NCBI GenBank assembly: GCA_021464245.1
Contig: JADCRB010000041.1
Span: 2,594,196 to 2,658,195 of the forward strand
Reading direction: 5' to 3'
Source of the DNA: Carallia brachiata
Lineage: Eukaryota; Streptophyta; Magnoliopsida; Malpighiales; Rhizophoraceae
Length of the DNA: 64,000 nucleotides
Position numbers and translations under genes: made by a program
Shown here: positions 1 through 64,000 of the stretch, in pieces
How positions within the stretch are numbered: the first letter of the stretch is position 1
Layout: the number at the start of each line of letters is the position of its first letter
Notes under the pieces: model-generated
The model's database searches: none
Told to the model about the DNA's origin: nothing
Seen by the model: the letters and a program-made list of their open reading frames with translations, nothing else

Positions 1-1235
1 ACAACTTTTGGTTACCTCCACTAGAGTTGGGTACCAAGCCCCCGACTGGTAACTTTAAACCCATCCAAAGTAAAAGTTATATGTGAAAAAAGAAAAGTAG
101 ACAATTTATGCAAAATGGCTTAAAATCTCTCTTTCTTTTAACTAACTTTCCTTATTGGCTTATACAAATAATATATTTATAGTGTATAAATATTTATAAT
201 ATTCTTAATTTTAATTTTTTAATATTTATAGTCTATATGTAGAGACTCCGTGTAATAAACCCCATTGTAACTTGATAATCACGTGTTCGAGTTACACAAA
301 TAATTTCTTTATAAAAATAAAAATAAAACTGTACAAATCTGACTCTTCATTGTACTGTAAAATGCGAGTCTCATGTCTTAAAACACTCTTTTTTTAGGTA
401 GTGAGTATTGTAATCTTAAAAAACATATCCAAAAAAAAAAATTGATGGAGATGAGAATATTTAGATGTATTTGTGGTCACTTTGGAAATTGATTAAATAA
501 CATATGAAGATATTTGTAGCAAAGTCGTTGTAACTCTAACTGGAAACAATTGAGGAATGGTCCTTAGTTCGTTTATACGTGTCCAATGTAGATTTAAAAA
601 TGCTTCAATTAACCAAAAAAAAAAAAAAGATAAAGAACCAAATTTAAGGAAGGACAATAAAAAGAAAAAAGAAAAAGGTGACCTTAGTTGACTTAAGAAT
701 TTTTTATTCGAAAAAATTAAAAACAACTATATCTCTTATCAAATTTAGTTAATAATAAAATGAAGTAGAGAAAAAATATTCATATAATCAAACAATCGAA
801 TATGTTTGCATTTCTTTTATTTTACTGGCGACGAAAATTTTGTTGAAAGTTGTATTTGTTTCCCACAATTTCCTTATGTATGGAAAGTTTATATACAATT
901 TATTAGTATCATTTTTAATCGTTTTATTGTACGTACACATAAAAATTCACTCCTCGGCTACACTATTAGCAGTCTCATGGCATTTCTCCTTTGTAAAAAC
1001 CTATTTAAATACACGAAATGACAAGACTCTCACAGTATAGAAGTATAGAATATAGAAAAGATGCAATCTTAATTTATTTTTATAAAGAATCATTTCTTCA
1101 ATCCAAACCGTGACCTTCAAATTATAATGCTCACCTTAATTCTATTCTGTGTTAACATCCTTAAATTTGAACTCCTCAGTCTCTCCTTAAATTTGAACTT
1201 CCTCGTCTCCCTCCAAATAAGAAAGTGATGACTTA
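1..1235. other. AT-rich intergenic, no gene seen
   Basis: I see no convincing coding region. Reading frames here are short and rich in Phe, Leu and Lys from homopolymer runs. A stretch near 240-300 has a weak tRNA-promoter-like string (GTGTTCGAGTTAC, like a B box) and could be an old SINE scrap, but I could not find its borders. Confidence 0.5.
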
Positions 1236-1520
1236 CGGTGTGTTTGTTTCTTATAAAATATATATTTTACAAAAAAAAAATTTTAAAGGTTTTTTGGCAT
1301 TTGTTTCACGGAAAATATTTTACATAGGTAAAATTTGAAAAAAATTTTCAGATTTTCAGGTAAAATAACTTCTCCTTTTGCAGAGCTGAATTTATTTTCA
1401 GGAAAAACACAAACTGTACTATAAGTAAGTGATAAAGAAAAATTATTATTTTCACTGTAAATATTTTTTTCTATAAATATTTTATAAATGTAAGTTATTT
1501 TACAGTAAACAAATAGACCA
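1236..1520. mobile_element. PIF/Harbinger-like MITE
   Basis: The 285-bp segment has terminal inverted repeats: the left end reads GGTGTGTTTGTTTCTTATAA and the reverse complement of the right end reads GGTCTATTTGTTTACTGTAA. TTA occurs directly outside both ends (1233-1235 and 1521-1523), the target site usual for PIF/Harbinger (Tourist-like) elements. It has no coding capacity. Superfamily assignment is inferred from the TIR style and the 3-bp target site. Confidence 0.6.
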
Positions 1521-1523
1521 TTA

Positions 1524-2539
1524 AAGTCAGTGAGATTGTAGCAGACTTTCTTCCAATTCAATCATAACTCTAATTCTCGCTATTTTCTGTTGACGTGAGC
1601 TGTACACTATGAGTTGTAAGGATAGATTTTCGGGTTCTTGAATGGGAGATTGTTTCCATGTTGATCTCATATCCCATAAGTCTAGGCTAAGAATCCTGTA
1701 ATAGTATTTTTTGCATGCCTAAATCAATCCACTAATTAGGGAGCCTGGTTGTAAAGCTTCATGGTGAGAATGAAATCAAGTTCTTATTTTCAACATTTTT
1801 TTTTTTTCTAGAGCAACACTGCACTCCTTGATATTTTCTTATCCTAAAGCAACCCATTCAATACATGTAATTTACTTGTCTTAAAAAGTTACCCATCTAA
1901 ACTTCGATTTCCACATATTTTACACCATTTCTCCGTCATGAGTTTTTTAACTGAAAAAAAAAAAAAAAACCCTCTGATGTCCTTTAGTTTCTTTCTATCT
2001 ATTTCTTAATAAGATCACATTACATCAAATAAGCCCATTGCAAAAGTTGTCTAACCTGGTAGAAATGCTTTAATTTTGGCCTAGACAGAAGAAACTAGAG
2101 ACTCTGTTTAAAATGCTTGTTTTTGTTTCTATTTGAGCTCCGCCCTCAAATTCAAAAAGATATAATTATGAGAAGTGCCATATGAAGCTCCAATAATTGA
2201 CTCATTTGCCCATGCCTTCTGCATGTGTTTGAAAATATATCCTTTATCTCAGATAAGTCTACAATTAGTTCATTCAGTGTCTGTTGCATGAATGAATTGG
2301 AATGTGTCCTGAAACCCTATGGAAAAAATCATTTTCAGTGCTGCACAAACTTACTCACTCCAGAACATGACCAGCTAGAGACTGCAGTGAATGGTAACAA
2401 CATCAAAAAGAATACCTGAGCATAAAAGCAGTTGATCCAATTGATTAATATCTCATACATATGGAAGATCTCTCAGTGTTCAGAAATTAACACATTTGAA
2501 TTTGTTTCACAGGGAATGCTTTTAGAATGTACATCCATG
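1524..2539. other. Intergenic, one short unidentified ORF
   Basis: There is a 64-codon open frame on the plus strand (2225-2419) that I do not recognise. It sits directly upstream of the acetyltransferase remnant, but its translation does not look like the N-terminus of that family. No other gene is supported. Confidence 0.4.
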
Positions 2540-2935
2540 ATCATATCAAGAACAGTGTTTAGCCACATCCTTGGTTTCTGACAAATTTTTCTTCACAATA
2601 GGCCTATTGGTGCCATTTCAGTGACAAAAAATTCAGGTTATGGTATATTGAGAGGTGAACTTGGCTATGTTTTGGCTTCCCAATATTGGGGCAAGGGGAT
2701 TGCTACAAGGGCAGTGCAAAGGGTGGCGAAAACTATATTTAGTGAGTGGCCACACCTGGAGAGGCTTGAAGCTCTCTACTCGGTGTAGAAAACCAGGGGT
2801 AGCAGAGGCTGTTAAAGAAGGCTGGAAAAAGAGAAAAATATTATGGCTATAAGTTCTATCCGGATAAAGCCACATTGCTGGCACCCATAAAAAAGGCTAA
2901 GGCAGCCAATAGAGAAAACACTGATAGCAAGCATA
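2540..2935 (+). pseudogene. GNAT acetyltransferase pseudogene (RimJ/RimL-like)
   Basis: Plus-strand translation gives the core of a plant GNAT N-acetyltransferase: a PHPWF-like stretch, then RPIGAISVTKNSGY, RGELGYVLASQYWGKGIAT (acetyl-CoA-binding loop, around 2649-2710), EWPHLERLEAL, and a tail with QRLLKKAG and KFYPDKATLL. The frame is broken by an in-frame stop near 2565, a frameshift at about 2780-2785 and a stop in the motif that normally reads ENxGSQR. The N-terminal half is missing. This is a dead fragment of a family that transfers acetyl groups to amines or protein N-termini; the original substrate cannot be inferred. No active homologue is present in the window. Confidence 0.75.
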
Positions 2936-3361
2936 GACCACAAGGAGATTTGCAACAACATGACAGTTGATATCGAGATAAACATCCCCCCCCTCTTCCC
3001 TCGAGAACTTGCAATAACATGATGCTAAAGGTGCCCCTTGTCTTGAAGGAAACAATTGTTTTCTATAGCTAGTTTGCTGGCACACCCATCGAAACAAAGA
3101 TTATATCTTCCCAAAGCTCACTACTAAGTCTTCGTGCCAAGCACAATAAAAACATTTAATCTGTGGTGTGCTCCCTACAGGTTTTGCAGAGAAACAGCCC
3201 ATGGAACCCATTTTATAAATCAAGAAGTAAATAAAAAAGCAAATGGTAGCATTCAAATCAGAAAGCATAACATTTAAACTACAACTACTAGCAAATTGAA
3301 GAAAAGTTCTATATTAGCCAAGCATATTGATAACCGAGTTTCCTAATAAATAAAAGAGTAA
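2936..3361. other. 3' flank of the GeBP-like gene
   Basis: No gene is seen. This stretch lies downstream of the minus-strand GeBP-like reading frame and probably includes its 3' UTR. It holds a short run of C residues near 2986-2996. Confidence 0.4.
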
Positions 3362-4470
3362 CTAAGCATTTAGTTTCCCCTTAGCATAGTAATGATAAGA
3401 GAATGCGATATCCTTCACCAGTTCAATCTGCTGCAGAAAAAGTTCAACATCCTTCACCTGCAGATCCTTCCACTTCTCTTCCATTTCAGTCTTTTTCTCT
3501 CCGTCCACCACATGTAGTCTCTCCTTCACCACAAGATTAGCCATCTCTGCAAAACTCTTCCATCCCAACCTCCATGCCATCTCTGTCTTGTCTTCCTCCT
3601 CATTTTCTGTATTCATTCCCTTTCCCTTTCTGCCCTTAACAGTAGCACTGCCACTGCCACTGCCACCGCCCCATATCTTTTTTGACAACTCAAAAAGCTT
3701 CTGTTCATGGGGTTTAGAAAAAGCCTTATTTTCACCCTTCTTCCCTTAGCAAAATTCTCGAACTTTTTCTTCAGTCTCCAAATAATAAACTTCAACTGAA
3801 CCAATTTCACATCAAAATGTAGAGACTTTTTTATGAAATCATGGAAGGCATTCATATCTTTTGTAGGGTCAGTCTCATTTTTTTGGGTAAACTCACAATA
3901 ACCTTCCAACAAAGCAATCTCATCCTCCTCGCTCCACGACCGCTCAACCGGCTTCTTCTTTTCAGTATGGGACTTCTCTTCAGATTCCGCATCCTTTTTG
4001 GCTCGCTTGACCAGAGTCCCCTCAGCGTCCGAGACCCTTCTCTTCTCGCCCACTGTCACCAACACCAACGGCTCGGATGAACTTGTGGGCTCGAATTTGA
4101 CAACCGCTGCGGTAGTTTTAGGCTCTGACTCTGACTCATCTTCCGACTCAGAGCCGGACACAGAATCAGATTCTGTGGGCTCAGCTTCTTTTTCTTGTTG
4201 CTGCTGTTGTTGTTGTTGGGTCCCAGCAGCATCTGGCTTCTTTAGTGCCAACTTTGAGGAGGGCGTCGGATCCTCGGTATCCTCGGACTCAGACTCTGAA
4301 TGGTCGGATTCAACATCATCTTCTTGTTGTTGGGTTACAACATCTTGCTTCTTCTTCGTTGCAGCTTTTGGGGTTTTGGGCTGGGGCGTATCCTCCTCCG
4401 AAGAAGTAGAAGAGGCAGAGGGCTGCTCTTTCGATGGCGCCTTTGCCTTTCTAACTTTCTTACGAGCCAT
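3362..4470 (-). pseudogene. GeBP/STOREKEEPER-like (DUF573) transcription factor with a frameshift
   Basis: Intronless, as GeBP-family genes usually are. The ATG at 4470 opens a Lys-rich N-terminus (MARKKVRK), then a long acidic Ser/Glu region with an 8-residue Gln tract, a basic KRAKK nuclear-signal-like patch, and the DUF573 DNA-binding domain starting at RSWSEEDEIALLEGY (about residues 178-245). At about 3740-3745 a single A is missing from a GGAAAG-type run. The original frame then runs off into low-complexity sequence, while the next frame carries on with the family C-terminus: FSKPHEQKLFELSKKIW, MAWRLGWKSFAEMANL and a Leu-rich helix, ending at 3362. Without the missing base the protein would be about 370 residues. 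The family regulates transcription of developmental and cytokinin-response genes in plants. The defect could be a real null allele, a young pseudogene or a sequencing error. Confidence 0.85.
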
Positions 4471-6048
4471 GGACAGACAGATTCTATTCTAGAAAATAAG
4501 CAGGAAGAATTTTGTTTTGTTTTGTGGTTTCGTAGGAGGTATTAATATTGAGCGTCCGTATATATCTCAGTGTTTTTGGTTCGGAGAATATTTCAGACGA
4601 TGCCGTAATTATTATTTTTAAAATAATAATTGATATTTTTAAAATATAAAAAATAATAAATATTTTAAAAATATTAATTTTTATTTTAATCGAAATAAAT
4701 TTTAAGATAAAAATTATTGAGATATTAAATTCTTTTATTAATATTTAAAATATGGGGACAGAGACGGAACTTGCCTAATAATGACCGTTTGATATGGGAA
4801 ACTATTCTTGACCGTCCGATTGTGAGGAATTTGGAAGGACCATCGATACGCCTGCAAGCTGCAAGCAACTAAAATAAAAGTGGGTCAAAATTAAAAAAAT
4901 CAAAATTAATAGACTTTATTTAATCTTTATTATGCATTTGATTACAGATTAAGGGTTTCATTACTTGGTATAACAAAATATCTTAAGAATTTATCTGTAA
5001 TGTAATAAAAAAATAAATTTTTTTATAATTACATGCATAAAATATGCAACAAAAAAATTATTATTTTTCTTGTCTACAGTTTACTTTTATTATTACACTA
5101 AATGTAACAATTATTGTATTATAGAACATCATCGAGACACATCCAGCCGGCCATTAACATTTACCCACATATTAATATACAGTTATGATTGATCAAAATT
5201 TAATTAATTGTATTCCCTTGTATGCATGTATCGATGTTTTCAATTTTTTTAAAAAAACGAAAAAAATGAATTGATTATAGAGGTTTTAATATGTATAATT
5301 AATTAAAGATAGGAGGCAAGTTAGCACCAAAATTAAAGCATAAAACGAAGGAATTTAGTTCCCTCCTAAGATAATAATGCCACTCTTTTTCCAGCCACAG
5401 TTGACATGATTTTTTGATACAGTGATATAATTATCCCAAAAAAACCATTAAAATGGACGCAATCAATCGTCACACGAGTAAGCCAACCCATTCCTTACGA
5501 GAAGATGAAAGGGTTGCTACTGGCATTTGAAATTTTGAATCAAGGAAAAAGATATGGGGCAGATGAATGGGTTGTCAGCCATCAATCAAGGGATCATGTC
5601 TTCATGTTTGTTAAGGGTTATTGTTTGTTGATGAAAATAAAATTTTAAAATATTATTTATTGTAAATAATAAAATTTTAAAATTTTAATTTTTATTATAA
5701 TATTTGGTTAGGGTGTTGAAAATATTATTTCGTGTTTAATAAAATTCTGTAAAATAAAATATTAAAAATTTATTTTTTTGTCAAATTTTTCGCTTCCTTA
5801 ATTTCTCTCTTAGGCTATGTTTACTAATTTTATCCTTCAAATACACAAATATAAGTTTTTTTAAGACTTAATTGGTTGATATATTGACTCATTAATATAG
5901 TTTAAAATTCTCCAATAAGATAAGAGATAATAATAAAAAAAACGGTGCTATTGAGTAATAGATTTTATTTACTTTATTCACTTTGAATGATAACAATATA
6001 TCACTTTTACTTTTTAAAATTTTCCGTTCAATTTTTTTTTTTTTTTTT
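4471..6048. other. Upstream region of GeBP-like gene and AT-rich intergenic
   Basis: The first ~100 bp would hold the GeBP-like 5' UTR and promoter. The remainder (to about 6048) is AT-rich with scattered A and T runs, and has no gene I can support. A stretch from about 5610 to 5775 is full of repeated AAAATTTTAAAATA-like words and may be an old MITE. Confidence 0.4.
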
Positions 6049-6246
6049 TCACTCAATTAAAAGGTAGAAACTGGAAAATGACATCCGCTCGTTTTGAGCG
6101 GATGTCACTTTCCCGAAAGAAGGCTTGCTTTTTACATTATTTAGCATTTTATTGTCCGTGGGTTTTTCATTTTCACCGCCCCAAACGCCGTAAAATGGGG
6201 AAAATGATTTTCTGAACTTAACTTTACGGATAAACAAACACACCCA
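6049..6246. mobile_element. MITE-like terminal fragment with strong hairpin
   Basis: The right end reads GGATAAACAAACACACCC; its reverse complement GGGTGTGTTTGTTTATCC is a PIF/Harbinger-style terminus. Inside is a near-perfect hairpin (6073-6090 paired with 6096-6113, loop GTTTT). The left end and target duplication could not be fixed. A 64-codon minus-strand frame through it has no recognisable protein and is probably incidental. Confidence 0.4.
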
Positions 6247-6249
6247 ACA

Positions 6250-9200
6250 GTAAATATCTTTCCTTTTTAATAATAATTAATATATTTCCTCAAAAAAATA
6301 ATTAATATATTACAACTGATTACTCAAATTAATAATTTTTCCTTTTGTCAAGTAATCTTCTAAATAGTTTTTTTAAATTTTTTTAACAAAATAGTTAATA
6401 CATTACAATTAAAAATAGTAAAAAAAATTTCTTATTTACTTAGTTATATTATATTTTTAATTTATGCTTTAATTTGAATAAAATCTTTTGTTAAATTATT
6501 CTTTAAACTTTAAATATAGTCTCTTTCTACTCCAAAAATCATTAATTTTAAAACTTTTTATTCGATATATTGTTTTTATTAAAACGTATTAAATTTTTAA
6601 AAAAAATTTAGACTAATTTTTTCATCATTAAAAAATGAAAATACATAAATTAGTTTTAAATAAAAATATATAAATTAGAATGCACTTTGTCTTTAATTAA
6701 TTTATCCTTCATATAACTTAATTTTATAATATTATTGTATATTAAATTATAAATTACATCTAATTAAATCTCTCGAATATATTATTATAATATTTATAAT
6801 ATTTAAATTTTATATATTATCATATTTCTTTTTTTTTTTTTGTTTATAAGGAACCTATTAAGCATATAAGGGAAGGGGAAATGAGGTTGGTAGAGGTTGA
6901 ACTCCCCACCTCATAGTTGAGGAGTACTCCTGTTAATTACTAAAGTAAATGTTCAACCTCATGTACTATCATATTTCACTCATCAGTATTTTTACCTAAT
7001 ATATATTAAATATCGGTTTACCAATTCAACCCTAATTTAACCGATAGAGTCAGTTAAATTTTGGACCATTAAATTTTTTAATTTAATGACTGGTTAGATT
7101 CTTAAAATTTTGATATGCATATATAAATAGGTGATGGAAAATTATTAATGAAATTCATTAGGCGAAAACTACTATTGAATGTCAAAATTATAAAAATAAA
7201 AAAAGAGAATGAAATAAAATATTAGACTCTATCGAATAAATTATACAATCACTTCAATGTTATATTGCTATATAACGTATATGGCGTATAAGAATTCTTA
7301 TGCGATAGATGAGTGAAGGGTAAAGGGCATCTTAAATTATATTTAGTCCATCCAATTGACTCTCTGGCACCCAAGGCTCTTAAGACATGTTGATGGTATT
7401 TTGTCTGTATTTTGGCCAGTTCCTTCAACTTTGGGTTTTTTTTTTGGGACAAAAGTTCCAAATTGCTACGATCAAAAAAAGTCAATACAAAGCGAGCAAG
7501 AAAATTGGGAAGTTCCATTCTTAAAGGCAAAACAAAACAACACTGGGAATTTGGAATATGCTTGTAAAGTAAGTGCAATTGGATGCTTACTTTAGTATTA
7601 GTAACGCAAGTTTTTAATGTAATGTGTGCCTAGAATCAAGAAGTTTAGGAATAGCACTGTTGTTTGTATATGATTGTAGAAGCAATTAAGGATAGATGTA
7701 AGCATTCTTTGATGCAATTTTTTGAACAATTCAGAGATTTTACATTTACTAAACTCAAGTTTTTCTAACAGAAAATTAATTAGCGATTGTCATGCTTGCT
7801 AGTAATGTGCTAACATCAGAGCCTTACCATCTTCTCGCCGATTATGCCATCGTTATAGATTAAAACTAACGTAATTCATCTTCCTAACGCAAACTAAGAC
7901 CATCAAATTCACATGTTAATTTATGCGACAATATTTGGTTAATTTAAAGAATATTAAAAGACTCCGGTACTAACGTGATCATCTCTTGCTTAAGTTTAGA
8001 AATGTTAACTTGAATAACAATACAAACATAAACTCAAATTCAATCCACCACTCAATTTCAATTCATTCAATCATTTCTACTAAATCATGGTAACTTTAAA
8101 ATACAAATATTTCAAAAATTACAATTTAGAAAGAAATTTTATTTAAGTAGAATGCTATCTTGTCAATTAATCATTATTGAAAATTTTATATAGCAAAATA
8201 AAAAGCATAAAATTGGAAAAAATATGACAAGAATAAAAATTATAATTAAAGTACAATTTACTCTATCACTCAATTTTCATTTTATAAAACTTTGATCTGT
8301 CAATGAGAACCATATCGTCTGAAGGACAAAAATGGATATTTTAGAGTTTGAAGCTAAGACTTGATAAAACTCGACCCAATCGAGTTAGAGGGTTCTCATG
8401 TGAATTGAGAATCCTAAAACTCAACCAAAATGCGACTGAGTCAACTGAGTTTTCTCAGTTTACTTGTCTCATCGGATTTCTAGCCAACTTAGCCTGGTTG
8501 ATTTTTCAATTTCGTCGTGTCACCGATCCCACCAGCGAATCGTGTTCAATGGCATTGAAGTAAAAGAAGACATTTTTGGCTTAATCTTATCTGTCATACT
8601 TTTTTTTGGCGCCGGGAGGGGGGGAGGGGGGTGGGGGTGGTGGGAATAGTGAAAATACAATCCAGCGAATACAATAGACATACAGTGATTTAAATTTTCA
8701 AATCGTAAAAATTAAATTAAATTTTAAAAAAATAAATTATTAAATAAATTGCATACTTATTACGTGTTCTAATAATTGTGTCCATATAACATTATCCCTT
8801 TTTTTTAACCTCTCATTAATTCTTGAGTGGTTATTTGATGGTCTTCGAGGCGTGGGCCGGCTAATTATGCAAACTTGCCTTATGCAATTAGTATTCTCCT
8901 ATTTTGGCAAATGCGGTCTTTATTATTTTATAGGAAAATATGGATAATAATCTGAATCGTGAAATTGTGGAAAATATAATAAATTTTAAAAAAATTGTTA
9001 AACTGTTGGATTAATTGTATATCTCTTATATAGAGTGACGGATCTATAAAATATGTTCACGGAGAATAAACTTTATATGTACAAAAAAAACAAAAATTAA
9101 TATATAATATAAAAATAAAAAATTAATTTAATTATTCTAAGTAATAAACATTATAATTATATTATATGTGAATTTTAATGTTTTAAATTTTATTGAAATA

Positions 9201-9537
9201 ATTTTAAAAATAAATGAAAATGATTTCAATAAATACATTGTAAATGAATTACCAAGGAAATAAAAAAAAAAAACGAAACCAATTTGCTTTGAAAAAAAAA
9301 AGAAGAGAAAGAAAGCGAAGAAACCAAGAGAAAGAAACTGATTGTTTTGACAACACAAAAAAGAGGCAAAATAGAAAAAAGAAAAAGAAAGCAAGGAGAA
9401 AAAGAAAAAAACAGGCGAAGAAGAAGAAAAAAAAAAGACGGGAAGCGTAAAAGGATAAAAGGGAAGGCTTAGAAGCAAGAAAAAAGAAGAAAAGGAAAAT
9501 ACAAGAAGGTGAAAACCGTGGAGTTGATCTGGGACTT
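6250..9537. other. AT-rich intergenic, no recognised gene
   Basis: Short open frames occur at 7249-7578 (minus, 109 codons) and 8348-8563 (plus, 71 codons) but match no family I know. 8610-8644 is a G-rich tract of several G runs. 9244-9500 is strongly purine (A/G)-rich on the plus strand and gives artificial Lys/Arg or Phe/Leu frames. None is a supported gene. Confidence 0.45.
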
Positions 9538-9545
9538 GGTGGGAC

Positions 9546-9975
9546 CATTGGTGTTAAAATCGAATTAGATTAGTTGGTTCAATTGATTTAGTCAGTGATC
9601 AGCGAAGAGTTTGATCTAGTTTAAGACTATTTTTTTAAGAAAAAAAGTCGAACAGGTCAAAATCACTAAAAAATAATCAAATTTGATAAAAATTAAAACA
9701 GTTAGACTGGTTCAAAGCAGATCAAAAAATTTATAAATTATAATTTGATTTTAAATTTTTTTTAATTATAGTTTCAGCACTTAATTTGATTAAAAATTTT
9801 AATATAATCTTAAATTTAATTAAAATTAAAAAAAATAATATTTAATTAATATATATAAGTATTATTTTTTTAAATTAATTTTATACGTATATATTATTAA
9901 ATATCAATTTGACCAATTGAACATTAAATTACTAATACTTTTAATTCAAAGATTTGTTTGATTCTGACAACGTTG
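9546..9975. mobile_element. hAT-like non-autonomous element, copy 1
   Basis: Flanked by the 8-bp direct repeat GGTGGGAC (9538-9545 and 9976-9983). Inverted ends: left CATTGGTGTTAAAATCGAAT, reverse complement of right CAACGTTGTCAGAATCAAAC. It is 430 bp, non-coding, with degenerate 'ggttcaattgattta' type words. The 8-bp duplication and CA-starting ends fit hAT. It belongs to the same group as the elements at 42812, 49166 and 61842, and is the most decayed of the four. Confidence 0.65.
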
Positions 9976-9983
9976 GGTGGGAC

Positions 9984-12140
9984 ATGCAAGAAATTGAGGG
10001 GAGGCAAAAGTTCTTACTACTAGGCTAGAGTTTTATGCTTGTGAAAATTTACCTACTAAAAATAATAACCTAATTTTAGGGTGGGCAATTGCTCACCCTC
10101 ACGACCATGTGGATCCGTCAATATTTCTATATTTTATTGACTGTGTTTATATAATCTTATTCTTATTTTATTTCAAAAGAAATTATAGTTATTTTTTTGG
10201 TGGAAAAAAATTATAATTATTGGATGTAAGTCATCTGCTTTTACAAGCTCATTAAAATTTAGGGCTGTTGGTTTCCAAGGATTTATTGAAGGATACGATT
10301 AAATGGTTGTCATTTTCGTTGGTTATTAAGTAGATGTTACTATACGATTTGTTAAATAAAATATATGACAAAAAATTTAAAATATACCATTTTTAATAAT
10401 AATATATGACGTATTAGATAAAATTATACGACAGAATATAAAAATTATAATAATAATAATGAAAATTATAAAAATTCATTTATTAGTTAGAAAATTATGG
10501 AAGCTGTCTAACTAACAACCAAAAAGTATTTTTCTTTATTAAAAAAGTATTGGCAACGATGAACTCTCTTTAGACTTAAATTTAAGATTTAGTTTTAAAA
10601 ACGATTTTAATACTGTTGAATTATAGAACATTGATTCACGATATTAAAAGTTTAACTAGCTCTGTTATTTGTGCTACTTACGCTGGTACCAATTGAACGA
10701 ATAATTTTATCAGAAAAGATATATAATTTATTTTTATATAAATTATTTTTATAATTTTTTAATTTGATGCCTTAAAACTTAAAAGTGAGTCAAATAAATT
10801 CAATGAAAATTGTGAGTGATAATTAAAAAAAAAAAACTAAGAACAACTCTGTATCGTCATTCTCAAACTTTTTAGGATTTTGAACTCTAATTTCGTAATT
10901 ACAAAATTTTCAGTTTGGTGCAACAAATTATTTACCAACACAACTATAAACGAAAAATGTAAATGGACGGGTCGCACTTGCCCCTTCAATGACGGGTTAA
11001 CCAATTTTAAATATTTTTAGTAAAAAAGTATATTTTCAGATAAAAATGAGTTTAAGAAAGTACCGAATACAATTGATTAGATTTAATATGCAATCAGATA
11101 TATTTAATGTATAAAAAAAATAATAATTATTTTTTTTCTTCTATTTAATTGTATACTGAATATATTTAATTATACATTAAATTTAATTAGTTACATTCGT
11201 CCACTTTCTAAAATAATATTTCTTTTAGAAATGTAACGGGCTCATATTTTTATCATAAAACAACATTGGGACCTTAAAAAGAAAGGGAAGGAAAGCCAAG
11301 CCTATGGGCAGGAAATGCACCGCCACTGTTGCTGCTATGAAGCGGCAAAATTTTCCTCCCCTAGTTGCCGCACTTGTTGGCGCCATCTTGGTCAATGAAA
11401 ATTTCTCTGGGCAAGCAAACGTTAAAACAGAATCGTATGATTCACCTCGAGAACCGCAAAGAACAATTGAACATTGGATCAATTAGTATTAGAGTTGTGT
11501 CTGAATGGATATTGGAAGGGGAAATCTACAGTAATGTGCGGCTTATTTTTCGAAGCCATTATTTTTAGAGAGAAAACTGATTTCCCAGTAGTTATTTACC
11601 TTTATATATAATAATTCAAAAAAAAAAACAAAAGATTAAAGTTAAGGGTGTTCAATATTCGGTTAACTGAATTGAATTGTAATGATTATTCTCGAATAGA
11701 AATTTTTGATTATGTAAAATTGAAAATAATTTTTAAATTAAAAATTCAATTAACTGAAAATTTTAGTTGGGTTTCAGTTAATAGAATTTAATTACAAAAA
11801 AATTTAAAATTTTAATATGAATATAGAAAACATTTTTGATATATTTTTTGAAAGAAAATTATAATTATCATTATATATGAGATAAATAAATAATTATTTA
11901 ATATATGATAATATTTTATTAACATGTGTTTTTTAATAATAGTTGCATTAATAATACTTTTTCTTATTATTAGAAAAAAATAAAAATATATATAATAACA
12001 TTCTAGTTTTGTTTGGTTTACCAATTATTAATAAAATCATTTTGGTTTTCATATTAAAAAACTGAAACTGAACTGAAAGTCTCAATTTTTGTTCAGTTCG
12101 ATTAATTAATTATAAAATTAATTCGATTAATTAAACCAAA
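9984..12140. other. AT-rich intergenic, short unidentified ORFs
   Basis: The only locally GC-richer piece is 11280-11490, with a 60-codon plus-strand frame (11304-11486) and an overlapping minus frame. I recognise neither. From about 11640 a stretch with 'ttcggttaactgaattgaatt' words, mirrored by 'actgaactgaaa...cagttcgattaatt' near 12060-12110, looks like another decayed non-coding repeat. Confidence 0.4.
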
Positions 12141-12142
12141 AT

Positions 12143-12321
12143 AATTAAATTATTCTAAATTTATAAATTTTAGAACTGACAGCGTGTTAGATTTATTAGA
12201 AAATAATTAAATTATGCTAAATTTATAAATTTTTAAAAGTTGTGCTAAATTTGTTAGAAAATAATTGAACTGTACTAGATTTATAAATTTTTAAAAGTTG
12301 TGTTAGATTTGTTAAAAAGTA
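12143..12321. repeat. Tandem repeat, ~60-bp unit, three copies
   Basis: Three diverged copies start at about 12143, 12203 and 12262. Each runs from an AATTAAATTA-type start through CTAAATTTATAAATTTT to GTTAGATTTGTTAGAAAAT. It lies immediately left of the LTR element that carries the PDS5 fragment. Confidence 0.7.
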
Positions 12322-12349
12322 TAAATGTGGTGATTTTTTTTGAAATTAA

Positions 12350-12683
12350 CCCAAAATAGAAAAACAATAGACATCCACTTGTGCTATATAAGAATTTATC
12401 CACAAAATAAAATTCACTTGAAAAATACTTTCCCATGAATAATTAATTCTCATGAACAGACTGAATAATAAAACTGATACTGATTCTTATTTATAGAGCT
12501 AAACTGAACTAACTTACTAGGAATATAATTTTAAATAGAAAATAACTCTAATTGAAAAAATAACTCTAAATAGTACTATAAATAATAAAATATATAATTT
12601 AATAAAATATAAAATATAATGATAAATATAAAATATTAGTAAATTCTTAAATAATAGAAATATTTTTTCCTTATTCCCCATCA
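12350..12683 (-). mobile_element. Left (3') LTR of the PDS5-carrying element
   Basis: 12350-12617 matches 14980-15229 in the same orientation (shared words include 'tagagctaaact', 'aacttactaggaat' and 'aataactct'). On the minus strand the sequence just before it reads GAGGACGAATTTTTTTTAAG followed by a purine-rich tract and TGATGGGG. That arrangement, end of pol then polypurine tract then LTR start, is typical of plant Ty3/Gypsy elements. I place the LTR's inner border at 12683 (plus-strand CATCA end). The outer border is not clear. Confidence 0.6.
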
Positions 12684-12879
12684 TTCTCTCTTGCTTAAAA
12701 AAAATTCGTCCTCTAATTTTGAAGTGTGGAAGAATGAGAAAGAACGAGTTTCAAACTAGAGAAAAATATGCAGAAAAAATTGGAGGTGACAGCAACAAAG
12801 CAAACTTCAAGAATTCTGCAAGAATAATCGGAAATTGGAAATGTAGAGAAATGACAATATTAATTTCTTCCATAATCTA

Positions 12880-14180
12880 TGCAAACTATGAAACCTCTTC
12901 AGTCATAACTGGTTTGGAAGATTTATCATCAACTAAACAATTTCTTGACGTAAAGACACATCGGTTGTTATTTCATCAACAACGTGATCAACTTTTTTTA
13001 CTTGAGCGATTTCAACTAAAAATTTTGACTTGACTATTTCAAGCTCATCTTCAGTGGGAAGACGAAGATCATCACACGTCAATTCCGAAACACCAGTATG
13101 GATTGATTCAGCTGCATGTTGAATGACCTCATCAAATGTATTGACTTAGACACATGAGTGGTCTTCAACCTTACCCTCATCAGTAGGAGCAACAACCTCA
13201 TTTTGAATAATATGAATATTAGTTTACTCATCAATCTCCAACATATTTTGGCATATGGTAATAAAAACATTATTGTAACGATTTAAAGACATACCAAAAA
13301 ATTTGATAACATGCACTAAGTACAACTGAATCTTAAAAGTACGACTAAATCTTAGATGCACAACTTTGAAGTACTCGTTTTCCCAACTTGTAAGACCTAT
13401 GAAAAATTTTAGTACAAACCTTCTCCACACTATATAATAATGGGAAAAGTAAATCATGAAAGATATTCTCACTGTCTTCAAGTGCATGGATTATAATTTC
13501 TTCCATTAGCATAAAGACTCTGAGTGAGTGATAATCTCTTATACTAATGAGGAAGTGATGAAACATCTCAATAATCAATAATTCATGACCAAGATCCAAT
13601 ATCATGTAATAAGACTGCGTACTAGCAAAAGTTTCAAGAATCGATATTCTCTTACTATAAAAAAAACTAGTATTGTCACACAAATCCTCGAATGATGATA
13701 CAATCAGCTCAAAAATATCCCTCATCATGTCATCATAAGAAAAATAATTTGGAGCAGTTATCTGCAAAACCTCACTCAGATTTGAAGTAACTGAAACTCT
13801 TACATCAGCATCATAATGTTGAAAAAATTGATGCTCGATAAATGCTTTCATCAATGGATTCAAGACAACTGGTAATGTACCTAAACTATTGTAATCTCAA
13901 CATGTAATCTTCAATTTGATGCAGAAGTGACGACAAGCCTCCAGTGTAAATGGCAGGACTTTGTGTCTTTTTCCAGCATACCAAAGCTGCTTCTCCAAAA
14001 CAGTAGCCATTCTTTTTTTTTTTTTTCAAGGCAACTGGTAATGTACCTAATTGCTGTAATCTCAACATGTAATCTTCAATTTAATGCAGAAGTGACGACA
14101 AGCCTCCAGTGTAAATGGCAGGACTTTGTGTCTTTTTCCAACATATCAAAGCTGCTTCTCTAAAACAGTGGCCATTTTTT
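12880..14180 (-). pseudogene. PDS5: PDS5 (sister-chromatid cohesion factor) fragment inside an LTR element
   Basis: The longest frame (13345-13863, minus) begins NPLMKAFIEHQFFQHYDADV and continues through SEVLQITAPNY, FELIVSSFEDL, RISILETFA, MFHHFLISIRDYH and LGKRVLQSCASK. This matches the N-terminal HEAT-repeat region of plant PDS5C-type proteins, which bind cohesin. Later pieces in shifted frames (MSLNRYNNV, then acidic LPTEDELEIVKS) continue the homology to about 12880. The conserved stretch from NPLMK to CASK shows no intron, which suggests derivation from an mRNA; this must be checked against an intact gene. Frameshifts and stops make it non-functional. The 5' part (SSLLHQIEDYMLRLQ) is duplicated in tandem (13868-14180). 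Confidence 0.8.
13868..14180. repeat. ~160-bp tandem duplication within the PDS5 fragment
   Basis: 13868-14029 and 14031-14180 are near-identical: both contain 'ctggtaatgtacctaa', 'tgcagaagtgacgacaagcc' and 'gcaggactttgtgtc'. Each unit ends in a T run (A run on the minus strand). One copy carries an extra base that shifts the frame at the LRLQQLGTLP stretch. Confidence 0.85.
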
Positions 14181-14259
14181 TTTCACTGTTTTTTTTTTTT
14201 ACCCAACACAAGTTTACTTGAAAAATAAACTAAATTTAATTTAATTTCAAAGCAAAGGA

Positions 14260-14930
14260 AACATGTTCACCGACTATGGAGAGGCCGCAGTCGACAGCAA
14301 CACGCTCCATCGAGGAAACGGTGGGCTCTGGCAAGGACAGAGAACAGTCATTGGAGTCAAGGTAGGTCTGGGGATGGCCTCACAGCGGTTGGGTAGTGTT
14401 GGTCGAGGTTTGGATGTTGAAGATCAGCCGTCAAACAGTGGCAACATGCAGGGGAAGGTTGATAAACGTCGATATGCTAGGTTCCGATTGGCGCATTGAT
14501 GGCAAAAAGGGTAGATCAGTGGCTGCTGGCCCGAGGGAAGCAGGTTCGAGTGTTGGATGTTACTGGCGGTGGTGGAATGTCGGCAGACCGCAAGGCTGTT
14601 TAGCAGGTTTCAAACGGCTTTCCGAGGGGATTCCGACCAGATCACGATGTGTGAAGGCTAGAGAGATGTAGATCGGCGAATAGTGATTATGGAGAGGTGA
14701 CTTTCGATTGTTACTCGTGACCCGCGGTGGCAAGGCACGACAGAGCTCCGACGACTGTGGTGGTGGTAGGAAATAGCCTGTTTGTGATTTTTCAATGTTT
14801 TTTGTGAATTAGATGGTTGTTTTAAGCGATTTTGAGTTCGGTGATGATTAGAAACAATTTTTGGGATTTTTTTGCACGTGATTTAGGATCGAAAATGGGT
14901 TTGGATTGAAGTTTTGTTTTGATACCAAAC
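14260..14930 (-). mobile_element. GC-rich leader and primer-binding site of the PDS5-carrying element
   Basis: 14260-14770 is much GC-richer than its surroundings and lies between the PDS5 fragment and the right LTR, where the 5' leader of a minus-strand retroelement should be. At 14919-14930 the plus strand reads TTGATACCAAAC; its reverse complement contains TTTGGTATCA, the primer-binding site complementary to initiator methionine tRNA. Plus-strand frames of 78 and 91 codons here are not recognised. Confidence 0.6.
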
Positions 14931-15229
14931 TAATGTATAACAAGTAACAAAATATACGAATAACTCAAAAGTCCACCTGAAAAAATAGAAAAACAACAGG
15001 AATCCACCTGTGTTGCGCAAGAATCAACCCATAAAACATGAAAATCGACTCAAAAAATATTTTGAAATCAATAATTAATTCTCATAAACAGAATGAATCA
15101 TAATTATAGAGCTAAACTAAATTAACTTACTAGGAATAGAATTCTAAATAGAAAATAACTCTAACTAAGAAAATAACTCTGAATAATACTCTAAATAATA
15201 AAATATCTAATTTAATTAAATATAAAATC
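14931..15229 (-). mobile_element. Right (5') LTR of the PDS5-carrying element
   Basis: It begins TAATGTATAACAAG directly after the primer-binding site and shares ~250 bp with 12350-12617. The last ~60 bp expected from the left copy (up to CATCA) is absent, so this LTR is truncated at its outer end. Confidence 0.6.
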
Positions 15230-15599
15230 CCTCACCCAACAAAGCCCCAATAGCAAATCCCCACACCTCTTCAACTCAAACGGCCGCGCGACCATCATCA
15301 CTGTTCACAAATCCCTTTGAATTCTCTATATATTTCATTTTTTTTCTATTCCTATGGCTTTTCTACAGCTTTCTAGTTTATTATTATTGGGTGGCGGCCC
15401 TATTTATTTAGTATCACTAAAAATTGATTACTTGTTCGATCTTTTTTTTCCTTTTTATGGTCTTTTCTTCAAGAATTTTCTTTGGAATTTTTGGGGACTC
15501 CGAAAAGGGTCCTTCCTTTCCCTTTTTTTTAAAAAATTTTTTATTGAGCATTCTCATTTTTGGTTTTCCATTTATGGCTTATCAACCGATTCTGGGTCC
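15230..15599. other. Left flank of the Copia insertion
   Basis: There is an unrecognised plus-strand frame rich in Phe and Leu (15354 onward), probably not a gene. The word 'agcaaatcccca' and a following CGGCCGC...ACCATCAT string recur just right of the Copia element (23270-23300), so the pre-insertion locus carried a local repeat. Confidence 0.4.
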
Positions 15600-16108
15600 T
15601 ATAAGAAATTTTCTAATCCAGAATCTCATATTAATACCACAACCACATAAATAAATTGAATACGAATAAGGATTAGGTGTACCTCTTGTCGCTATGTGGT
15701 AGAGATTGATGAAGAATATGGATTGCAGCATTACACACACTAATAAGCACGTTGGGGATCAGTGTCTTCCTTTTCTACACAGTCAGCTGTTAACAAGCGC
15801 TCTGATAGAGAGAATTGAATGTAATCTAATCTTGTGTGAAAAGGGGACTTGTCTCTGTATTTTTATTAAACCTTAGTTGAGTTCACCCATCATGGACTTA
15901 ACAATACACTCTACATCAATTAACAACATTAGGTCCAAGCCGAAACTCCAAACACATTCTTATTATTTATATAACACACATAAGATGTAAACATGACTAA
16001 TGGATCACTTAATAATATTCAGGTCTATTGTTGAGGTATACATTTAATTCGATTTAATAAAAACAGAAAATACAATTAATGACAGTTCAATAAGAAAATA
16101 TTCTTACA
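15600..16108 (-). mobile_element. Copia element, left (3') LTR
   Basis: 509 bp, starting TATAAGAAATTTTC and ending GAAAATATTCTTACA, so the ends are inverted copies. It is preceded by GGTCC (15595-15599), which recurs after the right LTR (23242-23246): a 5-bp target duplication. To its right TTTTCCCACTT is, on the minus strand, the polypurine tract AAGTGGGAAAA. Confidence 0.85.
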
Positions 16109-19100
16109 TTTTCCCACTTGGACAACATTAACTGGTTTTGTCAATTTTGAAATCAAATTAAGAAAATGACTTCCGGATTGAATAATGACTTTAGTGGCCA
16201 CAAAACATATCATAACTCAACAAATTTACCTTAAAGCATGATCCGGTCCAATGAGATATTCAACTTCAAACTATGGACGATGATATACTATTATTTGTAT
16301 AATACATCCATAATAACAAAAGTGAACAAACTCATGGACATGATCACAAGAATGTGTAGGTATAGTCACACTTATACTATAGTCAAGTGATCCTTCTATA
16401 CTATTGCATAAAAGTTCCTCATTGTAGTCTTTTATACAAAAGCCACCACAAATAAAAATACATCTCCTTAAGGAGATAGCTGTAGCTGAAAACGCATCTC
16501 CCCTAGGAAATAACTACAATTCAAAAGACATCCCCTCAAAGAGACAACTGTACTTCACAATTATGCATAAGGCATGCCCTTTGTTAAGCTTTCCTGAATT
16601 TCATTATATATACATTGATCTTTGCTAAATCTATCACCGTTAACTATAAGAACATTTTCGTATTTCCATTGGATAAAGCCTTTTAACATTCATTTGATGA
16701 AATTCTAAATAATAATAAACTGCAAGAGTCATAATGATTCTAAAAGAATCTTTATAAGAAACTAATGAAAATGTTTCCTTAAAATCTATTCCCTCTCTTT
16801 GTGTGAATTCTTTGGCTACCAATCTACCCTTGAACTGCTCTATATTGCCCTTAGAATCTCTTTGGCTTCAAACACCCATTTACAACTTATGGGTTTATAA
16901 TATTTGACATCTCTACAAGCTCCCACATTTCAATGGAATGTATGTATTGAATTTTCTCATGTATGACCTCTATTTACTTACTAGATTATTTATAGAATAC
17001 GATCTCATTACAAGTTATCAGGTCAACAGCTTGTTCAATATCATAATCTATCTACTCAAGTACACAACACGATCATTTGAAATTGTAGGATGTCTCACTC
17101 TTTCAAAATGCGTAACAGGAATAGGACCATTTACATTAGCCTTTATAGGCTCAGGTAGATCATTCGCAACATTCTCATAATGTTGCATACTAGGGATTAT
17201 ATGAATAAGTTGATATTTCACTTTCTCATGCACAACAGCTATGAGAAAAATTATTATGCGTCTCTTCTATATCAATTTGATAATCATGCAATCCATCAGA
17301 ATTACAAACATCAAGTTAAGGAATTTTTATTACCAATTCCTCAACAATCTTTGGCCTTTGGGGAGGACAATATAATTTTTAACCCTTAGAGCCACTAAAA
17401 TAGCCAATAAAATAACATCATATGGTTTTACGATCTAACTTGGATGCCATTGGATTATACATTTTTACCTTAGCAGGGATCCCCATACTCTAAGATCGTT
17501 TAAACTAAGATTTGAACCCTTGAAGGGTTCAAAAGATGTTTTGGGCACAGATTTAGTGGGAACTCTACTTAGGATATATATCGGTAAATTAATTCTACTT
17601 ATCATAGACCTTGCCATATCCAACAGGATGCAATTTTGCCTCTCAACCACCCCATTTTGTTCAGGAGTCCCAAGCATAATAAATTGAGAAATAATCTCAC
17701 AGTCCTACAAGTACATGGCAAAAGTTCCCATGAACTGACCTATGTTGCCAGTTTTGCCATAGTACTCATAACCACAGTTAGATCACATAATTTTAATCTT
17801 TTTGTCATATTACTTTTCTACCTCGACCTAAAATATTTTAAATTTCTCAAGTGATTGTGACTCATCACTTATGAGGTAGACGAAGCCCTAATGGGAGAAG
17901 TCATCTACAAAGTTTATGAAGTATTTGTTTCCATATATAGTGCTCTTAAGAGGACCATTGATGTCAGTGTGAATTATTCATCTCTACTACGAGTAAAATT
18001 TTTATTAGTTTTCCTAGATATCTTTCCTCTAAGACAATCAACACATTTACTCGTATCATTGTCCTCAAGACGTGGGATGACATCTTTTTTTGTTAGTTTG
18101 TTTATCTTTTCTTTTAAAATGTGACCCAAACACTTGTGCCAAAGACTAAGGCCTTTTAATGGCAAGATTAACAACGTGAAGTGCATTAAACTATTTAGGA
18201 TCAACATTCAATCTTTATAAGTTTCCTAATCTAAAATATCTCCAATGACAACACAATCAAAAACAGACTATAACATAATTTATTGAAACTCAAATAAACA
18301 CCGATGTCTTGAAGTTTAGACATAAAAACCAAAATTTGTCTTATAAACAGAACAAAGAGAATGTCTTTTAAAATCAAAGCAAATCTCGAATCTAATTTTA
18401 ATTCAACTATTCAACAAACTTTAATTCAAAACCTTATTTTCACTCTTTTTTCATTCCCTAGCAAAAGATTGACTTCATGCTTATACTTGGCTTTTGCTTG
18501 TTCTTGAACCCTTTTAAAATTTTTAATAATATAGATAGATGTATCAGAGTTAATTCACCAAGAATTGAAATAAACATATCTCAAACTGAATTTAAAACAA
18601 ATAGAATTCAAAGCAAACAAAAGTAAAAGAATTATCCAATTAATTATCTTTATTATTTTTTCGGGGTAATTCTTATAGACAAAACAATCATTTTTTCTGT
18701 GACCAACTTTCTTACAGAACCAACATTCATATTTTATTATCATAGGTTTAGGACCCATGTGCTTTTGACCGGGATTTCTATTAGGACCACCCTTTTCTTG
18801 GAATTCAATTTTTTTTTTTATTTATAAAAAAGACTTGTTCGGGCGTGGCTAATTAACTAATTCATACTCTCTGAAGCCTCATGTTTCATTATACCCTCTT
18901 TCCATCTCTTATAGTTTTCACTAGCCAGAAATTCAATTGCAAAGAACTGATCATTCGTAGAAATAACATATAGAATTGAAAAACAATGATAGCAGAATTA
19001 ATCAAATATTGTAGGCAATAACAATAATTCATATTTAATTATTAGAAATTTCAAAGTATCATTACAAACTCCCATGTGGATGTAGTAGGTAATAAATTCT

Positions 19101-20110
19101 AAAATTATCCCCAAAACAACAAGTTAATAACAATGAATAGCATTGAAAAATTCAACACCTGTGGTCTGAAGGATTCTCAACCCATTCACTATTAAAATAA
19201 CTCTAAGTCATTCAAATTAATACGCGTAATAACCCTCTGTGGGTGGGCGATTATATGCACCAATTCAAATAACTAGAACATCCCAATATCACATAAGAAT
19301 ATTATTGGTTCATCAAATGACCACTGTAGTGACAAATATTTAATTAGTCAACTCTATTCCAAATAGAGATCATACAACAAAATTGCCCATAAACAGCTTC
19401 AGCTCAATATAATTTATTATTCAACAAAACGTGAAACTATCAACTAGGTATAAATCTACAACCACACAAATTCATCACAAGATATATAGATAATCAATTG
19501 TCCATATGCCACTAACCATAACAAGTCTATACAATAATCTATGTAATTTTAATCACCCATATAAAATCTCATGTTTTAACCGCACGATACTAAGAGTAAT
19601 TAAAATTAGTTATAAAAAAGCTTATTTTTCCAAGCAAGATCATTGCAAGGCTTCCACTTTGTCACTGCATCTTTGCAGCAAATTTTTTTTTAAACATATT
19701 ACTGACGTAGTTTCTCTATGGCAAATTTTTGCATCGTCTTATGTGATTTCGGCAAAATTGAGATGCAACTAACTACAAAACATATTTTTGTTTGAACCAA
19801 CATATGCCATTACCCACTAAATATGAATTTTTTGTGCACAGTGCTCAGTTTTGCGTTACTGCCGTAAAGTCTTAATAATATATGCATATGTATTTAATTA
19901 ATATCAAACGCTGCACGATGCATAAATTACATGCCCTCAACAATTACCAATTGCAATTAATAGCAACAACATCTTGGCTAATCAATTTTATTTTATTTTT
20001 GCATTTTCGTTGATCCATGAAATCGTCTATTGTAACAAACCCAAAAAAAACATATTTATTTCAAGTAGTGTACAAGTACTTTATATTGATATAACCACTC
20101 TGATGCTACA
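16109..20110 (-). mobile_element. Copia element internal region (degenerate gag-pol)
   Basis: Minus-strand remnants occur in Ty1/Copia order: CCHC zinc knuckle CWFCKKVGHRKNDC (about 18670-18725), GAG-pre-integrase LWHKCLGHILKEKI (about 18090-18160), integrase with TPEQNGVVERQN (about 17465-17677), and the start of reverse transcriptase, VAKEFTQREGIDFKETFS up to LEFHQMNVK (about 16690-16822). Stops and shifts break every domain. Most of RT and all of RNase H are missing, because only ~580 bp separates the last RT codon from the LTR. A worn primer-binding site (ATCAGAG on the minus strand) lies at about 20093-20110. 18800-20090 should hold gag but is unreadable. Confidence 0.8.
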
Positions 20111-20404
20111 TGTAAGAAATTTTCTAATGCAGAATCTCATATCAATACTATAATTACATAAATAAATTGAATACGAATAAAGATTAGGCGTACCTCTTGT
20201 CGCTACATGGTAGATATTGATGATAAATATAGACAGCAGTGTTACATGCGCTAATAAACACGTTAGGGATCACTGTCTTCCTTTTCTACACAGTCGGCTG
20301 TTAACAACCATTCTGATGGGGAGAATTGAATATAACCTAACCCTGTGTGGAAAGGAGACCTACCTCTAAATTTATTTTAAACCCTAGCTGAGTCCATCCA
20401 TTAT
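20111..20404 (-). mobile_element. Copia right (5') LTR, first part
   Basis: It begins TGTAAGAAATTTTC and matches 15600-15893 of the left LTR. It is broken at 20404 by the nested element. Confidence 0.85.
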
Positions 20405-20693
20405 TGTTGGAACTCAATTAGCTTTGACATCACTGCTAGAGTTTAATTAACTTAACACTACTTTATTAACTGAATAACATCACACAATAATAATGAGAAG
20501 CACACACACTTTGATTATAATCTCTCAACTAATATTCACATCAGCCACACAATAAACTGAGCCATTGAACTCCTTATATACTAAATACTAAGAACTTCTA
20601 CTTCGACTCTAATAATGAAAATATAACAAACTAAACCTAATTCTACTAGAACACTAAATTATAATTTATAACGAATCTGAATTAACCTCAACA
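20405..20693 (-). mobile_element. Nested LTR element, left (3') LTR
   Basis: 289 bp, TGTTGGAACTCAATTAG ... TTAACCTCAACA, with inverted TGTTG/CAACA termini. The next bases TCCTCCTT are the polypurine tract AAGGAGGA on the minus strand. It pairs with 22779-23088. Confidence 0.85.
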
Positions 20694-22778
20694 TCCTCCT
20701 TAATTCTGATTCGGTCATGCAACCATTCACAGCATCAACTTCACATGACGAAATCTCCAAACTTTAACTCGATCTTCAAAATTTGCATCACATTAATAAC
20801 TTCATAACTTTATCTGGAACTTTGACACTTCTAAAATCAGGAATCTTTTTCTAAACAGTTCACAATCTGCAATCAAATTTTCAAATCATCATCAACACGA
20901 TCATCAGGAGCTTTCTTTGACAACTCTTCTTTTGAATTCTTCTAACTAGCCTTTGACTTTATTTGATCAATTCTTACTTAACCTTTCAATTCTTGAAAGA
21001 ACTTGTGACAAACTACCCTATACCATAAGGTCCGGAACTTTATTCACCATAACACGCAACGTGACAACTGTATTGTACTTTTACTCCACTTCCTTGTTTA
21101 TTTTCCAATCACACATGGAAAAATGAACCAAGCATTTGAGCTCTCAATTGAGCGCTCTCAAACTCTAGGCATCTTAGCTCTCGACTCAGTAAGTCCCTAA
21201 CTCCAAGCTTTGCTTTAGCTCCACAAATCCTCACATCTGAGCATCTCTGGCTCTCGATTGTTAGTATTTTTTAATTTCAATTTAACTCCTGAATTCTTCT
21301 TTAACTCCAAATATTCTTTCTTTTCATGACTACTTCATTGTATATTGACTGCTTCAATATTGTCCCTATAAATTAAAACTCTTCACTTCTTTTTCCTTTT
21401 CTTTTTTTTCTTTTTCTTCCTCATACCCATAATTATCATATCATCAAATCTGAACCAATCTCTTTTGTTTCTTACGCACATCTAATCCTTGGATCTGTCA
21501 AAAATTCTCTTATTGTGTTTCATCAAATTTTTTATTCTGACCCATATTCTTTCTTTCCTTTTCAATTTTGCCCCAAATTATTCTTCTTTTCTTTTCTAGC
21601 CCACTTTTGCTCCTTTTCCTTTTTTTTTTTTTTTTTTCTCATCCTCTCTAAATCTTAGTGCCATTGATAAAGGTGAACGTCGACGCTAGACGGCAAGCGA
21701 CGCTGGCCGGCAACAAAGATAGCACAGCGGCGACTATTGAAGGATGGTGGGAGGAACGAGGCGAACAACGGCAGGGGGCGAGACTGTTAATAACATATTC
21801 AAAAACGATAATCGATCATTTTTCTAGCAAAATTACAGCGTGTCGGCACTTGAGGCTCGTAGATAGGTAGCCTTTGATGAAGAAAACAGCGATTTCGTGT
21901 CGTAGTAGTGGACAGAATGGCGTGCAAGTGTTGGAACAATGGTGACTCAAGCTTCAGTTTTATGTAGATGTGTCGCATTTGAGGCATCTTCGGGGTGCGT
22001 AGCTACTAAAAAAAGGGATGATCGGTGTCCGGTAGTGCAGGGAGCTGCTTCCAAAGAAGAAAACAACAATTCATGGCGACACGTGTAGTAGTCTAGCAGC
22101 AGTGTGTGGTGGCTGTTGGTAGTCCAACGACTGCTTATGGCGGTCCGGACAAGCTTATATGCTTCCTCTCTTTTGAAAAATACTAGTTCAAATATTTTCT
22201 TTGACGACACTAGTTTCTCCAGGTTGACTAGTGACGAATTGTGGTGGTGCTTCGAATCCTCTATACGTGTGGCAATTTGCTCTGGTTTGTTGGCTTTAGA
22301 CACGAACAAATTCAACACAACACCGACTCTTGTTTTCGATCAACTGGTTCTAATTTGGTGGCGATGATTTCTTTATCTCGATTCTCGTTTTAACAAATTC
22401 TAATAAAATTCTAGGATCTTTGTACTCAAACTTTTCTTGATAGGTGTTTCTCTACGTCCGGAGACAACACTATTCTCGACGAGTCTTCTTTCATACTCAA
22501 AGATCAACACTATTTTTGACAGATCTTCCTTTGTACCTGGAGATCAACACAATTCTCGATGAGATTTCCTTTACTCCCAGAGATACAACACAAATTTTAA
22601 CGGGTATCTTTATATCTAGAAATGCAACTCTTTGATAAAACTTCCGGAATCAAACTTGATGATAGCTCCTAGATCAAACTATTGATAGTGGCTCCCAGAT
22701 CGAACTAACTCTGATAATAGTTTCTGGATCAAACCGGCTTTGATATTCTTTGTGGATCAAACTAGGCTCTGATACCAC
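20694..22778 (-). mobile_element. Nested LTR element, internal region (non-autonomous)
   Basis: About 2.1 kb without recognisable gag or pol, so it depended on another element. 21655-22150 is GC-rich, as in the leaders of the other minus-strand elements here. The longest frames (123 codons minus at 21947-22318; 70 codons plus at 21658) are unrecognised. 22765-22777 reads GGCTCTGATACCA: its reverse complement TGGTATCAGAGCC is a perfect initiator-Met tRNA primer-binding site. Confidence 0.75.
22640..22778. repeat. Iterated primer-binding-site-like units
   Basis: Next to the true primer-binding site are several diverged units combining (G)ATCAAACT or GATCGAACT with TGATA and a 'ctcyga' or 'ctttga' word, at about 22665-22778. 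They look like local duplications of the site and its neighbour. Looser repeats of 'gagatcaacac' and 'ttctcgacgag' continue back to 22440. Confidence 0.6.
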
Positions 22779-23088
22779 TGTTGGAACTCAATTAACTCTG
22801 ATACCACTGTTAGATTTTAATTAACTTAACACTACTTTATTAACTAAATAACGTCACACAATAATAATGACAAGCACACACACTTTAATTATAATCTCTC
22901 AACTAATATTCACATCAGCCACACAATACGCTAAGATACAGAACTCCTTATATACTAAATACTAAGAACTCCTACTTCGACTCTAATAATAAAAACATAA
23001 CAAGAACTCTTACTTCGACTCTAATAATAATAACATAACAAACTAAACCTAATCCTACTAGAACACTAAATCATAATCTGTAACGAAT
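22779..23088 (-). mobile_element. Nested LTR element, right (5') LTR, end-deleted
   Basis: It matches 20405-20675, with an extra ~37-bp internal tandem duplication around the 'aactcctacttcgactctaataataa' stretch (22970-23040). It stops at about 23088 within GTAACGAATTC, so the terminal ~15 bp ending in CAACA is lost at the junction with the Copia LTR. Confidence 0.8.
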
Positions 23089-23241
23089 TCTTATTATTTA
23101 TATAATACACGTAAGTGGTAAATATAACCTAATGGGTCAGTTAATGATATTCAGGTCTATAATTGAGCTACACATTTAATCCGATTATAATAAAAATAGA
23201 AAAGCCAATTAATAGCAATCCAATAAGAGAAAATTCTTATA
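23089..23241 (-). mobile_element. Copia right (5') LTR, second part
   Basis: It matches 15956-16108 of the left LTR and ends TTCTTATA, followed by the target duplication GGTCC (23242-23246). About 62 bp of LTR (15894-15955 in the left copy) is absent at the nested insertion. Confidence 0.85.
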
Positions 23242-23251
23242 GGTCCTAGTT

Positions 23252-23378
23252 CTAGGTCGAGCTCCAACAGCAAATCCCCACGGCCGCACCACCATCATTA
23301 TATGTTTAATATTGTCTTTATTTGCTATTGGGGCTCTGTTTGGTGGGGACGCGGTGGTGGTGGTCGCACGATTGTGGT
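23252..23378. repeat. Imperfect inverted repeat
   Basis: GAGCTCCAACAGCAAAT near 23259 is mirrored by ATTTGCTATTGGGGCTC near 23320-23337 (15 of 17 pairs). Farther out, CCACGGCCGCACCACC and GGTGGGGACGCGGTGGTGG are also partly complementary. The right arm opens the reading frame described next. Confidence 0.55.
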
Positions 23379-24230
23379 GGTAAGGACGGTGGTAGTGGAG
23401 GTAAAGCTGGTATTCTTGGTTTGTACCATTGTTTTTCTTTGTACACACCCTTCGGTAACAAGTTCACCAAGCTGCCTAAATTAGGATGGCATAATTATAA
23501 TTATGGATGTGACAAGGTAACCTTTTCCATGGATCCAAACTCCTTGCAATATGTCTTCAATTTTCGTTATGGTAAGTCACGGCACGCCGTTAACAGTAAT
23601 ATGTGTCACACTGGCAACAATAATAAAAATAATAATGATACTAATTGGAAGAATTTGAAGCTTGTTCTTCCTACTAACATCATGAGTGTCAAGGTCATCA
23701 AGAGCATAATGTATGATAATAGATTTGCCTATTGTGTTTTTGATGGCCTTGAATTGGAGATTTTTAATGTCATTCTTCAAGAGTTGCAATTCTTTTGGAA
23801 TTGTATGCCTCCTTTTGATCTTGACGATCTTCACCATTGCCGCCTTATTGCCTTTAATGTAGAGCTATTCCTTTATAGAGATGTGTTTGCTACTAACGTT
23901 AGTCATCTTTGGAGATTTGACAAGTCTCTAAAAAAATGAGGGCACCAAAAAAGTATCGGAGACCTAGCATTGTTTGTTTTACATCCAACAATTCTCCTGG
24001 CTGAACCGGTGGGAGAATTAAGCATATATGCCAACACCCTAGAGCTTTCTTGCTCAAAAATCAAATACAAGTTGCTTTTTGAGATAACCTTGGTAGGGAA
24101 TGTGTCATTCAGGATTGTCATTGGCAAGCTCAGAAAGAGCATCTTTTATAATTACCACCGTCCCAACCATTATGATGACTCAATGGAATATTATTGGATT
24201 CAAGCTCCTCTCTTAATTACTAGAAAATAA
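23322..24230 (+). pseudogene. Unidentified ~300-codon reading frame with one in-frame TGA
   Basis: One frame stays open from 23322 to 24230 except for a single TGA at 23937-23939. The first part (205 codons) starts with a Gly/Trp-rich run, then has an Asn-rich stretch around 23620-23650 and DLDDLHHCRLIAFNVELFLYRDVF. The second part includes LLAEPVGELSIYANTLELSCSKIKYK. I do not recognise a domain. An open frame this long is unexpected by chance in such AT-rich DNA, so it probably derives from a real gene. It could be two exons, a pseudogene, or part of an unknown mobile element. The codon at 23322 is not a secure start. Confidence 0.4.
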
Positions 24231-26816
24231 TTTTCTTTGTTGATTGTCCCTTTCGAGATATTTGAATGATTAAAAACTTGGACTCCTATATTCACGTTCT
24301 AATCTTAGATGGAAAAGTAAGAGATTTATTATAACAAAGACAACTACCTTCAGCCTCTAATAAGCTTCCTAATAGATAAAAGAAATTCTATTGTTCAATT
24401 TTTGTTCTAAGTAATATTGGTCTTAACCAAAGTATTATAAACATTGATAGCTTAATAGCGCCAAGTTAAGGTTGTTTTATATGTTAGAGGCTTCTTTTTG
24501 CGAAACTATAGGAAATTTAGATTTCTAGATATTCTTATGTTGATGTTAGTTATAGTTCATGAATAGCTGAATATAATTCCAATGATAAAGGTATAGAATA
24601 GGAGATAAACCAAGACTGGGTGGCGATGGTGCGCTGGGAAGAAGACCCTACTAGTGTCAACTAGAAGCAATCTACCTGCCTCTCCAGGATGATGGACAAA
24701 ATGTGTAAACCATCATCATCATTAAGGGCAAATTTCCTTTAGAAGTTCCATCCGTATTAAGTTTTATCCAAGCCGGCTGGGTGGCAATTGACTCACAAAT
24801 ATTTGGTTCCACACCCCTATAGCTTCACCATAAGCCTACCACGACATTACCTATAGAGGTTGAAATTCTCGAATCCTAATATAAGTTGCCCTATATAGCA
24901 TTTTCAATTCTGCAATGACTACTATCATTCCAACTAGAAAAAAATAAAAAAGACCAATCTTAGATTCCTCTTCAGTTTAAAGAGGCATGTGGAAACACCC
25001 TAAATCATCTATCAGTTTGTTTAATGAGAATAAGTGGGTGAGTTAAAATAGATTCCCCTTCAGTTTAAGCATTTTGGTTGCCTTGTATGTTGACATACAT
25101 AATTCTAGCGACAATATTCTAACAAGTATACGAGTTCAGAAGATAGTATAGAAATTGTGAGTTGAGTGTCATTCCCATAGAGAGTGGTATTTAAGTACTG
25201 AAACTTTGTTCAATGTTTCTTAATTTAACTTAATCGACAAATTTAAATTTAACTAGCATAAGAATCTAAGACTGAAAACTTAAAAAATAAAAAAACAATT
25301 AAATCAAAGATTTAAAACGATATGAATTAAAGCATTGAGGCATCTGACTTGGCATCAACATGGAATGAGTTTTTTAGATTTTGAATCAATCAAGAAGTGG
25401 ATATCTTATAGCGAAACCCCTAAGTTAATTGGTATCGTTTGATTCAGGCAATAACAAATATATTTCTATTTAATAACCTCAAACTTGGTGAGAATTTAAT
25501 TAAATAAGAAGCATTATTGATTTCTGAAATTTCTAACTTACAGTGATACTCAGTACACCTTGTCACAAAAAGCCACACAATGAAACTGATTTTATGGTAT
25601 TTAGTTAGTTTAACCTTATGGTATAGAGTATTCTTTGCCTCTATAACCTGCCACTTGGCTCATGTCCATATTAAAGTTAAAAAATCATGCAAAGTGTGAT
25701 CAGTCAATTGCAAGCATTAAACACAATACCATATACTAACAAAAGCCAAATCAAATCAAATCAATTCAATTAAAACCCTAAAAATCATATTCGCATGCGT
25801 TAACCTTCCAAGGCCTTAGCAAAAAGAGTTTAGCTACTCATAATATAGAAATCAACAATCAATCTTGACAATGACATGATATATAATAAATGAAGAAAAC
25901 AACTATGATTCTCCCTTAAAAGTCCCATGCTTTCTCTTCTTTTCTTCTCCTTTTGTTTGGCCTTTTCTAGAGTGTTCGTATTTTCGTTCTAGCCATCTGA
26001 AGATAATGACAATTGTCACTTAAAAATTCTTCAATTGACTCCTTTATAAGAAAACTCTGTCCTCCTCAAATTTAGGAGCTTTAAAAACCCTAAAAAGAAA
26101 AACTTTAATATCTTTCTTTTTAGCCAAGTAGAGTCTTATTATAGTTGAAATAGGTTAGAACTTCAAAATGATTGCATCTAATGTCCATTCAGTCACAAAC
26201 ACTTCCAAAATAGCAAAATTTCCTCTCTTATGAGATTGGTCAATGGCTGACTCTGTCTAGTCGGCCAATCAAAATTTTTTGTAACTTCCAACTTCTGATC
26301 TCCCATCGCATTGGTCAATTAATCAACTTTTTCTGTCCAAATATTTGACTTTGCTTAAACAACACAAATAATAAGCCAAATTAAGCACTTATACTATGTT
26401 TGGAAGATTTTCTCATGAATTAATCCAAAAATCAATGAAAATTAAGCAATTAATGGCACAAAATATAATATAAATATGAGTTGATCATATATGCTTTCAG
26501 TGTTTAACTGGCGATAGCACTTTTGAATATGACATTCATCCTGCTGGTAATTGTTACTATAATTGTTAAACAAATCTTCTCATCTTTTTGGCCGATAGAC
26601 TTTTAATGCTTACAAGTGTCATTAAACGAGAATAAACAATGTTGTGGGGCACCAAAAAATTATATGAATGATGGCTTTCATAAACCAAAATTTTACAACA
26701 ATATGATTGCACACAATATAAAGACCACAAGAAAAGCAAAGATCATGAGAAAATGGAATTCTATATGAATGAAATTCTCACCAATATCTGTAAACAAATC
26801 TTCTCCTCTTGGTGGG
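24231..26816. other. Non-coding interval, possible worn repeat
   Basis: I found no gene. 25089-26490 starts TGTTGACATAC and ends near AGTTGATCA, has no open frame, and carries phrases seen in plant LTR-type repeats ('gttgagtgtcattcccatagaga'). It may be an old solo LTR, but no target duplication was found. 'aacaaatcttctc' occurs at about 26570 and 26795. Confidence 0.35.
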
Positions 26817-27178
26817 TGATGTAAGACAAATAACAAAAAGAAATAACCTAGCCAGGAATCCCCTCAACAACTAAGAACATATGAGAATCCATCTAAAAAT
26901 AATCTGATTCAATATTCAATATTCAATATCATAACAAGTCTAAAAAATAACAAAGGTCCTAAGCTCTATTTATAGAGCTGGCTAATAGATAACAATAAAA
27001 ACAAACCACGATAAATATGAAATAACTACTAATAGATAAATACAAAAATAACTAGAAGATAAACACTTCCTAACTAAGATAAACATTTAGATAACTGACT
27101 AACAGAATCCTAAGTGGACAAAAAAAATTCTTCTGGAAATACTTTTGGGAGAAGAATTCTTTATTAGTACATGCATCA
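26817..27178 (-). mobile_element. Ty3/Gypsy element, left (3') LTR
   Basis: 362 bp beginning TGATGTAAGAC and ending CATGCATCA (inverted TGATG/CATCA). It matches 33611-33960. It contains 'tatttatagagctggcta', a likely TATA-box region of the LTR promoter read on either strand. Confidence 0.75.
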
Positions 27179-30100
27179 TTCTCTTTTGAATGAAAAGAAC
27201 TTGACTCTATCAACGAAGACACTAAGTAAGCATCAACAAAAGTAGGATCCATCAATCAAAGATCATCCTCAGAAATCCAAGTAGCATAAGTAGTGGGATA
27301 ACCTTTCCATTGGACAAGGTAGTGTTGGAATCCTCTACAAGAAGAAGCAATATACTCATCATCTAGGACAGTCTCAATATCCTCAATATGTGGAGCAAAA
27401 GAAGGTGCCCTGGGGGGCACAACAGCATCTGCAGAGAGATTAGGAGGTAAAGAATGAGGCTCGAAAGTGCCTTGGTAAGATGATAAATCCTTCACGTTGA
27501 AAATATGACTAATATTCAAGTCAGCTGGTAAATCAAATAAATATACAGTAGGTCCAAGCTTTTCAAATAAAGGCCAATGGCTTTGGCTTGGGTTTGTGTT
27601 TAAGGAATCGCTCAGGTCGAATGTGAACCATGAAAAAATTATCTACTTTAAAATGTTTTTCCCGACGATGCACATCAATAGCAAGCTTATAATCAGTAGT
27701 ACTCAAAGCAATTTTGCGCCTAATCTCAGCATGTAGGTTATGAATGTGTTTAGCAAAATTTTCAGCAAGTTTAGAAGAACAAAGATCAGTGGAAGGGGAA
27801 TAAGATCAATAGGTGTGCGTAGGGTGTAGTCATGAATAATCTCAAAATGACTCTTACCAGTGGACTGATTAACAGAATTATTATAAACGAGCCCAGTTGT
27901 TGGTAAGATCAAGTCTCAATTACCTTAGTTTACATTCACAAGAAACTTAAGTAAATCTCCCAAACTTCTGTTAACTACCTCAGTTTGACCATATATTTGA
28001 GGATGGAATACATATGAAAATTTCAAGCAAGTCCCAACAATTTTTTAAGTGTCTTCCAAAAGTAACTAACAAATTTAATATCCCCATCAGACACAATAAA
28101 AACAGCAAATCATACAACTTAATAATTTCCTAAAAAAATAGCTTAGCAATATGAGATGTATCAGTTGACTTATTACATAGAATTAAATAAGACATCTTAG
28201 AAAATCTATTTACGACCACAAGAATTTAACCATGATCATGAGCTGTCTTGGGAAAATCAAGCACAAAGTTCATACTAACATCACGCCAAGGTGCATGTGG
28301 AATAGGAAGTAGAGTGTACAAACCAATGTTATGCTTTTTAACTTTGGTAACTTGACAAGTGCGACACTCTGACACAATCCTAGAAACATCTCTTTTCAAG
28401 GAAGGCCAGTAGAACCGATTCTCAACAAGTGCAATGGTTTTATCCTTTCCTAAGTGACCAACTAACCCTCTATCATGCATTTTCCAAACTGAAAAATCAC
28501 AAAGTGAATTACATAGAATGAATAACTTGGTAGCTCTAAATAAATAACCATCATACGAAACAAAATCAACAAAGTCCCTACGATGTGCATCACTAACAAA
28601 TTGAAATATAAGGCTAAAATTAGGACAAGCAAGGTATTCATTATGCAACCTCTCAAAACCAATAACATGAGCATGAAACTCCTGAAGGACACACACAACT
28701 CAACTCAGAGTATTAACAGCCTTGTTTTTTATACCAAAACAATGATTCAGTATAAAAGAATACTCGTTGAGAAACTCAACGTATTTAGCATGCTTAGCAT
28801 TCAATCTATTTTGAGAATTTGGATAATGTAATACATGATGGTCAAAAAAAACAAACAAACTCTTTGGGCAGCAAATACTAATGACGAAGAGACTAAAAAT
28901 AGCATGAAACTCCTTGTCATGAGTAGAAAACTTCTACTTTACTTCATTGAGTTTTTCACTGAAAAAGGTAATGATGTGTCATTCTCGACTCAGGACTCTT
29001 CCAATGCTAACTCTTGATGCATCACAAGCAAGTTCAAACACCTTATTGAAGTCAGAATGTCTAAGAACGGGAGCTTCACTTATTTACTTCTTGATGTTAG
29101 TAAAAGCTATGGAAGCTTTACTACACCATTGAAAAACTCCCTTCTTCAAGCAAACAATGATAAGGGCCATAATAGAACTGAATTCCCTAATGAATCTCTG
29201 ATAGAAGGAAGCTAAACTATAAAAGCTATGGGCTTTAGTAAGAGTTTTGGGTTCATGCCACTCTCAAATAGCCCTAATTTTCTTAGGATCTACAACTATA
29301 CTAAGAGAAGAAACAATAAATACTACGAACAACAGTTCAAGCTACAAAACTGTATACTTTTTTTAAGGTTAGCATATGGTTTGGCTTCCCTAAGAGTGAG
29401 GAAAACTGACCAAAAAGTGAGGCAAGTTTTATTTCTCAGACTTACTGTAAATCAGGATGTCATCGAAATAGACCACTAAGAACTGACCAATGAATGACTT
29501 CAAGACAAGAGTTATAATCCTCATAAATGTACTAGAAGCATTTGACAACTCGAAGGGCATTACTAGCCACTCATAGAACTCATCATGTGTCTTGAATGCA
29601 GTCTTTTATTCATTCCCATGCTGAATGCATATCTGATGATGCCCACTACGAAGGTTTATCTTGGAACCAATTAGAACTAGCTAGCATCTCCATCTTGTCT
29701 TCTAGCCTAGGAGTGGAAAATCGGTACTTAATAATTATCTTGTTAATAGCTCGACTATTAATACACATCCTCTATGACTCATCTTTTTTAGGAGTCAACA
29801 AAGCCCTTAGATAGCATTGCTTCGACTTACCTATTTAACTCTTCACGTTCCTTTGGGTTCATCCTATTGTGTAAAAGATTAGGTAACTGTGAACCAAAAA
29901 CTAAGTCAATGGCATGTTGTATATCCCTCATGGGTGGGAACTCATTGGGAAGGTCATCGGGCATAATATCCACAAATTCTGCTAGCAATTCATCAAAAGC
30001 AAGAGGAAGGTCAACTCAAGGTGTGCTAGACTATAGATAGACTGCTTTGGAAATAACAACTACCAAGTAATCATTATTCTTTATCTCCCTCTCAAAGGCC

Positions 30101-31264
30101 TTATGGTCCAAAATGTGAAGGCCTTTTTTAGCTGAAATAGGGCAAAGAGATTTGGGTTTTGACTTCGTGTTCTTAACAAAGGGCTTAACTAGGTTCAAAA
30201 TGATATTCTTGCCTTTGAACTTGAAGACGTAGGCATTCTTCCAACCATGAATAGTCACATTAAGGTCATAGAGTCAAGGGCAACCTGGGAGAATAAGAGT
30301 TACATCCATAAGCAAAACATCACAGTAAATCTTGTCCTTAAATGGTTGCAGGTGTGGTTCTGTGTTAAGGTTCAACCTCGAAAGAGCATACTTCGCATCA
30401 ACATTCGTGGTACTCTCTCAATCAATAACCAACTTACAATTGTGATCTCCTGGTTTGATATAAGTGTGAAATATGCTTGTATGTTTCCACGCATCATTTT
30501 TCACAACAATAAACAAAATAGACCTAACAACAGGGCAATCCTGGTCATCTTCCCTGAAGTCCTCTCCAAATTTGTCGTCTTCACTCGAGTACTCCAAGGG
30601 ATCAACTACCTGATTTTCACTCTCTAAGAGATCGTTAGACTCTTTTTCCATAACAAAAGCACGTTCAGGACATCGAGAGGCAATGTGACCCTTTTGTGGC
30701 ATCAACAACACTCAACAAGAGAGTTACTTGTACAAGACTCAAAATAAGATCCTACCAGACAAGTAGTGGCAATAGTGGAATGCAAAGGGGTCGAAGGATT
30801 TACAGGCTTGGACTAAGAATGTAATTATAAGAAAATGAGGTTTTGGATGCACACCCTCCAACAGAGGGTGACGAGTGTGTGAATTAAGTGGTCTTGGTAT
30901 ACTTCTCAACCTCTAATGTCCTGTGATAGGCCTCTTCCAAAGAATTAGGACCAAACAATGTGACCTCTTTTTGGATCTTGGGTTTGAGACCATTAACAAA
31001 ACGTTCAACAGTAAAGAAAGGGTCTTTATACAGCTCACACCTAAAGAGAAGCTCTTTAAATTTAGACTGTAGGTAGTGACACTAAAAGTCGATTGCCTAA
31101 GATTTAAAAGCTAAGTATAAAGCTGAATCTTGTGATAGGTGAGAATGTATTTCGCCTTCAGCTTCATTTGTATGACTTCCCATCGGAGAATGGGAGGCTT
31201 ACCTAAACGCTAAGATCTATAAAGTTCACTCTGCCAAAATTTTTTAGTTGACCCTACCAATTTC

Positions 31265-33302
31265 ATTTTTGCAAAGTGGATGCGCTCAAGATCATTCATA
31301 TTATACCAATCAAAATAATCCTCTAAACTATCAATCTAATTTATAAAACACTTCAGTATTCAATTTACTATTATATTCAGGAGCATCTAACTTGATCTTT
31401 TTGTTGATGTCATTATGATTAGGACCTGTATGCATGTGTTGTGGCCTAGGGTACCCTATCATGAGCTTGATTATGCACATTATCACGCAAATCATAAATA
31501 GGATGCCTACGTAGACCTCTGTATTTATCATGATAAAAATCACTTTCATCAATTTGATTGTGTAGGTTTCCATCAGGGGAAAACCTGACAATTGGTCTCG
31601 GTGTGATTAAATTCCTAGGGTCCTATAGGTAAGGCATAGGAAACTGAGCATTAACCGAACCCCGAGCATGGGTTGCCCTAACTAGTTGTCTAATAGACTC
31701 ATCCACTGATTGTTTGTCCAGACATTTTATAATAGCATTATGTTGAATGGACAAATTGGGAAAATCACTTCTAAGACTATTCATGTAAGACTAATGGGTA
31801 GATTGTGTAGCTTGAATTTTGGCTCAAAGTTAATCTATTTTAGAGGAGGATTTAGTGGTAGATTTGGTGGTTTTTTTTGTTTTAACCATTTTTTTAAAAC
31901 AAAGGGAAATATGTTGAGATAAGCACTAGTTGCAAAAAATAGTAAAATTATAAAATACTACTATACACACAAGCTGAAATAAATTCTAATGCAAATGACA
32001 ATGCTATGGTAAAATAAAAGGTTGGTAAAGTAATATGGACAATAAAAATATGGCAATGGATATAAGGAGGCTTGTTTAATAGTGTGTAGGCAGTAATTTT
32101 GCGCGCATGTCACAGGGAAAGTTTTTTTTTTTTTTTGATATAACACATATTTACTTAATAATTAAAACTGACTCAAATATTAATCAAATTTCCCAACAAG
32201 AGAAAATACCTCAATGGCCTTTAAACCTTCTACAGTACCTTACGTTTGCTACTATGAAGGGTCTGTCGACACACAAAGATCAAGAGGTGATTATTATTTT
32301 ACTTAATAATATTTTTGCAAAGTGGATACACTCAAGATCATTCATGTCATACCAATCAAAATAATCCTCTAAACTATCAAGCCAATCTATAAACACATCA
32401 ACATTCAAATCGTCATTATATTTGAGAGCATCTAACTTGATCTTTCTAGTGATATTATTTTGATATGGTGCATGAAATCGATTATGCACATTATCACATA
32501 AATTATGAATATGATGCCTACGTGGACCTCTATATTTATCATGATAAAAATTACCTTCATCAATTTGATCGTGTTGGTTTCCATTAGGGGAAAATCTAAC
32601 AGTTGGTTTCAGTGTGATTAAATTCCTAAGGTCTTGCGAGTAAGGCGTAGGAAATTGGGCATTGACCAAACCCTCAGCATGAGTTGCCCAACCAATTGTC
32701 CAACAAACTCATCCACTGGTTGTTTGTCCAAACGTTTTAAAATAGCATTCAGTTGAATGGACAAATTGACAAAATCATTTCTAAGACTATTCATGTAAGA
32801 CTAATGAGTAGATTGTGCGGCTTGAATTTCAGCTCAAAGTTCATCTATTTCAGAGGCAGATTTGGCGGCAGATTTGGCGGTTTTTTTTGGTGTTAACCAT
32901 TTTTTTTAAACAAAAGGAAATATGTTGAGATAAGCAATAATTGTAAAAAGTAATAAAATTATAAAATATTACTATGCACACAATTAGAAATAAATTCTAA
33001 TACGAATGATAATGCTATGATAGAATAAAAAGCTGGTAAAGTAATATGGACAATAAAATGTATGGCAATGGATGTATGGAGGCATGTTTGATAGTTTGTA
33101 GGCAGCAATTTTGTGCGCAAGTCACAGGGAAAGTTTTTTTTTTTTACCTAACACATATTTACTTAATAATTAAAAACCGACTCAAATATTAATTAAATTT
33201 CCCAATAAGTGAAAATAACTCAATGGCCTTTAAATCTTTTGCATTACCTTACATTTGCTACTATGAAGGGTCTGTTAGTTCACAAAGATCAGGAGGTGGA
33301 TG
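31265..33302. repeat. ~1-kb tandem duplication inside the Gypsy element
   Basis: Copy A 31265-32290 and copy B 32311-33302 both start ATTTTTGCAAAGTGGAT and end at ACAAAGATCA(A/G)GAGGTG. The period at the start is 1046 bp. Each covers the gag start and part of the leader, so the element has two diverged gag 5' halves in a row. Confidence 0.85.
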
Positions 33303-33610
33303 ATGATGAAAACGGCAGGTTAGCGGGTGGAGAACAACAACTTTGAGCGACTGTTTAGGGTGTTTTTGGTCGGATTTCGATGAGTGAAGGGTGGGCTGTG
33401 TAGATTGAGGAACTGTGATTCTGTCGGGGTAATTTTAGGCGTCACCGAGCAGCAGTCGTGGTCCAGCGAATGTGTGGGTAGTGCAAAAAATAGGTCTTTT
33501 GTGGTTTCTAATGGTTTTTGTGATTTTCGGTGTTAGTTTTGAGTTATTTTGCAAAAAACGAGGTTAGGAATAGATTTGGAAAGCTTGTTTGTGTGGTCTT
33601 GGGACAAAAA
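33303..33610 (-). mobile_element. Gypsy element 5' leader
   Basis: A GC-richer stretch lies between the duplicated gag region and the right LTR. The minus strand next to the LTR reads TTTTTGTCCCAAGACC, a much-altered primer-binding site candidate. Confidence 0.45.
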
Positions 33611-33990
33611 TGACGTAAGACGAGTAACCAAAAGAAATAGCCTAGTCAAGAATCCACTTAATAACTAAGAATACCCAGGAATCCACTCGACAACTAAGAA
33701 TATCCGGGAATCCACGTAAAAAATAATTTGAATCAAAATTTAATTTTCAATAACATAACAAGCCTGAAAAATAATAAGGGCCCTAAGCTCCATTTATAGA
33801 GCTGGCTAACAGATAACGATAAGAACAAACTACGATAAATACAGAATAACTGCTAAAAGATAAATACGAAAATAACTGAAATATAAATACATCCTAACTA
33901 AGATAAACATTTAGATAACTGACTAACACAATCCTGAGCAGACCAAAATTTCTTCCAGAAATACTTCAAGGAGCCTTAGTAACAATGGGA
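33611..33990 (-). mobile_element. Ty3/Gypsy element, right (5') LTR
   Basis: It begins TGACGTAAGACGAGTAACC and is alignable with the left LTR through 'gagctggctaacagataa' and 'tagataactgactaac' to about 33960. A 25-bp piece ('ggaatccactcgacaactaagaa') is locally iterated two to three times near 33645-33715. The outer border and target duplication are not clear. Confidence 0.7.
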
Positions 33991-34140
33991 TAGTTTGATT
34001 TTTTCTTTAGTAACAATGGCTGAGAAAAACCCTTTTCCTAACTGTCCATTTTCCTCAAACTACTTGCTCTAGGTCTAGGATATGTCAAAACAATGTCTGA
34101 GAAAAACAATAGTCTAATCATTATGGGCACAAATGTTTTG

Positions 34141-34385
34141 ATGGAGGAAAAGAGTAGTAAAAGTAGGAGCAAGCAGCAGCAAGTTGACTTTGTGTAATCT
34201 TCCTGAAGACATTGCAAGGCTCTTATATACACAACTAAATTGGGTTGATAGAGTCCGTTTTTGTGCCGCCTCGAATAATTTCTCAAGTTTCCTGCACGAA
34301 ATTTCATGTCCGCCTACGAAAAAGTTTCCTTGGTTACTATTTTTCTCCTCTAGGGGCACCACCAGCTACAACAATGGTAGAACTT
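34141..34385 (+). pseudogene. F-box protein N-terminal fragment
   Basis: An ATG at 34141 opens a basic leader (MEEKSSKSRSKQQQ) that is out of frame with the F-box motif LPEDIARLLYTQLNWVDRVRFCAASNNF (34196-34280). After it comes PPTKKFPWLLFFSSRG, typical of plant F-box proteins of the DUF295/KIB-like group. A one-base shift near 34186-34192 separates the two. The rest of the gene (the ~300-residue C-terminal domain) is absent; the sequence runs into a CACTA-like tract. F-box proteins recruit substrates to SCF ubiquitin ligases; this one is broken. Confidence 0.7.
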
Positions 34386-34439
34386 TATTTATTTGTTTAT
34401 TCTTTTTCCATATATTAATTAATAAGTGTATCATTACTT

Positions 34440-35070
34440 GTATATTTCAACATCACTTTATTTTCTGCTTACGATACATAATACATTCCTACGACAATGT
34501 TATTTTTTAGATATGACAATTCATTACCTACCCACGACACCTCAATAGCAACTCGGACGGCACTTCCCTCATCTCCTAAGCGATATGCCTCATTTCTTAC
34601 GACACCTACTGTTTATTCTTGCGACACTTGCATCCCTCACTACAAGAATATCACTTCTCTCATACGACGCTTCTCTCTCTAGATAACCTAGCAATGAGTT
34701 TTTTTCTTTTTTTTTTTTTGATCACTCCAAAAAAAACCCTCTATTGCTATTATATGATACATTTCCCTTTATTTACGGCACTTTTTGTTTCTTATGTACG
34801 ACACATGCAATTATTCCCATACTTATTGGGCTGTTTCAAAAGGCCACCATTGTTTCTTATATGTTTTTTCCTTGTTTGGTAAATGATTTTTGTTCCACTC
34901 ATATGTCACTCAAATGATGTATTAGGACAGTTCTATTTCAATCATACGACATTTCAATGTCTCTCTACAACACCTTTTTTTCCCTTAGTACGACGTGAAT
35001 ATTTATCTTCTCGTTTGCCCTCTCTTCAAGAATTGTCGGACATCTTATAAATTTTCACTATTTACAACGA
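34440..35070. repeat. CGAC-motif-rich tract, CACTA-like terminus
   Basis: A short word (T/C)(A/G)CGACAC and close variants recurs about every 30-60 bp (for example in CCTACGACAA, CCCACGACAC, CTTACGACAC, TTGCGACACT, GTACGACACA and GTACGACGTG). At 34638 the sequence CACTACAAGAATATC matches the start of plant CACTA (En/Spm) transposons, whose subterminal regions carry such repeated short motifs. No partner terminus (rc CTTGTAGTG) was found, so this is probably one decayed end. Confidence 0.45.
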
Positions 35071-35577
35071 ATTCTACATTTTTTTCGCATGCATTCTCAC
35101 CTATGCGTTCCTACCTATCATTTTCCTTTTCATATCCCATCACATTTCCTAATGCTGTTTTAAAGTTGCATATACTACATACTTACGTTCATTATTATTT
35201 AATCTAGTATTTATCAAAATAGCTAAATATTTATTATATATCATTATTAATTATTTTGCTCTTTTATCTTTTTATTCCAAATAAAAGCCTGTACCCAACA
35301 AATAAAAAGATGTAGAGCTTCAAGATAAATTAACATTTTAATAACATATTTGAATGAACGATATATGGAAATCAAGCATCTCAAACGCTTAAATATTAAT
35401 ATTATTAATATAATTCACTCGTGCAAATTATATCTAATTCAATACATGATTAAAACCAAAGATAGTTAATCTTCAAAACATATGATAATATATCAAAGCT
35501 CAAAATCAGAGAGCTTACAAGAGAAAAAAATGTTCGGAGACAATTATTCCTTCCATGCTCAAAAAGCTATAGTATGT

Positions 35578-35638
<61 letters not shown>

Positions 35639-36059
35639 GAGGCTTTAATAATTTTGGCAGTTGGTTCGATTTTTAATAGTTTCCGTATTTCCAAAACCGT
35701 AATCAAACCATAGAGTGCAGTTTACTAAAATTACGAACCATAATCAATTCATTTTCAGCGGTTTTTACAATTTCGGTTTAGTTTTGGTCGATTGATCGGA
35801 CTGGAAGGTTTTATATACACCCCTACCATCCGGTCTCCCAGTTTTTTCCATTTCGATTCTGGCGGAAAAATTGAAGAGCAGGTTTATTTATACACTTTCT
35901 GCGAAGGAAAGAAGATACTGAAAAAAATAGTAGTCAACGTCAAAAATTTTGCTATTCTTTATCGGTGATTTCCCCTTTGTCGGGAGCAGGCAAAAGATGA
36001 AAAAGTGGGTCTCGCAAGCAAATGGCCTAGAGATAACCTGAACATAACTTCGCTGACAA
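35071..36059. other. Intergenic, AT-rich with microsatellite
   Basis: No gene is seen. 35640-35830 has 'ggttcgatttttaatagtttccg' and 'aatttcggtttagttttggtcg' words of a worn non-coding repeat. The last ~200 bp before 36270 should hold the RLT 3' UTR. Confidence 0.4.
35579..35638. repeat. (CT)n-(AT)n microsatellite
   Basis: About 40 bp of CT repeats is followed by about 20 bp of AT repeats. It is a useful polymorphic marker position between the F-box remnant and the RLT gene. Confidence 0.95.
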
Positions 36060-36269
36060 ATGCATTACAAAGCTAACCTCCTTTTGCTCATTTGTTGTCC
36101 TATGAACTGGGGCACAAAGCAGCCCCCAACTTTCACCACCCCAATGGAAATGGAAATATGTGTGTATATATATATAATATCCTGAAGGAAGCCGCTTGGT
36201 CAAAAATTATGTGCAGCCCATGCATCACTGTTCCAGGTGGACATGCTAATCATTTGACATTAACATGCT

Positions 36270-39200
36270 TCAGTCACTATATTCATCTGAATCCTCTGAA
36301 TCGGTACCCACGTTATTGCCCATTTTATTTGCCACATCATCTGAAGCATCGGTTATTCCCATTTCTTCCCCCGAATCTTCATCTTTGATATCTTCTTCCC
36401 TCACGTTTTCAATGCCGTTCTCATCTGCAGAAGCATCCGCATCATCATCACTAACATCCATTGAGTTTCCATTCCACCTGATGGTGGCATCATCCAAATC
36501 TTGTTCCCAATTTTCCTGCTCATATCCCTCTGTTTCTACGTTGTCATCAGATTCTTCTGCCTCCACGCTGTTGCTATTATCAGCATCTTCCACGTCCATG
36601 CTGGCCTTTCTGGCTCCCCATTCTTCTTCAGCCATATTCCTCAATGACTCTACGTAGATTTTAGGGCCAATTGTGTCCTTAACAGCACGAAGCAATGTCC
36701 CCTCACCAGTGACCTTCTCTGCTCTCCTCTTCCTGACTGTACGACGACCCCGACCAGACCCTTGCACGTTTGACCTTCGACCCTGCAATCTTAGCCCATG
36801 ATTTACACTCTCAAGATTCCTTATGCTCTGCCTGCCAGGACATGATTTAAAACCAGGCGTTCTTCTCTGCCCCCTCATCCCATGTGCTTGATCATGGGGC
36901 CCACGACCACGTCTATAGCTACGTCTGCCACGTGGATCAGTTAAGTTCTCTTGTCTAATAAGTTCATGTTGCTTAGGTTCCTTCGGCTCAATCTCTTTAC
37001 TCTTGAGGGGAGAGTATCTTGAAGGAAGCTTCTGTGTATGAGAAGCATATGTTAAAAAATCAATTCAGAACATAGCATTACCAGAACAAATCGCAATTCA
37101 AATAAAGTTAGTAATGTAACCTGCACACCACACCCCCCGCCCCCCCCCCCCCCCCCCCAAAAAAAAAAAATTGTAGTCATTGTTCAACTGATTAGCTAGT
37201 AGCCAAATTAAGACACCAAGCAAAGGTCAAAGCCAAATTCTTTTCCCTCCAAGAACGGAAAGTGTACTCTAGACAGCAGAAGTTGAGTGTGCCAAGGCAA
37301 ATCCTAAGACTGAAAATGGACTAGAATATCTTGAGGCTAAAGACAGCTTTCTGTTTTCCAAACGAGAAGACAGTAAATTATAGACTCACTCCCACATATA
37401 AATGTCATAAAAGCAAACAATAATTTAGGGATACAAAAAAACTGACCACACATGCTTTTATTGATTTGTCCTCGGAGGGTTCAGTTTTCTCATTTGGTCT
37501 GTAAATAATGGATGCATCTAGCTCAAAAAGCCTCAGGGCCGTAGCTGCAGAAGTTTTCGGTATCCATGGGAGTACGGGAACTGATTGAACAGCCGAATCA
37601 TGCAATGCACACTCCAATGAAGCAGAAGAGCTTAATAATTCCTTTGTCATCTCAAAACTTGATGATAGAAAATCACGCTTTATGGAATTCTCCAAAGCAG
37701 TCACAATCTGCAATGTAAAGTAGTAAGCAAAATCACCCAGCCAAAAAAGTACAGACATCCAAAGCAATCTGGATCCTCCAAGATCTATAACAGGCATTTC
37801 CAAGCCACTAATACATCCTTGCGCCAGCATTTAGCCAGAGAGGTGAAAACACGAGCTATGATCAAAAGAAAAAAAAAATGAAAGCATGGGGCTGGCAAGA
37901 TCACGAGCCGCAGAAATTAAATTACCTCACAACAATACAGTCAAAGCCTTCTATGCTACACACTAAATAGGTTAAAACATTTGCACCTCTAACTTGGCAA
38001 GTATGCATTCATTGGATTCAGAACAGGAAATTCCGGCTATTTAGTATGATCTCAAATGAGTAAAATTTGCAGGTATAAAGGGTGTCAGAAACCTGTAGGA
38101 GTTCCTCAGTTGAAGATGACGTATTCAACTTCACAGCCCATGTCTTCCTCGACTTCTCCATCCAAAACGTCTCAAAAGCTTCTGGCGGAACGGACACCTG
38201 CCAATTAGTCAATTTCAAATAAGTGTGTCCATCCTAATCGTCAATATTTGGGATCTCAGGACACAATAGAGTACCATCAAATTACAATTAAAAGAACATG
38301 CTGTTTTACCTCAATCAGAGCTAGCAGGGCCTTCAACAATCTAATTCCCAAGGGTAGATAAGAATCACAAATATTTACATTCCCAAAGCATAACCTTCTT
38401 TTATCTTCACATTGATTTCTATGTTCTGATAGATTAAAATTCTTCTGAGCAGTATTGAATGTCTGATGGCAAGAAGGACAGTGGATGCCCTCAGAAGAAT
38501 AAGAAGCAAGACAAAAATCACATGTCACCAATAGCTGAGGGGACCTTTTCTTTTCATATTTCATGGCGGATAATATTATTGAATTTAAGCATTCTTTCCA
38601 CATCCACTTCTGAAAATCTTGGTACCTTTTCAAAGCACCCTTCCTCTCCACTTCATTTCTCCCAAGCTCAATTCTGAACAAAGAAGACTCCAATGCCTCC
38701 AAATTTGAACCACAAACCATACTGCTAGGACTGTCAATTTCAGCAGGTTCATTTTCCACAGTTGTTACACTTTGGGACACGATGTTTTCCGACCACAAGT
38801 AGCTTCGAACATTTTCTTTGAATGATGTTTCAATCTTTTGCAACATTATAGACAAATGGGATTCCCGAATCCCACGAGTATCCAAAGAAGACAGAAGGGT
38901 ATCAAAGGCCTGCATATAGATTGAAATTGAATATGATGTCAAAACAATTCTGCAAAGTATCAATGACAAAGCAACATCTATATGACAAGAAGGTTGATAT
39001 TGTAGTGCCAATGATTTAGCAAGAAAAAAAAACGATAACAAAGTGATGAAAAGGAAAGACAAACTCTGATGTAAAAGACCATAATCCTTGCTTCACATAG
39101 GAGGTATGTGCCCCACAACAGTGGAAGAGGGGAAGATCAAAGAAGAAAGAAAGAAAAAAGAGCCTCCAAAAAATCATTAAACACTGAGGAGAGAATTAGA

Positions 39201-42200
39201 TTACCTCTTCTGAGTCAATAACTCGCCAGTTGCCATCATGTAATTCAACAAAGATCCTACCAGCAGCAGGATCACTTTTTGAAGCAGATGCAACAAACTG
39301 CCAATATCGGTTACGTCTACGATCTCGGCCTAGAGGCAAAGACCTGTAAATGTAGGTCTCTTCGGCTATGTGCGCAATATATGCTTTCAATTGTGAGCGT
39401 GACCTTTTTGAGGCATTCCCCTGTTGCTGACTTGAGATGTTATCTTGATTCATGGAATGATCATGGACAATTAGTGCCTTATCAGTGGTAACATCATTCA
39501 GGCGATCTTGTACATTTTCCGAGGCAAGCAATGGCCTTTGGTCTTCTGCAGTGCTTGGAGATGCCTCCTTATTGTTACTGTCAACCACAGGCAGTGGGCT
39601 TTGGCTGCCCTCCACTGCAGAGCCAGTGGCTTGAGTTTCCAGTTTGGCCCCAGTCGAGAATGGGAGATCTAGTTTGCCAATAATATCTTCTTTCAAACGA
39701 CTTCTATCCAATTGTGCCTCAGCCCACATTTGCCTTTTAAGAGCATTTGCAGCTTCCATTCGCTCCTGCAAAGCATATTAAAAAAATTATTGTGCCGTTT
39801 GTTTTTCTTTTTTTTGTGGGGGGGGAGGGGGGATGTGGTGGTGGGAATGATATTCAACATAAAAAAGGACAAAATGGAAAAGGACTTTACCTCAAGAACA
39901 GCACGTATGGAATTTCCTTCATTTGCAATACCGACCAATGCAGCTAGGGCATTCAGACGCTCCTCAACACAAAGATGAGAATAGTCCCCTTCTGTGAGTC
40001 CTTGAACCCATGATTCACCTGATTTGCTTTCATCAATCTCTATATCTTCTTCATGTACATTGCTTGCCCTTCCATCTTCATCAGCCTGGCATTGCTCAAT
40101 GGTACTTTGAATATTTGCATCCTTTGGGCCATTCAGGGGGAATGGTTTTAGTTCTTTATCGGTTTCATTTTGCACAATTAATGGAGAATCACTGCAGACA
40201 TTATCTTTTCCACTTGCTGAATAAGAGTCAACTTCATTTGGATGATCAGCACTTTTGTTTGCGCTTAACGGAGTAGCTAAATCATCAACTTCAGGATCCT
40301 CATCAACATCCCCTTCAGAATCTTCTTCTCTTTCAACATCATCAGCATCTTCTTCACCCAAAAACCCATTCTCAAATATCCTTATTTTCTTCCTGGCTGC
40401 CGAAAGAACTGCTTCAGCATCAGCAGGATCCTTTCTGTAAGCAGCTCTCACACAATAAGTCGAAGGAGCAATTCTTTCAAAAAGTTTTTGGTCCCTCGTC
40501 AGGGCAACAGATATAGATGCCTCCGGTGTTTTGCTTGTCGTCAGGTCCCGAAGTCCAGATTTCTACACGCGAACTGTTCAAATCAGTACTAATCAAATCA
40601 AGCAAAAGCTACTAGTAACAAACAAAGAAACATTCACCTGTATCTTGTCTGCAAGCTCAAGCACCGTCAATCCCTTGCTTCCCTCAAGTGAAAGAACATG
40701 AAAAGCCGCAAATTTTACGGTTCCAGGTGTCAGCCGATGCCTAGATCTTCGTGTTAGCAGTAAACCCTTTTCTCGCATCAGGGCAAAAGCATTCTCAGCG
40801 GCTGATCCGTTGCGTAGGGTTGATATTATATCTCCACAACCTTTCACCTATAAGAATGGAAACAACATTTTTAGTCGAACCAAAAGTTTTCATAATCAAA
40901 TAGTGCAAGTATGCGGCTATATATGTCATCCAGATTGCTCATATAATTAAAGAATGCTCAGTGTGATCAACTAGATTCTCTTTTCTTTTTTTCCCAACTT
41001 GATACGATTAATTAACCTATAATAGTGACATGTGCCTAGATGTAATCAATTCTTCGAAAAAGTCAAGTAGCACCCAATGTTCACTAATTTCTTGACATGG
41101 AATATTTTTCAGTTTATGAAAATTCCATCAGCCTTCAATTTGATTATTAATTGTTAGTTGCATTGCTTTTGTATCACGAAGAAAAGTAACCCAAGAGCCT
41201 CCTCATTCAGTAACTTGTATAGTATAACCTTATAATGCTACGCAGGACCTGGGGAAGAGTTCTGTAAGCAAATCCTTGACTTGAAATCAAATAAACATCC
41301 TCGGCAGCAAGTTAGCAAGGAAATAAAGTCCATTGACAACATCACAAGACAGATCATCCTCATTACTCAACTAAACAATGCTTCTATCCAAATTATAGAG
41401 TTTTGCCAACCAAAATCCTTTTAGTTAAGTACAAATTTAAGTTGCAAACTTTGCACATTTTGCCAAATAAGGTTGTGAACTTTCAATTTTGTCAATTTAG
41501 GTCGTCAACTCTTAAATCATTATTAAATAAGGTTATTCTGTTATACTCCACAGTTATCAGCCACATCATGCGCCATGTGGCTGCTGATGCATAAAAAAAT
41601 CCCCAATATAACAATTGACCTGCTTTAGTTAGTACCATTTATGACAAATCTGCCCATTTATTCCGTTTTCTTTTTCTTTCCCTCTTCTCGAAATAAAGTT
41701 GTATGAAATTGCTGCTAGTTTGTCCTTTTTTTATGTGCATCAACAAATTTCTAGTTATTAGTCTCACATTTCCAATAGAACATTATCATTTGTCCCCAAT
41801 TAAGCAAAACTCCAAATGACATAGTTAATCCATTAGTGGCATGAAACCCAAAAAAACTTTTTTTTGGGGGTTTGTAGGGACTAGAGATTGAACCCTAAAC
41901 CTGAAACTAAGAGTTCATGTAACTCTACCATTAGCCCTTGTGGCTAGCAGCCAAAATAAATAAATAAATATTGGTTCATCATTTAAAAATTTTTTTAACA
42001 GACAAGTAATACTCAACGGCTAAAAGGCATGCAGGTTCTATACCTTTTAAGAGTTGCAATGACTAGCATTTTTTTAATGCGCAAAGGCTATTCCCTTCAC
42101 TAAAGCTAAGACAGCATAAAAAAAAAACCCTTTTTATTGTTAGATTGTAATGTTCCCAAGACAGTTGTTGCCATTCACTTGTGTTGCCTCATCTATAGGG

Positions 42201-45200
42201 GGACGAAGGTATTGCTGATACTAGTCTGGAGATTTAACAACGGAACTGGGGATTTTTGCCCCAAACCAAAGCTACAATATCTAGAAGAATGTCTCATCTG
42301 AAAGAACAATCATTCGCCTAGATAGAGATTTAAAGAAAATGGGGATTGAGAATTAAAGAAATGAGGTTTTGAGTTGGAGCATAGACAGAGATCGGAGATA
42401 GAGAGGCTGCTGAGTTGGAAAAGAGATGGAAGAGAAAGAAATAGGCGGTCTGTCAACAATGCCCCCAGTTAACAAAACATCAACCGTTGTGTTGGCGGTT
42501 TTTTTCCACATTACTAGCTACTTAGCACATGATGTGGCATATAATGGAGGAACATAACGAAACAACCTTAATGGATAACAGCTTAATATTCGACAACCTA
42601 AGTTGACTAAATTGAGTTCACAACCTAACTTGAAAAAATATGCAAAGTTCGCAGCCTAAATTTGCACTTAACCCAATGCTTTTCGGTTTTCCTTACCTGC
42701 TAAGTCTCAGGACCTTAAATTCTTAACTAATTTCAAAAACAAGAAAAAAAAAGCTCTAATATCACTAACTTGCATCCCTACAACAATTTAACGATTGTAT
42801 GTTGTGTGCACCAATGAAGTTAGAACCGGACTGGACTGGCCGGTTCAACCGGTTAAACCGGTGACCGGTCCTAGGTCCGGTCCGGTTTTGGCCTAAAAAT
42901 GGGATGTGGACCGAACCGGAAAAAACCAGTCAAAAACCGAAAAAACCAGGAAAACCGACAAAAAACCGGACCGGTTGAACCAGTTCAATTTAAACTAAAA
43001 AATTTTAAATTATAATTTGACCCAAAACTTTATCTAAATTATAATTAAAACTCTAATTTTAACTAAAAATTTCAATTTAGTCCTCAATTGATTAAAATTT
43101 TCAATTTAATCTTTAAAACTAAAAAAATTAATATTTAACCATTATTTATAAATATTATTTTTTCAATTAATTTTTATAAATTATATTTTGTTAAATATAT
43201 TAATTGTAATATCCTTAATGTATGTAAATATTAATATAATTCTTAAAATACACTTTATTTTAAATATTTATTATCATTCTTATATAATATAACATTTTAT
43301 ATAATTATATAAGCTATATAAAAATTTAATTTTTAATATATTTAATATTAAATACCGGTTTTACCGGTTCAACCACGGTTATATCGGTTGAACCTTGAAC
43401 CACTAATCTTTCCGGTTCACTGACCGGTTCGGTTCTTAAAACCTTGGTGTGCACATGTGGAACGAGAATATCTCAGGTAAAAATGAGAAAAAGAACCTCA
43501 TCATTAACGCCCAAGTATGCCCATGCTGCACTCCTCTTCTTGAGCTGTGGCCCATATCCTGCAGACAATGCCAACTGCCGGAATATCTCAGGCCATGTCA
43601 GTGGATTTAAGTGTCGCTGCCAATTCCGTATGTCGAAGCCCCACATATATGCCTACAGACGTGATAAAAATAGAGAATTATTCATCAACGGAATAAAAAT
43701 AATCTCCTCTTTTGAAACAAGTAAAAATCAGTGAACAAGAAGCTACCCCTTCAACAATATGTGGATGTCCGCCTTCAGGATTAGCTGTAGTATATTGATT
43801 TGCACCTAAACCAGAAGAAGGCGTCCTAGCAACATCTTCGATATCTTTTATAATCAATCTCAGAAGAGCAACATGTATCTCCCCAAGCAACCTTGAATCC
43901 TGAAATCAAAGAGCATAAATATCAATAGAGATGAGCATGAAGTAAACAAAAGAACTAATACGAAATAAAACTGAGAGCAAAAATTTCCAGACGTGACTCA
44001 CATAGTCGTGAAAAGCTTGAACAAATTCATCAAGGGTAAAAGGCCACAATCCAAGCACATCAGCAAAGGTGATAAAAAATCTCCAAACCTGAGAAGGAGA
44101 CCACAATATGGCAACAGAAAAACCAATGAGCACAAATGAATCCCAACAAGTACACACAATTACATAGATGAAACTTCCTTTAGAAAAATCATCCTCTATT
44201 CTTCATGGATGCCCCAAACTGAGTCAACATTCAGCTTAATTACACATTGTTAAAACTTTTACATTCAATATTGCAGGAAAAAGTTATAATCAAACTACAC
44301 AAAAACTAACGTGAAGAAATGAGGATGTCATGGACTAAAGGGAGATTCCTGACACTCATATTTCCAACATTTCTAGAGGCAACTCCAATCATCATAATAG
44401 ATTGATGAAATAAAGGGGAAACAATTCGTTGCATACCATTAGAAGGTTCCCAATATTTTCCTCTGAATTCATCCAAGGTTGAATTGTGAATGGCCTTTTC
44501 AGTTGCACAGACTGTGGTGGGAATACACTTAGAGCATCTAAAAAAAAAAAGCGTTAAAAGTGCTAAGAACGGAGAGCTATGAGCAAAAAAGGACAATACA
44601 GCAAATTTTAACAACAGGGATCTCAAGCCAACACATTCAGGAGAAAACAATTAAACATTTAAAGTAGCTTTAAGCTACTTGATTTTCACTTTGTTGCATG
44701 GAATTTGCACAAAGCTTCTGTTTGCTTTGAACAGGACTGTAGGCCAAAAAACAGATTCTTGATTGCTTCAACTCCATCCAAGTATTTTGGTAAAAGGTTC
44801 TTGCTAAAACAAAGGGTAAAGAGTTGCATGTTCTTCACAAATTTGCTCATTATTACATGAGATTGATAATTTTTTCACATAAGACATAGAACTGGGTCAC
44901 TTGATCACTGGAAATTTTAATAGGGTCCATTGTATACAGTGATTATCTAAAACCTCCTCTAATGGCTAGAGGTTTAAAGCTGTCCACTGGTATAAGATAT
45001 AATCTAGTTAGCACAGATCTCACTAAAGCCAATTTTAGCTTCATTATCTAGCACACCAAACTTTTCTTTACCTCTAAATGAATCAAGATTTTGCAAGGTA
45101 TCATAGTCAAGGTGAACTATGGACGGCAACCCCTTGCTTGCAGCTGCTAATTCCATGAGTTCCAGCTGCTCATCCTCAATAAGATCCAAAGATTCTTTGG

Positions 45201-48200
45201 CAATTCTGCGTGCAGTAGCCTTCTCAATGGCAGCTTTACGTTTCACCGCCTCTCTCTCTCTACGGAGCTCTTCCTTTTGTCTCCTCTTCTCAGCCTTAAA
45301 AATTTTTAAAAAAATAAATAAATAAAAGGATGATTAGAAATATCTGCTTCTATTCGAAAACAAAGTATTGGGTTCTTAGAAAGTGTGGACTCTTCAACTC
45401 ACTCTTATCTGCTCCTTTTGCAAAAACTTTTCTCTTCGCTCAAGTTCACGTCTCTGCTCACGCAGTAATCTCTCCTCTTCTCGCTGCCTTTCACGCATCA
45501 ACCTCTCTTCTTCTTTTCGTCTTTCGCGGTCTTGTCTTTCCATTTCCTTCCTCATTCGTTCTTCATTCTAAGAAAACAAGGTTCAAATGTCGGCATCAGC
45601 TACGTATCTTTTAGACGGGTCAAAATCTCATGAAGCCGATTACATTTACCTTCCGCCTCAAAATATCTAGTCTCTCATGCTCTTTGCGAATCCGATTCTG
45701 ATGGGCTTCAACTTCCCTTGCAATTCTAGCTTCATCTGTCTACAAGGTAAACAACACGTGTTATTGCCAATCCTCAAATCCAACAAAAAAAAGGAAGCAT
45801 GTAGAACATGTGACTCTTCAGGATACCTTGCGTTTCCTTTCCATCGGCGGATCACTATCAACTTGAAAGGTTTGTCGATGCGAAAAGACGCTTGAATTTT
45901 CTGATCCCATAATTGGTTGAACAATGGAATGAGCACTTATTCTAGTGTTGGTAAAAGATTCCCGCTGCAACAGTCTGTCATCTTCCCGGTGAGGAGATGA
46001 GAAAACGTGTTCATTCTGCTCTTGAGGCAAAATGCGAACATGTGATATTTGACCCTGGACACCATGAACCCTGGACAATGGTTCTTCGCCATGCGCAAAT
46101 GGTGAAGCTCTTGCCCTTAGAGTATCAACAGGTAAATCATGATAAGGAGATTCAGTAACTTGTCCAAACATATCAGATCTAATGCTTGACTGCTCCTGGA
46201 GAAGTTGATATGCATGAACTGCTCTTGCAGAGGCCTGACAATATTTTATCAAGAAGTAAACTGATAGAGGCTAGGAAAAATACAAAAGCTCACTATACTA
46301 TGATATCTTATATAAAATCAAAACTGTGTTCATCAGATCAACTAATGCTACCAATACCGTAAACGACTTATGCAAGAATTTCCATCCTGGTGGAAAAGAA
46401 AAGGAAGCAATAAAAAATTTTCAACCATGATGTTTTGCATATGACTTAATTTCAAAGCCCAATGTGTAGGAGGTACTAAAATCGAACTCCTTAAATCTGG
46501 CATGACATCAAATCACATAAACGACAATAAATTCAGCCAGGATAAAAATTAAAGGAAAAAAAATAAAACCCTTGTCAAAATACACAAATTGCCAATTGCT
46601 TCAGCAAATTTGAATCTTCTAAGCGACAGTTAACTGTAAAGCATTCCTACACTTTTACTGTCTTATGTCAAAGTGTACACCCAGTTGCCTAGATACATTG
46701 CAAAGTATGAAAGCTCACAATCTTAAGAGATTTAAGAGATAAAATTCCTTGTGGTAGCTATATACAATAGATGCATATTGGTTATTGACATCACCAACTT
46801 CAGGTTGTTGCCCATCATTCCTTAGTTCACAAAATATTTGTCCATATTCTGTTCCGTCAGCTAGTCCAAGGAGGACACTACCAGCTATATCATTAGAACC
46901 AGGATCCTTCTATAATTTAATCAAAAAAAAGGATGAAACCAGGATAAATGCATGCTAAATTTTGTAGTCAAAACTAGAAAGCATAAAATGCTAAGCAGAT
47001 TAATCATTGTAATCATTCTGCAGCATTGCATATGAAAAGAAATAAACAAATGCTAATCATCAGTGTATACGACACAGACGGCATTGAAGAATTTGAGAAA
47101 CAAACTTTGCTAGATTTTGAATCATGTCGTTCATAGGCCTTTCCCTCATAAGAATACCCTGACCGCTTCTGCTGCTCTGGCACCGATCCTGTATATGGAG
47201 ATCCACCAAAGTTAGCAAGCAAGGCTTATATTACCAATACGCATTGTAGCCCAAATCCAAGTTCTAAATGTACAAATGAGTTCCAAACTCATTGCAAGTT
47301 TGTCGCCAAGCAGGCACTCAACATCCACATGATCCGAGGAGTGTAGAATGGAAGAATTTACATGGAAAAAAAACATATTAGGGGCAATTATCCACCTGAG
47401 TTTCCTAGTACTCACATCAACAATGTCTAGAACATTAAAATAAGTTAAGCTGCTTATACCTATTGGTGTGCCAAACGCATCAGGTGGCAAAGGATCAAAC
47501 TCCATCCCAAGAATTGGGCCATCGTCCCTCAATGGCTCACCCAACTGTGCCTCCACACATGCGATAGCCCTGAGCTCCATAACAGATTGGGGTGAAGACT
47601 CATGATACCTCCTCATCATAGCCACATCATCCATAGCCATCTTCCCAGGTTCCATGTATGGGCTAGAGCCTGAACCAGACCCAGAACCAGACCCATAGTC
47701 ACTACCAGGCTCGGCGATCGCTGCCATCCTCTCCTCCACTGGAGACTCCATCAAAGTTGGTCCTTTACGCTGTTTCTTCCCAGGAGTTTCTTTCTTGTCC
47801 TTCAATCTCCTGTGGCAAAACCACATCTGCAGCTGCCTATCTGAGAGCCCTAATTTCTCGGATAATTCTGCGCGCATTGCCTCAGATGGGTATGTTTCCG
47901 CTGATCAAACCATGATAAAAGCACCAAAATCAATAAAATCTAACCAATAACCAGACCAAGGAAAAAAAAAAACCTGCAACTAAACATGCCCACACAAGAA
48001 GCATAGAACAATTTAAAAATAAACAAGGGAGAGATCAAACAAGCAAAAATTCAGAAAAATTCATCACAACAAACCCAAATTTCAGGATCATCACAAGATA
48101 GAATATAAATAAACCCAAACAAGAAATCACACAGAAAAACCACAAAAAAAAAAAAGAAAGATTGGAACAGAAAAAACACAATATGGTTGAAACGAGCAGT

Positions 48201-48444
48201 AATTGAGAGAATGACAGAAGACATAGTACGGACAGGCATAAGCTTTCTCAAGGGTTTCGAGTTGGAAAGGAGTCTTCATCTGGCGCTTGGGTTTGCTGCC
48301 GGCGGTTGCTCCTCCTCCTCCTCCTCCTCCTCCTCCTTCATTGGAATTAGCACCAACGACTCCAACTACGCTTTTGCTATTCGATTTCTGCTGGCTCTCT
48401 CCTTCAGTATCCGCCTCCATTGGATCCGATCCCCCAACCCCCAC
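36270..48444 (-). CDS. RLT: RINGLET-type homeobox-DDT domain protein (RLT1/RLT2 family)
   Basis: Accessory subunit of plant ISWI (CHR11/CHR17) chromatin remodellers, nuclear. Eighteen coding exons with GT-AG borders read from the ATG at 48444: 48234-48444, 47460-47900, 47106-47188, 45827-46234, 45650-45739, 45403-45567, 45072-45294, 44437-44537, 44002-44088, 43747-43899, 43497-43652, 40638-40847, 39891-40562, 39205-39765, 38310-38909, 38093-38197, 37447-37707, 36270-37031. The sum is 5,289 nt, about 1,762 residues, close to the family's ~1,700. Homeodomain ~52-112 (MKTPFQLETLEKAYA ... LQMWFCHRRLKDKK); Glu/Arg coiled coil ~390-510; DDT domain ~565-630 (VWRFFITFADVLGLWPFTLDEFVQAF); HARE-HTH ~740-810 (LTPGTVKFAAFHVLSLEGSKGLTVLELADKIQ); WHIM-type motifs ~965-1190 (EERLNALAALVGIA, YRSLPLGRDRRRNRYWQF); Cys-rich CDFC...CPSC ~1310-1330; basic then acidic tail. 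No frame break was seen. The weakest site is the GTTCTT donor after exon 11. RLT1 versus RLT2 is undecided. Confidence 0.93.
37131..37170. repeat. Poly-C/poly-A tract in an RLT intron
   Basis: A run of about 19 C residues (37140-37158) is followed by A residues in the intron between exons 17 and 18. On the transcribed (minus-sense) RNA it is a long G run. Confidence 0.9.
39800..39846. repeat. T-run plus G-rich tract in an RLT intron
   Basis: In the intron between exons 13 and 14, a T-rich run is followed by GGGGGGGGAGGGGGG and GGTGGTGGG. In the RNA this is a C-rich tract near the exon 14 acceptor side. Confidence 0.85.
41423..42674. mobile_element. Mutator-like non-autonomous element in an RLT intron
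   Basis: 1.25 kb with long (~200-bp) terminal inverted repeats: the left arm from AGTTAAGTACAAATTTAAG and the reverse complement of the right arm from GGGTTAAGTGCAAATTTAGG stay alignable to about 41600 and 42470. Near-identical 9-bp repeats flank it (AATCCTTTT 41414-41422; AATGCTTTT 42675-42683). Long TIRs plus a 9-bp duplication fit Mutator. There is no transposase. The interior (41620-42460) holds no recognised gene fragment. Confidence 0.75.
42812..43446. mobile_element. hAT-like non-autonomous element, copy 2 (RLT intron)
   Basis: 8-bp target duplication GTGTGCAC (42804-42811 and 43447-43454). Ends: left CAATGAAGTTAGAACCGGAC, reverse complement of right CAAGGTTTTAAGAACCGAAC. The first ~170 bp is dense in CCGGTT/AACCGG words. 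The right border is only ~50 bp from the donor of RLT exon 11. Confidence 0.8.
46780..46911 (-). other. Open stretch in an RLT intron, possible cryptic exon
   Basis: After an AG at 46912 the minus strand stays open for about 55 codons (GSNDIAGSVLLGLADGTEYGQIF, then DGQQPEVGDVNNQYASIVYS). Exon 3 and the exon at 46234 join in phase without it, and known RLT proteins do not require it. It could be an alternative exon or a captured fragment. Confidence 0.3.
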
Positions 48445-48506
48445 CTCTCCTCTTCACCCGCAAAACAAAAACCAAAAAAAATAGGGTTTAATTTGCGAGA
48501 TTTGAT

Positions 48507-48537
<31 letters not shown>

Positions 48538-48600
48538 CAATTTCGCTAGTCTCTATCTGCCGAAGAACCGAACGAAGAAGTAATATTAACACTAATTATC
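48445..48600 (-). promoter_or_regulatory. RLT 5' leader with GA repeat
   Basis: The region upstream of the RLT ATG contains a (TC)n run on the plus strand (48507-48533), which is (GA)n in the transcript or core promoter. GA repeats near plant starts can bind BPC/GAGA factors; that role is inferred only. Confidence 0.4.
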
Positions 48601-49157
48601 TTCAAAGTCAAGATCGAGAACACGAAAAAGAGACGGCCCAGGCCGGTGGGGGGCAACAATTAACATTACATAATTTTTTTTTTTTTTTTGGTTTTTTCGG
48701 TTTGAGCCAATTAACATTCGCATTTACATTAACAACAACAACAACATTAATATGTTTGAAAGTATTAATATTATTGTTTGATTTTGTTGTTTTTAGTACC
48801 ACATATATTTCAAATCCAATAATAATAATAATAACAACAACTAAATAGGAATTTGGGTTAATTTTTTTATAGTTATTGTAATTAATGGTGATAGATGAAC
48901 ACAAAGTTGATAAGAAATTGATGAATGCATTAGCATAGGGAAAAGTGGAGGCGTCAACGAAAATCCAACAGTCTTTCTTGACTCTAATTCCCTTTCCCAT
49001 TTTTCCCCCTTTTTTTTTTTTTTTTCTGGTCTGTTTTTCCTTTATTTTTTTTTTCACTCTCTTTTCTTACAGCTGTTGGCAATTGGCATGGTGTGTTTGT
49101 GCCGTGACTGTTGTGATTGGTTTTTTTTTTTTTTTCTTTACATAAATTGAAGGGTGT
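48601..49157. other. Intergenic upstream of RLT
   Basis: AT-rich, with T runs at about 48668-48682, 49013-49025 and 49120-49135, and an ACAACAACAACA stretch near 48730. Frames here are low-complexity and not supported as genes. Part may be the RLT promoter. Confidence 0.4.
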
Positions 49158-49165
49158 CTAACACT

Positions 49166-49646
49166 CAAGATTGTCAGAACCGGACCGTCATCGAACCGAA
49201 AACATTAGCGGGTCAAGTTCAATCGGTCGAACCGATATTTGAACCGGTATTTAATAATATATATGTGCATAAAAGTAATTATAAAAATAATAATATTTAT
49301 AAATAGTAATTAAATATTAATTTTTTTAATTTTAATGATAAAATTGAAATTTTTAATAGATTTAGGACTAAATTGAACTTTTAAATTAAAGTTAATACTT
49401 AAATTATAATTTAAATAACATTTGAGGTCAAATTGTAATTTATGAATTTTTTAATTTTATTTGATCGGTCCAACCGGTCCGATTTTCACCGATTTTTACC
49501 GGTTTTGACCGGTACTTTACCGATTTTTTCCAGTTTTAACCGGTCCGAGTTACCTTTTGAAATTTACCAAAATCGGCCCGGACCACCGGCCGGTCCCCAG
49601 TTCAACCGATCCGATCGGTCGGTCCGATCCGATTCTGATAACAGTG
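49166..49646. mobile_element. hAT-like non-autonomous element, copy 3
   Basis: 481 bp between 8-bp duplications CTAACACT (49158-49165 and 49647-49654). Ends: left CAAGATTGTCAGAACCGGAC, reverse complement of right CACTGTTATCAGAATCGGAT. Both flanks are packed with ACCGGT/CCGATT words and the middle is AT-rich, as in copy 2. Confidence 0.85.
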
Positions 49647-49686
49647 CTAACACTAATCAAGTTTGCAGGAACAAAAAATAAAAAAA

Positions 49687-49689
<3 letters not shown>

Positions 49690-49724
<35 letters not shown>
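49690..49724. repeat. (AT)n microsatellite
   Basis: A simple TA repeat of about 35 bp just right of hAT-like copy 3. Confidence 0.95.
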
Positions 49725-49726
<2 letters not shown>

Positions 49727-50800
49727 AATTGAGCTGATTGCTTTGATAGATTATTCTAAGTTCTTGTTACTATTGTTAATGCAAAAAGCCAAACTCATGT
49801 CGTGCATTTGTATCTACCTTTTGGTGTTTTCGGTTTACTTTTCTTTCTTTGTATTTTTTGATTTAATTTTGTTTAGTGTTTCTCACTCTTTAGATGAGCT
49901 TGCGTTCGGTTTTGTGCTTTGGGCCATTTGCCTTGTGCTTGTGGCCAACTTCTGTCCTTTTTTCTGTTTTTTTTTTTTTTTTTTTTGTTCTTCTATTGCT
50001 TTTGCTTGACGTGTTGAGCATGAAATGGAAGAACAAGAGGATGAGAGCGGAGTTTCGCCTTTGAGCCTCAACCAATGCAATCTTTGCATCACATAATTAA
50101 ATTTTTATTTATTTATTAAAAAATTTATTAAATTATAAATTATATAATAAAAATAATTCTTATTTTTTATAAATTTCATATCTCTTTACTTAAAATTTAA
50201 ATTTAATACATTTAAATTAAAATTTTAAATTTTAACTATTAAAATACCTTCTAAAAAATCTTGATTGTTTCAGTTTTCGTTATTAATAGTTAGTGGGTCC
50301 ATTGTGATTTCGGCTTCATTACTGGGCCTGAAACAACAAAGAACTAAACACGGCTCAATTAGTTAGACCTCATTCTCAATGTGAAGTTTAAAACTTCGAA
50401 TTTTTGTGGAAGACGGGGATCAGAAGGTGGACCTTTTACTCGTGGAAATTACTCATGGGTTTGATTTGTTCGGATTAAAAACATTTTTGGACCACCAGTT
50501 AGTAGCTACAGTTATTAAAATAAAAAAACAAAGAGAAAAGGCCTATTGACTATTGCACCCTTATTGCCGTAGCTATTTCTGTTAATTTCTATTATCACTT
50601 TTCTTAATTTCTTGTCACTTTTCAAGGGTAAAAATTAGATTTTGTTTTTTAATTCCAACAATGTGTAATTTAAAATCAATTAGGATTTCAAATTCTTTGA
50701 CCGAAGAAATAGACAATAAGTTTTAAATGAAACCAAAAAGGAAATTGTTTAAGTATCAGTTCAAATTGCAACAACATCTAGTATGGTAGAAATTAAATGA
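49725..50800. other. Intergenic, no gene recognised
   Basis: A plus-strand frame to 50009 starts within the hAT-like element and is Phe/Leu-rich. The overlapping minus frames are Lys-rich. Neither is supported. 50100-50800 is AT-rich without a recognised feature. Confidence 0.4.
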
Positions 50801-50809
50801 GACCTCAAA

Positions 50810-51630
50810 AAAAGAACAAGAAAATGCTATGGCATTTTTAATGTATTTAATAACTAAACATTTTTTAGGCGATCCAAGTTATATACAAGAAAAATTATTA
50901 AAAATATTATCTAACTTAACATGCTTAGCATTATAAGATTTTAGATGATACAATGACATGTTTTTAATGAAAATTTTACTATAATTGATTGTCAACATTT
51001 TCATTAAAAAAAGAGATTCATTGTAGATTTACCTAAATTATTTCGACAAAAAGTTAAATAAAGAATAAGTGACATTAATAATAATAGTATACCCTATGAC
51101 TTTTTGTTTTATGGAGATATTATAGTTTACATTAATAATGAAGATTTAAGTTTATGTACAAATATGAACTTTAAGGCAAAAATGAAAAACAAAATGAGGG
51201 GAAGCATACAAGAATTAGAGTCTTCTTGCACACACTATGGTAATAAAACAATTTTAGCACCTTTTACACGTAAGAAACAAAAGATTAAGAAATATAAAAG
51301 ATTTACTCCTTTTAAGAACTTTGAATAGCAAAAATCACAAAATCTTAGAAAATCATATAAGTTAGAAGATAAAAATAAAAAAGAAAAAGGCATTTTATAA
51401 AAAAAATCTGTTCTTTGTTATAAATCTAGTCAAGTAGGACATTACAAAACCTAATATAAGTTAAAAAAAAAAATACAGGCGTTAGAATTAGAAGAAAAGA
51501 TTAAAAATAAGATGATAGTTATTATTGAAAAAAATTGTGAAACAGATGACAGTAGATAAAATATTTCAAATAAAAGAAAATTCATCAAATTATTACAGTA
51601 GTTCTAATGACAGCGAGTACATAAGGACAA
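50810..51630 (+). pseudogene. Endogenous pararetrovirus (Caulimoviridae-like) coat-protein remnant
   Basis: Plus-strand frames show, in order, a region resembling the conserved capsid core of plant pararetroviruses (about 50830-51110, with LSNLTC and a downstream DF-R-Y type stretch), an open stretch at 51104-51328 including an INxxxLxLC-type motif and a basic Lys-rich segment, a zinc-knuckle-like region (about 51412-51462), and a Glu/Lys coil followed by a Ser/Asp-rich tail (to about 51630). It is clearly dead: stops interrupt the core several times, another stop follows 51328, the knuckle has lost its second Cys (Ser instead) and has a stop where its last Cys-containing turn should be. No movement protein, protease or RT of the same virus is visible nearby. 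Assignment rests on motif order and residue pattern, so the family is likely but the genus is unknown. Confidence 0.65.
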
Positions 51631-51640
51631 TTATTTTATC

Positions 51641-51663
51641 TATATATATATATATATATATAT
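51641..51663. repeat. (TA)n microsatellite
   Basis: A short TA repeat directly at the 3' edge of the pararetroviral remnant. TA-rich tracts are common at integration borders of such sequences, but causality is not shown. Confidence 0.9.
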
Positions 51664-52036
51664 CTCGACAAGTACGGAATCAAAAGTTGTTGATCGAAAA
51701 ACGATGATCCTCACCCGTTCTCTAAAATTTTCAACGAGTATAAGGATAGAAACAGAGTTCATTATCCCCATCCCAGATCCGTCTTTGTATCCATTCCCGT
51801 TCCCCTCTGTTTCTTAATTTATTTGTTTTACCCTTCGTATATGATAGTTATATATTATTTTTAAGGGACAATTTGTCATTGTACACTGACCCACTGTACA
51901 CCTCTGCTTCCTCTTTCCTGCACTGTTCTCCTTCCTCTCTCGATTTCTCAGTGGCCTTCGTCGATCCCACAATCCCTCTCTTCTCTTCTTCGATTTCTTC
52001 ATTAGTTTTGGAAATTTTGTATCCTTAGTAGTTGCA

Positions 52037-53424
52037 TTGAGCTGGCTAAATCCACGCCCATCACATTTGGATGCCTACCTACCCAAATCGCATTTTGCAC
52101 GTGGATTTCGTGTTCCCTTTGGCGCCATTGCAGCGGTTTCTGGAGGAATCACCTATTTGGATTACTTCTCCTCTCCTACTGTGGTAAATTTCCTTCGTTT
52201 TTCCCATCATGATTTTGTTTCAATTTTCAAACATTGTTTTTTTTTTTTTTTAATTTTTTTTATGGCTTATTAGACGCTTTCCAACAAGATTGAATATATG
52301 GGATCTTCTTGATACTTTCCACTATTTTTTCTAACAAAAAAAAAAAAAAAGAGAACCTTGGAAAGTGGTAAATCCAGTTATATCTGGGCTAACACTGTGC
52401 AATTTGTTTGTGATATTATGGAAGCTGTACATATTATGCAATAATATGTATTTAACTTTCTGGGCATTTCAGAGCACTTCTTATTTTGGTAATTTGAGGA
52501 ATGGTATAATGTACTCATATAACAGAGGTTTAGGCCTACTTCTTAAGCATCTAAAATCATGCTCAACCTCTTGGTTGGAAGGTACAATAAAAACATGGTG
52601 CGAATAATGATTTGGCTGTTTCAGTTGACCCAACTGAACTTAATTCTTCTATCCAAAAAAAAAAAAAAAAAGTTTTAGTTAAATCTTGTGGCTTCCATTG
52701 TTTCTGTCTGTCATTCGTAATTCTAATTTAGTTTCAATATAGTCTAGGCTCTTGGGGGTACTTGCTGTCCGTGCAAGTTATTTAACCGTCAAACTGCTGA
52801 CTTTTTCTGAATGCTTTCTGTTCTGTCATCTGTAGTAACAATAAACAGGATGATTTAATTGTTATTGGAATGAGGTTATGTTGGTGGGTCTGTGTACTTG
52901 TTCATCAATGGAGAGTGCAATGGAGTCGCCTGAACCGCGAAAGAGTATATAAAAGGGGATGAAATTATGAACATGAATGCATGATCATTGCTCTTACTTG
53001 ACTGTGGATTGCAAGCCATAGTTTGTACGATAATTTGGGATTGACACGAGGCTTGACATCGTAATTGAAAATGCATTTTTCTTGGAAACTGGTGAGGATA
53101 ATGGTGGTGCTTAGAGCTGTCCATATTTTAAGTATCTTTTTTTTTTTGTTGGAAAGCAAGGAACAAATAGGGACGGGCTGTTGATCTTAAACATATTTGA
53201 AGTTTTTTTTTTTTTGTTGGTTAGAAAGCTGACTTTTTGTCTTTGTTAATTCTACATGTAAAAGGATCTTTTGAGTAGTAAGGGAGAATTTCTGTTAAGA
53301 TTTCTTTGTTTGAAATTTTTTAACCCAAGTCATTCTTCCTTTTCCTATTTAAAATTATGCAGGTGCACTGCTTACAAATATAGGAAAAGCAAAAGACTTG
53401 ATGGAACTTGCCATGAAGAATTAG
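52037..53424 (+). CDS. Possible small two-exon gene or its remnant, unidentified
   Basis: Candidate exon 1 (52037-52183) encodes SWLNPRPSHLDAYLPKSH, then ARGFRVPFGAIAAVSGGITY and LDYFSSPTV, with a hydrophobic Gly/Ala-rich segment that could be a membrane helix, followed by donor GTAAAT. Candidate exon 2 starts after ATTATGCAG at 53363 and in one frame gives GALLTNIGKAKDLMELAMKN then TAG (53422-53424). The frames agree only if one more G were present at the exon 1 donor. No in-frame ATG was found upstream: a TTG stands where one might be expected. The amino-acid composition looks protein-like, with a CT-rich leader upstream (51900-52000). I do not recognise the family. Confidence 0.35.
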
Positions 53425-53765
53425 AGGTTCTTGGGGTCATGCAATGTTGTTCCCAAAGGTACTAATTTTACAAGATTATCTGTTGATGGGTCTTCTACTT
53501 CAATTCACCTGTGTTTTTAGAATGGTGGTCCTTTATCTAAAGTCAAAATACAGTACCAAGTAAGCAATTATAATAAAGTACAATTTCAGTTATAGGACAA
53601 GAGTATTAAACGAAACTTTGAAATAATATGTAACTCGGCCATGACTTTCTTTGAAGGTCATATAATGTATCCCAGGATGACATCATAAAGGTTGCAAATA
53701 CTCATGAATTTATAATTTCGGTTACACAAGTTCAATTTCTTATGAATTTGGCTTTGCTTAGGGCC
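53425..53765. other. Intergenic
   Basis: Nothing recognisable apart from short AT-rich frames. Confidence 0.4.
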
Positions 53766-53867
53766 TGTTTGGAGACATTATTTTTTGTGTTTCTGTTTTT
53801 GCTATTTGTTGAATTTTCGTATTTATTACTGTCAACTTTTATTTTTTTCTATAAGAATAAAAAAGTA

Positions 53868-54690
53868 GATAGAGAAAAAATAGTGAGAGAAATGGTAAAA
53901 AAAAATATGAATAGAGAGAGAAAAAATGTAGAGAATGGTTGATAGAGAGATGAAATAGAGAGATGATAGAAAATGGATAGAGAGAAAAAAGGGGGAGAGA
54001 GAGAGAGAAAAAGGGTAGAGTGAGAACGAGTTGACAGGAAGAGAGAAAGAGTAGAGAGAGTAAAGGTAGAGAGTGACTAGAAAGAGAATACAAAGAGAGA
54101 GTTGAGAGAAAATATGAAGAAAGAATAAGTAGAGAGAGAAAGGAGAGAGAGAGGGTAGAGACATAATGAGTAGAGATAACCATAGAAAGAGAAAAAGGAA
54201 AGAGTGAGTAAAGAGAGAATGAGTAGAGAGAATGGTAGGGAAAGAAAAGGAGAGAGAGACGGTAGAGAGAGAATGAGTAGAGAGAATGGTTGAGGGAGAA
54301 AAACGAGAGAGAGTGGGTAGAGAGAAAATAAGTAGAGAAAAAGGAGAAAGAGAGACAAAGGTCGAGAGAGAATGAGTAGAGAATGGTAGAGAGAGAAAAA
54401 AAAGAGGAGAGAGAATGAGTAGAGAATGGTTGAGGGCGAAAAAGGAGAGAGAGTGGGTAGAGAGAGAATGAGTAAAGAGAATGGTAGAGAGAGAAAAATG
54501 AGAGAGGGTATGGGAGAATAAGTAGAGAGAGTGGTAAAGAGAAAAAAGGGAGAGTAGAGAGAATGGTTGAAGGAGAAAAAGGAGCGAGAGAGTGGGTAGA
54601 GAGAGAAATGGCAGGGAGAATAAAGGAGAGTGTAGAGAGAATGAGTAGAGAGAAAAACTAGAGAGGGATAGAGAATGGTGAAGAAATTGA
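53868..54690. repeat. GA-rich degenerate minisatellite
   Basis: About 820 bp is almost entirely purine on the plus strand, built from diverged units such as GTAGAGAGAATGAGTAGAGA and GAATGGTAGAGAGAGAAAAA. The unit length varies roughly between 35 and 45 bp. The reverse strand gives false Ser/Leu/Phe-rich frames. The tract is preceded at 53760 by AGGGCCTGTTTGG, a MITE-style terminus, so it may have expanded inside a transposon. Confidence 0.85.
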
Positions 54691-54814
54691 AGAGAAGTCT
54701 AAAAATTTATATTCTGTATCTATTTTTGTAAATAACATCATAACCAAAATTAAACAATAATATATATTTTAAATAATAATATTTACTTGAATTTATATTT
54801 GTCTATTAACTTGA

Positions 54815-55760
54815 GGGGTCGTTTGTTTTATGGTTCGGTACCGAAATTAGAATCGGAATCGGAATTCAGTGAAATCAGAAATGAAATAATTTATTTCATT
54901 ACATGTTTAATTTAATCGGGGATTGGAATCAAAACCCTTTATGATCGTTTGTTTCAGTTTGGAGTCAAAATCAATATTAGATGTATAATAATATTTATGT
55001 TACAATAAAAATAAGAGAAATTATTTTTAAAATTAAAAATTATTATAAAAATAATTATAATAACAATAATAATTTACTTCACAATGATAACTACAAATAT
55101 AAACTCTAAAATAAAAATATTAACATAATATTTTATTAATAACAATGATAATAGAGAAAGAGGATTATTAATATTATTATATATAACATTATTGATATTG
55201 TAGAGATTGTAAAACATTTCATTATTAATAAATAAATGATTATTAAGAAAAATATTATAAATAAAATTCTATCAAAATCAAATTTCATGACTAACTAAAA
55301 GCAATATAATATCACTATGAAAATATAAATTCACTGCAATCTATTTCAATAAAAAAATGTTTTTTCAAAAAATAAAAAGTGATTAACTCATATAAGTAAA
55401 CAAAAAAATTGATTAAGAAATTAAATATTGAAAAACTATACTTATTTAAATAAGTAAATTAAATTAATTAAGAATTAAAAAAAAATTGAAAGGCATAGAA
55501 GTGGGTGTAAGAGAGAGAATTTGTGGTAGTTTAGAAGAAAACATGGGCAAAAAATTGTAGAAATTGTGGAAAGATAGTTGCAATGGGAATAAGAATGATT
55601 AATAGGTTAAATTAGGGAATGATGATTCCCTCAAAGTGGAGAATCTCATTCCCATTTTTAAGAAAGTGGAATTCCACTTTTCATTAAACAAACAACAAGA
55701 ATGAGAATTAGGTTGTTGATTCCTATTCCTACATTATAAATTTCCTAAACAAACACCTCC
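54815..55760. mobile_element. PIF/Harbinger-like or related TIR element
   Basis: 946 bp with ends GGGGTCGTTTGTTT and, reverse-complemented right, GGAGGTGTTTGTTT. TGA flanks both sides (54812-54814, 55761-55763), a 3-bp duplication like the TWA of PIF/Harbinger with one change. Non-coding and AT-rich. Confidence 0.6.
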
Positions 55761-55763
55761 TGA

Positions 55764-57949
55764 ATTTATTTAGGTGCTTAGTGCCTTTGCTAACAACAAA
55801 AGAATTCTTGATCCTTTTTTTTTTTTTATTAACTTGTTCCTTTTTTAACTTGCGTTTTCTTTGTTCTCCACATAAAGAGCAAGTATGATAGTGGCTCCGC
55901 TAAAGTGATTTTCCGTTTTCTGGTTGTGCATCAGGGATAAATATGCCGCGAGTCTGAAAGTTTTGTTCATATTAGGGATGTTCACAATCCATCTAACCTG
56001 CCAAAAATTGCTCATGAAAACCAAAAGTGAAAAAAAAGGATCAATAGTTTTATTTTTTTTTCAAACCCCCTTATAGCAGTTTGGATGCGAATTGGAAGTT
56101 TTAAAAACTGTTAAAGATGGATTTAATCTGCTGTAACTACTTTATTTCTAAATTATACACATTTATTCCCAGGTAATACAAATTCAACGTAGTTTACCTT
56201 AACCCAAGGTAATACAAAATCTTAGGATGTTCTCTGTAATTTTCAGTTAAGCCTTGTGGTGGTTTAAGAGTTCTCTGCATCATATTTTTGCAATCTTTTA
56301 TCCTCTTAATCTATGCAAAATTTTGCTTCTAGGGATTTTTTTGATAATTCACTAAATCGTCCTGAACTAGTCAAATTAGCATCAAGATTCTCTAGAATTG
56401 AGTGTCATAGAATCACTCCATTTTTCAGATTTTCTTTGATTATCAAAATTCTAATATAGACATTCTGAGGTTGATGACCAAATGAAAACAAGTATGTACT
56501 AATTTTGAAATCAATGTAATTATATGTTTCATAACGCATCAAACCACCCATATCCAATCCACAACCGCCATGTTATTGAATAGTCTGTGATCATTTCTAG
56601 ATTGGTTGTGGTATGAGTTTTTTAAAAATCGCCGCTAGTGTTTTGGATGTATAATATCCTTTAAAACTATCCACTCCAACCCGTGAACATTCTTAGTTTA
56701 GATGGCCAAAAAATATCATGACAGCAAGCAGCTTATACAGAATGGTATCTTAATATACAAGACCGGAGACGTTTTAGTGTACAAGACTAATGAATTATCT
56801 TCTCTATTTCCATGGGCTATGGCTGTGTTCATAGTCCACCAGATGCCATAGTCTTTGTAACAATGGTAATCTAGATTAATCACTTCAGTTATATTTCATT
56901 GTGTGGACTAAGGGCATCTGTTGCTATTGGGGCTGTTTATTTACTTTTGAAATCTTTTTACATGAAAGGAAACTGCAGAAAGCCACTCATAGAGAAGACA
57001 ACCCAGTCTTCAATTCTGCCCTTACTCAGATTGATCACATGCGGCACACATTGTGACTTTTAACCATGTGTGAGATTATAGAGGTATTTCTCAAATTATT
57101 TTGCATGTGACTTTTAACCATGTTCTAAAATGGCTGCTATTTAGGGTATTACCTATGACATTTGAGCTTCCACAATATATCTAGAAAAACAGTTTGATTA
57201 TAGTCAAGGAATATGAATGTAAAAAGGGACTATTATCGTTTAGCATTTGCTTTATGTATTTACCGATTAGCCAATTATGTTTATTTAAAATGAATGAAAT
57301 ATAACTGTAGATACATGACGAAAAATAAAGTGTAGCTCAGTCTAAAAGAGGTGTGGTTATTTAAGATCAATATTACAAAATACTTCTAGGATACAATGGG
57401 ACACATTGTTTATTATAAATCTCACTAATATATATATATTCAAATGATTGTAGTCATTATGTATCCCTAATAGATATATAGATTGTGCTCCCAAACACAA
57501 CGTGCTCACTAGTCATATGACCCATTTGTTTTTATGAATAACTAATGAGAAATTAGATGTTTAGAATCCATAGCAGTAATTGGGTTCATTTTAGCATATA
57601 ATGTGCGACTGCAAGATGTTAGATATGATCACAGTCTGGTTTGCTTCCAAGGAAATAATGCACCAAAATCGAACTGTAAGGGACGGTTTGGTTCTGGTTC
57701 AGTTCAAATTGCTAGTTATGTTTATGATTCAGTTTGTTCAAGGTTCTAGTTTGATTTCGATTTTAATTCTGTCCAATATAGAATTGTTCAGTTAGATAAG
57801 ATTTGATCCAATTCAATCACATTTTTTTTTTAAATAAAAAAGGTTGAGAAATTTAAATTTTTAAATGCTTATTTAAGAGAACGAGAAAATTTTTACAAAA
57901 GAATGGGCTTGAGCTTAATTAAAATTTAATTTACCATTGTGAAACAGTC
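55764..57949. other. Intergenic, no gene recognised
   Basis: No supported coding region. 57655-57830 contains 'ggttctggttcagttcaaatt'-like words of another worn repeat, and the 64-codon frame there is probably incidental. Confidence 0.4.
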
Positions 57950-57954
57950 TCATT

Positions 57955-58990
57955 TGTTAGTCCTAGTGCAGTCCAAGAGAGGGAGTGAATTGGGACCATT
58001 TCTGTCTTGGTTAGTTTCTGTCTTGGTCAGTCAGTGATCTTTTCTGTCTGGTCGGGTAGGTTTGGTCGGTCAGAGGTTTGGTATGATCAGTCACATGCTT
58101 CACAGAAAATAACTCAACTTCAAAATGTTAGTGTGCATAGTACAAATAAATAATCAAATCTAAAAATACAACAGAAAGTAAAGGAGTTTGAGAGAGAAAA
58201 GCGTGCACACGGATTTTATAATGGTTTGCCCCAAATTGGGAGTTTACGTCCAGTCCCTAAGGTTCTCTCCTTAGGATTTCCACTAACACCAAAATCTCTT
58301 CTTTTGGAAGGTGAAGGTTAACTCTTAAAACTTTCTGACCTTAGCTTACGTGAAGCTAACACAAGAATACATTAATTTTCTAACAATACAAGGCTCACTA
58401 GCTTTCACGTAGCACATACACACGCCTTCTTTTCTTTTCTTCACGCTTTGATTTTCTCTCAAAGCACAATTTCAAATACAACGTTAAAGCCTTTCTCACT
58501 GCTATAAACACACACATCTCTAACGCTAAAAGAACCAATCTTATAGGAAAGAGAGTAAACACTAGTCGTTGAGTAATAATTTTCTATCTTATAGAGAATT
58601 ATTCCAATAAGGAAACTTGACAGCTATACTGCTGTATTTTTGGTGATTGACCGCGCCTCGGGTTTGGTTAACTATAATTCGTCTGACAACTTGTCACCAC
58701 CGAAGCTTTCCTTCTTTGCACGAGATCCACCTTAATCTCCAAAAATACCTTGCTTAAAATAGAAGTTAGCAGAACTAACAAGATCTTTAGAGAATGATTA
58801 GCTCACATTAAAATTTTATAATAAGATCTTGCCATAATATGTGCGATAATGAATAATATAGTTATCATAATAAGCTCAATCATGCATTAATACAAAAATC
58901 TATCCACATAAGCATAATAAGTGAATAAGTAAACAATTTTTCAATTATGGGATACATCAAAATATGCTGCCATGATTCCTAGTCTCAACA
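57955..58990. mobile_element. Solo LTR
   Basis: 1,036 bp beginning TGTTAGTCCTAGTGCAGTCC and ending GATTCCTAGTCTCAACA, flanked on both sides by TCATT (57950-57954 and 58991-58995), a 5-bp target duplication. No primer-binding site, polypurine tract or internal region accompanies it, so it is the product of LTR-LTR recombination. The stretch 'ataatggtttgccccaaattggg' is a phrase seen in long plant LTRs. Confidence 0.85.
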
Positions 58991-58995
58991 TCATT

Positions 58996-60102
58996 TGGGA
59001 CCCAAATTTTTTATTCATTTATTTGTTTTTCCCCTAAAACATGGGAACCCAAAATTTGTTCTTTATTTATTTTATTTTAGTAATTTGTACTTATAATCAA
59101 AATTGGCTATATTCATTCTATGGTTGAACAGTGATGCTTAACTATTCGGATAAAATGAGAATTACATTCCTGAAATTATATACTTTAAGTGATGCATTTG
59201 TTGGTTTTAATTTTTTGTTAAATGCTCTGGATGGTTAGATGCAGTAGTGGATGTGAAACCGACTAGTTGTCAAATTATTGTGAAAGATTGAATTACATGA
59301 ACAAATACTGGAACAAGATAATACAGATCAATACGAGAAGCAAACTAGCAATTCTCGGAGAAATTACTTTGCTCAACATTGCCTTGTATGCAAATTGTTT
59401 TTAGACAGTATGTGAAAATTGTTTGTTTTTACTCCCTTTTTCCATGAGTTAAACTGCATTAGTTTCCAAATTGAAAGCTATAAATATCTTTTTCCTTCCA
59501 TTGTTTTGTGACACAACAGGGCTCTTTTCAATGAAAATTTATAAGGTATTGGTAGTTCTTTTTCTGTAATCATTAATTGGGATCATATTTCATAGGATAC
59601 CTCTTTTTATTTATTTATTTTTTTAACTGAGAAACACCAATTTAATCAATGGTTGAAATGTCGATATAACCTCCGGTTTGAACTACCGGTGAACTGGCGG
59701 TTCACAGTTTTTGGAAGGATGGAACCTTAATTGAACCTCCCCACCTCATGGTTCAGGTTCGAGCCTGAATTGGATCAACCAGTTGTAGTTCTTGACCGGT
59801 TCAATTTGATTTAGTTTTAGTTTGAACCGTGGTCATGCCTAAGAAGTGTTTTTGTTGGCTGTCTTTTGCCTATGATGCCTAAAAATTTTTTAAAAAAAAA
59901 AACTATCCACTCAATTGTTAGCGGTTACCGCCAACAAATAATTGAGTTAGAGGGAAATTTGATGTCATTACATTATAAGAGCTTGGAGGACGGCTTTGGG
60001 TTGCAGAAAATAGACATCAATCTCTAGACCGACAGGTATTCGTAAAGCTAGCAATCAATCTGTTTGGTATAACTTGCAGGTTCTTACGGATAACTACCTC
60101 CA

Positions 60103-60154
<52 letters not shown>

Positions 60155-60950
60155 TTTTTTTTTTTGGGGAAAAAGTACAAATCCTTTTTTTTTTTATTGC
60201 TATAATTGTTGCCTGAATGAAACAGGGGACAAATTTTTGAAATAGTTGTAAAATTTTTTACAACATAAAAAATTAAGTGCATCTCATTATTTTACTTTTG
60301 TTTCAACAAATATAACCATGGTTTCAAAAAAATGACCTCCTATTTCATTCGGACAGAAATTTGGGCATAAAAAATTTTGGGTGTGTACCCAAGCCCCGTT
60401 TTTTTTTTTTTATATAGAAATAGGAAAGTGATAGTGGTGTCCTGACAGTTGTGTCAGAGAATATTGCACTCGTTCTAAAAAATGTGAAAAATTTAGATAG
60501 TTACGTCATCTCTAAGTACCAAGACAGATATAAGTTTGGTCCTACCATTTGCCCTGACAATACTTAAACCCGACAGTGTTCTACACTTTCTAATGGACCA
60601 CAACCACGGAGTAATATAATCTTGTTCAGACTATTATTCATGGTTCTGTCCTTTTTTTCATTCTAGTCCAATGTTCAATTTTTTTTTTTTGTTTATTAAG
60701 AGACTCACAAGGTCATAAGTTATAGAAGAGAGAAATAAATTCTATCTCTTCCTTGCTAGGATTTGAACTAAATATCTCTAAAATAAAACTCTGAACTCTA
60801 ATTATTGAGAACTATGCCTATGTTTTTAGTTATGAGCAATGCTTCCATGGAATTAGCCCAATTTGAATCCAACTAAGAAAATGGGTTCACTTTGTAACAC
60901 GGGCCGTCACGTACTAGAATTCATATTGACATGTTCACCTTACAGTGAAT
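58996..60950. other. Intergenic, repeat scraps
   Basis: 59650-59830 has 'ccggtttgaactaccggtgaa' and 'accggttcaatttgatttag' words, related in style to the hAT-like family, but I found no borders. No gene. Confidence 0.4.
60103..60153. repeat. (CT)n-(AT)n microsatellite
   Basis: CT repeats with one interruption are followed by AT repeats, then a T run. Confidence 0.95.
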
Positions 60951-60972
60951 GCATACTTTTATAGTTGAAGCA

Positions 60973-61204
60973 CCACCAATGTTGTAGTTCAACTGACTTG
61001 GGGCACATGCTCTTAGGCGAACGGTTCCGAATTCAAGTGTTGGCAGATTGAAACCAACGGTCAGGATTTATTAGTGTGGCTAACTTAAGTATTTCTCGTG
61101 CAAGCTCTGTCATAATTGTCTAGACGTTCGCACTATTGAGAGGAGACTCAATACTCCCTAGTGAGACTGTCGAGGTGTACTCTCTCAATTTTTTTGACCA
61201 AAAA
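60973..61204 (+). mobile_element. SINE with 18-bp target duplication
   Basis: The 232-bp segment is bracketed by an exact direct repeat of 18 bp starting ACTTTTATAG (60955-60972 and 61205-61222). Near its 5' end are tRNA-like promoter words: an A-box-like TAGTTCAACTGACTTGG and a B-box-like GGTTCCGAATTCAAG. It ends in a T run plus ACCAAAAA. Length, internal polymerase III-type promoter and a long target duplication all fit a plant tRNA-derived SINE. Confidence 0.8.
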
Positions 61205-61230
61205 ACTTTTATAGTTGAAGCATTCATTTG

Positions 61231-61253
61231 TCTCTCTCTCTCTCTCTCTCTCT
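61231..61253. repeat. (CT)n microsatellite
   Basis: A short CT repeat just right of the SINE, followed by a T run. Confidence 0.95.
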
Positions 61254-61255
61254 GT

Positions 61256-61833
61256 TTTGTTTTTTTTTTTTTTTGAGAATAGAAAATGAAATTGAACCAA
61301 TTTCCTGGGCTTCGTCAGACTATGCCCATATACTTAGCATACTTGAGCTCATTGGTCCTTTTTCAGTTACAAAACTCATGCATTGGTTGGTTTCAGCCTC
61401 TGGCTTGAAAAACTCGAAAAATTCATTCTTTAATGTCTGCAGTCCTCTTTGACTACGATCTAAACACAATGTATTTGAGAAAGATGTCTCATGCACTTCT
61501 CTATCCCAATTTAGTTGACAGTGTTTAACTGTTCCACTAGTGGTTTCTGTATTGGACCTCTGGATGGCATTACTTTAGTGCCAGTTTATATTTTAAGGCA
61601 GACTGTTACTTGCTATGGTAAATTACTTTTTAGATCAAAAAGCACTGAACATTCCAAGTTGTTAAAAGGGAAAAATTGAAGGGCTTCAATCAGAACGTGT
61701 AATTGAGGTCTTTGCTTAAAATTGGTGCTGTTTGTTAGCCTCTTCTGCCACTGCCGAAGCAAATGTGCTGTCTGAGTAATCCTTAAAGGATTGGGGCCCT
61801 CCGTGATTTTCATGGTTGTGCTTATGATATTGG
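61256..61833. other. Intergenic
   Basis: Short frames on both strands (61228-61452 plus; 61613-61813 minus) are unrecognised and not supported as genes. Confidence 0.4.
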
Positions 61834-61841
61834 GTTACATT

Positions 61842-62515
61842 AGTAGTTTTGAAAACCGGACCGACCCACCGATTGGACTAGAAAACTAGTGAACCGAGGC
61901 CTAGATCGGTCCGATTTTATTAAAGAATCAGGGTAAGAAATAAACCACTTAAAAACCACCTGAACCAGTCTGAATTTGCCAGAACCGGTGACTTGAAAAC
62001 CGCCCAAATGGATGGTTCAATGTTGACCAAGGTTATTGCTCTAAAATTATCAAAAACAACGTTGTTTTACATTTTTTTTCCCCTTTTTTTTTTTTTATCA
62101 AAAGGAGGGTGAATCACATTTATTTATATCAATAAAAAATATAGTATTTTTGGATCATATGTCGGCTCCATGATATTTTATTTTTAAATATAAATTCTCT
62201 ATTGATAGCTCTATAATATTTTGTTTTGATGTGGATGCTCTATTAATTCGTGGCTGGAAAACTATCTTAAATACTAGAATAATGAAGTTTGTATTCACTT
62301 TAATTCTATTTTGGTTGTAAGTTGACTTCTATTATTTTTTTATGATTATATTAGTTGTTTGTTATTAACAAACGATAAAATTATAAGTATTTGTTATTAT
62401 TTTACTAGATAACAATTGATCCGCCGATTTAATTGCCGGTTTATCAGTTGGACTGTTAATTTACTAATCTAACCTTCTCACCGAGTCAATAACTAGTCCG
62501 ATTTTAAAAACTATA
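61842..62515. mobile_element. hAT-like non-autonomous element, copy 4
   Basis: 674 bp between 8-bp duplications GTTACATT (61834-61841 and 62516-62523). Ends: left AGTAGTTTTGAAAACCGGAC, reverse complement of right TATAGTTTTTAAAATCGGAC, which align base-for-base with copy 2 after the first four positions. The outer ~170 bp is rich in ACCGG and CGGTCC words; the interior is AT-rich. Confidence 0.8.
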
Positions 62516-62523
62516 GTTACATT

Positions 62524-62829
62524 TTCAGTTACAAGTCATTCTGTAATTTGTTTTTACTTTTGTTTCTTATAGTGAACAAATTTCTGAGCTGTTATATTCC
62601 TAAAGCTGAAGTGCATGTCTAGTGCTCAGCTGAGCCATAATCACCTTTCAACAACCAATAGATCTTGCGAGCATTTGAGGGGCGTCAAGATACTTCTTAA
62701 TTACAATTGAAAACATATATAATTCAATTGAATGTAATCAACATATGATAGGACTTAGAGTCTTGAAAGAAAATAAGAAAAGAATTATGAGAATATATCC
62801 AAGCATGGGGTGATTTTCTTCTTCAACTC
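62524..62829. other. 3' flank of the DMP gene
   Basis: It probably includes the 3' UTR of the minus-strand DMP gene. Nothing else is recognised. Confidence 0.4.
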
Positions 62830-63467
62830 TCAAATAGCAGAGAGTGGGAGTCCAAGTCCGTGGCGTTGGGTAGGGAACACAAGGAATAACATACTGCAAA
62901 TGACGCCAATCCCAACCGGCAACGCTGTGAGCATCTCCTGAGTCTCAGCTGACGGTGTGGGATAGAAACAATTAACAACGTTCTGATCAAACAGAGCAAC
63001 GGCTGCAAACACTAGTATGGACATGAAGGCATGCATGAATCCACAAATCTCAGGCGATACTTGGCAGCTACTTCTGGTGGAATGGTTGCTGAACCGTCTA
63101 TTACCCACAAGCCACTGAAAGTTGCAAAACCGTAACAGACGTTCCCGTTCTTGTCCCTGAAGCTATCGGTGAAGCTTGCCAGGAAACAGGAAACCCCACA
63201 GAGGGCAATAAGCCCTGCAGTCATTGACCTGCCAACTGGGTCGCAGCTGCCCTGGTTAGAGAACACGGGTGCTAGAAGCTGGAAAGCAAGAACGGCCCCT
63301 GTGGGCAAAAGATTTGCCAGATGAGCCGTGCTCTGGAAGGTCTGACTAATGGCTTTCTGAATCATGCTTCTCTCTCCTGTATTAGGTACAGCCATGTTTC
63401 GCAGGAGAGGAAGCTTCTCTTCATTCATCAATTGGTGAGAATTCTCAGCTGCTATTTTAATCTCCAT
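62830..63467 (-). pseudogene. DUF679 membrane protein (DMP family) with a single-base frameshift
   Basis: Intronless, as in most DMP genes. The ATG at 63467 opens a hydrophilic leader (MEIKIAAENS), then QKAISQTFQSTAHLANLLPTG, LAFQLLAPVFSNQG, a second membrane region around ALCGVSCFLASFTDSF, and GNVCYGFATFSGLWVIDG with PPEVAAKYRLRFVD. At about 63038-63040 one T of a TTT-type codon is missing; the next frame completes the protein: FMHAFMSILVFAAVALFDQNVV, PTPSAETQEMLTALPVGIGVICSMLF, FPTQRHGLGLPLS, stop at 62830. Restoring the base would give about 213 residues with four membrane helices, the family norm. DMPs are plant endomembrane proteins linked to senescence, membrane remodelling and, in some clades, gamete fusion; this one resembles the vegetative DMP5/6/7 type. 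The rest of the sequence is well conserved, so the break is either very recent or a sequencing error. Confidence 0.85.
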
Positions 63468-64000
63468 TATCGTGCTCTTAATGCTTAGATTCTGATGTGG
63501 GTGCCTTTCCTTTGGATTAATTGTATCGGTCTCGACATTTCTGTTTCTGTTTATACATTAAACGAAGATGGAATTTGAGTGGAGGTTAAGTCAGGGAAGT
63601 GTTGGCTGGTAATGCCTTGCAAGGAAAAGAAAAAAGAACAACCCATCTTTTGTTTTCTTTTTCTTTTTATCTACCAGAAATCCAGGAGAGTTTTAGTTTT
63701 AGTTCCTCCAATTCAGTCAGTCAGTTAACGTCTTCTAGTTTTAGTTCCTGATGTCAATGCAATAGTTTGCTACTCTCATTGTCGTTCTGGAATTTGCCTT
63801 CCTCAAGGGGAAAAGAGGGCGAGGTTGTGATGTGTGGGGGTAAAATACTAGCCTCAAACAATTATTTTCCCTCGAGAGCGAGATTGGAACTCTATATTTT
63901 GATTGATTGTTCCAAAAAAAAAAAAAAAAAAACACTATATTTGGATATGTATATTTTTTTCAGGAGTGGGAAACGTAACTTTAACTGGACTTTGCTTTAG
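63468..64000. promoter_or_regulatory. Upstream region of the DMP gene
   Basis: Would contain the 5' leader and promoter. Pyrimidine-rich stretches occur at 63510-63560 and 63645-63680. I cannot fix a TATA box or start site. Short frames at 63741-64000 are not supported as genes. Confidence 0.4.

Follow-up and report, generated by a model that had tools for sequence, protein, structure and literature searches.

A dead LTR element with a captured PDS5C piece in Carallia brachiata, and signs of constraint on the captured frame across its family

A piece of the host cohesin gene PDS5 lies inside an LTR-type element of Carallia brachiata, which raises the question of how the piece was acquired and whether its reading frame ever mattered to the element that carries it. 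The window, i.e. the whole stretch of DNA analysed (64,000 nt), holds an LTR element of 2.9 kb on the minus strand (12353-15241), and this contains an intron-less 5' piece of PDS5C, composed of the start codon, the N-terminal HEAT region and the start of the acidic tail.

Architecture of the element in the window

An earlier note, made from the letters of this DNA, had proposed a PDS5 piece flanked by two related LTR-like copies and lying in the orientation of the element, and the present results agree with it. The flanking copies are direct repeats with 84.8% identity over 244 aligned sites (K2P 0.172), piece and element are both on the minus strand, and no PDS5 homology past the LTRs occurs among the matches listed. 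The 5' LTR (TGTTGGG...CATTA; 14931-15241, 311 bp) was recognised by alignment to the 3' LTR, its ends being placed by hand against the LTRs of copies L019 and L020 (TG...CATCA), and its sequence is also matched by family LTRs elsewhere in the genome. The 3' LTR (TGATGGGG...; 12353-12683), delimited by the LTR-LTR alignment, is truncated by about 50 nt at the 3' end, and a target duplication is therefore not readable for the window copy. AT-rich 58-bp repeats adjoin this LTR. Searches of the window for Rfam families and tRNA genes found none.

Next to the 5' LTR, the sequence reads as a primer-binding site, TGGTATCAAAAC (14916-14927), which matches at 10 of 12 positions the TGGTATCAGAGC that adjoins the LTR in the sister copies L010 and L011. 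We take both versions to be tRNA-iMet sites. The GC-rich leader claimed earlier is thus present, running from the primer site to the PDS5 start (14197-14915), whereas the claimed tRNA-Met site survives in the window in decayed form. The leader has no recognised gag or pol domain; pieces of it are matched in 16 of the 20 flanked copies, and a Pfam search of its ORFs (14560-14808 in the window, and five sister copies) gave no match.

The PDS5 piece opens with a 165-bp tandem duplication, a feature absent from the earlier note. The first unit (14196-14032, from self-alignment) holds an A-rich stretch, the start codon (14175-14173), exon 1 and the start of exon 2; the second (14026-13866, from alignment) repeats the start codon at 14010-14008 and runs on into the rest of PDS5. 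The duplicated stretch is matched only once, at the PDS5 start, in every flanked copy (20 of 20). From the start codon at 14175 (repeated at 14010), the piece extends to about residue 330 (12975). Its HEAT region lies in a 183-aa open frame with no intron (13345-13896; Pfam PDS5 E=5.5e-27), which has 45% identity, ungapped over 185 residues, to the Malus PDS5C protein P0001. The HEAT end and the acidic tail continue in another frame with stops and frameshifts (12975-13334), where tblastn matches plant PDS5C residues 225-332, fading toward the end. The frame from NPLMK to CASK is therefore intronless, as had been suggested, but it is not continuous, since frameshifts interrupt it. Near 4 kb, matches to the charged tail of PDS5 lie in a GeBP-like gene and were taken for low-complexity matches.

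A 3' internal segment, defined by comparison of flanked copies and common to the family (12697-12974), follows the PDS5 piece; its 12690-12900 part adjoins PDS5 in 20 of 20 flanked copies, and it ends in the reading LEDEFFLSKRE, which we take to resemble the end of Gypsy pol; we see a similar Gypsy likeness in the primer site. The sequence AAGCAAGAGAGAA (12684-12696) before the 3' LTR reads like a polypurine tract, and similar purine-rich stretches stand ahead of the 3' LTR in L009, L019, L020, L023 and L025.

The family in the genome and the capture of PDS5C

The PDS5 piece is present at at least 40 distinct places in the genome (45 matches; best 40 of 53 candidates scored), a few of which are duplicated pairs; the PDS5-like places C58:8538916, C14:1211359 and C58:704575 lie outside the copies fetched. 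The family has the common architecture LTR-leader-PDS5-3' segment-LTR, with a 3' LTR in 20/20 flanked copies and an alignable LTR pair in 15/20. Alignable copies span 2.4-3.7 kb, of which PDS5 accounts for about 1.1 kb, and LTRs of complete copies are about 450 bp. In L020, both LTRs read TGATG...CATCA and a 5-bp target duplication (CCTAT) is found on both sides; the flanks of L019, GTATG and GTAGG, match at 4 of 5 positions. At the level of the family, the element is thus an LTR retrotransposon, with paired TG..CA LTRs, a target duplication, a primer site (TGGTATCAGAGC in L010 and L011) and a purine tract (in five copies), the versions in the window being decayed. The mean divergence of 15 LTR pairs (K2P 0.175) shows that the insertions are old. 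None of 42 copies is intact over residues 6-215, which would place any function in the past. Across copies, decay is fastest at CG and CHG cytosines.

The family appears to be non-autonomous. No gag or pol genes were found in the spans and leader ORFs tested, and no pol was seen in any copy. A search of the genome with the LTR (49 matches; best 40 of 102 candidates scored) found no gag-pol partner, and two LTR places without PDS5 (L058, L059) had neither gag-pol nor, by eye, a long pol-like ORF. Membership of the TRIMs was considered and rejected on size, as the elements measure 2.4-3.7 kb with LTRs of about 450 bp, against 1,172-1,449 bp for gene-carrying TRIMs.

Host PDS5C was found as two genes (C117 and C91), in which five introns interrupt the stretch that was captured. 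All five are absent from the element, the donor site of intron 1 being outside the displayed sequence. Exon positions were taken from these host genes, in place of a misannotated Camellia protein and of a Cannabis amplicon size given in the part of PMC12373676 consulted. In the tree, all element copies form one clade (support 100) with the host gene H91 as sister (support 87), and the older copies R132 and L053 belong to the same LTR family. The tree and codon models omit L034, which is identical to L028, and L043, L046, L047, L049, L050, L051 and L052, which align poorly or partially. A single clade beside one host gene indicates one mRNA-level capture. The proposal of such a capture is upheld by the absence of introns, the retained start codon, the missing 3' part, the shared orientation, the family with its LTRs and the target duplication. 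The loss of the host introns, the single clade, the LTR architecture common to the copies, a target duplication around one complete copy, the age of the insertions and the decay of all 42 copies are shown. We propose that the family would have acquired, in a single event, the 5' portion of PDS5C (from the start codon to about residue 330) from a spliced mRNA of the lineage that hosted it. The likeliest route would be a template switch during reverse transcription, between element RNA and a packaged PDS5C mRNA, and the chimera would then have amplified to at least 40 places via the machinery of a partner that was probably Ty3/Gypsy-like.

A PDS5C processed pseudogene made by a LINE, inserted in an LTR element and then amplified, would equally lack introns and could explain the A-rich stretch directly before the start codon. 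A LINE retrocopy usually keeps its 3' end with the poly(A) and is cut short on the 5' side; in the present element it is the 5' coding end that survives, two thirds of the gene being absent on the 3' side, and we regard this origin as very improbable. The leader has an A-rich end directly ahead of the PDS5 start codon in the copies shown.

The suggestion that the element could feed small RNAs against its parent gene found no support for the window copy. Same-strand PDS5 sequence in many copies would suit a small-RNA source that silences PDS5C, and the decay at CG and CHG cytosines fits methylated, silenced copies. The longest exact match between the window copy and either host gene (fetched as 6.6-6.7 kb) is 17 nt, and with two mismatches 25 nt. 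Over the compared parts of the genes, two of 42 copies reach 21 nt or more (L023, 26 nt; L021, 22 nt), and L042 has an identical 25-nt low-complexity run just before exon 1. Because the longest identical stretch is so short, perfect-match small RNAs derived from the window copy seem unlikely to silence the parent gene, and we give hardly any credence to the element as a source of such RNAs.

Selection on the captured frame

In the codon model, the HEAT part has an omega of 0.632 in frame (2dlnL 78). The five other frames gave 0.80-1.30, and the 3' noncoding/LTR part gave 0.88-1.17. A frame-agnostic alignment, which took 35 of the 36 non-duplicate main-group copies (L049 was dropped), gave a HEAT omega of 0.682 (bootstrap 0.61-0.76). 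Among the control frames, sense frame 2 and antisense frame 2 lay above 1 (1.29 and 1.30; 2dlnL 19 and 21), and antisense frame 1 lay below it (0.80, 2dlnL 18; 0.76, 2dlnL 29 in the frame-agnostic alignment). The third codon position of antisense frame 1 coincides with the sense third position. In 100 neutral simulations omega was 0.88-1.16, with 112-196 stops against 90 observed. The first NG86 counts for a pair, a triplet and a quartet were mixed, as was the first branch model (internal 0.71/0.62, terminal 0.60/0.55, stemBurst 0.64/0.53), and an early reading of the family as neutral drawn from them was countered by the neutral simulations and frame controls, which place the neutral baseline at about 1 and not at 0.6.

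The internal branches have an omega of 0.48 (2dlnL 18.6) and the terminal branches 0.65 if the stems of three near-identical pairs are assigned to the terminal class; the difference between the two classes is not significant (2dlnL 2.4). As the terminal value is below 1 though, to judge by LTR ages, a large share of each terminal branch would date from after insertion, an unmodelled bias behind it is possible. Stops and frameshifts are nearly all on terminal branches. The two post-capture stems hold none where 10.5 were expected; stems and internal branches together hold, on inspection, at most four stops where about 26 stops and frameshifts were expected, and L018/L023 show one doubtful frameshift coincidence beyond these. 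Common stops and frameshifts for this Poisson test were read by eye and the sister pairs then checked. For it, and for the HEAT halves, one of each near-identical pair was left out (L011, L015, L041): L010/L011 and L013/L015 were seen to have common flanks, and L039/L041, compared over 1.4-kb pieces, are 94.4% identical throughout. The HEAT halves have omegas of 0.555 and 0.724, and the acidic tail, which is poorly aligned, reads 0.955, another frame of the tail being lower (0.83).

These values bear directly on the view that the PDS5 piece was inert cargo whose frame never mattered to the element. Such a neutral history would account for the broken state of 42 out of 42 copies, for the neutral tail and for the omega of the two post-capture stems alone (0.58), which is not clearly below 1 (2dlnL 3.3); gene pieces captured by LTR elements are, moreover, common in the accounts given in PMC13317346 and PMC7264820. 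It does not account for a frame-specific omega of 0.63-0.68 outside the simulated range, for the internal-branch value, or for the shortage of stops and frameshifts on stems and internal branches, and we consider it unlikely. The statistics support purifying selection on the HEAT part, with the frame kept open and constrained as protein while the elements were active. Taken across copies, the open frame and its constraint fit a host-derived ORF retained by selection, though on the stems alone the signal is not clear (2dlnL 3.3).

Selection could also have acted for reasons of RNA, a long first frame shielding the element RNA from nonsense-mediated decay or aiding its export or packaging while the protein was inert. 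The stems, open in spite of weak missense constraint, and the position of the start codon after the A-rich leader end would fit this. Missense constraint that varies along the frame, from the HEAT halves to the poorly aligned tail, is unpredicted by RNA protection alone, and we consider this explanation less likely still than inert cargo.

The stem common to all element copies is long (0.182) with an omega of 0.33, and part of it may therefore be host-gene evolution. An already diverged, since-lost PDS5C paralog as the source, with much of the divergence and constraint pre-dating capture, would explain this stem, and among the alternatives to our reading we rate it highest, while still judging it improbable. 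Against it, divergence goes on after R132 and L053, both in the same LTR family, split from the main group, and the internal-branch constraint falls within the family. With such a source, the divergence would be dated differently but the element would be of the same kind.

The putative protein and its relation to known systems

The predicted structure of the PDS5 frame is helical (pLDDT 73.5), with human Pds5B (5hdt_A) as its best PDB match (TM-score 0.76 by query length); the alignment behind the model held 14 PDS5C homologs, and the fold match is therefore not independent of homology. An N-terminal HEAT fold is thus predicted. The APDAP loop, described in the part of PMC10656103 consulted as a Wapl/Sororin docking site in other eukaryotes, was found in none of 36 main-group copies, nor in R132 or L053. 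The element version also comes without the rest of PDS5C, Tudor part included.

We consider it probable that the window holds one dead copy of a non-autonomous LTR family whose mRNA-captured PDS5C 5' part was amplified and constrained as protein in its HEAT part while active. The element would have made a short PDS5-like HEAT protein that aided its own spread. An altered PDS5 that served as a decoy or a chromatin tether, with cohesin or chromatin as its target, seems to us likelier than a working PDS5, because the Tudor part and the rest of PDS5C are missing and the APDAP loop is changed in all copies examined. Only tentatively do we entertain the fuller claim that the family domesticated a host cohesin regulator, with the truncated HEAT protein and its altered loop, the only recognisable protein of the element, serving as an accessory factor for spread via host cohesin or chromatin.

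Gene capture by plant LTR elements is known. In the accounts available in PMC13317346 and PMC7264820, maize Bs1, which holds segments of three genes (PMC13317346), and other LTR-transduced plant genes resemble the present family in carrying host gene sequence in sense orientation; in contrast to Bs1, the present family carries a single gene, is found at no fewer than 40 places and shows a signal of selection in the frame it captured. The gene-carrying TRIMs, as PMC4717578 describes them in part (30 elements in 7 subfamilies, with >70% identity to host genes), are likewise non-autonomous, carry pieces of host genes that consist of exons alone and have target duplications of 5 bp; the present elements are larger, old and diverged, and their captured frame was under selection. 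Orchid Ty3/Gypsy elements with an AlkB-type m6A RNA demethylase domain, in the portion of PMC9289625 seen, also fixed a host-type domain and kept it through amplification, but they are large, have gag-pol and encode an enzyme tested as protein, whereas the present elements have no gag-pol and a cohesin-factor domain. PvRetro13 ORF2, with an SMC domain (cited in PMC7264820, in the part seen), is similarly an extra ORF linked to chromosome-structure proteins; it is antisense, of unestablished origin and placed between pol and the 3' LTR, whereas the PDS5 domain here is sense and clearly host-derived.

What appears new is a family of at least 40 places with a cohesin factor and a selection signal, i.e. 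purifying selection on the HEAT part together with stops and frameshifts that are nearly all terminal; plant LTR-transduced genes have been described at one or a few copies, and here it is the folded part of a cohesion factor that bears the mark of selection. The family makes it possible to test whether retroelements exploit cohesin or three-dimensional chromatin control, and its copies record, as a series of dated fossils, how a captured gene changed within an element; the host gene, which has its introns, provides a comparator. Compared with plant PDS5C of the At4g31880 type, as far as PMC4664637 covers it, the element version is collinear in the N-terminal HEAT region, but it is truncated, intron-less and about 45% identical, with the APDAP loop changed and no Tudor part. 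Of 121 proteins compared with the host PDS5C piece, those of Hevea and Jatropha come closest.

The window copy and its family

The element in the window (12353-15241, minus strand) is flanked by direct repeats of 84.8% identity (244 sites, K2P 0.172), between which lie, on the same strand, a leader and a PDS5-like piece, followed by a short 3' segment. A 183-aa frame at 13345-13896 (minus strand) matches Pfam PDS5 (E=5.5e-27) and solved Pds5 structures, and aligns with plant PDS5C proteins, for instance at 45% identity over 185 residues without gaps. The earlier note's reading of an LTR-type element with PDS5C-like sequence between two related LTR copies is thus borne out, and the tblastn matches listed include no comparable PDS5 homology beyond the LTRs, the finding that would have spoken against it. 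The PDS5 piece begins at the PDS5 start codon and its homology fades at about residue 330, at 12975 (tblastn). Frameshifts interrupt the reading of this piece, whose start is tandemly duplicated (165 bp), a region that is single in 20/20 flanked sister copies. AT-rich 58-bp direct repeats at 12122-12321, near the truncated 3' LTR end, may be a deletion mark or another element. Elsewhere in the window, a Ty1/Copia remnant with broken frames occupies 15900-18830 (minus strand; RVT_2, 7.4e-10; gag_pre-integrs, 1.9e-9; a weak zinc knuckle, 0.0013), and an ORF at 3778-4476 (minus strand) encodes a GeBP-like DNA-binding domain (E=3.9e-14).

The proposal that further copies with LTRs and PDS5 exist in the genome was confirmed. 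A DNA search of the 337.5-Mb assembly with the window PDS5 piece, in which 40 of 53 candidates were scored, gave at least 45 matches at no fewer than 40 distinct places, with 71-79% identity to the window copy. Some places duplicate one insertion: the pairs L010/L011 and L013/L015 share flanking DNA, and we count likewise L028/L034 (identical in PDS5) and L039/L041 (94% identity over 1.4 kb). Among 20 copies taken as 9-kb loci, the 3' segment and 3' LTR adjoin PDS5 in all 20, and 15 have an alignable LTR pair. Locus L020 is complete, with TGATG...CATCA LTRs of ~450 bp and CCTAT on either side, and TGGTATCAGAGC adjoining the LTR is retained in L010 and L011. Alignable copies span 2.4-3.7 kb; no gag-pol was seen, and leader ORFs of the window and five other copies have no Pfam match. 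At C36:1222866-1224357 of the same genome (G000; partly L046), three LTR stretches lie ~620 bp apart with a PDS5 match beside each, the two extra matches corresponding to window 13685-13807; the arrangement suggests that the element grew by tandem expansion. Several family LTRs also stand in a row at C1:5057291-5058775 and at L026.

Host genes and capture of a spliced transcript

Searching the genome with a Theobroma PDS5C-like protein (P0058) identified two intron-bearing host genes, H117 on contig C117 and H91 on contig C91. It also gave two divergent paralogs (C140, C1) and numerous places without introns, and three PDS5-like places from this search stand outside the set of copies analysed. 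Relatives of the host PDS5C genes indicate a eudicot genome. The H117 region matching the captured piece holds five introns, located after LLD (~2.4 kb), after QMK, inside IR|D, after NE and after NK; GT-AG borders are seen at the splice sites displayed, a set that excludes the intron 1 donor. The window copy is continuous across all five points, with zero intron-sized inserts. The absence of all five parental introns upholds the suggestion of an intronless frame captured at the mRNA level. In a tree of 32 copies of the main group, the older copies R132 (C132) and L053 (C69) and three host genes, all element copies form one clade (support 100) beside H91 (87), and R132 and L053 sit within LTR elements of the same family. 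The single clade, the shared LTR family and the absent introns are most simply explained by one capture of a spliced PDS5C transcript. We favour template switching over LINE-type retroposition, because the captured piece keeps the start codon and lacks the 3' two thirds of the gene. A tandemly duplicated exon (VARKLGEKVLESC...) seems present in both host genes, at 2061-2204 and 2250-2456 of locus L029 (C117), where the first unit is degenerate, and similarly in L030 (C91). The Vicia villosa protein P0121 (255 aa), annotated as PDS5C-like, spans the HEAT part only and may represent either a separate N-terminal PDS5C or an incomplete gene model.

Selection on the captured frame and its predicted fold

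For the main group, codon likelihood puts omega at 0.632 in the PDS5 frame (2dlnL vs 1 = 78), and at 1.04, 1.29, 0.93, 0.80 and 1.30 in the five alternative frames, three of which also depart from 1 (2dlnL 18-21). Of these three, the two above 1 (1.29 and 1.30) are as expected beside a constrained true frame, and the one at 0.80 has the same third codon position as that frame. In the 3' noncoding/LTR part, omega for pseudo-codons was 0.88, 1.17 and 0.99. A frame-agnostic MAFFT alignment of 35/36 copies with its own tree returned omega 0.682 (bootstrap 0.61-0.76), unchanged without the window copy, and 0.76-1.15 in the remaining frames. Neutral simulations (n=100), with context-dependent decay rates derived from the data, produced omega 0.88-1.16 and 112-196 stops, compared with 90 stops observed. 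Along the frame, omega is 0.555 in the first half of the HEAT part, 0.724 in the second half and 0.955 in the acidic tail, a weak control that aligns poorly and has one alternative frame at 0.83.

By branch class, omega is 0.135 for host genes, 0.33 for the shared stem, 0.48 for internal branches (2dlnL vs 1 = 18.6) and 0.65 for terminal branches (58.7), the last two not differing significantly (2dlnL 2.4); the two post-capture stems gave 0.58, not significantly below 1 (2dlnL 3.3). Residues 6-215 carry 90 stops and 61 frameshifts in 29 insertions, each near-identical pair being entered once. At the terminal rate, 10.5 such lesions are expected on the post-capture stems and 0 were seen; on stems and internal branches together, 26 are expected, and four sister-shared stops and a single, doubtful coincidence of frameshifts were found, the stops all falling in columns that are hit in unrelated copies too. 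On the omega tests, simulations and lesion counts, therefore, the captured frame stayed open and its folded part was constrained during element activity. Against the constraint reading, omega on the stems alone does not depart clearly from 1, and terminal omega lies below the prediction from LTR age if decay was wholly neutral.

Modelling of the window frame with 14 plant homologs yields a helical structure (pLDDT 73.5); among solved structures it comes closest to human Pds5B (5hdt; TM-score 0.76, query length). The captured part lacks the remainder of PDS5C, including the Tudor part. Among host-invariant columns, 35 are retained and 33 altered in more than 80% of copies, and the APDAP loop is absent from 36/36 main-group copies and both older copies. 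Binding of Wapl and Sororin motifs by this loop has been found or predicted in other eukaryotes (PMC10656103). In our preferred mechanism, an altered, truncated PDS5 would compete for, or tether to, some partner.

Plant LTR elements are known to capture genes, established cases being Bs1 (PMC13317346), TRIM captures (PMC4717578) and Gypsy elements of orchids that carry an AlkB domain (PMC9289625). Among the open-access papers listed for PDS5 and retrotransposons, none describes a PDS5 capture in its title or the opening of its abstract. Capture is known in kind; the novelty appears to lie in the combination, namely a cohesin factor at 40 or more places, with no gag-pol seen and with a selection signal in the captured fold.

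Age and small RNAs

LTR pairs of the window and 14 loci, both of the duplicated L010/L011 included, have a mean K2P of 0.175 (range 0.145-0.245; n=15). At 1.3e-8 and 7e-9 substitutions per site per year, this mean corresponds to roughly 7 and 12.5 million years, respectively: one old wave. The further idea that the element could feed small RNAs against the parent gene is unlikely to hold for the window copy, whose longest exact match to either host gene (6.6-6.7 kb compared) is 17 nt. Exact matches of at least 21 nt in the host-gene parts compared occur in L023 (26 nt) and L021 (22 nt) among 42 copies; L042 has a low-complexity run of 25 nt directly before exon 1. Decay is quickest at CG and CHG cytosines, as would be expected of methylated copies.
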